From Ferrovaceae bacterium (GTDB taxonomy: Bacteria; Pseudomonadota; Gammaproteobacteria; Burkholderiales; Ferrovaceae): a stretch of DNA of 64,000 nt. The notes under the pieces are model-generated. The model was not told the origin of the DNA, did no database searches, and saw only the letters and a program-made list of their open reading frames with translations. Both the position numbers and the translations under genes were made by a program. Shown here one piece after another: positions 1-64,000 of the stretch. Location: the NCBI GenBank assembly GCA_027311025.1, contig DAICZS010000007.1, forward strand, positions 1 through 64,000. The letters are read 5' to 3'. The number at the start of each line of letters is the position of its first letter. The stretch's first letter is position 1.

Positions 1-310
1 TCGTGAGACAGTTTGGTCCCTATCTGCAGTGGGCGTTGGAAGTTTGAGGGGGGCTGCTCCTAGTACGAGAGGACCGGAGTGGACGAACCTCTGGTGTACC
101 GGTTATGACGCCAGTCGTATTGCCGGGTAGCTATGTTCGGAAGAGATAACCGCTGAAAGCATCTAAGCGGGAAACTTGCCTCAAGATGAGACTTCCCTGA
201 GGGTATAACCCTCCTGAAGGTTCGTTCGAGACCAGGACGTTGATAGGTCGGGTGTGGAAGCGCAGTAATGCGTTAAGCTAACCGATACTAATTGGCCGTG
301 AGGCTTGATC
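1..310 (+). rRNA. rrl: 23S rRNA, 3' end (5' end outside window)
   Basis: Conserved 23S 3' motifs (ctagtacgagaggaccgg; gaacctctggtgtaccggtt; gctgaaagcatctaagcgggaa). 3' boundary approximate. Confidence 0.95.
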
Positions 311-411
311 CTATAATCGCAGGCATCTGCCTGCAGGCTCATGAAACGATCTAACCCCGAAAGAAACAAAAAACTTTACTTCTTCCAGTAGTGCCAACCG
401 ACAACCCTTTG

Positions 412-527
412 TTTGGCGGCCATAGCGTCTTGGACCCACCCCTTCCCATCTCGAACAGGGCCGTGAAACGAGATTGCGCCGATGATAGTGTGGATTACCC
501 ATGCGAAAGTAGGTCACCGCCAGACTC
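412..527 (+). rRNA. rrf: 5S rRNA
   Basis: tttggcggccatagcg...ggacccaccccttcccatctcgaacaggg...cgaaagtaggtcaccgccaga; terminal stem pairs. Boundaries approximate. Confidence 0.93.
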
Positions 528-554
528 CCCATGCGCCTTAACCGGCTCACAATT

Positions 555-585
555 AGCCCCGCTGATGATTCAGCGGGGCTTTTTG
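555..585 (+). terminator. Intrinsic terminator of the rRNA operon
   Basis: agccccgctga-tgat-tcagcggggct followed by ttttt (11-bp perfect stem, 4-nt loop). Confidence 0.9.
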
Positions 586-590
586 CTTTT

Positions 591-1571
591 TCAGGCGTTG
601 TAGTGGCTCAAGCGGAGCTGGTAATGACGTTCGTCCAGCATGGTGATGGCCACATGCCCCCCGACTGGCAGGGTAATTTTGTCGCGCACGTGCCCAAAGG
701 GCAGGTTCTGCAGCACGGGTGCGTGAATCCATCCTTTCAGGAAATCAATGACGCTTTTAAGGGTGTAGGAAGCCGCCGAGGCAGTGGTGGGTTCACACCT
801 GTTGAATTGGCCCAAAAGTATGGCGCGTTGCTTCTGCAAGATTCCGGCATGCAACAGCTGCAGCAACATGCGTTCAATCTTGTACGGCTCTTCGTTGACC
901 TCCTCCAGAAACAGGATGCCATCTTCAAGATAGGGCATGTACGGTGTGCCCGCCAGATGTGCCACGAGGGAGAGGTTGCCGCCCCAAAGCGTGCCTTCAA
1001 TACCCGAGCCCACCTGGGATCGCAGCAGACGTCCGGCTTCACCATCCGAAGCAGAAAAGGGCATTTTGATGGGTGGCGTATCGTGGGTGGCTGACTGCAG
1101 CATCTGTTCAAAATGTATGGCATGCAAGGCGCTACGCTGATAGTGCCCAAAGTCGGGACAAGCCATGGGGCCGGCAAAACTGACCATGCCGGTTTGCGCC
1201 AGCAGCGCTAAATGCAAGGCCGTCAAGTCACTAAAACCCACGATGACTTTTCCTGACCGGGCAATCGCCTCGAAATCCAGCCCGGGCAAGAGGCGCGTGA
1301 TGCCATAGCCGCCGCGTGCCGCCATGATCATGTCAACTTCGGGGTTCTGGATCAGTGCGTTGAAATCATTCAGACGGTCAAAGTCGGTTCCTGCAAAATA
1401 CTCCCAGCGGTCGTTGGCGTGTGGCGCCACCATAACGCGATAACCTTGTTCAGTCAGGTAGAGGGCTGCAATCTCCAGCGAACCGGGTTCGGTAATGAAG
1501 CCGGAAGGGGCGCAGATGCCAATCGTGGCGCCGGGTCGAAGCCGGCGGGGCAGGGGCGTTGTCGTGCTCAT
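591..1571 (-). CDS. ldcA: LD-carboxypeptidase (muramoyltetrapeptide carboxypeptidase, S66 family)
   Basis: ORF 326 aa; IGICAPSGF N-terminus, MAARGGYGITRLLPGLD and GFSDLTALH motifs. Confidence 0.85.
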   Translation of the reverse strand: MSTTTPLPRRLRPGATIGICAPSGFITEPGSLEIAALYLTEQGYRVMVAPHANDRWEYFAGTDFDRLNDFNALIQNPEVDMIMAARGGYGITRLLPGLDFEAIARSGKVIVGFSDLTALHLALLAQTGMVSFAGPMACPDFGHYQRSALHAIHFEQMLQSATHDTPPIKMPFSASDGEAGRLLRSQVGSGIEGTLWGGNLSLVAHLAGTPYMPYLEDGILFLEEVNEEPYKIERMLLQLLHAGILQKQRAILLGQFNRCEPTTASAASYTLKSVIDFLKGWIHAPVLQNLPFGHVRDKITLPVGGHVAITMLDERHYQLRLSHYNA

Positions 1572-3838
1572 GGGCGATGTTGGGCGTCTACGACGGTCAG
1601 CGCTGTCATGTTGACGATGCGACGCACCGTGGCAGTGGGCGTCAGGATATGTGCTGGCGCATTGACTCCAAGAAGAATGGGGCCCACCGTCACGTTGTCT
1701 CCAATGACGCGAACCAGGTTGTAAGCGATGTTGGCTGCATCCAGCGTGGGCATGATCAAAAGATTGGCGCGTCCCGTAAGGCGCGAGCCGGGCATGACGC
1801 GCTGCCGGATTTCGTCCGAAATGGCGGCATCGGCGTGCATTTCACCGTCAATTTCCAGTTTGGGCAGGCGCTGCTGGATCAGCTCCAGGGCCTTGCGCAT
1901 TTTGAGTGAAGACGTTGAATTCGAACTTCCAAACGAGGAGTGCGACAGCAGGGCCACTCGCGGCACTATGCCAAAGCGCTGCACCTCTTCTGCTGCCATG
2001 GTCACGATGTCGGCCATTTGTTCTGCTGTAGGGTCGGTATTGACGTAGGTATCACAGATGAAAAAAGTGCCCTTGGGGTTGAGTAGTACATTCATCGCGG
2101 CCGGGGTGGAGGTGCCAGGCTTGAGCCCCAGGACATTTTTTACATAATGCAGATGCGCTGCGTAGCGTCCAATGCAACCACAGATCATGCCATCAGCCTC
2201 GCCGCGTTTGACCATGAGGGCTGAAGTGAGTGTAGGTTCGCGGTAGACCTCGTGTTTTGCCAGTTGCGGGGTCACGCCGTGACGCTCCATGATCTGGTGG
2301 TAGAGCTGCCAGTATTCGCGATAGCGGGGGTCTGAGTTGACGTTGACCATTTCAAATTCATGGTCCGGCCGGATGCGCAACCCCAACCGTTTTATCCGCA
2401 TCATGATGACTTCAGGGCGACCGATCAGGATGGGCTGGGCAAGGCGCTCGTCGCAGACCGTTTGGACAGCCTGCAATACGCGTTCGTCTTCACCTTCTGA
2501 GAAAACGACGCGACGCGGCGAGGCCTTGGCCCTGGCAAATACCGGACGCATGACGAGCCCGGAGTGATAGACGAATTGATTCAGGCGATCGCGGTAAGCC
2601 CCCATGTCGTTGATGGGATTCGTGGCTACGCCGCTATCCATGGCAGCTTGCGCCACGGCTGAGGCGATCTTCACGATGAGTCGCGGATCGAAAGGTTTCG
2701 GGATCAGATAATCAGCCCCAAACGCCATGGGTTGGCTGCCATAAGCTTCAGTAACGATATCGGACTGTTCAGCCCTGGACAGCTCGGCAATTGCATGCAC
2801 GGCGGCAATTTTCATGGGCTCGTTGATGGTCGTGGCACCAACGTCCAGCGCACCGCGGAAAATGAAAGGGAAACACAGGACATTATTGACCTGATTGGGG
2901 TAATCCGAACGGCCGGTGGCGATGATGGCATCACTGCGTACGGCGCGTACAAGCTCCGGCAGGATTTCAGGCTCCGGGTTGGCAAGTGCCAGGATCAGCG
3001 GTTTATCCGTCATGGCGCGTACCATTTCCTGTTTGAGTACGCCCCCTGCCGAGAGGCCCAAAAAGACGTCCGCCCCCGGAATGACTTCGGCCAGGGTGCG
3101 CGCGGCAGTGTCCTGGCAATAACGTGCCTTGTTGGGGTCCATCAGTTCCTTGCGGCCGGTGTAGACCACGCCGGCAAGATCCGTGACGACGATGTGTTCG
3201 CGCGGCATCCCAAGTGCCACCAGCATGTCCAGGCAGGACAGGGCGGCGGCACCGGCGCCCGAGGTGACGAGGCGTACCTTGCCGATGTCCTTGCCAACCA
3301 CGGCAAGGCCATTCAGGATGGCTGCCGCCACGATGATTGCGGTGCCATGCTGGTCGTCATGAAATACAGGGATTTTGAGGCGTTCGCGCAGCCGTCGTTC
3401 GACCTCGAAGCATTCCGGGGCCTTGATGTCCTCCAGGTTGATGCCTCCAAATGTAGGTTCCAGCGCCGCGATGGCATCTACCAGCTTGTCCACATTGTTT
3501 TCGTTGAGTTCGATGTCGAAACAATCGATTCCGGCAAACTTTTTGAACAGGACGACTTTGCCCTCCATCACGGGCTTTGCGGCGAGAGGCCCGATGTTGC
3601 CCAGCCCCAGGACTGCGGTTCCATTGGTGACAACGCCCACCAGATTGGCGCGCCCGGTCAGAAAGCGGGCTTCCTCCGGGTTGTCCACAATGGCTTCACA
3701 GGCTGCGGCCACCCCTGGGGTATAGGCCAACCCCAGGTCTGCCTGGGTGGCCAGGGGCTTGGTCGGACTGATTTCAATTTTTCCAGGTGTGGGGTAGCGG
3801 TGATAGTCCAGTGCATTCTTGCGCAGATCGTCCAACAT
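1568..3838 (-). CDS. maeB: NADP-dependent malic enzyme fused to phosphotransacetylase-like domain
   Basis: 756 aa; [28 protein letters not shown]-terminal PTA-like half. Confidence 0.93.
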
Positions 3839-3952
3839 GAAGTCCTCTCTGTCGGCAGGTAGGGGGCCGATGCGCCCTTGGTAGGGACAGTTGTAAAGCT
3901 GCCCGATACGCTATGTTAAACTCTGGCGATCAATTAGGCGAGGTTCCACTGC

Positions 3953-5053
3953 ATGTCCGGCAATACCCTGGGTCGTTTATTTTGCGTCACTTCCTTTGGC
4001 GAAAGTCATGGCCCGGCGCTGGGTTGCGTGGTGGACGGCTGCCCCCCCGGCCTGGAGATTTCCGAGGCAGATATCCAGCACGAATTGAATCGGCGCAAAC
4101 CGGGAACCTCCCGACATGTCACGCAGCGTCGGGAGTCCGATCGGGTTGAAATTCTTTCGGGTGTATTCGAGGGACGGACCACGGGGACGCCGATTGGGCT
4201 GCTGATTCGTAACGAGGACCAGCGCTCGCAGGATTACGGCAAGATTGCCCAGAAGTTTCGCCCCGGGCATGCCGACTATACCTACCTGCAAAAGTATGGC
4301 ATCCGGGATTACCGGGGTGGCGGGCGCTCTTCTGCACGCGAAACGGCAGTGCGCGTCGCGGCAGGAGCGATTGCCAAAAAATGGCTGAACCAGCGCTATG
4401 GCGTCAGCATTCGGGGCTATCTGGCACAACTGGGGCCGCATGTCATTCCATTTCATGACTGGTCCGCGGTGGACGGCAATCCCTTCTTTGCAGCCAATGC
4501 CAGCGTCGTTCCCGAGCTGGAGGCGTACATGGATGCACTGAGAAAGTCGGGTGACTCCATCGGCGCGCGGGTTAACGTGGTTGCCAGCGGTGTGCCCGTG
4601 GGGTGGGGCGAACCCGTATATGACCGCCTGGATGCCGAAATTGCTTATGCCATGATGAGCATCAACGCCGTCAAGGGCGTTGAAATCGGTGCGGGGTTTG
4701 CCAGCATTGTGCAGAAGGGCACCGAGCATGGGGATGAAATGACCCCCCAGGGGTTTCTTTCCAATCGCGCGGGGGGCGTACTGGGCGGAATATCCACCGG
4801 ACAGGACATCCTGGTCAGCATGGCCATCAAGCCAACCTCCAGCATTCGCTTGCCCAGACAGTCCCTGGATTTGACCGGGCAGCCAGCCACGGTGGAGACC
4901 ACAGGCCGCCATGACCCTTGTGTGGGTATTCGTGCCACCCCCATTGCCGAGGCCATGTTGGCACTCGTGTTGATGGATCATGCGCTGCGTCACAGGGCGC
5001 AGAATGCCGACGTGGTTTCACCCCTTTCTCCCATTCCAGCCAGTCCTTCCTGA
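3953..5053 (+). CDS. aroC: Chorismate synthase
   Basis: [46 protein letters not shown]. Confidence 0.97.
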
Positions 5054-5132
5054 GGGTCCTGCAGGCGCCGGGCATCTGTTCGATCCGGGCGCACTATGTC
5101 ATAATTTACGGTCAATTTGAGGCTGTAACTCT

Positions 5133-6539
5133 ATGAATCCCTTATCGCTCTACGAAAAACTCTGGCAGTCGCATGTGGTTCGTGAAGAATCAGACGGCAC
5201 AGCCTTGCTCTACATTGATCGACACCTTGTTCACGAAGTCACCAGCCCGCAGGCGTTTGAGGGGCTGCGCCTCGCCCACCGCGACCTGTGGCGTGTGGGT
5301 TCCATTCTGGCCACGGCCGACCACAACACCCCGACCACCAACCAGAAGGTCATCGCGGACCCTGTTTCCAGGTTGCAGGTGGATACTCTGGACGACAACT
5401 GCCGTCGCTATGGCATTACGGAATATCCCATGGGGGACCACCGCCAGGGCATCGTCCATGTAATCGGTCCGGAACAGGGCGCCACGCTGCCAGGCATGAC
5501 CGTCGTCTGCGGCGACTCCCACACCAGTACCCATGGCGCATTTGCCGCACTGGCCATGGGCATTGGTACTTCCGAAGTGGAACATGTGATGGCCACGCAG
5601 ACCCTGCTGTCGCGCAAGGCCAAGATCATGCAGGTTAATGTGGAAGGCGTTTTGCGACCGGGTGTGACGGCCAAGGACGTGGCGTTGGCGATCATCGGCC
5701 ATATCGGTACGGCTGGCGGAACGGGTCATGCCATCGAGTTTGCAGGTTCGGTCATCCGTGGCCTGTCCATGGAAGGGCGCATGACCTTATGCAACATGGC
5801 TATCGAGGCCGGCGCGCGCGCGGGCATGGTGGCTGTGGATGACGTCACCCTGCGTTATCTTGAGGGGCGGCCCTATGCGCCCAAGGGCGCTCAGTGGCAG
5901 GCTGCAGTGGCTTACTGGCGCACCCTGCACAGTGATGAAGGCGCCAGGTTTGACCAGAAGGTCACCCTCGATGCCGGTACCTTTGAGCCGCTCGTCACCT
6001 GGGGGACATCGCCAGAAATGGTTGTCTCGATCACGGGCCGGGTGCCCGATCCTGCCCTGGAATCAGACGTCACCCGACGCGAGGGCATGGAGCGGGCGTT
6101 ACGTTACATGGACTTGCAGCCCAACATGGCCATCAGCGATATCGCCATCGACAAGGTGTTCATCGGTTCCTGCACCAACTCGCGCCTTGAAGATCTGCGC
6201 GCTGCCGCTGCGGTACTCAAGGGGCGCAAGGTGGCTTCCAGCCTCAAGCTGGCATTGGTGGTTCCGGGGTCGGGGCTGGTCAAGGCAGCAGCTGAGGCGG
6301 AAGGGCTCGACAAGATTTTCATGGCGGCTGGATTTGAATGGCGCAATCCGGGCTGTTCCATGTGTCTTGGCATGAACGACGACCGCCTTTCGCCAGGAGA
6401 GCGCTGTGCCTCGACTTCCAACCGTAATTTTGAAGGGCGCCAGGGTGCGGGTGGCCGGACGCACCTCGTCAGCCCGCAAATGGCTGCAGCAGCGGCGGTG
6501 GCCGGGCATTTCGTTGATGTCCGGACTTTTTTAGATTGA
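5133..6539 (+). CDS. leuC: 3-isopropylmalate dehydratase large subunit
   Basis: [43 protein letters not shown]; Fe-S cysteines. Confidence 0.97.
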
Positions 6540-6551
6540 GGAACGCCTGAC

Positions 6552-7199
6552 ATGAAACAGTTCACGCCCTTGAATGGGTTGGTGGTACCGATTGATCGCT
6601 CCAATGTGGACACCGACGCCATCATTCCAAAACAGTTTCTCAAGTCCATTCTGCGCACCGGATTCGGCCCCAACCTGTTCGATGCCTGGCGCTATCTGGA
6701 CGAAGGGCAACCCGGACAGGACAACGCACGCCGGCCCATCAACCCTGACTTCGTGCTCAATCAGCAGCGCTATCAGGGCGCGCAGGTGTTGCTGGCACGC
6801 GAAAACTTTGGTTGCGGCTCCAGTCGCGAGCATGCGCCCTGGGCACTCGATGACTACGGCATTCGGGCCGTGATTGCTCCCAGCTTTGCGGACATTTTTT
6901 ACAACAACTGTTTCAAGAGCGGGTTGTTGCCCATCGTGCTGCCGGCAGACGTGGTGGACCAGTTGTTCCATGCTGTGGCAGCCCATCCGGGCTATCGCCT
7001 GGTAGTGGATCTTGCCGCACAAACCGTGACGACACCCGAGGGGGTGGCACATGGTTTTGCCGTGGATGAGTTTCGCAAATACTGCCTGCTCAATGGCCTC
7101 GACGAAATTGGCCTGACCCTTCGCCATGCCGATGAAATCCGCGCTTATGAAGCACGGCGGGCACAAAGTGAACCCTGGATTTTTGGAGTTTCTGCATGA
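6552..7199 (+). CDS. leuD: 3-isopropylmalate dehydratase small subunit
   Basis: [31 protein letters not shown]. Confidence 0.97.
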
Positions 7200-8269
7200 A
7201 GATTGCTGTATTGCCAGGAGACGGCATTGGCCCTGAAATTGTTGCGGAGGCCCTCAAGGTCCTTGACGTGTTTCGTAGTGAAGGCGTGTCACTCGAGACA
7301 GAAACAGGGGACATCGGCGGTGTGGCCGTAGATCGTCAGGGCGATCCCTTGCCGGCTGCCACGTTGGCCTTGTGCCAGGATGCCGAGGCCATCCTGTTTG
7401 GCTCCATCGGGGGGCCGCAGTACGACACGCTACCGCGCGAAATGCGTCCAGAGCGAGGGTTGTTGCGCTTGCGCAAGGCGCTCGACCTTTTTGCCAACCT
7501 GCGTCCCGCCCAGGTTTTTCCAGAACTCGCCGCAGCTTCCAGCCTCAAACCTGAAATCGTGGCAGGGCTCGACATCATGATCGTGCGCGAGCTCACAGGG
7601 GACATTTATTTCGGCGAGCCGCGCGGCATTGCCGTTAATGCGGCAGGCGAGCGCGTAGGAACCAACACCATGGTTTACAGCGAATCCGAGATTCGCCGTG
7701 TGGCCCATTGGGGGTTTCAGGCGGCACAACAACGCCGCCGCGAACTGTGTTCCGTTGACAAGATGAACGTACTTGAAACCACGCAGCTCTGGCGTGACGT
7801 CATGATGGAAGTCGCACCGCAATATCCCGATGTGAAATTGACGCACATGCTGGTAGACAATGCGGCCATGCAGCTGGTGCGCAATCCACGGCAGTTTGAC
7901 GTGATCGTGACGGGGAATTTGTTTGGCGACATCCTCTCCGATGAGGCTTCCATGCTCACCGGCTCGATTGGCATGCTGCCTTCGGCATCGCTCAACGCGG
8001 CTGGACAGGGTTTGTTCGAACCCATCCACGGAAGCGCTCCGGATATCGCAGGTCGGGGCATTGCCAATCCTTTGGCACAGATCCTGTCTGTATCGATGAT
8101 GTTCCGTTATTCGTTGAAGCGGCCGGACCTGGCTGATCGCGTTGATCGGGCAGTACGCAGCGTATTGCAGCAGGGCATCCGTACCGCGGATATTGCGCGC
8201 CCGGGCGAGACGGTGGCCAGCACGGCTAGAATGGGCGATGCGGTCGTTGCCGCATTGCGGGCTCAGTAA
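7196..8269 (+). CDS. leuB: 3-isopropylmalate dehydrogenase
   Basis: [44 protein letters not shown]. Confidence 0.97.
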
Positions 8270-8290
8270 TGACTGGAGAGTGACGGAATC

Positions 8291-9415
8291 ATGTTGAAAG
8301 TGGGAATGGTGGGTTGGCGCGGTATGGTGGGCTCGGTCCTGATGCAACGGATGATCGAGGAACGGGACTTTGACCTCATTCACCCCGTTTTTTTCACGAC
8401 TTCCCAGGCTGGGGCGGCCGGACCGGACGTGGGCTACGGAGCCCAGCCCTTGCTGGATGCGCGCGATCTTACCGCTTTGGCTCAAATGGATATCATTATT
8501 TCCTGTCAGGGTGGGGACTATACCAACGAGGTCTTCGCTCCCCTGCGCGCCTCCGGTTGGAAGGGATACTGGATTGATGCCGCCTCGACGCTGCGCATGA
8601 AGGATCACGCCATCATCATCCTTGATCCGGTCAACCGGCCTGTGATTGATGCGGCGCTGGGTCGCGGCATTCGCGATTTCGTTGGCGGTAACTGCACTGT
8701 CAGCCTGATGTTGATGGCGATGGGTGGATTGTTCCGCAATGGTTGGGTGGAATGGGTGTCCGCCATGACTTACCAGGCTGCGTCGGGGGCGGGAGCCCAG
8801 AACATGCGTGAGCTCCTGCAGCAGATGGGTGCGTTGCATCGCGGCGTGGAATCACTTCTGGCGGATCCTGCTTCGGCCATTCTTGACATTGACCGGACCG
8901 TAGCTGAAGCCTTGCGCAACGGAACGTTGCCAATGGCCAATTTCCGTAACGTACCGCTTGCAGGAAGCCTGATTCCCTGGATTGACGTGCCCGTCGAACA
9001 CGGTCAGAGCAAGGAGGAATGGAAGGGTGGGGCCGAGTGCAACAAGATTCTCGGGTTGCCGCCGTTCCGCAGTCCGGGCAGCGTACCCATCGATGGTCTT
9101 TGTGTCCGCATCAGCGCCATGCGCTGTCATGCCCAGGGGCTGACGGTCAAGCTCAAACGCGATATCCCGTTGCAGGACATTGAGCAGGCGATTGCTTCGA
9201 GCAATGCCTGGGTCAAGGTCATTCCTAACGAACGGGAGGCCAGCGAGCGTCACCTCACTCCCGCCGCCGTTTCAGGAACGCTGAGTGTTCCCGTCGGCAG
9301 GTTGCACAAGCTTGCGATGGGTCCTGAATACCTGGGTGCCTTTACCGTGGGCGATCAATTGCTGTGGGGTGCAGCCGAGCCGCTGCGTCGCATGTTACGC
9401 ATTCTGGTGGATTGA
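8291..9415 (+). CDS. asd: Aspartate-semialdehyde dehydrogenase
   Basis: [30 protein letters not shown] active-site Cys. Confidence 0.96.
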
Positions 9416-9417
9416 GC

Positions 9418-9918
9418 GTGCAGGCCCAATCAGAAGGCTGGCTGGACCAGGCGCTGCAGTTTTTGTCCCAGCTTCAGTGGCCCACACTGGAGGATGCTCA
9501 GGTCTGGAGCGAGATCCATCCCGATGCCGTCCTCTTGGGAGGCATCTTTCTGGGCTTGATCTGCCTGATCCTTGTGGTGGGCTGGTGGGTGGGCCGCAAG
9601 CCCGTGGCTGCTCAAATCCTTGAGGAGCCCCAAGTGGCTGCGCTGCCCGATCTGGAATTGCGTCTGGGAATTTCGCGCGAGGACCTCGCCGAAGTCGGCC
9701 TGCCCCTGCAGACCCCACCCCGATTGGCAGAGTCTGCCCCGATTTCCCTCATCATGACATCCCTGGAGGAGCTTTCCACGGAACACCTCATGGTGGTGGC
9801 GCGCTATTGTGTCTGGAAGGGTGACGCCGAGGGTGCGCGCGATGCAATCGCCCCCATCATGGTCCGAGGCGACTTGCAGCAAAGGCATGCAGCGCTGGCG
9901 TTACTGGAAGGTTGTTGA
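9418..9918 (+). CDS. Short FimV-like protein (one TM segment plus FimV C-terminal-like helical repeat)
   Basis: GTG start at 9418 two bases after the asd stop; TM LLGGIFLGLICLILVVGWWVG; C-terminus VVARYCVWKGDAEGARDAIAPIMVRGDLQQRHAALALLEGC resembles the FimV C-terminal motif; sits in the asd-truA slot where fimV normally lies. Confidence 0.65.
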   Translation: MQAQSEGWLDQALQFLSQLQWPTLEDAQVWSEIHPDAVLLGGIFLGLICLILVVGWWVGRKPVAAQILEEPQVAALPDLELRLGISREDLAEVGLPLQTPPRLAESAPISLIMTSLEELSTEHLMVVARYCVWKGDAEGARDAIAPIMVRGDLQQRHAALALLEGC

Positions 9919-10727
9919 CGCCAATCCTCATGCGATACGCATTGGGAGTGGAATACGACGGTTCGGGGTATTGCGGGTGGCAGCGCCAGCCTGAACGCCT
10001 ATCCATCCAGGAGGCACTGGAATCCGCACTGACCGGCATTGCCAGCGAGCCCATTGCCGTGATTGCGGCCGGACGCACAGACAGGGGTGTTCATGCCTGT
10101 GGCCAGGTCGTTCATTTCGATACGCAGGCCCAGCGCCCGCTCACGGCTTGGGTGCGCGGCGTCAATGCGTTGCTGCCCTCCGGCATTGCCGTGCTTTGGG
10201 CCCATCCTGTCGAGCCAGGGTTTCATGCCCGCTTTTCCGCCCACAGCCGTTCGTATCAGTACCTGCTGCTCAACCACCCGGTTCGGCCCGCATTGATGGC
10301 TGGAAAATTGGGGTGGTATCATCACAGGCTGGATCTGGACCGAATGCGGCAAGGTGCGCGGTTTTTGCTGGGGCAGCATGATTTCAGTGCGTTCCGGGCA
10401 GCCGAATGTCAGGCAAAAACTCCGTTGAAAACGTTGTTGCAGGCGGACGTGGTGCAGCACGGGCCGGTGTTCAGGTTTTCTTTCACGGCAGATGCCTTCT
10501 TGCAGCACATGGTCCGCAACATGGTGGGGGCCTTGGTGGCCGTGGGCCATGGTAACGAGGCCCCTGCCTGGATTCTCGAGCTTTTGAAGTCGCGCAATCG
10601 TACTTTGGCAGCACCAACCTTTTCTCCCGATGGACTTTACTTGACCGGGGTGGGCTATGAGGCTCATTGGCATTTGCCACAACACACGTCACGGTGTGAC
10701 TCGATGCTAGGACCAGGAAATCCCTGA
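9912..10727 (+). CDS. truA: tRNA pseudouridine(38-40) synthase
   Basis: GVEYDGSGYCGWQRQ; AGRTDRGVHACGQVVHF. Alternative start at 9930. Confidence 0.95.
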   Translation: MLTPILMRYALGVEYDGSGYCGWQRQPERLSIQEALESALTGIASEPIAVIAAGRTDRGVHACGQVVHFDTQAQRPLTAWVRGVNALLPSGIAVLWAHPVEPGFHARFSAHSRSYQYLLLNHPVRPALMAGKLGWYHHRLDLDRMRQGARFLLGQHDFSAFRAAECQAKTPLKTLLQADVVQHGPVFRFSFTADAFLQHMVRNMVGALVAVGHGNEAPAWILELLKSRNRTLAAPTFSPDGLYLTGVGYEAHWHLPQHTSRCDSMLGPGNP

Positions 10728-10728
10728 C

Positions 10729-11361
10729 ATGCCAACCCGCGTCAAAATTTGCGGCATTACCCGAGCTGAAGATGCGCAAAGGGTGGCCAGATTGGGCGCA
10801 GATGCACTCGGCCTGGTGTTCCATCAGCCCAGCCCGCGTGCGGTCACTGCCGAAGCTGCTGCAGAAATTGTGGCGGCTCTGCCTCCTTTTGTTTCCGTGG
10901 TGGGTTTGTTCGTGGATGCCACCCCTGATCTGGTAGATGCAGTCCTGTCCCGTGTCAGGCTTGACTACCTGCAGTTTCATGGGGACGAGTCTCCTGAGGA
11001 TTGCGAACGTTATCAAGTGCCCTATATCAAGGTTGCGCGCGTCAGGCCCGGGCTTGATTTGGTACAATACGCGGTTGGCTATCGTCACGCGCGAGCATTA
11101 CTGGTGGATGCCTATGTGGCCGGTGTGCCCGGTGGTACGGGCAAGACGTTTGACTGGGCTGCGTTGCCGCCCGCTTTGCCGTTGCCCCTGATTTTGTCGG
11201 GAGGTCTGACCCCTGAAAACGTGGGCCTGGCCATACGCACGGTGAAGCCATGGGCCGTGGACGTGAGCAGTGGCGTGGAAGCCGCTCCGGGAATCAAGGA
11301 TGCAGGAAAGGTACAGCAGTTCATACAAGGAGCGAGGAATGAAGATATACGACATGCCTGA
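10729..11361 (+). CDS. trpF: Phosphoribosylanthranilate isomerase
   Basis: [30 protein letters not shown]. Confidence 0.95.
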
Positions 11362-12538
11362 CCCTGAGGGCCACTTTGGACCCTACGGAGGGATTTTCGT
11401 ATCAGAGACACTGATCGCGGCCATTGATGAGCTCAAGGCGCAGTACTTGCATTATCGCGACGATCCGCAGTTTCAGGCCGAATTTGCCTACGAACTCAAG
11501 CATTACGTAGGACGCCCCAGTCCCATATACCATGCACGACGCCTCTCTGACTCACTGGGGGGTGCGCAGATCTACCTTAAACGTGAGGATCTCAACCATA
11601 CGGGCGCACACAAGATCAACAACACGGTCGGTCAGGCAATGCTGGCGCAACGCATGGGCAAGAAGCGCATCATCGCCGAAACCGGAGCGGGACAACACGG
11701 CGTGGCGTCAGCCACGGTGGCGGCGCGTTATGGCATGGAATGCGTGGTTTACATGGGCTCCGAAGATGTCCGGCGCCAAGCCCAGAACGTCTACCGCATG
11801 AAGCTGCTGGGCGCGCGCGTCGTACCGGTTGAAAGCGGTTCCAGGACGCTCAAGGACGCGCTCAACGAAGCCATGCGCGATTGGGTGACCAACGTTCAAA
11901 ACACGTTCTACATCATCGGTACGGTCGCCGGTCCCCACCCTTATCCCATGATGGTGCGCGATTTCAATTCGGTGGTGGGGCGCGAATGCCTGACACAGAT
12001 GCCCGAAATGGCGGGACGGCAACCGGATGTGGTGCTGGCATGTGTGGGTGGTGGCTCCAACGCCATGGGCATTTTCTATCCCTATATTCCACATGAATCC
12101 GTACGCTTGATGGGCGTGGAAGCTGGAGGCGAAGGGGTGGCCAGCGGGCACCATGCCGCTTCGCTGGTGGCGGGCTCTCCGGGTGTGCTGCACGGCAATC
12201 GCACCTATCTGCTACAGGACAGCAATGGGCAGATCATCGAGACCCACTCCATTTCTGCGGGTCTCGATTATCCCGGCGTGGGCCCCGAACATGCCTGGCT
12301 CAAGGACTCCCATCGGGCTGAATATGTGGCCATCAATGACGACGAGGCGTTGCATGCCTTTCATACGCTCTGTCGCATGGAAGGCATCATTCCAGCCCTT
12401 GAATCCAGCCATGCGTTGGCACAGGCCATGAAAATGGCGCCTGCCATGGGAAAGGAACAGATTCTGCTGGTCAACCTTTCCGGTCGGGGCGACAAGGATA
12501 TGGCCACGGTTGCCGAACGTAGCGGCATTGCGCTCTAA
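11339..12538 (+). CDS. trpB: Tryptophan synthase beta chain
   Basis: [30 protein letters not shown] at 11339 preferred over the longer ORF start. Confidence 0.97.
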
Positions 12539-12548
12539 GGAGTTACTC

Positions 12549-13346
12549 TTGTCACGGATTCCCGCAACATTTGAACGGCTGGCGCGTGCAGGGCGTAAAG
12601 CGCTGATTCCCTTCTTTTCGGTTGGTGACCCCAGCCTCGCACTTTGCGTGCCCACGATGCAAGCCATGGTCTCGGGCGGTGCCGACATCCTGGAATTGGG
12701 GGTCCCGTTTTCCGATCCCATGGCTGACGGTCCGACCATTCAACGTTCCAGCGAGCGCGCATTGAAAAACGGGGTGTCGCTGCAGGATGTCCTGAATGCG
12801 GTGACCCGGTTTCGTCAGACGGATGACCAAACCCCTGTGGTACTGATGGGGTACGCCAATCCCATCGAGCGCATGGGTCGCGAACGCTTTGCCGACCAAT
12901 GCGCCAGTGCAGGCGTGGATGGCGTTCTGGTCGTGGATTATCCGCCCGATGAAGCGCGTGAATTGGGAAAGCTGCTGAGGCCTCATGGAATCGACTCCAT
13001 TTTCCTGCTCTCGCCAACCTCCACTGACGCGCGCATCAAGGAAATTGCTGCATTGGCCTCCGGCTACATCTACTATGTGTCGTTGCGTGGGGTTACAGGC
13101 GCGTCAAACATGGACCCTCAAGAAGTGGCACGCCAGATTGCGCGGATCAAAACCGCTGCCACGGTGCCGGTAGGTGTGGGTTTTGGAATTCGTGATGGGG
13201 CTACGGCGCACCTGCTGGCTGGAGTGGCAGATGCCATTGTGGTGGGTTCGCGTATCGTGGAGGAGATCGAAGCCAGCGCCGCGGACGAGATTCCTGCACG
13301 GGTTGGCGCGTTGATCAATCTTTTTCGTCAAGCCATGGATGCCTGA
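12549..13346 (+). CDS. trpA: Tryptophan synthase alpha chain
   Basis: TTG start at 12549; ILELGVPFSDPMADGPTIQ; GVGFGIRDGATA. Confidence 0.95.
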   Translation: MSRIPATFERLARAGRKALIPFFSVGDPSLALCVPTMQAMVSGGADILELGVPFSDPMADGPTIQRSSERALKNGVSLQDVLNAVTRFRQTDDQTPVVLMGYANPIERMGRERFADQCASAGVDGVLVVDYPPDEARELGKLLRPHGIDSIFLLSPTSTDARIKEIAALASGYIYYVSLRGVTGASNMDPQEVARQIARIKTAATVPVGVGFGIRDGATAHLLAGVADAIVVGSRIVEEIEASAADEIPARVGALINLFRQAMDA

Positions 13347-13349
13347 TCA

Positions 13350-14216
13350 ATGAGCTGGTTTAAAAAACTGCTGCCACCGCGCATCAAGCGCGACAAGAAT
13401 AACAGCAAGGGTTCCGTGCCCGAGGGTTTGTGGGTGAAATGTGGTTCTTGCGAGGCGGTCTTGTACCGCTCCGATCTCGAATCCAATCTGCATGTATGCC
13501 CAAAATGCTCCCACCATATCCGGATTTCTGCGCGTACGCGTCTGGACGGCTTTCTGGATGCGGATGGCCGCTTTGAAATCGGATCAGAAATCATTCCAGT
13601 AGACAGCCTCAAGTTCAAGGATAGCCGGCGCTATGTGGATCGTCTTACAGAGGCAGCCAACGCCACCGGCGAAACCGATGCGCTGGTGGTGATTCAAGGC
13701 ACGCTAAACGGCCTTCCCCTGGTGGCGGCGGCATTTGAGTTTGAGTTCATGGGCGGCTCCATGGGTTCGGTGGTCGGCGAGCGGTTTGTGCGTGCCGTAG
13801 AAGCAGCCATCGACCAGAAATATCCCTTTGTCTGTTTTCTGGCCAGTGGTGGCGCCCGAATGCAGGAAGGCCTTTTATCCTTGATGCAAATGGCTAAAAC
13901 CTGCGCAGCCTTGACGAGGCTTGCCCAGGCGCGACTGCCGTTTATTTCCGTTCTGACCGATCCCACCATGGGTGGAGTTTCTGCCAGCTTTGCCATGATC
14001 GGTGATGTGGTAATTGCCGAGCCCAATGCGCTCATTGGATTTGCAGGGCCACGCGTGATCGAGCAGACCGTGCGAGAAGTGCTTCCCGAAGGGTTTCAGC
14101 GTTCGGAGTTTTTGCTCGAAAAAGGGGCCATCGACATGATCGTGGATCGACGGCAGATGCGTGATAGGATCGCAAACATTCTTGGTCAGCTGACGCAGGT
14201 TGCCGAAACCGCCTGA
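13350..14216 (+). CDS. accD: Acetyl-CoA carboxylase carboxyltransferase beta subunit
   Basis: Zn-finger CGSCEAVLY...[28 protein letters not shown]. Confidence 0.97.
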
Positions 14217-14239
14217 CTGGCAGCAAAAACGAGGGATTC

Positions 14240-14857
14240 ATGAAACGTCCCCTGAATGCTCAAGAACAAGCCTTGCGGATTCAGAGTCGGCGCAGGATGA
14301 TTGGAGCGGCGGTCATCATGCTCTGTGTGGTGCTTCTGCTGCCCATGATTCTGGATCACTCCATGGGGCCCAAGCTCGCAGCGCCCGGGCTGACACCCGC
14401 GCTCAAAGAGACGCAACAGGACAAGAACCTGGTTGATCCAGCCACCGTCGCACGCTCCGATCTGCCCCAGCCGGCTGCTGCCGAAACTCCCCCTGCTGCG
14501 GCATCGCCATCGCTTCCGGCCGAGCCATTCGCTGCTGCCGAGACTGCAGCCATTCCTGCTCCAGCCACTGCGGTGGTTTCCACGGCTGCCAAACCTGCAA
14601 CCCAGACTGCGGTGCCTGCTTCAAACAAGACCGCTTACTGGGTTCAGGTGGGTGTTTTCAGCGATCGCAGCAAGGCGCAGGCGCTGATCAAAAAACTCGC
14701 CGATCATGAGATTCACGCCGTTGGGGAAGAAGCGCACTACAAGGACGGTGCTCGCGTTCGTGTTCGCATTGGCCCCCTGAACAACAAAGCGGAGGCGGTG
14801 GCAATGACGCATCAGCTCGATCAACTCACCGTTAAATCCATGGTCATCTCGCCATGA
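14240..14857 (+). CDS. SPOR-domain cell-division protein, DedD-like
   Basis: Single N-terminal TM, Ala/Pro-rich linker, C-terminal YWVQVGVFSDRSKAQALIKKL...RVRIGPLNNKAEA (SPOR). Confidence 0.88.
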   Translation: MKRPLNAQEQALRIQSRRRMIGAAVIMLCVVLLLPMILDHSMGPKLAAPGLTPALKETQQDKNLVDPATVARSDLPQPAAAETPPAAASPSLPAEPFAAAETAAIPAPATAVVSTAAKPATQTAVPASNKTAYWVQVGVFSDRSKAQALIKKLADHEIHAVGEEAHYKDGARVRVRIGPLNNKAEAVAMTHQLDQLTVKSMVISP

Positions 14858-15363
14858 TGGACGCGCTTGCAACCCTGACCTGGATCGACTGGAGCCTGCT
14901 CTCCATCGTACTCATCTCGATCATTTTCGGCGTGATTCGAGGCATGGTGCGAGAGTTTTTTTCCCTGCTGGGGTGGGTTGTTGCATTTTGGCTTGCAAAA
15001 TCGTTCAGCCTGATGGGTTCTCTTTGGCTTGCACCGTTCATCAGCAGCGAAACAATTCGGTTGATGGCGGCTTTCGTGATCCTTTTCCTTGCGGGATTGG
15101 TAATCACCGCAGTGTTGGGCCATTTCCTGAGCGCCATGGCAACCAGCATTGGGTTTGGGGCGCTCAATCGCGTGCTGGGAGCAATCTTCGGCCTGTTGCG
15201 CGGCTGGCTCCTTGTGGTGATTCTCGTGATGCTTGCGGGGATGACCGCGTTTCCTATGGAGAGGGATTGGAAATCCTCAATTTTCATTGACTGGGCCGTG
15301 CACAGCGGTAAATTATTGATGCCCTACCTGCCAGCCCGGATGTCCGAGCGCATCCATTTTTAA
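14854..15363 (+). CDS. cvpA: Colicin V production protein-like membrane protein
   Basis: [39 protein letters not shown]; position before purF. Confidence 0.9.
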
Positions 15364-15436
15364 GCACCCGGAACGGGCAATCGGAGTAGAATGCGAGGGT
15401 CCGGGAACTACCATTTTTTCAGGGACTTTCTGTTTT

Positions 15437-16963
15437 ATGTGCGGAATAGTCGGAATCGTCGCCAAGATACCCGTCAACCAGCTGCTTTATGACGGACTGC
15501 AACTGCTCCAGCATCGTGGTCAGGATGCAGCAGGCATCGCCACCGCGGATGGCAGTACTTTCCATATGCACAAAGGGTTGGGTCTGGTGCGGGACGTGTT
15601 CCGCACCCGGGACATGCGTGCCCTGACAGGAAATGTCGGCATTGCCCATTGTCGCTATCCTACGGCGGGTTCTGCCAGCTCTCCGGCAGAAGCACAGCCG
15701 TTCTATGTCAATTCGCCCTTTGGCATCGTGTTGGGACATAACGGCAATCTGACCAATTCAGAACACCTGCGAGCCGAGCTTTTCGAGCAGGATCGTCGCC
15801 ATGTCAACACCAACTCTGATTCCGAGGTATTGCTCAATGTCCTGGCGCACGAGTTGCATGATGCGGCCAAAGGCCACAAGCTCGACCCCAATGATATCTT
15901 CAAGGCAGTAGGGCAGGTCTATCGCCGCTGCCACGGAGCCTACGCGGCCGTCACTATCATCGCGGGACATGGTTTGCTGGCTTTCCGCGATCCCCACGGC
16001 ATTCGCCCTTTGGTGATTGGACGCAACGTCACGCCCATGGGGACAGAGTTCATGGTGGCTTCAGAAAGCGTGGCGCTGGATGCCTTGGGCTTTGAGTTGT
16101 TGCGCGATGTGGAGCCTGGTGAAGCCATCCTCATCGACGAGGGCGGCAATTTCTATAACCGGATTTGTGCCGACGCCCCCCAGAAAAATCCCTGCATCTT
16201 CGAGTATGTGTATCTGGCCCGTCCTGACTCGGTCATGGACGGTATCTCCGTTTACGAAACGCGGCTCAAGATGGGTGAGAGTCTGGGTAACAAGATCCGG
16301 CGCATCGCGCCAGACCTCAAGCTGGATGTGGTCATTCCCATACCGGACACCAGTCGCCCCAGCGCCTTGCAGCTGGCGCTCAAACTGGGCGTTCCCTATC
16401 GGGAAGGTTTCATCAAAAACCGCTACATCGGCCGTACCTTCATCATGCCGGGGCAGGCCGAGCGTAAAAAGTCCGTGCGCCAAAAACTGAACGCCATCGG
16501 CTTCGAGTTCAAGGGCAAGAACGTATTGCTGGTGGACGATTCCATTGTACGGGGAACCACCAGTCGCGAAATCGTCCAGATGGCACGCGATTGTGGCGCC
16601 AACAAGGTCTACTTTGCTTCGGCCGCACCGCCTGTGCGCTTTCCCAATGTGTATGGCATCGATATGCCCACACGTCAGGAGCTGTTGGCCACCGGGCGCT
16701 CAGATGCTGAAATTGCCCTTGAAATCGGTGCCGATGCCGTGTTTTATCAGGACCTCGACGATCTCGTGCATGATGTCAGAGGGGCGGCTCCGGGCATCGA
16801 CCGATTTGACGCCTCCTGTTTTGATGGCTTCTACATTACTGGAGACATCACGCCAGAGTACCTGGCCGACATCGAGGCGCATCGCTGTGATGGCGAAACC
16901 CGATCAGGCAATGAATCGACGCAGCAACTGGACCTCAATCTCAGCGCGGTTGAATCGGCGTGA
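15437..16963 (+). CDS. purF: Amidophosphoribosyltransferase
   Basis: MCGIVGIV N-terminal Cys; [18 protein letters not shown]. Confidence 0.97.
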
Positions 16964-18135
16964 ACGAAGAATTTGATTTTGACACCCTGGCGATTCGCAC
17001 AGGGATCCATCGCAGTGCATTCAATGAACATTCTGAAGCGCTGTACCTGACTTCGAGCTATGTCTTCAAAAATGCCCAGCAAGCGGCAGACCGTTTTGGC
17101 AATCGCGAGCCTGGAAACATCTATTCACGCTTCACCAATCCCACCGTCACGGCATTCCAGGAGCGCCTGGCCGCCCTTGAGGGTGGCGAGGCCTGCATCG
17201 CCACGGCCAGTGGCATGTCGGCTATTCTCAGCACCGTCATGGGGTTGCTCAAGGCGGGAGACCACATTGTCGCATCGCGTAGTGTTTTTGGAAGCACGGT
17301 ACAACTGCTGGTCAACATCATGGGGCGCTTCGGCATTGAAACCACTTTCGTGCCGTTGAGCGATATTGCGGCCTGGAAGAATGCCATACGTCCCAACACC
17401 CGGATGTTCTTCGTTGAAACCCCTGCCAACCCCACCATGGAACTGGTGGATATTCCGGCGCTATCAGTGGTGGCCCGAGCAGATGCAGTCACGCTCGTGG
17501 TGGACAACTGTTTTTGTACCCCTGCCTTGCAGCGTCCCCTGGCGCTGGGCGCAGACCTTGTGATTCATTCCGCCACCAAGTATCTGGATGGTCAGGGTCG
17601 CGTTCTGGGAGGGGCGATCGTCGGATCGCGACAACTGCTGATGGAGGGTGGCATTTATCAGTTCTTGCGGACAGCAGGACCCACTTTGAGTGCGTTCAAT
17701 GCCTGGGTGTGCCTCAAGGGTCTTGAGACGCTGAAGCTGCGTATGGAAGCCCAATCCAAAAATGCCCAGGCCCTGGCTGAATGGCTGGAGCGCCATCCTG
17801 CGGTGGCCCGCGTTTACTATCCCGGACTGCCTTCCCATCCCCAATACGAACTGGCTTGCCGTCAACAATCTCTTGGTGGCGCCATCGTCACTTTTGATGT
17901 GGTGGGGGGGCAGGCCGAGGCCTGGCGCGTCATTGATGCCACAGAGGTGATTTCCATCACAGGAAACCTCGGCGATACCAAAAGCACCATTACCCATCCG
18001 GCCACCACAACCCATGGACGCATTTCTGAAGCAGAGCGTCAGGCAGCGGGCATTGGTCCGGGAATGATCAGGATTTCCGTCGGGCTGGAATCGCTACAGG
18101 CCTTACAGTCAGACCTGGCCCGCGGGTTGGGTTAG
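16960..18135 (+). CDS. metZ: O-succinylhomoserine sulfhydrylase
   Basis: PLP Cys/Met metabolism family; [22 protein letters not shown]; purF-metZ synteny; GTGA overlap with purF. Confidence 0.9.
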
Positions 18136-18857
18136 AGCGGCACAAACCGACAGCCTTCACTGTCGCAACGCAATGCCCCGGCGCGGGTTGCATTCCAGTC
18201 CTGCAGCACCCAGCGTTCGCAAACATGGTCATCCAGACGATACACGTGACGAGCCGGCCGGTGCGTATGGCCGTGAATCAGTCGTGGATATTCGTATTTA
18301 CGCAGCAAATCCATGACGGCTTGTGGCGTCACATCCATGATTTCCATGGTTTTGGATTGCTTGGCCTTATGGCTCATTGCCGTGGCATCACGGGCCATTT
18401 TGTAGCGGGCCTCGAGCGGCAAAGCCAGAACCTGGCGTTGCCAGGTGGCGCTTCGCACCTGTTTTCGGTAAGCCTGATATTCCGCATCTTCCGTGCATAA
18501 CAGGTCACCGTGGGTCAGCAAGGTACGCACGCCATACAACATGGTCTCGGTAGGGTCGGGCAGCAGGGTGGCTCCGCACGCCTCGGCAAAACCCTGACCC
18601 AGCAGAAAATCCCGGTTGCCGTGCATGAGAAACAGGGCGGTTCCTGAAGCGGTGAGCGCTTTCAAGGCCTCCACAATCTTGCGATTGAAGGGGGCTGGCA
18701 TGTCGTCGTCGCCCACCCAGGTTTCAAAAAGGTCCCCCAGGATATAGAGGGCCTCCGCTTCCTGGCAGGGACCGGCAAGAAACTCCAGAAAGCGCTTTCG
18801 GATGAGCGGCGTATCTTCGGACAGATGCAGGTCTGAAATGAAAAGGGTATGCAGCAC
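18132..18857 (-). CDS. lpxH: UDP-2,3-diacylglucosamine hydrolase
   Basis: FISDLHLSEDTP; ILGDLFETWVGDDD; MHGNRDFLLG; IHGHTHRPA. Confidence 0.94.
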   Translation of the reverse strand: MLHTLFISDLHLSEDTPLIRKRFLEFLAGPCQEAEALYILGDLFETWVGDDDMPAPFNRKIVEALKALTASGTALFLMHGNRDFLLGQGFAEACGATLLPDPTETMLYGVRTLLTHGDLLCTEDAEYQAYRKQVRSATWQRQVLALPLEARYKMARDATAMSHKAKQSKTMEIMDVTPQAVMDLLRKYEYPRLIHGHTHRPARHVYRLDDHVCERWVLQDWNATRAGALRCDSEGCRFVPL

Positions 18858-18868
18858 GGCGCGATGCG

Positions 18869-19360
18869 TTAAATGACCTGGGCGCTTTCGATGATGATGT
18901 CTTCCGTTGGAACATCACCGTGGCCCGCACGGTGTCCCGTGGCTGCGCCTTTGATGCGATCCACGACGTCCTGGCCTTCCACGACCTTGCCAAAGACGCA
19001 ATATCCAAAACCGTCACGGGAAGGGGCGCTGAAATTGAGGAAGCTGTTGTTTTTGACGTTGATGAAAAACTGCGCCGTCGCCGAATGGGGATCGGACGTG
19101 CGGGCCATGGCAATGGTATAGCACTCATTGGACAGACCGTTGGATGCTTCGTTTTCGATGGGCGAGCGGGTCTGTTTCTGTTTCATGCCTGGTTCGAAAC
19201 CACCGCCCTGGATCATGAAGCCGTCAATGACGCGATGAAAAATGGTGTTGTCATAGAAGCCGGCTTCCACGTATTCCAGAAAGTTGGCTACGGTTTTGGG
19301 TGCCTTTTCTGCGTCGAGTGCCAGAACGATATCGCCAAAATTGGTTTTAAAACGAACCAT
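18869..19360 (-). CDS. ppiB: Peptidyl-prolyl cis-trans isomerase, cyclophilin type
   Basis: [38 protein letters not shown]. Confidence 0.94.
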
Positions 19361-19371
19361 GGTGTCTCCAG

Positions 19372-19953
19372 TTAGTTGAGTTTGTCGGCCTTGGCCTTGA
19401 GGGTTTTGTTATTGGGGTCCAGCTTCAAGGCATGGGCATAAGACTGTCGTGCCAGGGCCAGGTAAAGGTCTGCAAGGTTTTCGTAAGCGGTAGCGTAGTT
19501 GGGTTGAACCACCAGGGCCGTTTCCAGCGCTTTGCGCGCATCATCCAGACGACCCTTGCCAGCATAGAGTACGGCCAGATTATTGTAAGGCGCCACCATT
19601 TCAGGAAAGCGCTCTGTCATGCCTTCCAGGACGGCGATGGCTTCATCCGTTTTTCCCAGTTTGGTCAGGATCTGTGCCTTGAGGAACAAGACCGAACCGT
19701 CCTGGGAATTGACGTCAAGGTACTGGTTGGCTGCGTTCAGGGCCTCTTGCAACTTCCCCTCGACCGCCAGCTTCTGGATGGCTTTGGGGCTGCTGACCAC
19801 GCTGTCCGGGGGCAGGGGGGCGGCCGTGACGACGGGCGTGGGCGTATCGACGGATTGCGCGGGCCCGGCAGTCTCTGCGGCCAGGGCGTTGTGGCAAAGC
19901 CCCGCCACCAAAACCGCCAAAGTGATGCGCATTGCGGCAGGGTAAAGAACCAT
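19372..19953 (-). CDS. Secreted/periplasmic TPR-repeat protein
   Basis: Signal-peptide-like N-terminus; TPR motifs [45 protein letters not shown]. Confidence 0.8.
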
Positions 19954-20071
19954 ATCGTGGTATACTTAAACTCGGTCAGGTCTGCAGAATATTTAATTAT
20001 ATCAATAAACTGCGTCATCTTCCACTACGGCGGCAAGAAGCCGCTCCAAAGTGGCGGATGTCCATTCAAAC

Positions 20072-21487
20072 ATGCTCAAACTCTTCAATACACTTACCCG
20101 TTCCGTAGCCCCTTTCCAGCCCATTGAGCCTGGCAAGGTTCGTATGTATGTCTGCGGCATGACGGTTTATGACCGCTGCCATCTGGGCCATGCGCGGATG
20201 CTGGTGGATTTTGACCTGGTATACCGCTGGTTGCTGGCTTCGGGGTTTGAAGTGATATATGTGCGTAATATCACTGATATTGACGATAAAATCATTGATC
20301 GTGCAGCTAAAAATCATGAATCCATCGGCGAATTGACGGGGCGCATGATTGCCGCAATGCATGACGACCTGCGTCGTCTCAACGTGTTGCCTCCCACCTT
20401 CGAGCCGCGAGCCACGGAACATGTTCCGGGAATGCTTGCCATCATCGAAACGCTGATCAAACGCGGATTGGCCTATGTGGGCGAAAACGGCGACGTTTAC
20501 TACTCCGTGCATGATTTTCCGGGCTACGGCAAATTATCGGGAAAATCGCTCGAAGACCTGCGCGCTGGCGAGCGAATTGCGGTGGATGCGTACAAAAGGG
20601 ACCCCCTTGATTTCGTGTTGTGGAAAGCGGCCAAACCCGGCGAGCCTTCATGGCCTTCTCCCTGGGGGCCCGGTCGCCCGGGATGGCACATCGAGTGCTC
20701 GGCCATGAGTGAACATTTTCTCGGCGAGCATTTTGACATTCATGGGGGAGGGCACGATCTCCAGTTTCCGCACCATGAAAACGAAATCGCACAAAGCGAA
20801 GGTGCGCACGGGCATGTCTTCGTCAATGTCTGGATGCACAACGGGTTTTTGCGCGTCAACGATGAAAAAATGTCCAAATCCCTGGGAAATTTTTTCACCA
20901 TTGAAGAAGTCCTCAAGGTGTTTGACGCAGAAGTCATCCGATTTTTCCTGCTGCGTGGGCATTACCGCAGCCCGCTCAATTACACCGATGGGCACCTCGA
21001 AGATGCGCGCCAGGCGCTCAACACGCTTTACACTTCGTTACGGGGAAGACAGGTCAGTGCAGGTGCGGTGAACTGGGATGATGAGGCGGCACGGCAATTC
21101 AAGGCTGCACTCGATGACGATCTCAATACGCCGGAGGCCATGGCCGTCCTGTTTGGTCTTGCTCGAGAAACCAACCGTAACGGCAGTGATGCCGCCGCTA
21201 CACAACTCTACCGTTTGGCACAGATCCTGGGGCTGCTGGGAAAAAATCCGGACCGCTGGATGCAGGAAGGTGCCGGCCGCGTTGCTGCCACGGTAGAGCA
21301 GGGCTCCATTGAGGCCACAGGGTCAGCGCAATCCGACGCCCAACGCATCGAAGCCCTGATTCAGGACCGGGCCGCAGCGCGGCGAGCCCGGAACTTTGCC
21401 GAGTCTGACCGCATCCGTGACGTTTTGCTCGCTGAAGGGATCGTCCTGGAGGATGGCCCCCAGGGAACGATCTGGCGTAGGGTTTAG
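20072..21487 (+). CDS. cysS: Cysteinyl-tRNA synthetase
   Basis: [47 protein letters not shown]. Confidence 0.97.
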
Positions 21488-21497
21488 TGGCGGGGCA

Positions 21498-22637
21498 TCA
21501 GACCGCGCTGAAAAAATCCTTGACCTTGTCCATGAAGGTCTTGGCTCGCGGGTTGTGTGTGGCGTTGTCGCGCGTGGATGTCTCCAGCTGGCGCAGCAGT
21601 TCCTTCTGCGCTTCAGTCAGCTTGACCGGGGTTTCCACCACCACGTGACACATCAGGTCGCCATGACCGCTGCCGCGCAGCGCCTTGATGCCTTTGCCGC
21701 GTAACCGAAAGACCTGTCCGGTTTGGGTTTCAGCCGGAACCTTCAATTTGGCGTGTCCGTCCAGGGTGGGAATTTCGATTTCTCCACCCAGGGCTGCCAC
21801 GCCAAAACTGATCGGCATCTCGCAATGCAAATCCGCGCCATCGCGTTCAAACACCGGATGGGCGCGGATCTGGACGACCACATAGAGATCGCCGGGCGGG
21901 CCTCCAGACACGCCATGTTCACCTTCGCCAGCCAGGCGGATTCTATCGCCATGGTCAATGCCTGCGGGAATTTTGACAGCCAGGGTTTTATGTCGCTTGA
22001 TGCGTCCGGCACCGCCACAATCCGGGCAGGGATGGGCGATGGTGGTTCCGCTGCCATGACAGGCGGGGCAGGTTTGCTGGATGGAAAAGAATCCTTGCTG
22101 CATGCGAACCTGGCCCTGGCCCCCGCAGGTACCGCAGGTAGTGGGGGAAGTGCCCGGTTTTGCGCCAGAACCCTTGCAGGTGGTGCAGGTTTCCATGGCG
22201 GGAATGCGAATCTGGGTTTCGGTGCCGCGTGCAGCTTCTTCCAGCCCGATCTCCAGGTTGTAGCGCAGGTCGGCGCCGCGATATACCCCGCCTTGTCTGC
22301 CGCGTCCTCCGCCTCCGCCGAACAGATCTCCGAAAATATCGCCAAACGCGTCCGAAAACCCCCCGCCCATGCCGCCAAAGCCGGGGCCCCCAGGGCCCCC
22401 GCCATGGCTGGGATCTACGCCGGCGTGGCCGTAGCGGTCATAGGCAGCCCGTTTGTCGGAATCGGACAGGATCTCGTAGGCTTCCTTGGCTTCCTTGAAC
22501 TGCCCCTCGGCTTTCGAGTTGTCCGGATTGCGATCCGGGTGATATTTCATTGCCAACTTGCGGTAGGCCTTCTTGATATCCTCCTCAGAAGCGTCCCGGT
22601 TGACCCCCAATACCTCGTAAAAATCGCGTTTGCTCAT
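21498..22637 (-). CDS. dnaJ: Chaperone DnaJ
   Basis: J-domain with HPD; G/F region; four CxxCxGxG-type zinc motifs. Confidence 0.97.
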
Positions 22638-22648
22638 ACTGGGCGGGC

Positions 22649-24598
22649 TTATTTGTGATTTTTATCTTTAACTTCCTCAAATTCGGCATCCACCACATTT
22701 TCTTCCTTCTGGTTGCCCCCTGATGTTGAGGCTCCAGCCCCGTGTTCGGCTCCTGCGGCCGCACCCGCACCTGCACCTTGCTCTGCACCGTACATCTTTT
22801 CAGCCAGCTTGTGACTGGCTTCGGAGAGCGCCTCAGTCTTGGCGGCCATGGCAGCCGTGTCTTCCGATTTCAGCGCGGCTTCCGCATCCTTGAGGGCGCC
22901 CTCGATTTTCTCTTTCTCGTCCGCCGCAAGCTTGTCGCCATGGTCTTTGAGGGACTTGGTCACACTGTGCACCAGAGCTTCGAGCGTGTTCTTGGTGTTG
23001 ACCGCTTCCAGATTTTTCTTGTCCTCTTCGGCATGCTCTTCAGCATCCTTCACCATGCGTTGAATTTCCTCTTCCGACAAGCCGGAATTGGCCTTGATGG
23101 TGATCTTGCTTTCCTTGCCCGTGGCCTTGTCCTTGGCGCCCACATGCAGAATGCCGTTGGCATCAATGTCAAACGAGACCTCGATCTGTGGCATGCCACG
23201 CGGCGCAGGAGGAATGTCGGAGAGGTTGAACTGCCCCAGGCTCTTGTTGCCGGAAGCCATTTCCCGTTCACCCTGCAGCACGTGGATGGTCACGGCAGAC
23301 TGATTGTCGTCAGCCGTGGAAAATACCTGAGAGGCCTTGGTCGGGATCGTGGTGTTCTTCTGGATCAGTCGCGTCATCACACCGCCCAGGGTTTCAATGC
23401 CCAGGGACAGGGGGGTCACGTCCAGCAGCAGCACATCCTTGACTTCCCCTTGCAGCACGCCGCCCTGGATGGCGGCACCGATGGCGACGGCTTCATCCGG
23501 ATTGACGTCCTTGCGTGGCTCGCGTCCAAAGAATTCCTTCACGCGTTCCTGGACCTTGGGCATGCGGCTTTGTCCACCCACCAGAATCACATCAGAAATG
23601 TCGCTGATCTTGACGCCGGAATCCTTGAGCGCCACCTCGCACGGTTTGATGGTGCGCGCAATGAGGTCCTCTACCAGGCTTTCCAGCTTGGCGCGCGTCA
23701 TTTTGACCACCAGATGTTTGGGGCCCGAAGCATCTGCGGTGATGTAGGGCAGATTCACTTCGGTCTGTTGTGCCGAAGACAGTTCGATCTTGGCCTTCTC
23801 GGCAGCTTCCTTGAGGCGTTGCAGTGCCAGCACGTCCTTGCGCAGGTCAAGACCGTTCTCACGCTTGAACTCGTCTGCCAGAAAATCAATGATGCGCAGG
23901 TCAAAGTCTTCCCCACCCAGGAAAGTGTCGCCATTAGTGGACAGCACTTCAAACTGGTGTTCGCCTTCCACCTCGGCGATCTCGATGATGGAGATGTCGA
24001 AAGTGCCGCCACCGAGGTCGTACACCGCAATCTTGCGGTCGCCTTCCTTCTTGTCCAGGCCAAATGCCAGCGCGGCAGCGGTGGGTTCGTTGATGATGCG
24101 CTTGACCTCGAGGCCTGCAATCCGGCCTGCGTCCTTGGTGGCCTGACGCTGACTGTCATTGAAGTAGGCCGGGACGGTGATGACGGCCTCGGTCACTTCC
24201 TCGCCCAGGTAGTCTTCGGCAGTCTTTTTCATTTTTTGCAGGACGGCAGCCGAAACCTCCGGGGGGGCCATTTTCTTACCTTGGGCCTCAACCCAGGCAT
24301 CCCCGTTGCTTGCCTTGACGATGCTGTAGGGCACCATGTTGATGTCCTTCTGCACCATCTCTTCCGAAAACTTGCGCCCAATCAGGCGCTTGACGGCGAA
24401 AAGCGTGTTTTTGGGGTTGGTGATGGCCTGTCGTTTGGCCGGTGCGCCTACCAGAACCTCGCCATCGTCCACGTAAGCCACGATGGAAGGCGTCGTGCGC
24501 GTACCTTCGGCGTTTTCAATGACCTTGGGTTTGCCGTTCTCCATGACAGCTACGCAGGAGTTGGTGGTGCCCAGGTCGATTCCAATGATTTTGCCCAT
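22649..24598 (-). CDS. dnaK: Chaperone DnaK (Hsp70)
   Basis: [22 protein letters not shown]; 649 aa; C-terminal EEVKDK. Confidence 0.98.
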
Positions 24599-24636
24599 GT
24601 TGTTATGCCTCGAAATGTTTGATTTTGATGGTTCTT

Positions 24637-24664
24637 ATATCGGGGTGAGTCTTGAATATTCAAG
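24637..24664 (-). promoter_or_regulatory. Sigma-32-type promoter upstream of dnaK
   Basis: Minus strand: CTTGAA-tattcaagactca(13)-CCCCGATAT; -35 overlaps the grpE stop codon. Confidence 0.72.
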
Positions 24665-25205
24665 AGGGAGTGGTGGTTTTTGCCTTGGAGACCGTAACCA
24701 GCGCAGGGCGCAGGATCCGCTCGTTCAGGGCAAACCCCTTTTGCATGACCGTGACGACCGTGTTGGCCGGCACCGAGTCGCTTTCCAGCGAGGCAATGGC
24801 CTGGTGGCGGTTGGGGTCGAATTTTTCGTTGAGCGGGTTGATCTCGGTGACGTTAAATTTTTCGAAAACGGATGCCAATTGGCGGGCTGTCAGGGTAACG
24901 CCGCTACGATAGCTTTCCACGGTGGCTTCCTTGACCTGCTGCGCGGCTTCCAGGCTGTCCATGACGGACAGCAACTCGGCAGCAAAGGATTCCAGCGCAA
25001 ATTTCCGGGCCTGGGCGAGGTCTGTTGCCGCGCGCCTTCTGACGTTCTCTGTTTCAGCCTTGGCGCGCAGCCATGCGTCTTCCTTTTCGCGCACCATGGC
25101 CTCGGCCTGGTTGAGGGCTGCAAGCGCCTGCTCGAGGGTCAGGGCTGGGATGGCTGAGGCGGCCTCTGCGGCGGCAGCTTCTGTTTCTGGATTCGTCGGT
25201 TGCAT
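24660..25205 (-). CDS. grpE: Nucleotide exchange factor GrpE
   Basis: [37 protein letters not shown]; position before dnaK. Confidence 0.95.
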
Positions 25206-25232
25206 CGTGATCTCCTCAAGGAATGCACGAAC

Positions 25233-25259
25233 AATTGGGGTGCACGATGCGATTTCAAG
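25233..25259 (-). promoter_or_regulatory. Sigma-32-type promoter upstream of grpE
   Basis: Minus strand: CTTGAAA-tcgcatcgtgca(12)-CCCCAATT. Confidence 0.78.
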
Positions 25260-25294
25260 GGGGGAGAAAGAAAAATAATTGCCACAAACGGGGG

Positions 25295-26401
25295 TTAGTG
25301 CGTGGCTCCTGTGGCAATGGCCCGGTTACGGACCATCTCGCCTTCCTGCAATGCCGTCTGGCTGGACCAGTGCGGGTTGGTCCAACCGCCCAGATGATCC
25401 AGGGCAATTTCGCAGAGGCCGTCCAGCCAGACGGGGTCGTCGTTAAGCGCCGGGATGTAGTGATACTCGCGGCCCCCGTTGGACAGGAAGGTGGCCTTGA
25501 CCTCCATGCCGATCTCTTCCAGCGTTTCCAGGCAGTCCGCAGGAAATCCAGGGCAGACCACATGCAGGGTTTGCAGGCCGTCCCGAGCCAGTTGCCCGAC
25601 CAGGGGGTCGGTGTAGGGTTTGATCCATTCTGCCCGACCAAACAGGGACTGGAAGGAGACGACGTACTGCTCGGGCTGCAGCCCCAGGGCCTCGCCCAGC
25701 AGGCGCCCCGTCTTGTGGCATTCGCAATGGTAGGGGTCACCCTTGTCCAGGGTATAGCGGGGCACGCCGTGGAAACTCATGACCAGCTTGTCCGGACGGC
25801 CATGTTGGGCCCAATAGGCTTCAATGCGGGTCTTGAGGGCATGAATATAGGCGGGATGGTCATGGTAGTGCCGCACTACCCGCACCCCCGGGACGTTGCG
25901 GTAGGCCCGCAACGCGTTAAACAGGGCATCCATGGAGGAGGCTGTGGTACTGGCCGCATACTGGGGATAGAGCGGCAACATCAGGATGCGGTCGCAATGC
26001 TGGGCCTTGAGTTCGGCCACGGCTGATGCGATGGAAGGTTGTCCATAGCGCATGGCGTACGTGACAGCCAGGGGAGAGGGCACCCGTTGCTGCAGGCGTT
26101 CAGCCAGTCCCCCGCACTGAAGCGCCGTATTGACCCGCAAGGGCGAGCCTTCAGGGGTCCATATGGTGGCGTACTTCTTGGCCGAGCGGGCCGGGCGGGT
26201 GTTGAGGATGATGCCGTTGAGGATCAGCCACCAAATGGGACGGGGAATTTCCACCACCCTCGAGTCGCTCAGGAATTGCTTGAGGTAGCGGCGTAGCGCA
26301 CCCTTTTCAGGAGCATCCGGTGTGCCCAGGTTGACGAGCACGATCCCGGTTTTAAGGGGGGTGCCATGCGTAAAGTCCGGTTCGGGGAGGTAATGTGCCA
26401 T
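25295..26401 (-). CDS. hemH: Ferrochelatase
   Basis: [44 protein letters not shown]. Start at 26401 preferred. Confidence 0.96.
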
Positions 26402-26402
26402 G

Positions 26403-27431
26403 TCAATGCTGGGATAAGGCGCTGGACAGTAATCTTGCCGTGACGTCCACGATAGGGATGACGCGTTCATAGGCCATGCGGGTAGGGCCAACCACACCCA
26501 GCGTGCCAACCACCTGGCCATCCACTTCGTAAGGGGCGGTGACGATGCTGAACTCATCCAGGGGAACGATACCCGATTCGTCACCGATGAAAATCTTGAC
26601 GCCCTGGCCTTGCTGGCTCATGTCCAGCAGTTGCAGCAATCCGGTTTTTTGCTCGAAAACGTCAAACAGCCTGCGCAGTTGCGCCATGTTGCTGGAGACG
26701 TCCTGGTGGCCAATGAGGCGGGTTTCCCCAGAGAGCACGTAATCGTCCTGCCCCTGTCTCAAGGCAGCTCCACCCACCTCCAGCGCAGTTTTCATCAGAA
26801 CCTGGATGTCCTGGCTGAGGCTTTGCAGCTCGATGCGCAAGGAATCGCGAATGCCATCAAAATCGCAGCCGGCATAATGCTCGTTGAGGTACAAGGCAGC
26901 CTGGGCCAGCTGCACTGAAGAATAGGATTGATCGGTAAAGATGACGCGATTCTGCACGTCGCCCTCGAGGGTGACCAGAATCAGCAACAGGCGCTTTTCC
27001 GAAAGCCTGAGAAACTCGAGGTGCCTGAAACCGCTGGTGCGTCGTTTCGGCGTTCGGACAATGCCTGCAAAGGCTGTGAGTTCGGAGAGCATCTGGGATG
27101 CCGCCGAGACCAGATGCTGGGTGTCGGCAGGATGCAGCTGGTCCTCCAGCTGGCTCAAGGTTTCAGCCCCCAGGGGTTTGATGGTGAGCAGGCTGTCGAC
27201 GAAGAAGCGATAGCCCAGCGGGGTGGGAATCCGTCCTGCTGATGTATGCGGGCTGGCGATGAAGCCCATGTCCTCCAGGTCAGCCATCACATTGCGGATG
27301 GTGGCTGCAGACAGTTCAAGGCCGGACGTCCTGGACAGGGCCCGCGAGCCCACGGGCTGGCCTTCTTCGATATAGCGTTCCACCAAGGCTTTGAGAAGCG
27401 CACGGGCACGATCGTTTAACATGCGATTCAT
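26403..27431 (-). CDS. hrcA: Heat-inducible transcription repressor HrcA
   Basis: LNDRARALLKALVERYIEEGQPVGSRALSRTSGLELSAATIRNVMADLEDMGFI. Confidence 0.95.
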   Translation of the reverse strand: MNRMLNDRARALLKALVERYIEEGQPVGSRALSRTSGLELSAATIRNVMADLEDMGFIASPHTSAGRIPTPLGYRFFVDSLLTIKPLGAETLSQLEDQLHPADTQHLVSAASQMLSELTAFAGIVRTPKRRTSGFRHLEFLRLSEKRLLLILVTLEGDVQNRVIFTDQSYSSVQLAQAALYLNEHYAGCDFDGIRDSLRIELQSLSQDIQVLMKTALEVGGAALRQGQDDYVLSGETRLIGHQDVSSNMAQLRRLFDVFEQKTGLLQLLDMSQQGQGVKIFIGDESGIVPLDEFSIVTAPYEVDGQVVGTLGVVGPTRMAYERVIPIVDVTARLLSSALSQH

Positions 27432-27460
27432 TCTACCTGAAATGTGGTTTAATTCCCGGC

Positions 27461-28333
27461 ATGAATTCACCTTTCCAACGCATCGGTATCGTCGGCAAAT
27501 ATGATAGCCGCAATCTGGCCGAACCGCTCGAAAAGCTCATTGCTTTTCTTGAGGGACGGGGCCTGTCGGTGGTGCTGGACCATCGCTCCGCTGCTGCCGT
27601 AGGGAAAACGCACGCGCCGGTCGTGAGTCTGGACGATATCGGGGCACACGCCGACCTGGTGGTGGTGCTGGGTGGGGACGGTACGCTGCTGTATGCAGCC
27701 CGGGTGCTGTCCTGCCAGAAGGTTCCGCTGATCGGCATCAATCTTGGGCAGTTGGGCTTCCTGACGGACATCCCCGCAAACGCCATGGAAACCATGCTGG
27801 GCCAGGTGCTGGATGGCGAGTACCAGGAAGAAACGAGAACCCTGCTCAAGACCAAGATTGTCCGGCAAGGCAACATCGTCAGCCGGACCGTGGCGCTCAA
27901 TGACGTGGTGCTGACCAAGGGTGCCCGCGGCAGCATGATCGACCTTGAAGTGTATGTGGACGGGCGTTTCGTTTACAGTTTGCGCGCAGATGGCCTGATC
28001 GTGGCTACCCCGACGGGGTCTACCGCCTATGCGCTATCGAGTGGCGGCCCCATCCTGCACCCTGATCTCGCGGCTATCGTGCTGGTGCCCATCTGTCCCC
28101 ATACGTTGAGCAATCGTCCCATCGCCCTCAGTGATCACTGTACGGTGGAAGTCATCCTGCAGAAGGGGGCCGGGGCATTTGCCAACTTCGACGTTCAGGA
28201 TCATTACGAACTTCAGGTTGACGACCGCTTGGTGATCAGCCCCAATGATGCCGGCGTTCGTCTCCTTCACCCCATCGGGCACAGTTACTTCGCCATGTTG
28301 CGCGAAAAACTGCGTTGGGGAACCAAGCTCTAG
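27461..28333 (+). CDS. nadK: NAD kinase
   Basis: VVVLGGDGTLLYAAR; ATPTGSTAYALSSGGPILHP. Confidence 0.96.
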   Translation: MNSPFQRIGIVGKYDSRNLAEPLEKLIAFLEGRGLSVVLDHRSAAAVGKTHAPVVSLDDIGAHADLVVVLGGDGTLLYAARVLSCQKVPLIGINLGQLGFLTDIPANAMETMLGQVLDGEYQEETRTLLKTKIVRQGNIVSRTVALNDVVLTKGARGSMIDLEVYVDGRFVYSLRADGLIVATPTGSTAYALSSGGPILHPDLAAIVLVPICPHTLSNRPIALSDHCTVEVILQKGAGAFANFDVQDHYELQVDDRLVISPNDAGVRLLHPIGHSYFAMLREKLRWGTKL

Positions 28334-28343
28334 GGCAAACCAC

Positions 28344-29996
28344 ATGCTGCGTGCCCTGAGTATCCGTAATTTTGTCATCGTCGAGCATCTGGACCTGGAG
28401 TTCGATGCAGGCTTTACCGTGCTGACCGGCGAAACCGGCGCTGGAAAATCCATTCTGATCGAAGCGTTGTCCCTTGCCCTGGGTGCACGAGCCGAACCAG
28501 GAATTGTACGCGCTGGTGCCGAGCGGGCTGAAGTGGTTGCTGAATTCCTGGTGCCCCAGGAGGGCCCCGCTGGTCAATGGTTGCTGGAAAACGAACTCTG
28601 GTCCGATGACGTCTGTGTATTGCGTCGTATCCTGGACAAGTCCGGAAAGTCTCGTGCATTTATCAATGGTTCCAGTGTGCCGGTGCAACAACTCAAAACC
28701 CTGTCGGAATGGCTGCTCGACATTCACGGGCAGCATGCCCACCAATCCCTGCAAAAGGCATCCACCCAACGTGCGCTGCTCGATGCCTTTGCCGGTACGA
28801 CGGCGTTGGCGCAATCAGTGCGGTCGGCCTACAACCAATGGCAATCAGCCAGGGATCAATGGGAAGAATGGAGCAGCCAGTCCGAGGCGCTGCTGGAAGA
28901 AAAGGCACGCCTGCAGGACGAGGTGCGTGAACTTCGTGCGCTGGACCTGACACCAGAAACCTGGCAGGCCCTGCAGACAGATCAAACCCGCCTTGCCCAC
29001 TCGGCCAGCTTGCAGGAGGGGGCCCGATTTGCACTGGAGACATTGTCTGAAGCCGAGGATGCCGTTCGCGGCAAGCTCGATGCAGTCGGGGCCCTGCTGT
29101 CCGGGCTCGTGACCTTTGATCCGGTACTGCAATCCAGTGTGGAACTGATCGAATCTGCAGGAATCCAGCTGGATGAAGCCGTCCACGAATTGCGTCGTTA
29201 TGCCATGGGCATCGAAGTGGATGATGCGGGATTGCAGCAGCTGGAATCCCGCATGGAAACCATCCTGGCCGTGGCGCGTCGTCACCGGCTCAAGCCCGAG
29301 CAACTGCCCGAGCGCCTGGTGCAATCCGCAGCGCGTCTGGAGGCGTTGCAATCCAAAAATTCGGGCGAGGCGTTGGAACAGGCCATGCACGCTGCGCGCG
29401 AGGTGTTTTATAACCAGGCCCAGCTGTTGTCACAGCAGCGCGCCCAGGCTGCAAAACAACTCAGTCAGACGATTACGGCCACCATGGCCGATCTGGCCAT
29501 GGGGAATGGCGTATTTGAAATTGCCCTGGCTCCTCTGGAACGAGCCAACGCATCAGGTTTGGATGAAGTGGAGTTTCGGGTGGCGGCGCATGTTTCCCAG
29601 ACGCCAGAATCCCTTGCCCGCGTGGCCTCCGGGGGTGAGCTTTCTCGCATCAGCCTGGCCATCCAGACCGCCCTCTCCACGGTCTCAGCCGTGCCCACGC
29701 TGATTTTCGACGAGGTGGATACCGGCATTGGTGGGCGCGTGGCCGAAATCGTCGGGCGACTGCTGGAAGACCTGGGCCAACGGCATCAGGTGCTTTGCGT
29801 CACGCACCTGCCGCAAGTGGCCGCCAGAGGCCAGCAGCATCTCTCCGTTACCAAGACAGAACATGCGGCCGGCGTCAACAGCACCATTGCGCGTCTGGAT
29901 GACGAGGCGCGCGTTGAAGAACTGGCGCGCATGCTGGGTGGTGTCACCATCACGCCGACGACGCGTCGGCATGCGGCCGAAATGCTGAATCACTGA
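28344..29996 (+). CDS. recN: DNA repair protein RecN
   Basis: MLRALSIRNFVIVEHLDLEFDAGFTVLTGETGAGKSILIEAL; ASGGELSRISLAIQ; FDEVDTGIGGRVAE. Confidence 0.96.
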   Translation: MLRALSIRNFVIVEHLDLEFDAGFTVLTGETGAGKSILIEALSLALGARAEPGIVRAGAERAEVVAEFLVPQEGPAGQWLLENELWSDDVCVLRRILDKSGKSRAFINGSSVPVQQLKTLSEWLLDIHGQHAHQSLQKASTQRALLDAFAGTTALAQSVRSAYNQWQSARDQWEEWSSQSEALLEEKARLQDEVRELRALDLTPETWQALQTDQTRLAHSASLQEGARFALETLSEAEDAVRGKLDAVGALLSGLVTFDPVLQSSVELIESAGIQLDEAVHELRRYAMGIEVDDAGLQQLESRMETILAVARRHRLKPEQLPERLVQSAARLEALQSKNSGEALEQAMHAAREVFYNQAQLLSQQRAQAAKQLSQTITATMADLAMGNGVFEIALAPLERANASGLDEVEFRVAAHVSQTPESLARVASGGELSRISLAIQTALSTVSAVPTLIFDEVDTGIGGRVAEIVGRLLEDLGQRHQVLCVTHLPQVAARGQQHLSVTKTEHAAGVNSTIARLDDEARVEELARMLGGVTITPTTRRHAAEMLNH

Positions 29997-31863
29997 AACG
30001 CTCCGGGGCAATGGCCCGGATCAGATCCCTTTCCAGCGGTAGTGGCATCCCTGCCAGCTCAGCAGCAATGAGCTCCGCCGCCATGCTGCTCCAGATCAGG
30101 CCGCGCGATCCCATGCCCATGGTGGCGTACAAGCCTTCCTGCAAACCCAGTGCGCCCACGAGCGGCATTCGGTCGCGACACACGCTGCGAAACCCGACAC
30201 GATCCACGGTGGTGAGGGGGTCGGATGCAACGCCTGGGCTGAGTCGGTGAAGTCGTTCCAGGTTTTCCAGGGTGCTGGCCAGGCGGGGGGCGGATTCCAG
30301 ATCACCATCATAGGTGGCGCCGACGCACAGACCTCCTGCCAGTCCTGGAATGACATAGCCATCCTGACAGAGCACCGGTGTTTGGGGTGGAAAGGGATCG
30401 TTTGCAACCTGGGTAATCTGTCCGCGAAACAGCGTGATGGGGAGTTCGGCTGTTTGCGGCAGTGACTGGGCATGGGCCCCCAGGGCCAGAATCAGGATGG
30501 GTGCTTGTGCCAGGACCTGTCCGCGCGCATCAAAAATCCGCCAGTTCCCAGCCTTTTCGATGCGGCTTACGTCGGTATTCCAGTGACTTCGAATCTGCGC
30601 GGCGCCTGCCCGGAGAGCCGCTGCGCACAGGCTGCCCGGGTCCAGCCAGCCACCCTGCTGGAAAAGCCATCCGCCCCATTGCCCGGCAATACCGCACAAG
30701 GCCAGTACTTCTTGGGATTCCAGAAAACGCACATAGTCATGGGGGTAGCCGTAATGCGCGAGGGTGTCGCGCTGCACTGCGGACTGCTCCTCATCCTGGG
30801 CCAGGACCAGGACTCCGCTGAGCTTGTGGCGGATGGGGCCAGACCTGGCTTGTAAGCGATGCAGGGTGTGCAGGGTCTGAAAAAAAGCAGCACGCGAGAG
30901 CCGTGCAGCCAGATTGTCGTCGCGTGAGAGCACCGGGCGCAGGATTCCGGCAGGATTGCCCGAAGCTTCCCTGGCAGGCCCGTCGTGACGGTCGAACAGG
31001 TCGACTTGCCACCCCTGTTGCGCCAGGCGTTCTGCCATCAGGCATCCGGCAATGCCGGCGCCGACGATCATGGCATGCCGCTGCGTGATGGGATGGAGAT
31101 GGTTGCGTGCCAAGACTGGATTGCGCGCAGTCGAGACCATGCGACTGAAAGCCGCCTCGGGAATCTTGTCGAATCGTGCTTCCAGGCGTTCCCGCTTGCG
31201 CCCGAAACCGGGGAGGCGCCGTACCGTAAATCCATGGGCCTCGAGGCGCCGACGCACGGCACCGGCCACGCACCAGGTGGCCAAAGTGCCCTGGTAAGCC
31301 ATCTGGCGAGCCACGTGACGGATCACCCAGTCATCCCACATCTGGGGGTTCTTGTCCGGTGAAAAACCATCGAGGAACAGGGCGTCTGCAGCCATGGCCA
31401 GCTGCGGCAAGGTTTCCTGGATGTCTCCCAGGATCAGCGTGAGTGTGACGCGGCCCTCATCAAACCTGAGCTGATGAAAACCAGGCACCAGTGGGGGCCA
31501 GGCGGCAAGCAGGGCCCCGGACAGGGCGGCGAGGGTTGCAAAGGGGGCGAGGGCCAGTGCCAGGTCGTTGCGATTCAAGGGGAATTTTTCAAGCGAGACG
31601 AAGTGCAGTCGGGCCTCAGGGTTGGGCACCGTGTGGCGCCATGCGCTCCAGGTCACCAGAAAATTCAGTCCAATGCCGAACCCGGTTTCCAGAATCTGGA
31701 AATCGGGGCGATTCAGCCAGCGTTCCGGCAATGCATTGCCGCTGAGAAAAACGCTCGTGCACTGGGCAATGCCACCGTCCGCTGAGTGGTACACATCATC
31801 GAAGGCCGGGGCGCGCAGAACGCCGTCCTCGAAGCGGATTTCTGCAGGGGTCATGGTCGTCAT
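29950..31863 (-). CDS. mnmC: Bifunctional tRNA 5-methylaminomethyl-2-thiouridine biosynthesis protein
   Basis: N-terminal methyltransferase (LDGFSPDKNPQMWD) and C-terminal FAD oxidoreductase (MIVGAGIAGCLMAERLAQQG). Start MTTMTPAEIRFEDG at 31863 preferred. Confidence 0.93.
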   Translation of the reverse strand: MTTMTPAEIRFEDGVLRAPAFDDVYHSADGGIAQCTSVFLSGNALPERWLNRPDFQILETGFGIGLNFLVTWSAWRHTVPNPEARLHFVSLEKFPLNRNDLALALAPFATLAALSGALLAAWPPLVPGFHQLRFDEGRVTLTLILGDIQETLPQLAMAADALFLDGFSPDKNPQMWDDWVIRHVARQMAYQGTLATWCVAGAVRRRLEAHGFTVRRLPGFGRKRERLEARFDKIPEAAFSRMVSTARNPVLARNHLHPITQRHAMIVGAGIAGCLMAERLAQQGWQVDLFDRHDGPAREASGNPAGILRPVLSRDDNLAARLSRAAFFQTLHTLHRLQARSGPIRHKLSGVLVLAQDEEQSAVQRDTLAHYGYPHDYVRFLESQEVLALCGIAGQWGGWLFQQGGWLDPGSLCAAALRAGAAQIRSHWNTDVSRIEKAGNWRIFDARGQVLAQAPILILALGAHAQSLPQTAELPITLFRGQITQVANDPFPPQTPVLCQDGYVIPGLAGGLCVGATYDGDLESAPRLASTLENLERLHRLSPGVASDPLTTVDRVGFRSVCRDRMPLVGALGLQEGLYATMGMGSRGLIWSSMAAELIAAELAGMPLPLERDLIRAIAPERFSDSAFRPHADASSA

Positions 31864-31925
31864 CCACGCATTGTACTGTCCGACAAGTTGCGCGGCATTC
31901 ATTTGTTTGATCGCTCGCAAGGCCT

Positions 31926-31954
31926 TTGCCGTCATTACAGTGGGCGGGCATAAA
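31926..31954 (+). promoter_or_regulatory. Possible sigma-70-type promoter for the 31987/32109 unit
   Basis: TTGCCG-N17-CATAAA (4/6 and 4/6 matches), ~33 nt upstream of the small ORF. Confidence 0.3.
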
Positions 31955-31986
31955 GGATTTTTTTCCTTGAACTCTTACGGGGTGCC

Positions 31987-32112
31987 ATGGTGGGTCTTGT
32001 TGCGCAAGCCTCCCATGATCAACAGGCAATACCCAATCGCCGGACGGCATGCTTCTCGCCGTCAGGCGGGTCATCGCAAGCCTCCGGTATTTTTTTGGAG
32101 GATGAGCGATGA
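31987..32112 (+). CDS. Putative small ORF (41 aa), ATGA-coupled to the ORF at 32109
   Basis: ATG...TGA, MVGLVAQASHDQQAIPNRRTACFSPSGGSSQASGIFLEDER; below the ORF-track length cutoff; stop overlaps the downstream start as ATGA. Confidence 0.3.
   Translation: MVGLVAQASHDQQAIPNRRTACFSPSGGSSQASGIFLEDER
32038..32068 (+). repeat. Imperfect inverted repeat / hairpin in the leader of ORF 32109
   Basis: cgcc-gg-acggc-atgcttctc-gccgt-ca-ggcg (9 paired bp with one 2-nt internal mismatch). Confidence 0.6.
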
Positions 32113-33152
32113 TTGCATTCGATCTGTTTCAAGGGTTGTTTCGAAGTGTGGTTTATCTGGGGGTGGTGTTACGCCACCATTGGGGTCGTAAGGTGACGCC
32201 AGAACGATGGACGGAGCAAATGGCGGCTGCTGAAGCCATTCACGCACCGTTGGCGCTTCCGGCGCCGGCGCCGGCAGAGTCCGAATCATCATTGGCAGCA
32301 CCGGAGTTATCGGCACCTCAGCACCTTGTCCCTGTGCCTGATGCCGATTATCTGGTGAGTCAAGTGCTGGTGAGATACGGTGAGGGTTTTAACGTGGTTT
32401 GTCATTTCTATCGGCGTGATTCGCGCGTGGTCCGTGCACTCTGGCTGGATTACAAAAGCCTTCAGCGTAAACATGGGGCTTATGTTGTTCGGCGCCTGCG
32501 CACTCGTGCAGGCCAACAGGTTGCGAGAGCCAGGGGTTCAGCTCGTGCGCAAGGCGTAACGCCAAGGCGTTGGGGCCGTATCGCATTACCTGACGAATTT
32601 CTGGAATTTGAATCGCTCCAGGATCTGCGGGTGATACGACTCATGGAGAAAACTCTGGCAGACGCGGGGGCGCTGATCGAAGAGGAAATTCCCGAAAACC
32701 TGCTCAACAAGCGGCCGTGGCGTCTTCTCCCTCCCTGTGCCGCACCAGAGCACGAGTTGACGGATTTGCAGAAGCGACGCAAGACCATCGAACGCTCCAT
32801 GGAGGAAATCCGGGCGGAAGATGCGGCCCGTAAGGTGCCGCTAGCCAGCCAGGACAAGCTGTATCCCAACATGATCAAGCCGCCAGTAGTCAGTTCACAT
32901 AGCGGTGTGCTACGCAAAACCGGTTATGTGGAGCGTACGGATCCGTCAGGCCGCAAGTACCGTACTTTTTTCGCGGAAGTGGAGGATGAGGTGCGGACTA
33001 TTCGGCATATCGGCGTGGATTTGCAACGCGCCCTGTTGCGTGAACAGATCAACATCGGAGATCGGGTGGAAGTGTTCAATATCGGACTGGTCCCGGTAGG
33101 TTCGGGCAAGTACAAAAAGAAGATATGGAGTGCCCGAAAATTGCCGGTGTAA
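32109..33152 (+). CDS. Hypothetical protein with C-terminal module resembling one found in conjugative-plasmid proteins
   Basis: 347 aa; SD ggagg 7 nt upstream of ATG; C-terminus YRTFFAEVEDEVRTIRHIGVDLQRALLREQINIGDRVEVFNIGLVPVGSGKYKKKIWSARKL. Confidence 0.75.
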   Translation: MIAFDLFQGLFRSVVYLGVVLRHHWGRKVTPERWTEQMAAAEAIHAPLALPAPAPAESESSLAAPELSAPQHLVPVPDADYLVSQVLVRYGEGFNVVCHFYRRDSRVVRALWLDYKSLQRKHGAYVVRRLRTRAGQQVARARGSARAQGVTPRRWGRIALPDEFLEFESLQDLRVIRLMEKTLADAGALIEEEIPENLLNKRPWRLLPPCAAPEHELTDLQKRRKTIERSMEEIRAEDAARKVPLASQDKLYPNMIKPPVVSSHSGVLRKTGYVERTDPSGRKYRTFFAEVEDEVRTIRHIGVDLQRALLREQINIGDRVEVFNIGLVPVGSGKYKKKIWSARKLPV

Positions 33153-33159
33153 TTGAACC

Positions 33160-33188
33160 ACGGGGGTGTCAACCCCCGTTTTTTTTTT
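33160..33188 (+). terminator. Intrinsic terminator after ORF 32109
   Basis: acgggggt-gtca-acccccgt followed by a run of T (8-bp stem). Confidence 0.92.
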
Positions 33189-33233
33189 GCTGATTGTGTT
33201 AACCTCGACGGTATTCAGCCGCAGATCAAGACC

Positions 33234-34136
33234 ATGAACTTCTTTTCCATTCTGATTGCACTGCTACTGGAACAGTATCGTACTGTTTCCGCTCAAGCCA
33301 AAGTCTTTGCTCTCTATGATCGTTATGCCAGCAGCCTGGATGACCTGCTCAATTCAGGCGAACGGCACCATGGCATAGCCGCCTGGATTCTTGCGGTCGT
33401 ACCCGTCCTGCTGGTTTTTGGCACGCTCAACGTCGTCGCGGGCTGGATGGGTGTGGGCCTGGGATGGGCCATTGATGTGCTGGTGCTGACCCTGGTGCTG
33501 GACTTCAGGGTGGTGCTGAATCGCCTGTCTACGTTACAAGGCGAGTTGCGCCATATGGAGCGCGAACAGGTCGCAGAGCGCCTGGGTTTTCCGGGCCCAA
33601 GCGCTCCGGCGCTTGCCGAAATGGTGGCTCGTGGCATCGAGCTTGCGCTCATCGACATCCATACCCACCTGCTGGCCGTATTGTTCTGGTATTGCGTGTT
33701 GCCCGGACCGACCGGAGCGTTGTTGTACTTGATGGCGATGCGTCTTAACCGCCTTTGGGGCTCGGACACGCAAACCGATTTCGGACATTTCTCCCGCACG
33801 GCATTTTACTGGCTGGACTGGATACCCCTAAGGCTCACTGCACTGGCCTTTGCCATCGTGGGTAATTTCGAGGATTCGCTGTTCTGCTGGCGCACCCAGG
33901 CTTCAGGCCATCGCGTCAGTCTACGCATTATCCTGGCCAGTGCTGCCGGGGCCCTCGGGATTCGTCTTGGCGACTCATCCACGCCCAATCGTGTTTACGG
34001 AGGGCTGGACCTGGGCGTGGGCGAAGCACCTGACATTGACCACCTGAGAAGTGCCGAAGGCATGATCTGGCGCACCCTGGTGTTGTGGCTATTGATTATT
34101 GCACTGATGACGATTGCCGCCATGGTGGGGGGTTAA
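33234..34136 (+). CDS. CobD/CbiB (AmpE-like) family integral membrane protein
   Basis: MNFFSILIALLLEQYRTV; RLTALAFAIVGNFEDSLFCWR; GDSSTPNRVYGGLDLGVGEAPDIDHLRSAEGMIWRTLVLW. Confidence 0.8.
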   Translation: MNFFSILIALLLEQYRTVSAQAKVFALYDRYASSLDDLLNSGERHHGIAAWILAVVPVLLVFGTLNVVAGWMGVGLGWAIDVLVLTLVLDFRVVLNRLSTLQGELRHMEREQVAERLGFPGPSAPALAEMVARGIELALIDIHTHLLAVLFWYCVLPGPTGALLYLMAMRLNRLWGSDTQTDFGHFSRTAFYWLDWIPLRLTALAFAIVGNFEDSLFCWRTQASGHRVSLRIILASAAGALGIRLGDSSTPNRVYGGLDLGVGEAPDIDHLRSAEGMIWRTLVLWLLIIALMTIAAMVGG

Positions 34137-35023
34137 TCGTGGTTTCGATGACGCTTGGCCTGTTGCAGGCTGGTGAGATAGCGCAACCGTAACTCGCGGC
34201 GTTCGTTTCCCCGTGCCCAGTTTTTGAGGGCGCAGTCCGGTTCATTGAGATGCTGGCAATCCATGAACCGGCATTGCCCCAGAAGCCCCGAAAACTCCCT
34301 GAAATAACCTTCAATGGCATTGGGACTCAAGTGGGCCAGGCCAAATTCCTGCAGTCCTGGAGAATCGATGAGTGCGCTTTGCGCATCCATGGCGTAGTAA
34401 TGGGCTGCAGTGGTGGTGTGGCGCCCCGAATCCAGAGCCTGCGAGACGATGTTGGTGCGGGCCATGGCGTCAGGTACCAGGGCGTTGACCAGCGTGGATT
34501 TGCCCATGCCGGACTGCCCTACCAGAATGCTGACCTGTCCTGTCAGCACGGGGCGCAATGCCGATACGTCTTCCAGCGCGCTCAGTGAAACCAGGGGGTA
34601 GCCCAGTTCGACGTAGTACTCAAGTGCCGCGCGGACCCGTATCGCAGGGGCCCCCATATCCATTTTGTTGAGGATGATCATGGGTGCCACGCCGGCGGCG
34701 TCGGCAGCAATCAGGCAGCGGGTCAGCAGTTCGTCGCTGTAGGTGGGTTCTGGAGCCACGACGATCAGCGCCTGATCCACGTTGGCGGCCAACAGTTTTT
34801 CGCGCCAGGCATCCGCACGGTACAGCAGGGTACGGCGTTCATGCACCGTTTCAATGACGCCTTGTCCGGGAGAGGTCAACTGGATGTCTACCCGGTCCCC
34901 GCAGGCCACATCCTTGCGCTTGCCGCGGCGCACGCAGCTGATGGGCTGCCCGGAACCGGCAAGGGCAACGTCATAATGACGGCCAAATGCCGCAATGACT
35001 GTTCCGGTGAGGGCGTCGTTCAC
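34133..35023 (-). CDS. rsgA: Ribosome small subunit-dependent GTPase A
   Basis: NKMDMG; GQSGMGKSTLVNAL; DSPGLQEFGL; circularly permuted GTPase order. Confidence 0.95.
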   Translation of the reverse strand: MNDALTGTVIAAFGRHYDVALAGSGQPISCVRRGKRKDVACGDRVDIQLTSPGQGVIETVHERRTLLYRADAWREKLLAANVDQALIVVAPEPTYSDELLTRCLIAADAAGVAPMIILNKMDMGAPAIRVRAALEYYVELGYPLVSLSALEDVSALRPVLTGQVSILVGQSGMGKSTLVNALVPDAMARTNIVSQALDSGRHTTTAAHYYAMDAQSALIDSPGLQEFGLAHLSPNAIEGYFREFSGLLGQCRFMDCQHLNEPDCALKNWARGNERRELRLRYLTSLQQAKRHRNHD

Positions 35024-36276
35024 GCGTTTTGCAGGGATTCCAGGCGCGCAATGCGCACTGCGGCCGGGGGATGTGAGTCATAAACGGCCGAGTGCAAAGG
35101 ATCCGGCGTCAGGGTCGAGGCATTATCCTGGTAAAGCTTGACCAGGGCACTGATCAATTCCCTGGCCGGGGTATGCTGGGCAGCATAGGCATCGGCCTCG
35201 AATTCATGCTTGCGGGAATAAAGGCTCATCAGGGGTTGCAGGGGAAAACCAAAAACCGGAATGACCAGGATGAACAGTATCAAGGCGATTGCAGTCCCCG
35301 GTGTGGTGACGCCCAGTCCGAGATAAAACCAGGGCGCTTCCTTGAGCCAACCCAGAAGCCCCAAAAAGACCAGGCTCAACCCAAACAACACCATGATGCG
35401 CTGGAACACGTGCTTTTGATGGTAATGCCCCAGCTCATGGGCCAGTACGGCCTCTGTTTCAGCGGGGTCCAGGCGCGTGAGCAGGGTGTCGAAAAACACG
35501 ACCCGTTTGCTTTTTCCAAAACCCGTGAAGTACGCGTTGCCATGATTCGAACGTTTGGACCCATCCATCACAAACAGCCCGCTGGAGCGAAAGCCGCAAC
35601 GCTTGAGGAGGGCTTCCACCCGCTGGCGCAAGTCCCCCGGGGGCAGTGGGGTAAACCGGTTGAACAGGGGGGCAATCAGGGTGGGGTAGAGCATCAGCAA
35701 CACCACATTGAAGGCCATCCAGGCTGCCCAGGCCCAGAGCCACCACAGGCTTCCCAACGAATTCATCATCCAGACCGCCGCCAAAAACACGGGGGCACCC
35801 AGGCCCACGGTAATCAGGGATTCGCGCAACAAATCCATCAAAAACAGTCTCGGGGTGATGCGATTGAAACCAAAGCGCGCTTCCACGCCAAAAGTGCCGT
35901 ACAGGCTGAGCGGCAAATCCACCAGTGCGCCGACCAGAAGGACGCTGCCACCGAGCGCCAGATCATGCAGGCTGCCGTTTCCCAAGGCGTCTGCCAGCCA
36001 CCGGTCCAAACCCTCCAGTACGCCACCCTCGATAAAGCCCAGCAGTAGCAAGGCGTCGGTCAGGGTGTGTATCATACGAAGCCTGGTTTTGGCGCAGGTG
36101 TAATCAGCAGCTTTTTGATGGTCTTCCAGCGCAATGCGGTTTTGAAACGCCGCGGGGACGCTTTGTCGGTTAAGCTTGACGTGGCGAATCTGTCTCAATG
36201 CCAGCCACAGGCGTCCTGCAGTCACGCCTGCCAGCAGCGCCAGAAAAACCAGGTGAAACAACATCGAAGCATTCAT
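35020..36276 (-). CDS. M48-family (Ste24/CAAX protease-like) metallopeptidase
   Basis: [13 protein letters not shown] (HExxH); [14 protein letters not shown]-terminal TM segments. Confidence 0.92.
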
Positions 36277-36332
36277 GTAATGATGAGTGTCGTCAGAAAA
36301 CGCAAGTAGGAAAAGGATCAAACCACCGAATT

Positions 36333-36878
36333 ATGGCACAAGACAAGAACCGCCTCATCTGGGTCGACATGGAAATGACGGGACTCGACCCCGCGCGCGA
36401 CAGAATCATCGAAGTGGCCATCGTGATCACTGACAACCAGTTGGCCACGGTCGCCGAGGCACCTGTACTGGTGGTCCATCAGTCAGATGCCGTGCTGGAT
36501 GGCATGGATGCGTGGAACAAGGGAACGCACGGCCGTTCGGGACTGATCGACAAGGTCAAGGCCTCTTCGCTGGATGAAGCCAGGGCAGAAGAATCGCTTC
36601 TGGCCTTTCTCAAGGAATATGTTCCGTCTGGCGAATCACCCCTGTGCGGCAATTCCATTTGCCAGGACAGGCGTTTCCTGGCCAATTACATGCCCAGCCT
36701 GGAACGCTACTTTCATTACCGCAACCTGGATGTCAGCACACTCAAAGAGCTCTCCAAGCGCTGGAAGCCCGAAATTTACGGGGCGTTCAAAAAATCAGGA
36801 AAACATGAGGCCCTGGCGGATATCTACGAGTCCATCGAAGAGCTCAAACATTACCGGGAGCACTTCATCAAGCTTTAA
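36333..36878 (+). CDS. orn: Oligoribonuclease
   Basis: [43 protein letters not shown]. Confidence 0.96.
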
Positions 36879-38572
36879 CGGAATACCTTGTTGAGGTGCT
36901 CCAGAAACTGTTGCGCGGGCACATAGCCCACGAGCCGTCCCTCGCTGACTTCGTGGCCGTCACTGCCATAGAAAATGGTGCCAGGGGGGCCGAACAAGCC
37001 GAAGCGTGCCAGCAGGGCCTGGTCTTCCGGGGTGTTTTGAGTAACGTCCGCGCGCAGCAGTACGCCCTTTTCCAGGGTTGATTTTACTTCCTGGGTGGGG
37101 AAAACCTTCTTTTCCATCTCAACGCAAGAGACGCACCAATCGGCGTAAAAATCCAGGAGTACGGGGCGCCCCTCTGCAGCAGCCCTGCCAAGGGCTTGAT
37201 CCAGCGCCGCCGTGGAGGTCACGCGTTCAAAGTGGGGACCATTCGTACTGATCCGTGATCCCAGAAGCGGCATCACCATCCAGAGCGCAACGCCCAGCAA
37301 GAGCACACCAAAGAACCGTTTGACCCAGACCATCCAGCGCCCGGCCCGGGGCAACAACGCTCCAGCTGAAGTACCGATCACCAGCAGCGGCACGCCCATT
37401 CCCAGCGCCAGGATGAACAATGCTGCCCCTCCCAGGGCGATGTCATGGGTCTGTGCGATATAAAGCAGTCCGCCAGCCAGCGGGGCTGCCACACAAGGCC
37501 CCATGACCAGGGCCGAGAGGATGCCCATCAAGCCGACTCCCAGGTACTTTCCCCCGGGTAGCCGGCGGGACAGGTTGTTCAAGCCGTTTTGTAGCACGGG
37601 TGGCAACTCCAACTGGTACACATCGAACATGGAAAGCGCCAGGATGACAAACAGGATGGCCGTGCCGATCTGAACGGGTGGTGTTTGCAGGGTGTTGGAC
37701 AGCAGCGTGCCTGAGAGCCCGGCCAGAACCCCGGCCATGGCGTAGGTCACCGCCATCCCCATTACATAGGTGAGGGACAGGCCAAAGGCGCGGCTTTTGG
37801 TAATGTCATGTCCCTGGCCGGCGATGATGCCCGAGAGGATGGGAATCATGGGAAACACGCAGGGGGTCATGGCCAGCAAGAGTCCGAAACCGAAAAAAGT
37901 GGCCAGCACGAGTAGTGGTCTTGCCCCTTTCAGGAAGCTCAGAAACTCATTGGGGTTGGCCGAGTTGATGTCGGGAGCACGCTCTAACGGGGTGTTTCCG
38001 GAAACGGGTTGGTAACGGCCGGTCAGCGAGGCCAGAACGAAATGTTGCGTGGTGGGCGGGTAGCAGATCCCCTGTTCGGCGCAGCCCTGATAGGTCACTG
38101 CCAGTTCCCGTGGGGGGTCCGCGGGCAGACTGACGTCCACGGCGAAGGGGTGGTGATACACCCAGACACGACCAAAACTGGGGTCCTGTTTGCTCTCGGC
38201 TTGCGGAAAGGCGATTCGGCCTACCGAAGTTTCAGTGGCGTCGACGATCTTGATCCGGTCGCGATACAGGTAATAGCCTGGGGCAGGCGTAAACGCCACG
38301 GCCAGGTCCTGGGCCGCCGCAGTACTGATGCTGACCTTGAAAGCCTCTTCGGGCATCAGGAAGGTTTTGGGGGCATTGGATGTGGCCAGTGTTGCCGGCA
38401 GGGCGGGCTTATTGAAGGGCAACGCTTCAGAAGCGCCTGCAGGGGGCATGGCAGTGGCAAGGAGCAGGGCCCCCAACAGGGGGAGCGTGCACGATCCAAG
38501 GCGTTGCAGTCGCAAGCGGGCAAAGTCCATCAATGTCTGGTTTTCCTGGGGTAACGGTCTTAAGTCGGACAT
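36875..38572 (-). CDS. dsbD: Thiol:disulfide interchange protein DsbD
   Basis: N-terminal domain, multi-TM centre ([16 protein letters not shown]), C-terminal thioredoxin-like [14 protein letters not shown]. Confidence 0.95.
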
Positions 38573-38573
38573 T

Positions 38574-39635
38574 TTACTCCGACAACCGGCGCAGCGCCCA
38601 GTTCACATGTTCCCGCACCAGTGCCGAAGGATGGTCCTGGCGCTGGTGCAATGCAGCGATGGCCTTGGGCTGCGGTGGGCCATTGCCGAGGGCGACGGCA
38701 ATGTTGCGCAGCCAGCGCTCATGACCGATGCGGCGAATGGCAGAACCGGCCATCTGGTCATTGAACCGGGTTTCGTCCCAGGAAAACAGGGCAACCAGTT
38801 GGTCGGACTGGAGTGCGCGACGCGGGGCAAAATCAGAAACCGGGGATTGTTGGGCAAAGCGGTTCCACGGGCAGACCAGTTGGCAGTCATCGCAGCCGTA
38901 GATGCGGTTGCCAATCAGCGGTCTTAACGGCTCGGGGATGGCCCCCTTGAGTTCGATGGTCAGGTAGGAGATGCAGCGCTGTGCGTCCAGTCGGTAAGGT
39001 CCCAGGATGGCCTGGGTTGGGCACACGTCGATGCAGGACTGACAGGTTCCGCAATGGTCCTCAACGGGAGCATCGACGGGCAGGGGCAGGTCAGTGTAAA
39101 TTTCGCCCAGGAAGAAAAAAGATCCGCCATCCCGACGCAACAACAGGGTGTGTTTGCCGCGCCAGCCCAGCCCACCCTGATGGGCAATTTCCACCTCCAG
39201 CACGGGGGCACTGTCTGTAAACACCCGGTAGTTGAAAGGCCCCCAGTGCTGCTCCAGCCGGTGGGCCAGTTGCTGCAGGCGGGAGCGCAGCACCTTATGG
39301 TAGTCCCGTCCCAGGGCATACCGCGAGATGTAACCACGGTCAGGGTCAGACAGCGTCGTTTCGGCCTCGCTCAGGGGGGTGGTGAGATAGGGCATGCACA
39401 CGCTGATGACGCGCAGGGTGCCCGGATGCAGCGCGGTGGGGTCCGCGCGCAGGGCAGCGTGTTGCCGCATGAAGTGCATTTCGCCATGATGCCCCGCATC
39501 AAGCCACGCCTGTAGCCTGAGGGTGGCCTCGCGCAGATCGGGGCGCGTCACGCTCACGGCATCAAAGCCCAGATCCAGTGCGCTCTGGGTTAGCAGCAAT
39601 TTGAGCGCGTGGGGGGAAGGCGGGGCAGGCATCAT
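38574..39635 (-). CDS. queG: Epoxyqueuosine reductase
   Basis: CGTCQSCIDVCPTQAILGPYRLDAQRCISYLTIE; YGCDDCQLVCPWNRFAQ. Confidence 0.95.
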   Translation of the reverse strand: MMPAPPSPHALKLLLTQSALDLGFDAVSVTRPDLREATLRLQAWLDAGHHGEMHFMRQHAALRADPTALHPGTLRVISVCMPYLTTPLSEAETTLSDPDRGYISRYALGRDYHKVLRSRLQQLAHRLEQHWGPFNYRVFTDSAPVLEVEIAHQGGLGWRGKHTLLLRRDGGSFFFLGEIYTDLPLPVDAPVEDHCGTCQSCIDVCPTQAILGPYRLDAQRCISYLTIELKGAIPEPLRPLIGNRIYGCDDCQLVCPWNRFAQQSPVSDFAPRRALQSDQLVALFSWDETRFNDQMAGSAIRRIGHERWLRNIAVALGNGPPQPKAIAALHQRQDHPSALVREHVNWALRRLSE

Positions 39636-39733
39636 GACGACCCATGATACCCGAGCAGGCCAACGCTTGCGTTGACGCCCGGGGTATGGTTCGATATCAG
39701 GTTAACCAATCCCAATGCCGTACGAGGTCAGAA

Positions 39734-40222
39734 TTGAACGAGCCAGATGCCGCCGCCCCCTTGACGCTTGAATTCGGGCTTTCCGACCTCGCAGCCACGG
39801 AACATTGGGCAACGCGGTTTGCCGCCTGCCTCAAGCCAGGCATGCTCGTGCTGCTGCAGGGAGACCTTGGTGCGGGTAAAACCACCGTCGTGCGGGCCGT
39901 GTTGCGCGCCCTGGGGGTCGAAGGAAATATCAAGAGCCCTACCTATCCCGTGCTTGAAACCTATAATGTTTCGAGCTTATACTTGTATCACTTTGATTTT
40001 TATCGAATCAAAAGCCATTCTGAACTGGAGGACGCTGGTTTTCGTGAATGCTTCGGCGGAGCGGGACTGTGTTTCGTGGAATGGCCTGAAAAAGCAGGGA
40101 ACTGGCTCCCTGCAGCGGATGTCCTTATCGAATTGCGTGCGGAGGGGGAAGGGAGAAAGCTGACCGTCACTGCGGGCTCATTATTGGGACGACAATGCCT
40201 CGAGCGTATTTTCATTTCCTGA
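39734..40222 (+). CDS. tsaE: tRNA threonylcarbamoyladenosine biosynthesis ATPase TsaE
   Basis: LLQGDLGAGKTTVVRAVLRALG; KSPTYPVLETY; VEWPEKAG. TTG start inferred. Confidence 0.93.
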   Translation: MNEPDAAAPLTLEFGLSDLAATEHWATRFAACLKPGMLVLLQGDLGAGKTTVVRAVLRALGVEGNIKSPTYPVLETYNVSSLYLYHFDFYRIKSHSELEDAGFRECFGGAGLCFVEWPEKAGNWLPAADVLIELRAEGEGRKLTVTAGSLLGRQCLERIFIS

Positions 40223-41619
40223 CAGGGCTCCTGCTCCTCGCGGGAGTCGCAAGCGCCTTCTGGGCTCCTGCTGCGGTGGCAGGCACCCGCATCCATTCCG
40301 TCAGGCTCTGGCCCGCCGAAGCCTACACCCGGGTCACTTTCGAATCGAACACCGGCATTCGCAGCACCCTGTTTTCGGTGGAGCATCCCGACCGGCTGGT
40401 ACTCGACCTCGAAGGGGTGGAACTGGGCCCCCCCCTTGAAACCATGGCGCGCAACCTCAAGGCGGATGACCCCTACATCAAGGGAATTCGGGTAGGGCGT
40501 TTCAAACCAGGCGTTCTGCGCGTGGTATTCGACCTCAAGACCCGGGTCAAGGCCAGCACTTCCCTGCTCGATCCAGTGGCAACATACGGTTACCGGCTGG
40601 TCCTTGATATCTATCCCGAAACGCCTGCGGACCCCCTGATGGCGCTCTTGGAAAGCCATCAAGCTGCGGTCACCACCCCGCAGGGGCCCGATACGCCGCA
40701 GGCTGTCGAGTCTGCGCCACCGCCGGCCCCTCCCGCGGTTTCCGAAGGGGCCGGGGTGGCCCCGGCACTGGAGGCCCCGATTGCAACGGCGGCTGCCACG
40801 CTCCCGTCGTCAGGCGCGCCTGAGCCGTCCCTGAATGTTGCCCCCTCATCTTTGAAGCCCCGAAACCTGCAACAGCGCATCATCATTGCCGTGGACGCGG
40901 GTCACGGCGGAGAGGATCCCGGGGCGCATGGCCGCGGCGGCACCTATGAGAAAAGGGTGACGCTTTCCATCGCGCGACGGCTCAAGGCCAAAATCGATGC
41001 GCAACCCAACCTGCGCGCCGTCCTGATTCGCGACGGCGACTACTTCATCCCGCTCCAGGGTCGCACGGCCAGGGCTCGGCAACTGCATGCTGACCTGTTC
41101 GTGTCGATTCACGCAGATGCCTTCATCAACAGCGATGCGCGCGGTTCTTCGGTGTTTGCCCTGTCCGAAAAAGGGGCTACCTCGGTTGCGGCGCGCTGGC
41201 TGGCCAAGCGGGAAAATGATGCCGATCTCATCGGCGGGGTCAATATCAATGCGCACGAAACCTATCTGGCCCAAACCCTCTTCGATTTGTCTCAAACGGC
41301 CACCATCAACGACAGCCTCAAAATTGCCCGGGCGGTACTGGGCGAGTTGGGCCATGTCAACGCACTACACAAGGGCGAAGTGGAACAGGCAGGATTTGCC
41401 GTACTGAAGTCTCCCGACATTCCTTCCATCCTGGTGGAGACTGCATTCATCACCAACCCCGACGAGGAACGACGCCTGAACGATACTCAATACCAGGACC
41501 GCCTGGCTGAGGCAATCCTGACTGGCCTGCAGCACTATCTGGCAGCCAACCCACCCCTGAACAAATCCCGTACCGTACGATCTGACCTGAATGGCAGTCG
41601 TCTTGCTGTGTTTCCATGA
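40195..41619 (+). CDS. amiC: N-acetylmuramoyl-L-alanine amidase (AMIN + Amidase_3)
   Basis: AMIN-type N-terminus; IAVDAGHGGEDPGAHG; FVSIHADAF; LVETAFITNPDEE. Confidence 0.94.
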   Translation: MPRAYFHFLTGLLLLAGVASAFWAPAAVAGTRIHSVRLWPAEAYTRVTFESNTGIRSTLFSVEHPDRLVLDLEGVELGPPLETMARNLKADDPYIKGIRVGRFKPGVLRVVFDLKTRVKASTSLLDPVATYGYRLVLDIYPETPADPLMALLESHQAAVTTPQGPDTPQAVESAPPPAPPAVSEGAGVAPALEAPIATAAATLPSSGAPEPSLNVAPSSLKPRNLQQRIIIAVDAGHGGEDPGAHGRGGTYEKRVTLSIARRLKAKIDAQPNLRAVLIRDGDYFIPLQGRTARARQLHADLFVSIHADAFINSDARGSSVFALSEKGATSVAARWLAKRENDADLIGGVNINAHETYLAQTLFDLSQTATINDSLKIARAVLGELGHVNALHKGEVEQAGFAVLKSPDIPSILVETAFITNPDEERRLNDTQYQDRLAEAILTGLQHYLAANPPLNKSRTVRSDLNGSRLAVFP

Positions 41620-43385
41620 GGCGTATAGAACGGCTGGACGATGTCCTGATTGCCCAGATTGCTGCTGGTGAAGTCGTTGAAAGGCCCGCTTCGGCGCTGA
41701 AGGAGCTGGTGGAAAACGCACTCGATGCCGAGGCCAGCGACATTGCCGTGACGCTTGAAGAAGGCGGCGTCAAGCGCATCCGGGTGGATGACAACGGGTT
41801 GGGCATGATGGCCGAGGACCTGCCGCTGGCCCTGGCGGCGCACGCTACCAGCAAGATCCGTACCTTGAACGATCTTGAAACGGTGTCGAGCCTTGGCTTC
41901 CGTGGTGAAGCGCTGGCCAGCATGGCCGCCATTGCAGAAGTCACCATCATCAGCAGAACGGCGGCATCCCCCAGGGCGTTCAGCATTCGCAGTCAGGGGG
42001 GAAGGGCAGAAGACGTCAGCCCTGCGGCGCGCGATCCTGGCACCACCATCGTGGTGGCCGACCTGTTTTCAGAGACGCCAGCACGCCGCAAATTTCTCAA
42101 ATCAGAAGCCACCGAGTTTGCCCATTGCGATGATCTGCTGCATCGGCTGGCGCTGGCCAATCCGCAGGTGACTTTTCGACTCACCCATCATGGCCGCGTT
42201 CAACGTCATTGGCCCGCTTCCAGTCTAGAATTGCGCGTGCGTTCCGTGTTGGGCGAAGAATTCATCGCAGCCGCCCTGTCCGTGACTGAGCAGGTTGCAG
42301 GCCTCAGCCTGCAGGGGTGGGTGGCACGACCCACATTCTCCAGGGCATCGCGTGATACGCAATATCTTTTCGTGAACGGTCGCTTCGTGCGCGACAAGCT
42401 GGTGGCTCATGCCATTCGCCAGGCCTACCAGGATGTGCTGCATCACCAGCGGCACCCAGCCTATGTCCTTTTTCTCGATATGGACCCTGCTGCGGTCGAT
42501 GTGAATGTGCACCCCGCCAAAACCGAGGTTCGTTTTCGGGAGTCGCAAGCGGTGCATCGTTTTGTATTTCAAAGCGTCAGCAAGGCGCTGGCAGGTACGG
42601 CCCCGGGACGCGAAGAAGCGTTTTCCCGGGAGCAACCCTACTATTCGCCCGGCACTGGCGTTCGCGCCGCAACACCGGTACAGCAAAACCTGGCCATCCG
42701 TGAGCCCGATGCCTTCCATGCGGCCCTGTTTGGGCCACTCTCCCGGCCCCTGGAACAGGCTGTGGAAAGTGCCGCAGCGAGCACGCCTCATGAGGGTGAA
42801 TCGCCCCCTCTAGGGTATGCCCTGGCCCAATTGCAGGGCATCTACATCCTGGCGCAAAACCGTCTGGGCCTCGTCGTCGTGGACATGCACGCGGCCCACG
42901 AGCGCATCCTCTACGAGCGTCTGAAAGAGGCCCTCAGCCGCCAGGAGCTCCTGTCCCAGCCGTTGCTCATTCCCTTGAGCCTCAATGTGGAGCGCGGTGA
43001 TGTGGCTGCAGTCGAAACCCACGCCGAAGCGCTGGCGGGGTTTGGCTTCGAACTGGCTGTGCTGGGGCCGGAGACGCTGGCCATTCGCGCGCTGCCGGCT
43101 TTACTTGCAAAGGAAGGCGCCGAGGCCCTGACGCGCAGCATCCTGTCCGAGCTGCGTCATTACGGCACTTCCCGCTTACTGATCGAAAAGCAGGATGCGC
43201 TGCTGGCCACGATGGCCTGTCACGGGGCCGTAAAGGCCAACCGGCAGTTGAGCCTGGCGGAAATGAACGCGCTCCTTCGCGACATGGAACGCATCGATCG
43301 TTCGGATCAATGCAACCACGGCCGTCCCACCTGGCGTCAAATCACGCTTGCCGAACTGGATCGCCTGTTCATGCGTGGACAGTAG
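41616..43385 (+). CDS. mutL: DNA mismatch repair protein MutL
   Basis: [37 protein letters not shown]-terminal dimerisation domain. Confidence 0.96.
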
Positions 43386-43395
43386 CCATAGCAAG

Positions 43396-44343
43396 ATGTC
43401 CAGCATGCGCGCCAGCGCCATATTCCTGATGGGACCCACGGCCAGCGGCAAGAGCGCCATAGCGCTCGAACTGGCGGCGCGTTTTCCCCTGGAAATCATC
43501 AATGTGGACTCGGCCAGTGTCTATCGGGGAATGGATATCGGCACGGCCAAGCCGGACGCTGAAACATTAAGGCGCGTCCCGCACCACCTGCTCGATTGCA
43601 TCGAACCCACCGAAGCCTACTCTGCAGCGCGCTTTCGTGACGAGGCCCTGCAGGTGATGCACGGAATGGCCCGACGCGGCAGGGTCCCCCTTCTGGTGGG
43701 GGGCACCATGCTGTATTTCAAGGCACTGCAACAGGGGCTGGATGACTTGCCCACCGCTGACCCTGCAGTGCGCGCCGAGCTCGATCAGGAGGCTCTGGAG
43801 CAGGGTTGGCCGGCAATGCATGCAGCCCTCTCGCGGGTGGATCCGGTCTCGGCTGCCCGGTTGCAGCCGGGAGATTCCCAAAGGGTTCAGCGCGCCCTGG
43901 AAGTGTACCGGGTTACCGGAATTCCACTTTCCCAATATCATGGCTCCGAGTCGCGTCAACCGCTCGATGCCAGGGTGCTGGCTCTGGGCTTGCTGCCATC
44001 AGATCGCAGCGTTTTGCACCGGCGCATTGCCGAGCGTTTCGATGCCATGCTGGAGGCAGGCCTGGAAGCAGAATTGCGGACCTTGCGCCAGCGTCATGCA
44101 CTGAACCCCGAGCTTCCCGCAATGCGTGCTGTGGGTTACCGTCAGATGTGGCAGTTTCTGGAGGGGCAGATCGACCGTGCAATGCTGCGCGAAAAAGGCA
44201 TCATTGCCACACGCCAGTTGGCGAAACGCCAGATGACCTGGATGAGGAGCTGGCCCGCGTTGCAAACCTTCGACGCGCTGGCCCCGGGGGTTGTCGGCGA
44301 GATTGAACGGGAAATTGCCCGGTTTCTGCAACCAAAACCCTGA
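43396..44343 (+). CDS. miaA: tRNA dimethylallyltransferase
   Basis: [46 protein letters not shown]. Confidence 0.96.
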
Positions 44344-44345
44344 GT

Positions 44346-45674
44346 TCAGGGCTTGGTCTGGGTGACCCTGGCCTGAGCCTCGCCTGCTGCGAAGGCGATT
44401 TCGATGGTTTGTCCCGCAACGATTTCATGACTGGCGCGGATGATGCTTCCGGCCTCGTTGCGTACGATGCTGAACCCTCGTGACAACACGGCTTGGGGGT
44501 TGAGGTGGGTCAGTCCAGCTTCGAAGCGCTGCAGGGTTTGATGCTGGCGTTCGAAGTGCTGTTTGCCGGCGCGTGACAGCCGTTGGCGCAGGGCTTCCAG
44601 AACCAGTTTTTGCTGGCGCAGTCGCTCGCCCGGATGAACAAGACGCGCCCGCAACCTGCCCAGTTTCAATTCTTCGCGTTGCAAGCTGGTACGGGCCGTG
44701 CTTTGCAGGCGCCGTTGCACCATATCGAGGCGCATGCCATCCTGTTCCACGCGTCTTTGCAACAGGGTTCGCAGGCGTTGTCCCAAAGCGTTCAGATGGC
44801 GCAGCAGCCCCTGGCGATCCGGGCTGACCAGTTCAGCGGCTGCAGTGGGCGTGGGTGCACGGCGGTCGGCCACGAAATCGGCAATGGTGAAATCGGTCTC
44901 ATGGCCGATGCCGGCGATGACGGGGACCGGACAGGCAGCCAGGGCGCGTGCCACCACTTCTTCGTTGAAGGCCCACAGGTCTTCAATGCTTCCTCCCCCG
45001 CGACAAAGGATGAGCACGTCGCATTCGGCGCGCTGACCGGCAGTTTCGATGGCGCGCGCAATCAGGGTTGCGGCCCCTTCTCCCTGAACAGGAGTGGGGT
45101 AAAGAATGACCCGGGTGGCAGGACTGCGCCGCTTCAGCGTGGTTAGCACATCGCGCAATGCGGCAGCGGCAGGCGACGTGATGATGCCGATCGTGGCGGG
45201 GTGAGGGGGGAGGGGCTTTTTCAGGGCCTCATCAAACAAGCCTTCTCCAGCCAGTTTTTCCTTGAGTTGCGTGAAGGCCTCAAACAGCTTTCCCATGCCG
45301 GCCTGACGCATGGTTTCCACGGTGATTTGACAGGAGCCGTTGGGGGGATAGAAGGTGGTGGGGCCCTTGAGCTCGATGGCCAGTCCATTGCGTGGACGCC
45401 AGTCCAGGCGCTGGTTTCTGGAACGGAACATGACGCACCGGATCTGTGCGTTGGCATCTTTGAGATTGAAGTACCAGTGCCCCGAAGTGGCTTCGGTAAA
45501 GTTGGAAATTTCCCCCTGAATCCAGACGGCGGGCAAGGCCTCTTCCAGAACCCTCTGGATGCGTGAAGCGAAGCTTGAAACAGTGAGTATCAGCTCCAAG
45601 CTGTCTGGCAATTGAGGCAAAATCCCTTCGAGAGTGGCATCAGATTTAGAAGGCGATTTCATAAGCTCGGCCAC
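44346..45674 (-). CDS. xseA: Exodeoxyribonuclease VII large subunit
   Basis: WIQGEISNFTEATSGHWYFNLKD; LILCRGGGSIEDLWAFN; GIGHETDFTIADFVADRRAPTPTAAAE. Confidence 0.96.
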   Translation of the reverse strand: MAELMKSPSKSDATLEGILPQLPDSLELILTVSSFASRIQRVLEEALPAVWIQGEISNFTEATSGHWYFNLKDANAQIRCVMFRSRNQRLDWRPRNGLAIELKGPTTFYPPNGSCQITVETMRQAGMGKLFEAFTQLKEKLAGEGLFDEALKKPLPPHPATIGIITSPAAAALRDVLTTLKRRSPATRVILYPTPVQGEGAATLIARAIETAGQRAECDVLILCRGGGSIEDLWAFNEEVVARALAACPVPVIAGIGHETDFTIADFVADRRAPTPTAAAELVSPDRQGLLRHLNALGQRLRTLLQRRVEQDGMRLDMVQRRLQSTARTSLQREELKLGRLRARLVHPGERLRQQKLVLEALRQRLSRAGKQHFERQHQTLQRFEAGLTHLNPQAVLSRGFSIVRNEAGSIIRASHEIVAGQTIEIAFAAGEAQARVTQTKP

Positions 45675-45803
45675 GCCTTGATGAGCGGCTATTTTTTAAA
45701 ATATTGTTAAACAAAGCCATATTTTTTTGCTGTTCAAAAAATGCGCTAATCAAAAAAAGTCCATTAGGATGATGGGGTTGTCATAAATCAAAGGAAACTG
45801 TTC

Positions 45804-45832
45804 ACAAAGTTATCCACAGACTTTGTGGACAA
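45804..45832. promoter_or_regulatory. Inverted DnaA-box pair in the xseA-exbB intergenic region
   Basis: TTATCCACA (45810-45818, exact consensus) and inverted TTGTCCACA (45824-45832); also ACAAAGT/ACTTTGT inverted repeat. Confidence 0.6.
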
Positions 45833-45896
45833 CTCGCATGGGTCGCCAATCCCTGCTCCTTCCATTACACTACCACCCAGTTGATATCCTTGGGGA

Positions 45897-46511
45897 GTGG
45901 CAGTGCCACATCTGATTGAAGCGGCCGGATGGCCTAGTATCTTGCTGGTTATTGCTTCGATTGTGGGGCTTGCCATCATCTTTGAAAGATTGCTGGCCCT
46001 GCGCGCCTCCAGGGTGTTGCCCCCAGGGCTGCTCAACGACGTTCTGGCAGGTGTCCGGGACCAGGGGGTTTCGCCTCAACTGATTGAAAAAGTCGAAATG
46101 GGGTCGTCCCTGGGCCGTATCCTCGCCGCGGGGCTGCGCAACGAGCGCAATTCACGCGAAGCCATGAAGGAATCCATTGAAGAGGCGGGTCGTGCCGTGT
46201 TGGTGGATCTTGAGCGGTCGCTCTCAACCCTCGGCACCATTGCCAGCATCAGCCCCCTGTTGGGGCTGTTCGGTACGGTAGTGGGCATGATCATGCTCTT
46301 TGGCAGCCAGAATCCTGCAGGGGCCAGCCCTGCGGAATTGGCCCAGGGTATTTCTGTAGCGCTATACAATACCGCCTTCGGGTTGGTGGTGGCCGTGCCC
46401 AGCATGATTTTCTACCGTCTGTTCCGTTCGCGCATCGACAGGCTGGTGGCCGAGATGGAGCAACAGGCCATCAAGCTGGTGGAAGTGCTTCACGGGGAAC
46501 GCCTTCCGTGA
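45897..46511 (+). CDS. exbB: MotA/TolQ/ExbB proton-channel family protein
   Basis: GTG start; LGTIASISPLLGLFGTVVGMI; ISVALYNTAFGLVVAVPSMIFYRLF. Confidence 0.92.
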   Translation: MAVPHLIEAAGWPSILLVIASIVGLAIIFERLLALRASRVLPPGLLNDVLAGVRDQGVSPQLIEKVEMGSSLGRILAAGLRNERNSREAMKESIEEAGRAVLVDLERSLSTLGTIASISPLLGLFGTVVGMIMLFGSQNPAGASPAELAQGISVALYNTAFGLVVAVPSMIFYRLFRSRIDRLVAEMEQQAIKLVEVLHGERLP

Positions 46512-46933
46512 ATTTTCGCAGGGGACGGACCCGGGAAGAACCCGAAATCAATCTGATCCCCATGATCGACGTCCTGTTGGTCATCCTGATCTTTTTAATG
46601 ATTACGACGACCTACAACCGGTATGCCGGGCTGCGCGTCAACTTGCCCGAAGGAGCCGCAGGTGAGCGCGCCCCATTGCCGGCCGGTAGTGTCATTGAAG
46701 TGATCGTCGAAGCCTCCGGGCAGACGCTCGTTGACCGGCAAGCGCTTCCTGATCCAAGTCTTGCGGCGATTGAGGATGCCCTGCAACGCGCTGCCCATGG
46801 CGAGAAGGATGTTCCCGTGGTCATCAGTGCAGATGCACAGGCCACCCATGGCAGCGTGGTCAGGGTCATGGAGGCGGCCCAAAGTGCCGGTTTTCGTCGG
46901 CTGACGGTCATGACCCGGGTTCTGGCGCACTGA
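46508..46933 (+). CDS. exbD: ExbD/TolR family biopolymer transport protein
   Basis: EEPEINLIPMIDVLLVILIFLMITTTY. Confidence 0.92.
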   Translation: MNFRRGRTREEPEINLIPMIDVLLVILIFLMITTTYNRYAGLRVNLPEGAAGERAPLPAGSVIEVIVEASGQTLVDRQALPDPSLAAIEDALQRAAHGEKDVPVVISADAQATHGSVVRVMEAAQSAGFRRLTVMTRVLAH

Positions 46934-46937
46934 CTGC

Positions 46938-47954
46938 ATGGAACGGTGGCTGCAGCATCAATGGTATCAGCGCACCGCACCGCCGCTCTGGCTGTTGCCC
47001 TTGAGTCTTCTCTTCCACCTGATCGTCAGCTTGCGTCGCCGGATGGCAGGATGGGGATGGCTTGCTTCCCACAGGCTTCCGGTGCCGGTTGTGGTCGTGG
47101 GAAACATCACCGTAGGGGGTACCGGTAAAACGCCCCTGACGTTGGCGCTCGTAGAGGCGCTGCAGCAGCGCGGCTGGCATCCGGGCATCATCAGTCGTGG
47201 CTATGGAGCGGCGCTACCGGGCATTCGGGAAGTACATCCAGACGACGATCCAGTCAAAGCGGGCGACGAACCGGTTCTGATGGCCCGCCGGGCTGGGGTT
47301 CCGGTATGGATTGCGCGGGACAGGGCAAGCGCGGGACGCGCGTTGTTGCAAGCGCACCCTGAGGTTGATCTGCTGATCAGCGACGATGGGCTGCAACACC
47401 TCGCCCTCGCGAGGGACATGGAAATTGCCGTGGTGGATGGACGACGGCTGCTGGGCAATGGGGCCTTGCTGCCAGCGGGCCCGTTGCGCGAGCCCAGGAC
47501 ACGCCTGGATACCGTGGATGCAGTGGTGATCAATGGTTTGGTGCAGCCCGGTTTCTCCACCCGCGCGCCCCAGTTTGGCATGACATTACAGGGCCGTGCC
47601 TGGGTGCCCTTGGGTCAAGGGCTGCGCGAAGTGGCCCTGGACCATTTTCGTGGGCAAACCTGCCATGCTGTGGCAGGCATCGGCAATCCGGGGCGGTTTT
47701 TCGAGTACCTCGAGTCGCTGGGAGTCCAGGTGATTGCCCATGCATTTCCGGACCACCACGCCTTTACGCCAGAAGATTTGCGCTTTGAATTGACGGCACC
47801 CGTACTAATGACGGAGAAAGATGGGATAAAATGCCAGGGATTTGAATTGCCCGGGGCCTGGATGTTGCCTGTGGGCGCGATACTCGATCCGGGCCTGGGG
47901 GCCCTGGTCGATCATACCCTGCAGCGGAGGAGACATGGACGGACGATTGCTTGA
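46938..47954 (+). CDS. lpxK: Tetraacyldisaccharide 4'-kinase
   Basis: [36 protein letters not shown]. Confidence 0.95.
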
Positions 47955-48114
47955 AATTCTGGTGTGCCCGCTGTGCAAAGGCCCGCTGCTGCAACGTGCG
48001 GCACGTACCGAGTTGGTCTGTGCCCCCTGTCGTCTGGCATTTCCGGTGCGCGACGGCATTCCGGTCATGCTGGAAGAAGAGGCGCGTCGCTTGAACGACA
48101 CCGAGGAAGTTTAG
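47935..48114 (+). CDS. Trm112-family (YcaR) protein
   Basis: [19 protein letters not shown]...[17 protein letters not shown]. Confidence 0.93.
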
Positions 48115-48116
48115 GG

Positions 48117-48896
48117 GTGTCCCCTTCGTTCACAGCGATCATTCCGGCGCGCATGGGATCCACGCGATTTCCGGGAAAAGCGCTGGCGGATATCGCGGGT
48201 TTGCCCATGGTGGTGCATTGCGCCTTGCGCGCCCGGGATAGCGGGGCCGCACGGGTGGTTGTGGCGACTGATCATGAAAAAATTGCCACCGCGGTGCGCT
48301 CGGCGGGCCTTGAAGTGGTGATGACCCGGGCTGACCACGAAACCGGAACGGACCGTCTGGCCGAGGCGGCGGGTTTGCTGGGGCTCTCAGCAGATGAAAT
48401 CGTCGTCAATGTGCAGGGCGACGAGCCGTTAATGGCTCCGGAAGTCATCCGGTACGTGGCAGAACGGCTGGCTACCAGCACAGCCTGCGCCATGGCGACA
48501 GCCTGTTACCCGATTCACGACCGGGCGCACTTTGAAAGCACTTCGGCAGTCAAAGTAGTGCTCAACCGTGAGGGAGAAGCGCTCTATTTCAGTCGCGCGC
48601 CCATTCCCTGGCCGCGCGATGCCTTTGCCGCAAAGGCGTCTTCATGGCCAGGCACCTTGCCTGCCTGGCACCATGTCGGCCTGTATGCCTATCGGGTGGC
48701 CTTTCTCGAGGCTTTTACGGGCCTCTCCCGCTCCCCCCTGGAAACTTTCGAGGCCCTGGAGCAGTTGCGGGCGCTCTGGCACGGTTACCGCATCGCAGTG
48801 GTTACCACGGACCGTGCTCCGGCGCCAGGCGTGGATACGCCCGAAGATTTGGAGCGCGTGCGCGCTTTATTTGACCATCGTCCGGTTTCCGGGTAG
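48117..48896 (+). CDS. kdsB: 3-deoxy-manno-octulosonate cytidylyltransferase
   Basis: IIPARMGSTRFPGKALADIAGLPMVVH; NVQGDEPL. GTG start at 48117. Confidence 0.95.
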   Translation: MSPSFTAIIPARMGSTRFPGKALADIAGLPMVVHCALRARDSGAARVVVATDHEKIATAVRSAGLEVVMTRADHETGTDRLAEAAGLLGLSADEIVVNVQGDEPLMAPEVIRYVAERLATSTACAMATACYPIHDRAHFESTSAVKVVLNREGEALYFSRAPIPWPRDAFAAKASSWPGTLPAWHHVGLYAYRVAFLEAFTGLSRSPLETFEALEQLRALWHGYRIAVVTTDRAPAPGVDTPEDLERVRALFDHRPVSG

Positions 48897-48924
48897 GTTC
48901 TCGGACTAACCATAACAAGTGTAG

Positions 48925-49599
<675 letters not shown>

Positions 49600-49621
49600 T
49601 TGACGAGGACCGGAAATCTCC

Positions 49622-50884
49622 ATGGCTAAACCCAATGCGTTTTACGCCCAATCGGGTGGTGTAACGGCGGTCATCAATGCCAGCGCTTGTGGAGTGATTG
49701 AAACGGCGCGCAAGCATCGCGACAAGATCGGCAAGCTGTATGCTGGCCGCCACGGCATTCTGGGTGCGCTCACCGAAGACCTCATCGATACCAGCAAGGA
49801 ATCTGAAGCAGCCATCCGTGCCCTGCGGCATACCCCGGCAGGAGCGTTTGGTTCGGCCCGCTACAAACTCAAGGGCCTCGAACAGAATCGCGCCGAATAC
49901 GAGCGGCTGATCGACGTGTTTCGCGCCCACAACATCCGTTACTTTTTTTACAACGGTGGTGGGGATTCCCAGGATACGGCCTATAAGGTTTCGCAAATAG
50001 GCGAGCAGCTGGCATACCCCATTCAATGTGTGGGTATTCCCAAAACCGTGGACAACGACCTGCCCCTGACGGATTGCTGCCCGGGGTTTGGCTCTGTGGC
50101 CAAATATGTGGCTACTTCCATACGCGAGGCAGGATTTGACGTGGCCTCCATGGCCAAGACCTCCACCAAGGTGTTTGTGCTGGAGGTGATGGGGCGCCAC
50201 GCAGGCTGGATCACGGCAGCTTGCGGACTGGCCGCTGACAAACCCGGTGCCGTTCCGCATATCCTGTTGTTTCCCGAAATTCCCTTCGAACCACAAAAAT
50301 TCCTGGAGCGCGTGGATCAGACCGTCAAGGAAAAAGGGTACTGCGTCATTGGCGTATCCGAAGGCCTGCAGGATGCCGAAGGAAAGTTTCTTTCCGAAAG
50401 CGGGCTGCGCGATGCCTTTGGACACGCACAGCTGGGCGGTGTGGCGCCGGTCATTGCCAATCTGGTGCGTGAGCGCCTGGGTTATAAATATCACTGGGCA
50501 GTGGCGGATTACTTGCAGCGCGCCGCGCGCCACATTGCTTCGAGAACGGACGTGGCACAGGCCTACGCCATGGGCAAGGCAGCCGTGGAGTTTGCCCTCA
50601 AGGGGCATAACGCGGTCATGCCCATTGTCGTGCGCAAGTCCAGCAAACCCTATGTCTGGAAAGTCGGCATGGTGTCCCTGGCCGATGTTGCCAACCAGGA
50701 AAAAATGTTGCCTCGTGATTTCATCACGCCTGACGGTTTCGGCATCACCGCCAAATGCCGCCGGTATCTCGAGCCCCTCATCGCTGGTGAGGATTTTCCG
50801 CCGTTCAAAAACGGCTTACCCGACTACGTTACTTTAAGGAACATTGCCGTCCCCAAGAAGTTGAAGACCGCGTTCAAGGTGTAG
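49622..50884 (+). CDS. pfp: Diphosphate (PPi)-dependent 6-phosphofructokinase
   Basis: YNGGGDSQDTAYKVS; GIPKTVDNDLPLTDCCPGFGSVAKY (PPi-type signature, D instead of G in GGDD). Confidence 0.9.
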   Translation: MAKPNAFYAQSGGVTAVINASACGVIETARKHRDKIGKLYAGRHGILGALTEDLIDTSKESEAAIRALRHTPAGAFGSARYKLKGLEQNRAEYERLIDVFRAHNIRYFFYNGGGDSQDTAYKVSQIGEQLAYPIQCVGIPKTVDNDLPLTDCCPGFGSVAKYVATSIREAGFDVASMAKTSTKVFVLEVMGRHAGWITAACGLAADKPGAVPHILLFPEIPFEPQKFLERVDQTVKEKGYCVIGVSEGLQDAEGKFLSESGLRDAFGHAQLGGVAPVIANLVRERLGYKYHWAVADYLQRAARHIASRTDVAQAYAMGKAAVEFALKGHNAVMPIVVRKSSKPYVWKVGMVSLADVANQEKMLPRDFITPDGFGITAKCRRYLEPLIAGEDFPPFKNGLPDYVTLRNIAVPKKLKTAFKV

Positions 50885-50914
50885 TGTCTGCAGCATCACA
50901 ATAGGGAGATAAAA

Positions 50915-52942
50915 ATGTCACAAGGTGTCTTGTTTGCCCTGGTTTGCGCAGTTCTGGCTCTTGTCTATAGTCTCAGTTCCTATCAGTGGGTACTTGCAAA
51001 ACCGAATGGCAATGCGCGCATGCAGGAAATTGCAGCTGCCATTCAAGAAGGGGCATCCGCCTACCTCAATCGCCAATACCGGACCATCGCGTTGGTGGGC
51101 GCCATACTTTTCGTGGTGATCCTCTTTGCCCTGGGGGCCAAGACAGCCATCGGCTTTGCCATCGGCGCCCTGGCTTCAGGCGCCACGGGCTTCATCGGAA
51201 TGAACGTTTCGGTCAGGGCCAACGTGCGCACCGCGCAGGCCGCGCATGACGGATTGAATGCAGCCCTCGCCGTGGCATTTCGCGGCGGGGCCGTAACGGG
51301 CATGCTGGTTGTCGGGTTGGGATTGTTGGGCGTGACGGGCTACTTTGCCATCCTGCAGTACATGACCCCCGCAGGAGCTGTAGTGGATGCCACGCCATTG
51401 GTGGGGCTTGCATTTGGCGGCTCGCTCATTTCCATTTTCGCACGTCTGGGAGGCGGGATATTCACCAAGGGTGCGGATGTTGGTGCCGACCTCGTAGGCA
51501 AGGTGGAAGCTGGCATTCCTGAAGATGATCCTCGCAATCCCGCGGTGATTGCCGACAACGTGGGCGACAACGTGGGTGATTGCGCAGGCATGGCAGCCGA
51601 CTTGTTTGAAACCTACGCCGTCACCATCATCGCCACCATGTTGCTAGGTGCCCTGGTGATGAAAGGTTTTGAGAATGCGCTGACTTATCCGCTGGCGCTA
51701 GGCGGGGTTTCCATCATCTCTTCGATCATTGGCACCTATTTCGTCAAGGCGCGCGTTGGTGGAAAGATCATGAACGCGCTCTACCGGGGATTGATCGTGG
51801 CAGGTGGGATTGCCGCAGTGGCGTTTTACCCCATCACGACCCTGCTGATGGGAAATAATCCTGCCGGCATCTCGCCGATGAATCTGTGGTTTGCTTCCCT
51901 CATCGGTCTCGCGGTGACCGCAGCGCTCGTGGTGATCACCGAGTACTACACGGCCACGGAATATTCGCCTGTGCAGACGGTGGCTGAAGCCTCCACCACC
52001 GGACATGCCACCAACATCATCGCTGGCCTTGGCATTTCCATGAAGTCCACCGCTGCGCCCGTGCTGGTGATCTGCCTTGGCATTCTGGGTGCCCATGCCC
52101 TGGGGGGCCTTTATGCCATTGCCATTGCAGCCACTTCCATGTTGTCCATGGCGGGCATCGTGGTGGCGCTGGATGCCTATGGCCCGATTACCGATAACGC
52201 AGGCGGCATTGCAGAAATGTCTGGCCTGCCACCAGCCATCCGCAACATTACCGACCCGCTGGATGCTGTGGGTAATACCACCAAGGCCGTGACCAAGGGC
52301 TATGCCATCGGCTCCGCCGGCCTCGCCGCCCTGGTGTTGTTCGCCGACTATACCCATCAACTTTCGGGGTCGTTGGGACGTGAGACCATATTCGACCTTT
52401 CTGATCACATGGTCATCGTGGGATTGTTTATCGGCGGCATGATTCCCTACCTGTTTGCGGCCATGGCCATGGAGGCGGTAGGGCGCTCGGCTGGTGCCGT
52501 GGTGCTTGAAGTGCGACGTCAGTTCCGCGAAATGCCTGGAATCATGACCGGAGCACAACGACCGGATTACACCCGTGCCGTGGACTTGCTGACCAAGGCA
52601 GCCATCAAGGAAATGATCATTCCTTCGTTACTGCCGGTGCTGGTTCCCGTCGTGGTGGGTTTGGTGCTGGGCGCCAAGGCCTTGGGGGGCGTTTTGATGG
52701 GTACCATCATCACGGGCCTGTTCGTCGCCATCTCCATGACCACGGGGGGTGGGGCCTGGGACAATGCCAAAAAGTACATCGAGGATGATCACTTTGGCGG
52801 CAAGGGCTCTGACGCACATAAAGCTGCGGTGACTGGCGACACGGTGGGAGACCCCTACAAGGATACCGCCGGCCCTGCGGTCAACCCCATGATCAAGATC
52901 ATCAATATCGTGGCATTGATGATCGTTCCGCTGCTGCACTGA
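50915..52942 (+). CDS. hppA: Membrane-bound ion-translocating pyrophosphatase
   Basis: [54 protein letters not shown]; multi-TM. Confidence 0.96.
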
Positions 52943-52943
52943 A

Positions 52944-53597
52944 GTGAGCGCACAACCTGCCCTGATTGAACGGTTGGGTCAGGACTCGGTACGTCGGCAT
53001 GATTTGAGGGAATGGCTGAAGAGCCGCTTGCGTGATCCTGCCGACGTTCCGCACTTTGACGGGCGCATCATGATGACGCCCGAGGCCTGTGCTCTCGCAA
53101 CGCCTGCGGCGGTGCTGGTCCCGCTGGTGGCGCGTCCGGAAGGCGTGCAGGTACTCCTGACGCGCCGCACTGATCACCTCAGTGATCATGCCGGCCAGAT
53201 CAGCTTTCCCGGTGGGCGCGTGGAACCCCACGATGCTTCGGAGGTGAATGCCGCCCTGCGCGAAACTGAAGAGGAAATCGGCTTGCCCCGACATCAGGTG
53301 CAACTCCTGGGCACGCTGCGCGAATACTTCATTCCAACGGGTTACAGGGTCGTGCCGGTCGTGGGCTGGATCGAACCCCCGTTTCAGTTGAGCATCGATC
53401 CCTTCGAAGTGGCCGAAGCCTTTGAGGTGCCCCTGGCTTATTTTTTCGATCCTGCGCGGCACGTCCTGCAGCAGGACGTCAAAGACGGGCGCATGCGACA
53501 GTATTACGCTATTCCCTGGCAGCAACATAACATTTGGGGGGCCACCGCTGGCATTCTGGTGGATCTCTACCAGGTACTTTCAGCAGGCTCGTCCTAA
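52944..53597 (+). CDS. NUDIX hydrolase, CoA pyrophosphatase type
   Basis: GQISFPGGRVEPHDASEVNAALRETEEEIGL NUDIX box. Confidence 0.92.
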   Translation: MSAQPALIERLGQDSVRRHDLREWLKSRLRDPADVPHFDGRIMMTPEACALATPAAVLVPLVARPEGVQVLLTRRTDHLSDHAGQISFPGGRVEPHDASEVNAALRETEEEIGLPRHQVQLLGTLREYFIPTGYRVVPVVGWIEPPFQLSIDPFEVAEAFEVPLAYFFDPARHVLQQDVKDGRMRQYYAIPWQQHNIWGATAGILVDLYQVLSAGSS

Positions 53598-54586
53598 AGC
53601 CGGTTCTTGAAACGGTCCGTAGCCAGCACCAGCTGGCGCAGAATCCCGGGCTCGAAAGCGGAGTGTCCCGCATCTGGAACGACAATATATTCAGCCTCAG
53701 GCCAGGCCTGGTGCAGGTCATCAGCGGTCACGATGGGGCAGACGCCGTCATACCTTCCCTGCACGATCACTCCCGGAAGATGGGCAATGCTACGGATGCG
53801 GTCCATCAGGCTGTTTTCGGGCAAGAAGATGTGGTTCATAAAATAATGGGCTTCAATCCTTGCCAGACCCAGGGCTACCGTATCGCTGGAAAAATGAGCC
53901 ACGGTGTCCGCACTGGGAAGGAGGGTGGAGCAGGCGCCTTCGTAAGAACTCCAATGCCGGGCTGCGGGCATGTGAATGGCGGGGTCTGGATTGCTGAGGC
54001 GCAGATGGTAAGCCTGCAGCAGGTCATCGCGTTCGGCTTCAGGGATGAAATGCGCAAAAGTGCGCCAGGCTTCAGGAAAAATGGCGCGCAACCCGTACAG
54101 GAACCAGTGGATTTCAGCGGGGCGGCAGAGAAATATGCCGCGCAGGATGAGGCCAAGGCATCGTTCGGGGTGGGTCTCGGCATAGGCCAGTGCCAGCGTA
54201 CTACCCCATGAACCACCAAATACAAGCCAGCGTTCAATCTGGAACATCTTGCGCAGGCGCTCCATGTCCTCGATCAAGAGGGGCGTCGTGTTGTCGCTGA
54301 TGCAGCCCAGGGGGCGCGAGCGGCCCGCGCCGCGCTGATCGAAAACGATGATGCGATAAAACGCCGGGTCAAAGAAGCGACGATGCATCGGGCCGGCGCC
54401 GGCACCCGGCCCGCCGTGCAGAAACACCACGGGTACGCCATGCGGGTTACCCGATTGTTCCCAATAAATCTGGTGCGGCGGGGTGACTGCCAGCCAGCCG
54501 CTGTCATGTGGGTCGACGCGTGGATAAAGTGGGTCGGTGGGTTGCTTGGAATTCAAATTTTCCAGGGGGTTCATCTCGGGTATCAT
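53594..54586 (-). CDS. pip: Prolyl iminopeptidase
   Basis: VVFLHGGPGAGAGPMHRRFFDPAFYRIIVFDQRGAGRSRP; FGGSWGSTLALAYA. Confidence 0.95.
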   Translation of the reverse strand: MIPEMNPLENLNSKQPTDPLYPRVDPHDSGWLAVTPPHQIYWEQSGNPHGVPVVFLHGGPGAGAGPMHRRFFDPAFYRIIVFDQRGAGRSRPLGCISDNTTPLLIEDMERLRKMFQIERWLVFGGSWGSTLALAYAETHPERCLGLILRGIFLCRPAEIHWFLYGLRAIFPEAWRTFAHFIPEAERDDLLQAYHLRLSNPDPAIHMPAARHWSSYEGACSTLLPSADTVAHFSSDTVALGLARIEAHYFMNHIFLPENSLMDRIRSIAHLPGVIVQGRYDGVCPIVTADDLHQAWPEAEYIVVPDAGHSAFEPGILRQLVLATDRFKNRL

Positions 54587-54617
54587 GTTTCTTGAGAAAT
54601 CGTTCCAGAGGAACTGA

Positions 54618-55838
54618 ATGTTATACGAACTTCACGAGTTGCAGCATGCCTCATTCATGAGCTTGAGATTATGGGCTAAATCGACGGCCAGTTTGTATGG
54701 CAGCCCTTATAGTCCGCTCAGCTACACGCCTGTGGGGCGCCTGGTGTCTGCGGGTTCCGAGTTGGTGCTCAGAACCACACAGCGGTACGAGAAACCCACT
54801 TTTGGAATCCAGGAAACGGTCATCGATGGGGTCACGGTACCGGTCGTCGAGCAAGTCACGCTGGAGAAGCCCTTTTGTCAATTACGCCGCTTTGTGCGGG
54901 TGGGCAATTTTTCCGGGCAACCCCAGGTCCTGATCGTTGCTCCGCTCTCGGGGCATTTTGCAACATTGTTGCGCGATACCGTGCGTGCTTTCATCCATGA
55001 CTTCGACGTCACCATCACTGACTGGCGTGACGCCAAAATGGTGCCGCTCTCGGAAGGGGCCTTCCATTTTGACGATTATGTGCGGTATGTCCAGGAGTTC
55101 ATTCGTTTTCTGGGCCCCAACGTCCATGTGGTGTCGGTGTGTCAGCCCACCGTGCCCACGCTGGCTGCGGTCGCCCTGATGGCGGCCCGATCAGAATCTG
55201 TACAGCCCCGTTCAATGGTCATGATGGGTGGCCCCATCGACACCCGAAAAAATCCGACGACCGTCAACAATTTTGCCAAGGAGAGGCCCCTGGTATGGTT
55301 TGAAAACCAGGTCATTTATCGTGTGCCGGTCAGGTATCCGGGCTATCTGCGGCGTGTTTACCCCGGTTTTTTGCAACATGCCGGTTTTGTCGCCATGAAT
55401 CCTGGTCGCCACATTGATTCCCATCGCGATTTCTACCGGCACCTGGTGCAGGGTGACGGCGACAGCGCCAATGCGCATCGCAAGTTCTACGATGAATACA
55501 ATGCCGTGATGGACCTTCCGGCCGAATACTATCTGGAAACGCTCGACCGGGTTTTTCACCGACACGCGCTGGCCATGGGCACCCTTGTTTCCTGCAACGA
55601 ACCCGTGCGGCCCGAAGCCATCACCAAAACCGCCTTGCTGACAGTGGAGGGTGAGTTCGACGATATTTCCGGAAATGGCCAGACGGCCGCAGCGCACGAC
55701 CTTTGCGTCAGCGTTCCTGCGGCACAGCGCCATCATCTTCTGGCCCGTGAAGTAGGGCACTACGGGATTTTCAGTGGTCGCCGGTTTCGCGAAATCATCT
55801 ACCCCGAAATCCGCAAGTTCATTGCGAGCGTGTCCTGA
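54618..55838 (+). CDS. phaZ: Intracellular polyhydroxyalkanoate depolymerase
   Basis: MLYELHELQHASFMSLRLWA; VVSVCQPTVPTLAAVALMA (nucleophilic Cys motif); GEFDDISGNGQTAAAHDLC. Confidence 0.9.
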   Translation: MLYELHELQHASFMSLRLWAKSTASLYGSPYSPLSYTPVGRLVSAGSELVLRTTQRYEKPTFGIQETVIDGVTVPVVEQVTLEKPFCQLRRFVRVGNFSGQPQVLIVAPLSGHFATLLRDTVRAFIHDFDVTITDWRDAKMVPLSEGAFHFDDYVRYVQEFIRFLGPNVHVVSVCQPTVPTLAAVALMAARSESVQPRSMVMMGGPIDTRKNPTTVNNFAKERPLVWFENQVIYRVPVRYPGYLRRVYPGFLQHAGFVAMNPGRHIDSHRDFYRHLVQGDGDSANAHRKFYDEYNAVMDLPAEYYLETLDRVFHRHALAMGTLVSCNEPVRPEAITKTALLTVEGEFDDISGNGQTAAAHDLCVSVPAAQRHHLLAREVGHYGIFSGRRFREIIYPEIRKFIASVS

Positions 55839-55840
55839 CC

Positions 55841-56233
55841 ATGGCCGACGAAAAAAAGCCCGGTGAAATCTTCGAAATGTTCCAGAAGATGATCAACCCC
55901 ATGGCATTTCCAATGCAAAACCTCATGATGGCGGGGCTTGGCGTGGACGATCTCGACAAGAAAATCAGCGAGCTCACCACTGTCAAGCACTGGCTCAACA
56001 GCAATGTGGGCATGCTGGAATTGACCATCAAGACCCTGGAGTATCAGCGCGCCCTGCTCACGCCAACCCAGGGCAGCGAGCCGGGCAAGCCCTCGGGCGC
56101 GCCATCCCAGGATAATAATCCGATGCTCAATCCGGCACTATGGCCCTGGGCCTTCATGGGCGCGGACAAAGCGCCTCCTGACCCTGCTCTAAAACCGTCG
56201 GGCAGTGGCAAGAAGCATCCTCCAAAAAGCTGA
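55841..56233 (+). CDS. PhaM-like polyhydroxyalkanoate granule-associated protein
   Basis: GLGVDDLDKKISELTTVKHWLNSNVGMLELTIKTLEYQRALL resembles the PhaM/PhaF-type conserved segment; directly follows phaZ. Confidence 0.65.
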   Translation: MADEKKPGEIFEMFQKMINPMAFPMQNLMMAGLGVDDLDKKISELTTVKHWLNSNVGMLELTIKTLEYQRALLTPTQGSEPGKPSGAPSQDNNPMLNPALWPWAFMGADKAPPDPALKPSGSGKKHPPKS

Positions 56234-56253
56234 ACGGTTGTTGCGAAGCCTGA

Positions 56254-56754
56254 TCAGGACAGACGACGATCCAGCGTCAGGAAAGTAAGGTCATAGGCAT
56301 TCTGCGCATCCTGTGGTCTTTCCAGGCGTGACACTTCCTGCCATTGCGCCCGATCGATTTCCGGAAAGTAGGTATCACCGGGGATTTCCGCATGAATTTG
56401 CGTCAGGTAGATGCGTTGGGTTGCGGGGAGAAAGGAGCAGAACAGCGCTTCTCCACCGATGACGAAAATTTCAGGATCTTCGCCAGCCTGAAACAGCGCA
56501 CCTTCAACGGAATGAACCACATCGCATCCTGGCGCATGGAATGTGGGGTCCCGGGTGACCACGATGTTGCGCCGCCCAGGCAGGGGGCGACCAATGGATT
56601 CGTAGGTTTTTCTGCCCATCACAACGGGGTGACCCAGCGTCGTTGCCTTGAAAAAGGCCAGGTCTGCAGGGAGATGCCAGGGCATGGCATTGTTGGCACC
56701 GATGACGCGGTTCAACGTCATGGCCACCACGAGGGACAGGCGGGGTTGAGTCAT
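56254..56754 (-). CDS. folA: Dihydrofolate reductase
   Basis: LVVAMTLNRVIGANNAMPWHLPADLAFFKATTLGHPVVMGRKTYESIGRPLPGR. Confidence 0.96.
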   Translation of the reverse strand: MTQPRLSLVVAMTLNRVIGANNAMPWHLPADLAFFKATTLGHPVVMGRKTYESIGRPLPGRRNIVVTRDPTFHAPGCDVVHSVEGALFQAGEDPEIFVIGGEALFCSFLPATQRIYLTQIHAEIPGDTYFPEIDRAQWQEVSRLERPQDAQNAYDLTFLTLDRRLS

Positions 56755-56839
56755 GGGGAGGCATTATGCCTGACGGAGCGCCTTCAGGCCAGATTGCCCG
56801 CTCTGGTATCATGAGAGGGTTTTTATCGACGATGCCTCC

Positions 56840-57466
56840 TTGCGGGAAGAATACCCAGTGACTGATTTTCCTGATAGTGAACAGCCGGACTCGTGGGCGC
56901 GCCTGCCAACGCGACACGGTGAGTTTCGCGTGCGGACCTTTTCCTGCGGCAAGCAGGAACACCTGGTATTGCAGCTGGGGGAGGTGCGTGGGCAGCAAAA
57001 TGTGCTGGTCCGCATCCACTCTGAATGCCTGACGGGTGATGTGCTGGGGTCCTTGCGCTGCGATTGCGGTCCGCAACTGCAATTATCCCTGGAGTCCATC
57101 GGCCAGGCAGGACACGGGGTACTGGTCTACCTCCGGGGTCATGAGGGGAGAGGGATTGGGCTGTCCAGCAAGCTTGCAGCCTACCGGCTTCAGGATCACG
57201 GACTGGATACGGTGGATGCCAACCTGCATCTTGGCTTGCCCATCGACGCCCGAACCTACGACTCGGCAGCGGCCATTCTGGTCCAGCTCGGGCTGACGAC
57301 CATCCGTCTGCTCACCAATAATCCGGAAAAAATATCGCAGCTCAACCAGCCCCCGCTCGTTGTCGTTGAACGCGTGCCGCTCTTGGTCCCACTGCACCAG
57401 GAAACGCTACGCTATCTCAAGACCAAGCAGGAACGCTTGGGCCACCTGCTCGACCTGACCGAATAG
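56840..57466 (+). CDS. ribA: GTP cyclohydrolase II
   Basis: RIHSECLTGDVLGSLRCDCGPQL; LRGHEGRGIGL; LLTNNPEK. Confidence 0.95.
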   Translation: MREEYPVTDFPDSEQPDSWARLPTRHGEFRVRTFSCGKQEHLVLQLGEVRGQQNVLVRIHSECLTGDVLGSLRCDCGPQLQLSLESIGQAGHGVLVYLRGHEGRGIGLSSKLAAYRLQDHGLDTVDANLHLGLPIDARTYDSAAAILVQLGLTTIRLLTNNPEKISQLNQPPLVVVERVPLLVPLHQETLRYLKTKQERLGHLLDLTE

Positions 57467-57492
57467 TAGGGTAGGCATCAGTCGAACGGGGT

Positions 57493-57521
57493 CAGACAAT
57501 ATTGCTGCACTGCAGTAGAAT
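57493..57521 (+). promoter_or_regulatory. Sigma-70-like promoter with CTGC-N3-GCAG operator upstream of bdh
   Basis: CAGACA-N17-TAGAAT; palindrome CTGCACTGCAG (57505-57515) abuts the -10. Confidence 0.55.
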
Positions 57522-57564
57522 ATCCCCCTGGACTCATGGAAGCCAGAACCCTGAAAGGAAATGC

Positions 57565-58350
57565 ATGATGCTGAAAGGCAAGACAGCCATTGTGACAGGC
57601 TCAACCAGTGGAATTGGCCTGGGCATTGCCAAAGCGCTGGCGGCGTCCGGCGCGCGTGTAATGCTCAACGGACTGGGTGACCCTGCAGAGATCGAAGCGA
57701 TTCGCACCGGATTGGCCCGCAGTGCCGGGGTCGAGGTGGGTTTTCAGGAAGCCGATATGCGGCATGCTGACGAAATTGCAGCATTGGTGACCGAAACAGC
57801 CAGGCGTTGGGGTGGCGTGGATATCCTGGTCAACAACGCAGGCATTCAACATGTGGCCCCTGTGGAAGATTTCCCCGAAGAACGCTGGGATGCCATCATT
57901 GCCGTGAACTTGTCCTCAGCCTTCCATGCCATACAACATGCATTGCCGTTGATGAGACAAAAAAACTGGGGGCGCATCATCAACATCGCCTCAGCACATG
58001 GCCTCGTGGCCTCCGCACATAAGGCGGCTTACGTGGCCGCCAAGCATGGCATCGTGGGGTTGACCAAGGTGGTTGCCCTTGAGACTGCGCAAAGCGGGAT
58101 TACCTGCAACGCCATCTGTCCAGGATGGGTCTTGACACCCCTTGTGCAAAGGCAGATCGACGCGTTGGCGGCAAACGAGGGGCTCAGCGCTCAGGCAGCC
58201 AAACAGCGCCTGTTGCAGGAAAAACAACCCTCGGGAGAGTTTGCAACTCCCGAAGAGATTGGCGCACTGGCCGTCTTTCTGTGCTCTCCCGCCGCCAACC
58301 AGATGCGCGGCTCAAACCTCAGCATTGATGGTGGCTGGACGGCCCAATAA
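57565..58350 (+). CDS. bdhA: 3-hydroxybutyrate dehydrogenase (SDR family)
   Basis: MLKGKTAIVTGSTSGIGLGIAKALAASGARVMLNG; YVAAKHGIVGLTKVVALE; SNLSIDGGWTAQ. Confidence 0.9.
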   Translation: MMLKGKTAIVTGSTSGIGLGIAKALAASGARVMLNGLGDPAEIEAIRTGLARSAGVEVGFQEADMRHADEIAALVTETARRWGGVDILVNNAGIQHVAPVEDFPEERWDAIIAVNLSSAFHAIQHALPLMRQKNWGRIINIASAHGLVASAHKAAYVAAKHGIVGLTKVVALETAQSGITCNAICPGWVLTPLVQRQIDALAANEGLSAQAAKQRLLQEKQPSGEFATPEEIGALAVFLCSPAANQMRGSNLSIDGGWTAQ

Positions 58351-58380
58351 CCCTTCTAATCTGACTGGCATATTAATTCC

Positions 58381-59742
58381 ATGGCTCTCAAAAAAGTATT
58401 TCCTGATGCAAAAAGCGCCCTCGCAGGGCTTGTTCATGACGGCATGTCCATTGCAGCAGGTGGTTTCGGTTTAAGCGGCATTCCCGAAAATCTCATCGCC
58501 GCCCTGGTGGAGAGTGGGGCGAAGGAGCTGACCATCGTAGGCAATAATGCCGGAGTGGATGATTTTGGCATGGGGTTGCTTCTGGCAGGTCGCCAGGTCA
58601 AGAAGGTGATCGCCTCCTATGTGGGTGAAAACAAGGAATTTGAACGACAGGTGCTGGCCAATGAGCTGGAACTGGAGTTGACGCCACAGGGCACCCTGGC
58701 TGAAAAACTGCGGGCTGGTGGCGCCGGCATTCCAGGCTTTTACACACGCACCGCCGTGGGCACGCCGTTGGCGGAAGGCAAGCCCACCCGGCTGTTCAAT
58801 GGCAAGGAATATGTCCTTGAAGAAGCCATCCAGACAGATCTTGCTATCGTGAAGGCATGGAAGGGTGATACCGCGGGAAACCTCGTCTTTCGCAAAACAG
58901 CACGCAACTTCAACCCGATGATCGCCACTTGTGGCCGGGTGACCGTGGCGGAAGTGGAAGAACTGGTGGAGGCGGGACAACTCGACCCCGACCAGATCCA
59001 TACCCCAGGCATCTATGTGGACCGCATCATCCAGGGTGCGCATTATGAAAAGCGCATCGAGTTTCGCACGCTCTCCGGTGGGCACCATGTGCACCAGCAT
59101 CATCTGTCGGTGCGCGAAGTTCTGGCACAACGTGCCGCAAAAGAATTGCAGGATGGTTTTTACGTCAATTTGGGCATCGGCATTCCTACGCTGGTGGCCA
59201 ATTACATCCCGGAAGGCATTGAGGTGACGCTCCAGTCTGAAAATGGCTTGTTGGGCATCGGACCGTTTCCCACGGAAGCCACAGTGGATCCTGACCTCAT
59301 CAACGCAGGCAAGCAAACCATCACCACGCTACCTGGTTCCAGCATCTTTTCCAGTGCGGATTCCTTTGCCATGATCCGTGGAGGGCATGTGGACCTTTCC
59401 ATACTGGGCGGACTGGAAGTTGCCGAAAACGGTGACCTGGCCAACTGGATGGTTCCGGGCAAGATGGTCAAAGGCCCGGGAGGGGCCATGGATCTGGTGT
59501 CGGGTGTCAAACGGGTCATCGTCCTGATGGAGCATGCTTCCAAGCATGGCGCTCCCAAGATACTCAAGTCATGCTCATTGCCCATCACCGGTAAAGGGGT
59601 CGTCAACACCATCATTACGGAGCTTTGCGTGTTTCAGGTCGAGCCTGGTCGGGGGCTGGTTCTGACCGAGCTGCATCCGGGCACGACACTTGAAGAGGTC
59701 AAGGCCAAGACAGGCTGTGACTTCAGAGTTGCCCTTCCATAA
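58381..59742 (+). CDS. Fused alpha-beta 3-oxoacid (succinyl/acetoacetyl) CoA-transferase
   Basis: N-half KKVFPDAKSALAGLVHDGMSIAAGGFGLSGIPENLI (ScoA-like); C-half LAQRAAKELQDGFYVNLGIGIPTLVANYIPEGIEVTLQSENGLLGIGP (ScoB-like, catalytic Glu in SENG) in a single 453-aa ORF. Confidence 0.9.
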   Translation: MALKKVFPDAKSALAGLVHDGMSIAAGGFGLSGIPENLIAALVESGAKELTIVGNNAGVDDFGMGLLLAGRQVKKVIASYVGENKEFERQVLANELELELTPQGTLAEKLRAGGAGIPGFYTRTAVGTPLAEGKPTRLFNGKEYVLEEAIQTDLAIVKAWKGDTAGNLVFRKTARNFNPMIATCGRVTVAEVEELVEAGQLDPDQIHTPGIYVDRIIQGAHYEKRIEFRTLSGGHHVHQHHLSVREVLAQRAAKELQDGFYVNLGIGIPTLVANYIPEGIEVTLQSENGLLGIGPFPTEATVDPDLINAGKQTITTLPGSSIFSSADSFAMIRGGHVDLSILGGLEVAENGDLANWMVPGKMVKGPGGAMDLVSGVKRVIVLMEHASKHGAPKILKSCSLPITGKGVVNTIITELCVFQVEPGRGLVLTELHPGTTLEEVKAKTGCDFRVALP

Positions 59743-59805
59743 GGCAGTGCGTTTTATGCAGATGGACCCTTGAATTCCTGCGCGTTTTAACGCATCCTCT
59801 CTCAT

Positions 59806-59904
59806 TGGCGGGCCTCCCCGCATTGCAGTGTAGCCAACCTGGTCAGGTCCGGAAGGAAGCAGCCACAGCTACTTCCTGCAAGTGCCGGGGGTAAGGCTCG
59901 CCAC
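59806..59904 (+). ncRNA. ffs: Signal recognition particle RNA (4.5S, bacterial small type)
   Basis: Hallmark tctagccaacctggtcaggtccggaaggaagcagccac-type core (gtagccaacctggtcaggtccggaaggaagcagccacagc) with pairing ends ggcgggcc...ggctcgcc. Confidence 0.95.
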
Positions 59905-59946
59905 CCTATTTTCAACGGATGTCACTTTAACGCTAATCCTGGAACG

Positions 59947-60489
59947 ATGATGGTGAGATCATTATTTATATTTGTACTTTTTGGGCTGCTCGCTGTTCGT
60001 GGCGCCGGTGCTTCTGATGCCATTTCCATCGAGGCGGGTTATGGCTATCACACCGACATGGGGCGTATTGCCTGGTCCAGGGCTTGGGACCAGCGCTGGT
60101 TTGCCGACTCTCCCTGGTTTCTGAGTGGGTACTGGGACGTCGCCCTGGGCCGATGGACGCCACATAACGCAGCGGGCAGCAACCACGACGTGACGGATTT
60201 CGGACTGACCCCGGTCTGGCGGCTTCGGCCTTCCCAGTACTACGGATCCATTTCTCCCTTTGTTGAAGCTGCAGTGGGTTTTCACTACATCAGCGACCAC
60301 CAGATTTATGCCGGCCGGGACATGAGCACTCATTTTCAGTTCGGCGATCATGTGGGGGCAGGCCTGACCCTGGGTGAGCACCATGACTGGGATGTGATGT
60401 TGCGGTTGCAGCACCTGTCCAATGCCGGGCTGCAAAACCCCAATCCGGGTATCAACTTTTATCAGGTGCGACTCAGTCACTGGTACTGA
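59947..60489 (+). CDS. PagL-like lipid A 3-O-deacylase family outer-membrane protein
   Basis: Signal peptide; beta-barrel-like alternation; LQHLSNAGLQNPNPGINFYQVRLSHWY (HxSNAG motif). Confidence 0.8.
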   Translation: MMVRSLFIFVLFGLLAVRGAGASDAISIEAGYGYHTDMGRIAWSRAWDQRWFADSPWFLSGYWDVALGRWTPHNAAGSNHDVTDFGLTPVWRLRPSQYYGSISPFVEAAVGFHYISDHQIYAGRDMSTHFQFGDHVGAGLTLGEHHDWDVMLRLQHLSNAGLQNPNPGINFYQVRLSHWY

Positions 60490-60506
60490 CGATTCGTCCA
60501 CACGAC

Positions 60507-62108
60507 ATGGAACCCTCCCAGGTACTGGCACGCAAATACCGGCCCCGCACATTCTCCGAACTGGTGGGCCAGGAGCATGTGGTGCGGGCGTTGGGTAATG
60601 CGCTCCAGACGGGCAGGCTGCACCATGCCTATCTGTTCACCGGCACCCGTGGTGTTGGAAAGACGACGATTGCCCGCATCCTGGCAAAATGCCTCAATTG
60701 CGAGGTTGGGCTCAGCGCAACACCCTGTGGCGTCTGCCCCACGTGTCGCGATATCGATAGCGGCAGGTTTCCAGACATGCTGGAAGTGGATGCTGCCACC
60801 AATACCAAGGTGGAAGAAATGCGTGAGTTGCTGGATAACGCGCAATACATGCCCGTATCCGGACGCTTCAAGGTATACATCATCGATGAAGTGCACATGT
60901 TGTCCCGTTCGGCATTCAACTCCATGTTGAAGACCCTGGAAGAACCGCCAGAACATGTGAAGTTCATCCTGGCCACGACGGACCCGCAAAAAGTTCCGGT
61001 GACTGTCCTGTCGCGCTGTCTGCAGTTCAACTTGCGGCAAATGCCGCCAGACCTCATCACGTCGCGACTGCAGCACATTCTCGAGCAGGAACATATCCCC
61101 TGCGAGCCGGCCGCATTGCCGTTGATTGCACGTGCCGCCCAGGGCAGCATGCGCGACAGCCTGAGCCTGCTGGACCAGGCCATTGCCTATGGCAGCGGCC
61201 AGGTCAGGCTGGCCGAAGTAGGGGATATGCTGGGGTCCATCGAACAGGATTATTTGCTGGAAATCCTGCGTGCGCTGAGCATTGAGGATGGTGCCGCCCT
61301 GATGCAGGTGGCCCAGGGCATGGCAACGCGCAGCCTGTCATTTGAGCAGGCACTCCAGGATCTGGCGACACTGCTGCATGATCTGGCGTTGCTGCGCGCT
61401 TTGCCCGGGCAGCGCGAAGCACTTGGAATTGATGCGGCGCTCGAGCCGTTGGCAGCGTGCTGGGATGCGCAGACCCTGCAACTGTTGTATCAGATTGCCG
61501 TGCAAAGCCGCAAGGATCTGCCCCTCGCGCCAGACGATGCAGCCGGGTTCAGGATGGCATTGCTGCGCATGCTGGCATTTCAGCCAGTTGCCGCTGCCCA
61601 ATCACAGCCCATGCCGGTTTTGCCCAAGGCGGCCAAGCCAGAGCCGGCAGCACCAGTGCCGACGGTTCCTGCCGCACGGGCCAGCACCGTCACCGAGAAG
61701 GGGGCGCCCCCAGCGCTGGGAGACTGGCCAGGCCTGGTGAGTCGTTTGTCTGGGGCCGGAATGGTTTTCGAACTGGCACGGCACTCTGAACTGGTGCGCT
61801 ATGCAGAGGGAACGCTGGTACTGTTGCTCGAGCCAGCTCACAGGCATCTGATGTCCTACAAGGAAAAACTGCGCACTGCGTTGGAGGCTTTGCTCGACGC
61901 AGACATCAGGATCTCAATCGACGTGGGAGAGAGCGTTGGCAAGAGCGTTGCCGCCATTGAAGACGAGGCCCGTGCCGCAACCTTGCAGGAGGCTGCGGAG
62001 GCCATTCGCAACGATCCTTTCGTGCAAACCGTGGTGGGGACTTTAGGAGGCAAACTGGTAGAATCCACCATAAAACCCAAACACGAGCGGGATCAGGGAG
62101 AACATTGA
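60507..62108 (+). CDS. dnaX: DNA polymerase III subunits tau/gamma
   Basis: [50 protein letters not shown]; Zn-binding CGVCPTC. Confidence 0.96.
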
Positions 62109-62431
62109 TGATGAAAGGTGGTTTGTCCGGCCTGATGAAACAGGCCCAACAGATGCAGGAAAACATGCGCCGCGCCCAGACCGAACTGGCACAGCGTGAG
62201 GTTGAAGGGCAGGCGGGGTCGGGGATGGTCAAGGTGGTGGTGACCTGTGATCACGACGTCAAGCGCGTCAGCATCGACGCCTCGGTCATGGATGACAAGG
62301 ACATGCTGGAAGACCTGCTGGTGGTTGCGCTGAAAGACGCGCATCGTCAGGTCGAAGCGGCCACGCAGGAACGCATGGGTGGTTTCACGGCGGGCATGGG
62401 ACTGCCCCCGGGACTCAAGCTGCCCTTCTGA
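62108..62431 (+). CDS. YbaB/EbfC nucleoid-associated protein
   Basis: [49 protein letters not shown]. Confidence 0.95.
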
Positions 62432-62438
62432 ACCGGTT

Positions 62439-64000
<1,562 letters not shown>

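Follow-up and report, generated by a model that had tools for sequence, protein, structure and literature searches.

A conjugation-associated module of about 90 residues, modelled only implicitly as the C terminus of the NCBIfam MobP1 relaxase family NF041450, recurs in proteins of conjugative plasmids (plasmid loci L081-L089). In LPD7 proteins (Pfam PF18821), TraC primases and Ti-type TraA it follows LPD7 towards the C terminus or sits between other domains. A second set of carriers is found on betaproteobacterial plasmids: proteins of Sulfuricystis pSTJ1 (WP_126448175.1), Azospira pAZI09 (WP_152091262.1), Paraburkholderia pBN2 (WP_095423558.1) and Caballeronia p3 (WP_244808818.1) are encoded directly upstream of ssb, as is a homologue in another sampled genome (G087). 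Conjugative DNA handling is known to employ OB folds that are not SSBs, namely PrgE of pCF10 and OrfL and OrfM of ICESt3 (PMC11137577, PMC12614216); these reside on mobile elements of Gram-positive bacteria, and their comparison with the protein described here concerns only the way they may work.

The gene considered here, designated X, lies in a 64,000-nucleotide stretch (the window) of a Ferrovaceae bacterium (assembly GCA_027311025.1, contig DAICZS010000007.1). The Ferrovaceae are iron oxidisers of acid mine drainage. Like the four plasmid proteins listed above, which are of similar size, X ends in the module, and the Sulfuricystis protein also has an N-terminal helix that is clearly hydrophobic by measurement; unlike X, these relatives are on plasmids beside ssb and have a middle domain that does not align clearly with that of X.

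Locus and C-terminal module of X

The initial annotation described a 347-residue product with a good Shine-Dalgarno sequence and no recognisable housekeeping function, followed by a strong terminator and flanked by mnmC and a CobD-like gene. All of these features are present (Table 1), yet 1.7 terminator-type sites are expected by chance in the stretch that holds the terminator. The downstream neighbour matches NCBIfam PRK07630 at E 3.7e-76, which is under the cut-off of that model, and Pfam CobD_Cbib at 2e-13. X itself has no family match in Pfam, NCBIfam, PHROGs or, by sequence, the PDB, and the first three of these assign it to no housekeeping family. The C-terminal sequence quoted in the annotation is exactly that found at the end of X. 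The GC3 of X is 0.57 as compared with 0.65-0.74 in all tested neighbours, a low value despite the gene being ancient in the family.

Table 1. Features of the X locus (positions in the window)
Feature	Position	Strand	Description
mnmC, divergent neighbour of X	29950..31935	-	Fixed synteny
5' leader element	31944..31991	+	GCA/UGC closing stem, AAGGA/UCCUU hairpin, CYC/GGG hairpin
3' leader switch, whole element (model R1), 77 nt	32035..32111	+	Covariance model
P1 hairpin, state A	32038..32068	+	32038-32048 pairs with 32058-32068
P3 terminator-like hairpin, state T	32039..32096	+	GCCGGA (32039-32044) with TCCGGT (32083-32088), then T7 (32090-32096)
P2 hairpin over Shine-Dalgarno and start codon, state A	32072..32111	+	CATCGC..CCTCC with GGAGG..GCGATG
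Shine-Dalgarno GGAGG	32097..32101	+	7-nt spacer to X start
X ORF	32109..33152	+	347 aa, ATG start; no Pfam, NCBIfam or PHROGs family
N-terminal hydrophobic helix, residues 2-25	32112..32183	+	Membrane-anchor or amphipathic (AlphaFold; hydropathy)
Middle α/β domain, residues ~81-200	32349..32708	+	No known family (AlphaFold; family alignment)
C-terminal module, predicted OB fold, residues 258-347	32880..33149	+	Homologous to relaxase/primase/LPD7 protein modules
Rho-independent terminator 3' of X	33160..33188	+	Stem 33160-33179, then T9
CobD/CbiB-AmpE-like gene, downstream neighbour of X	33234..34136	+	Fixed synteny

From a residue pattern, the initial annotation had traced the C terminus to relaxases and primases of conjugative plasmids, and reciprocal profile searches bear this out: judged by profile comparison, the module of X is homologous to that of conjugative-plasmid relaxases, TraC primases and LPD7 proteins. 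A direct tblastn search of plasmids with X gave no match, and the link emerged only through the pSTJ1 protein of Sulfuricystis multivorans, itself a distant match in the search of relatives. Used as a tblastn query, this bridge protein has matches on plasmids of Azospira, Paraburkholderia, Caballeronia and Cupriavidus and in LPD7 proteins from plasmids of Xanthomonas and Pseudomonas; the module of an LPD7 protein in turn has matches in at least 5,000 plasmid records, with annotations that include LPD7, TraC primase, Ti-type TraA, MobP1 relaxase and Toprim. A profile was built from eleven plasmid modules, with Ferrovaceae and bridge sequences left out and reversed decoys as the control. It scored the best X protein at 18.6 bits and that of the window at 16.0, as compared with 9.5 for the best reversed decoy; most X proteins lie above the decoys, and a few, mostly from genus g2, are near or below the best decoy. 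The reverse search with a Ferrovaceae profile recovered plasmid proteins with E-values of 3e-12 to 2e-3, the first decoy following at 0.34, and hhalign aligned the module of X with the plasmid modules at a probability of 96.2% and E 2.6e-9, a similarity that the initial annotation had allowed might prove absent. When the window's own genome was searched with a Xanthomonas module, X was the sole match (E 0.004). The module corresponds to model positions ~235-321 of NF041450, a region matched by 13 of 14 plasmid modules; the initial annotation was unsure of a Pfam name, and Pfam has no model for it.

Although the C-terminal module of MobP1 is homologous to that of X by profile, X itself does not reach NF041450, and no relaxase domain (MobA/VirD2, MobH; HUH) was matched in it by Pfam or NCBIfam. 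It also differs from the LPD7, TraC and TraA proteins in lacking LPD7 (no match to PF18821), Toprim, helicase and BID domains. In the sequence RHIGVDL, X retains the Gly-Val-Asp-Leu of the plasmid-typical WGVDL motif and has lost its Trp, which is absent from the ssb-adjacent plasmid relatives too; the HG.APY part with its Tyr, typical of plasmid copies, is not conserved in X. A phage origin of the module was rejected, since the phage collection gave only two matches, one in the record of a Salmonella strain, and IMG/VR none.

Predicted fold and functional alternatives

The full-length AlphaFold model consists of an N-terminal helix, a low-confidence linker, the α/β middle domain and the C-terminal module. 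Hydropathy of the N-terminal helix is 1.5 in X and 0.4-2.0 in its relatives, being weakly hydrophobic in several members, and it is uncertain that this helix is a true transmembrane span. The middle domain includes strands at residues 85-114 and helices at 115-133 and 173-192, with pLDDT ~75-87 for most of it, and has a mean identity of 72% in the family alignment, in which the module is the best-conserved part (88%). Modelled alone with AlphaFold2, the module has a pLDDT of 86.6, a pTM of 0.71 and a β1-β2-β3-α-β4-β5 topology, and its best PDB neighbours in Foldseek are nearly all OB folds: mitochondrial and bacterial SSB, PriB, RPA-related proteins, RecO and ExoVII. With modest E-values of 0.004-0.1 for these neighbours, an OB fold with a predicted five-stranded barrel is indicated and an SSB-like role is only predicted. 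OB folds can also bind RNA, proteins or sugars. The module is basic, with a pI of 9.4-10.6 across members, and has a conserved KKKIW-type end.

X has no match to the SSB/PriB family (Pfam PF00436). A true SSB is encoded elsewhere in the window's genome (C127), and SSB was found in 18 of 18 good-quality genomes, those without X included, which rules out X as a replacement of SSB; X would be an accessory to it. The position of the plasmid relatives next to ssb points to a part in the metabolism of single-stranded DNA on large plasmids. AAA ATPase, DUF3150 and VWA genes accompany them at several of these loci. Module genes lie directly 5' of ssb at L067 (10385-19203), L068 (3384-10927), L066 (3512-4849), L063 (3514-6766) and L093 (7879-9270), and several of these plasmid or plasmid-like genes stand in a block with AAA+, DUF3150 and VWA genes, a conserved cluster for DNA metabolism, as yet without a name, on large plasmids of Betaproteobacteria. 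Our preferred reading, to which we give a probability of about 0.55, is that X is a domesticated, plasmid-derived, membrane-proximal accessory protein under RNA-switch control, with an OB fold that is predicted to bind single-stranded nucleic acid.

In an unlikely alternative, the module serves protein-protein contact or recognition for secretion in place of nucleic-acid binding, and X uses it to dock a partner at the membrane. It draws on the capacity of OB folds to bind proteins and on the company that the module keeps: in TraA the module lies ahead of the BID domain, and its carriers include relaxases, TraC primases and LPD7 proteins, known or potential substrates of type IV secretion. Because the plasmid carriers include proteins that pass through type IV secretion, TraC1 and SogL being transferred during conjugation (PMC5512222), docking is the main rival for the module. 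The ssb-adjacent plasmid relatives, however, carry neither a relaxase nor a primase domain, and the strong basic charge and the KKKIW-type end also weigh against docking. It is distinctly improbable that X is a fixed chromosomal helper used by resident Ferrovaceae plasmids or ICEs for transfer or establishment. Its homology to plasmid DNA-transfer proteins would suit such a role, but no copy of the module besides X was found in the window's genome, and X is fixed family-wide under selection typical of core genes (see below). No match to a DUF3150/AAA/VWA partner was obtained in the 32 Ferrovaceae genomes, a result that also speaks against a helper, although the search control matched nowhere either.

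Leader RNA of X

The 5' flank of X is strikingly conserved and holds a leader of ~170 nt, a conserved, switch-like RNA that was missed by the initial annotation. The 5' element has an invariant GAACYCUU..GGGGUG core in genera g1, g2, g3, g6 and g8; 100% of its cells are paired in 16 sequences, with three compensatory pairs and 0 of 500 shuffles, uncorrected for relatedness. Its model (R2) did not detect it in genus g7 and found no strong copy elsewhere among 399 Burkholderiales genomes. The model of the 3' element (R1) matched strongly once per genome in 25 Ferrovaceae genomes, at the start of X, and otherwise gave chance-level matches only; there was no strong match in g4 and none in g5, which has X. 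In the g5 genome G008 (L037), X is present and the leader RNA is missing, which makes this genome a natural experiment on the importance of the leader. Neither model found a leader of this type at the ssb-adjacent plasmid relatives.

The 3' element can adopt two states, A and T, the P3 hairpin of the latter being mutually exclusive with both P1 and P2 of the former. For P1, 95.5% of cells are paired and the covariation score was reached by 0 of 500 shuffles; for P3, the corresponding values are 96.9% and 1 of 500, both uncorrected for relatedness. P3 shows A-U/G-C exchanges on both sides, CCGGA/UCCGG being replaced by CCAGA/UCUGG in g7. When the structures of P1, P3 and the 5' element were slid along the alignment as controls, paired cells dropped to 22-59%. 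The P2 hairpin formed in 22 of 22 folded sequences (z -2.0 to -6.7); its CCUCC pairs with the Shine-Dalgarno sequence, and the start codon is also paired, by the flanking arms, in g1, g3, g6 and g8. These arms vary in sequence between genera, with complementarity kept. In most sequences the fold of lowest energy is state A and state T is usually 1-12 kcal/mol higher, although in three sequences it equals or beats state A. State T, a GC-rich hairpin with a U-run behind it, leaves at least half of the Shine-Dalgarno sequence free in most sequences, with g6_G009 and g7_G027 as exceptions. Thus two exclusive helices, P1 and P3, covary on the sense strand, as looked for in a bistable leader, and P2 is added to them; from these patterns, the leader is apparently a switchable two-state RNA and a candidate regulatory RNA, the switching itself being what we infer.

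Exclusive structures, of which one is a terminator-like hairpin and one masks the Shine-Dalgarno sequence and start codon, are also characteristic of the expression platforms of riboswitches and attenuators. Unlike known switching leaders, that of X occurs at a single gene in a single bacterial family and has no match among the Rfam 15 covariance models, so it was rejected as a known Rfam family; its single copy, at X, likewise excludes a repetitive or regulon element. There is little chance that the conserved object is a protein-binding DNA operator or a REP-like palindrome and not a regulatory RNA. P1 is indeed GC-rich and palindromic and lies in an intergenic region common to the divergent mnmC, but the element occurs once per genome, at X only, and its pairing covers the Shine-Dalgarno sequence and, in several genera, the ATG. 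Moreover, all three elements contain G-U pairs, many in number, that the other strand would turn into A-C mismatches, which argues that the conserved object is an RNA of the X strand.

Inheritance in Ferrovaceae and proposed role

A whole-genome search of sampled relatives found full-length X in one family only, Ferrovaceae, besides distant C-terminal matches. By profile search it is present in 26 of 32 Ferrovaceae genomes and in seven of eight genera (g1, g2, g3, g5, g6, g7 and g8); two of the six genomes without it are incomplete (65-74%), and the other four all belong to genus g4. The order mnmC-X-cobD/ampE-like-rsgA is retained in nearly all readable Ferrovaceae loci, and in g3 the wider context differs, although X keeps both of its neighbours. 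The slot is cleanly empty in g4 (L105, L106 and L107), where the mnmC-cobD gap is ~120-330 bp and all other neighbours are retained. These g4 intergenic stretches look AT-rich. A Ferrovaceae tree was built from seven genes neighbouring X. In this tree g7, which has X, is basal and g4 lies within the family, with support of 96-100 for the relevant branches; the exact position of g4 is weak (support 44) and its branch is long. This tree places X at the root of the family, and its single loss, in g4, is likely though not certain.

The dN/dS of X is 0.08-0.15, within the range of mnmC, rsgA and recN, which indicates purifying selection at the level of core genes. No flanking repeats or tRNA were found at its edges, and X does not have the profile of mobile-element cargo (flanking repeats, a tRNA or integrase, a patchy distribution). 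X is a vertically inherited chromosomal gene of Ferrovaceae, old and under selection. The view of X in the initial annotation as an orphan, accessory-looking gene in a core stretch therefore does not stand: the mnmC-CobD interval, proposed there for comparison, is a fixed slot from which X is cleanly absent only in g4. Of the universal synteny with a known chromosomal function that was set against a mobile origin, the synteny is found and the known function is not. A recent accessory insertion, which framed that view, has the low GC3 and the clean g4 slot in its favour but is scarcely credible, being refuted by the distribution of X, in the same slot in all seven genera including the deepest branch, and by the tree, with repeats and tRNA absent as well. 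The suggestion in the same annotation of a domesticated mobile-element protein fares better. Since the nearest whole-protein relatives are the ssb-adjacent betaproteobacterial plasmid proteins, an anciently domesticated plasmid protein fits and is the most economical history; the direction from plasmid to chromosome is inferred, the opposite one being less probable.

In the preferred reading of X as a domesticated OB-fold accessory protein, it would descend from a plasmid DNA-processing protein. The hydrophobic N-terminal helix would hold it at the inner membrane face and lead into a lineage-specific α/β domain, and the basic C-terminal OB fold would bind or guide single-stranded nucleic acid alongside the cell's own SSB. 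The leader RNA would gate the synthesis of X: state A would hide the ribosome site and start codon, and state T, which is terminator-like, would free the ribosome site or end transcription early. As A masks and T may terminate, both states may be "off". The leader might be flipped by autogenous binding of X or by a ligand, and a putative feedback in which the OB fold of X binds the U-rich loop of this leader is attractive. It also runs against this reading that G008 keeps X without the leader and that genus g4 lives without X. More tentatively, at somewhat less than even odds, the leader may be a new bistable RNA class of one Ferrovaceae gene with a separate 5' sensor element (GCA-AAGGA-UCCUU-GAACYCUU-GGGG-UGC), controlling the domesticated OB-fold protein through autogenous binding or through a small ligand tied to acid, metal-rich life.

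The leader is a candidate class of regulatory RNA that Rfam lacks and, as a gene-specific covarying structure, offers a handle on what the cell senses when making X. X is a small, experimentally tractable protein from which to learn what the module does, and through it a conjugation-associated domain that Pfam does not model, although at least 5,000 plasmid records carry it, persists as a stable, selected chromosomal gene in one family.
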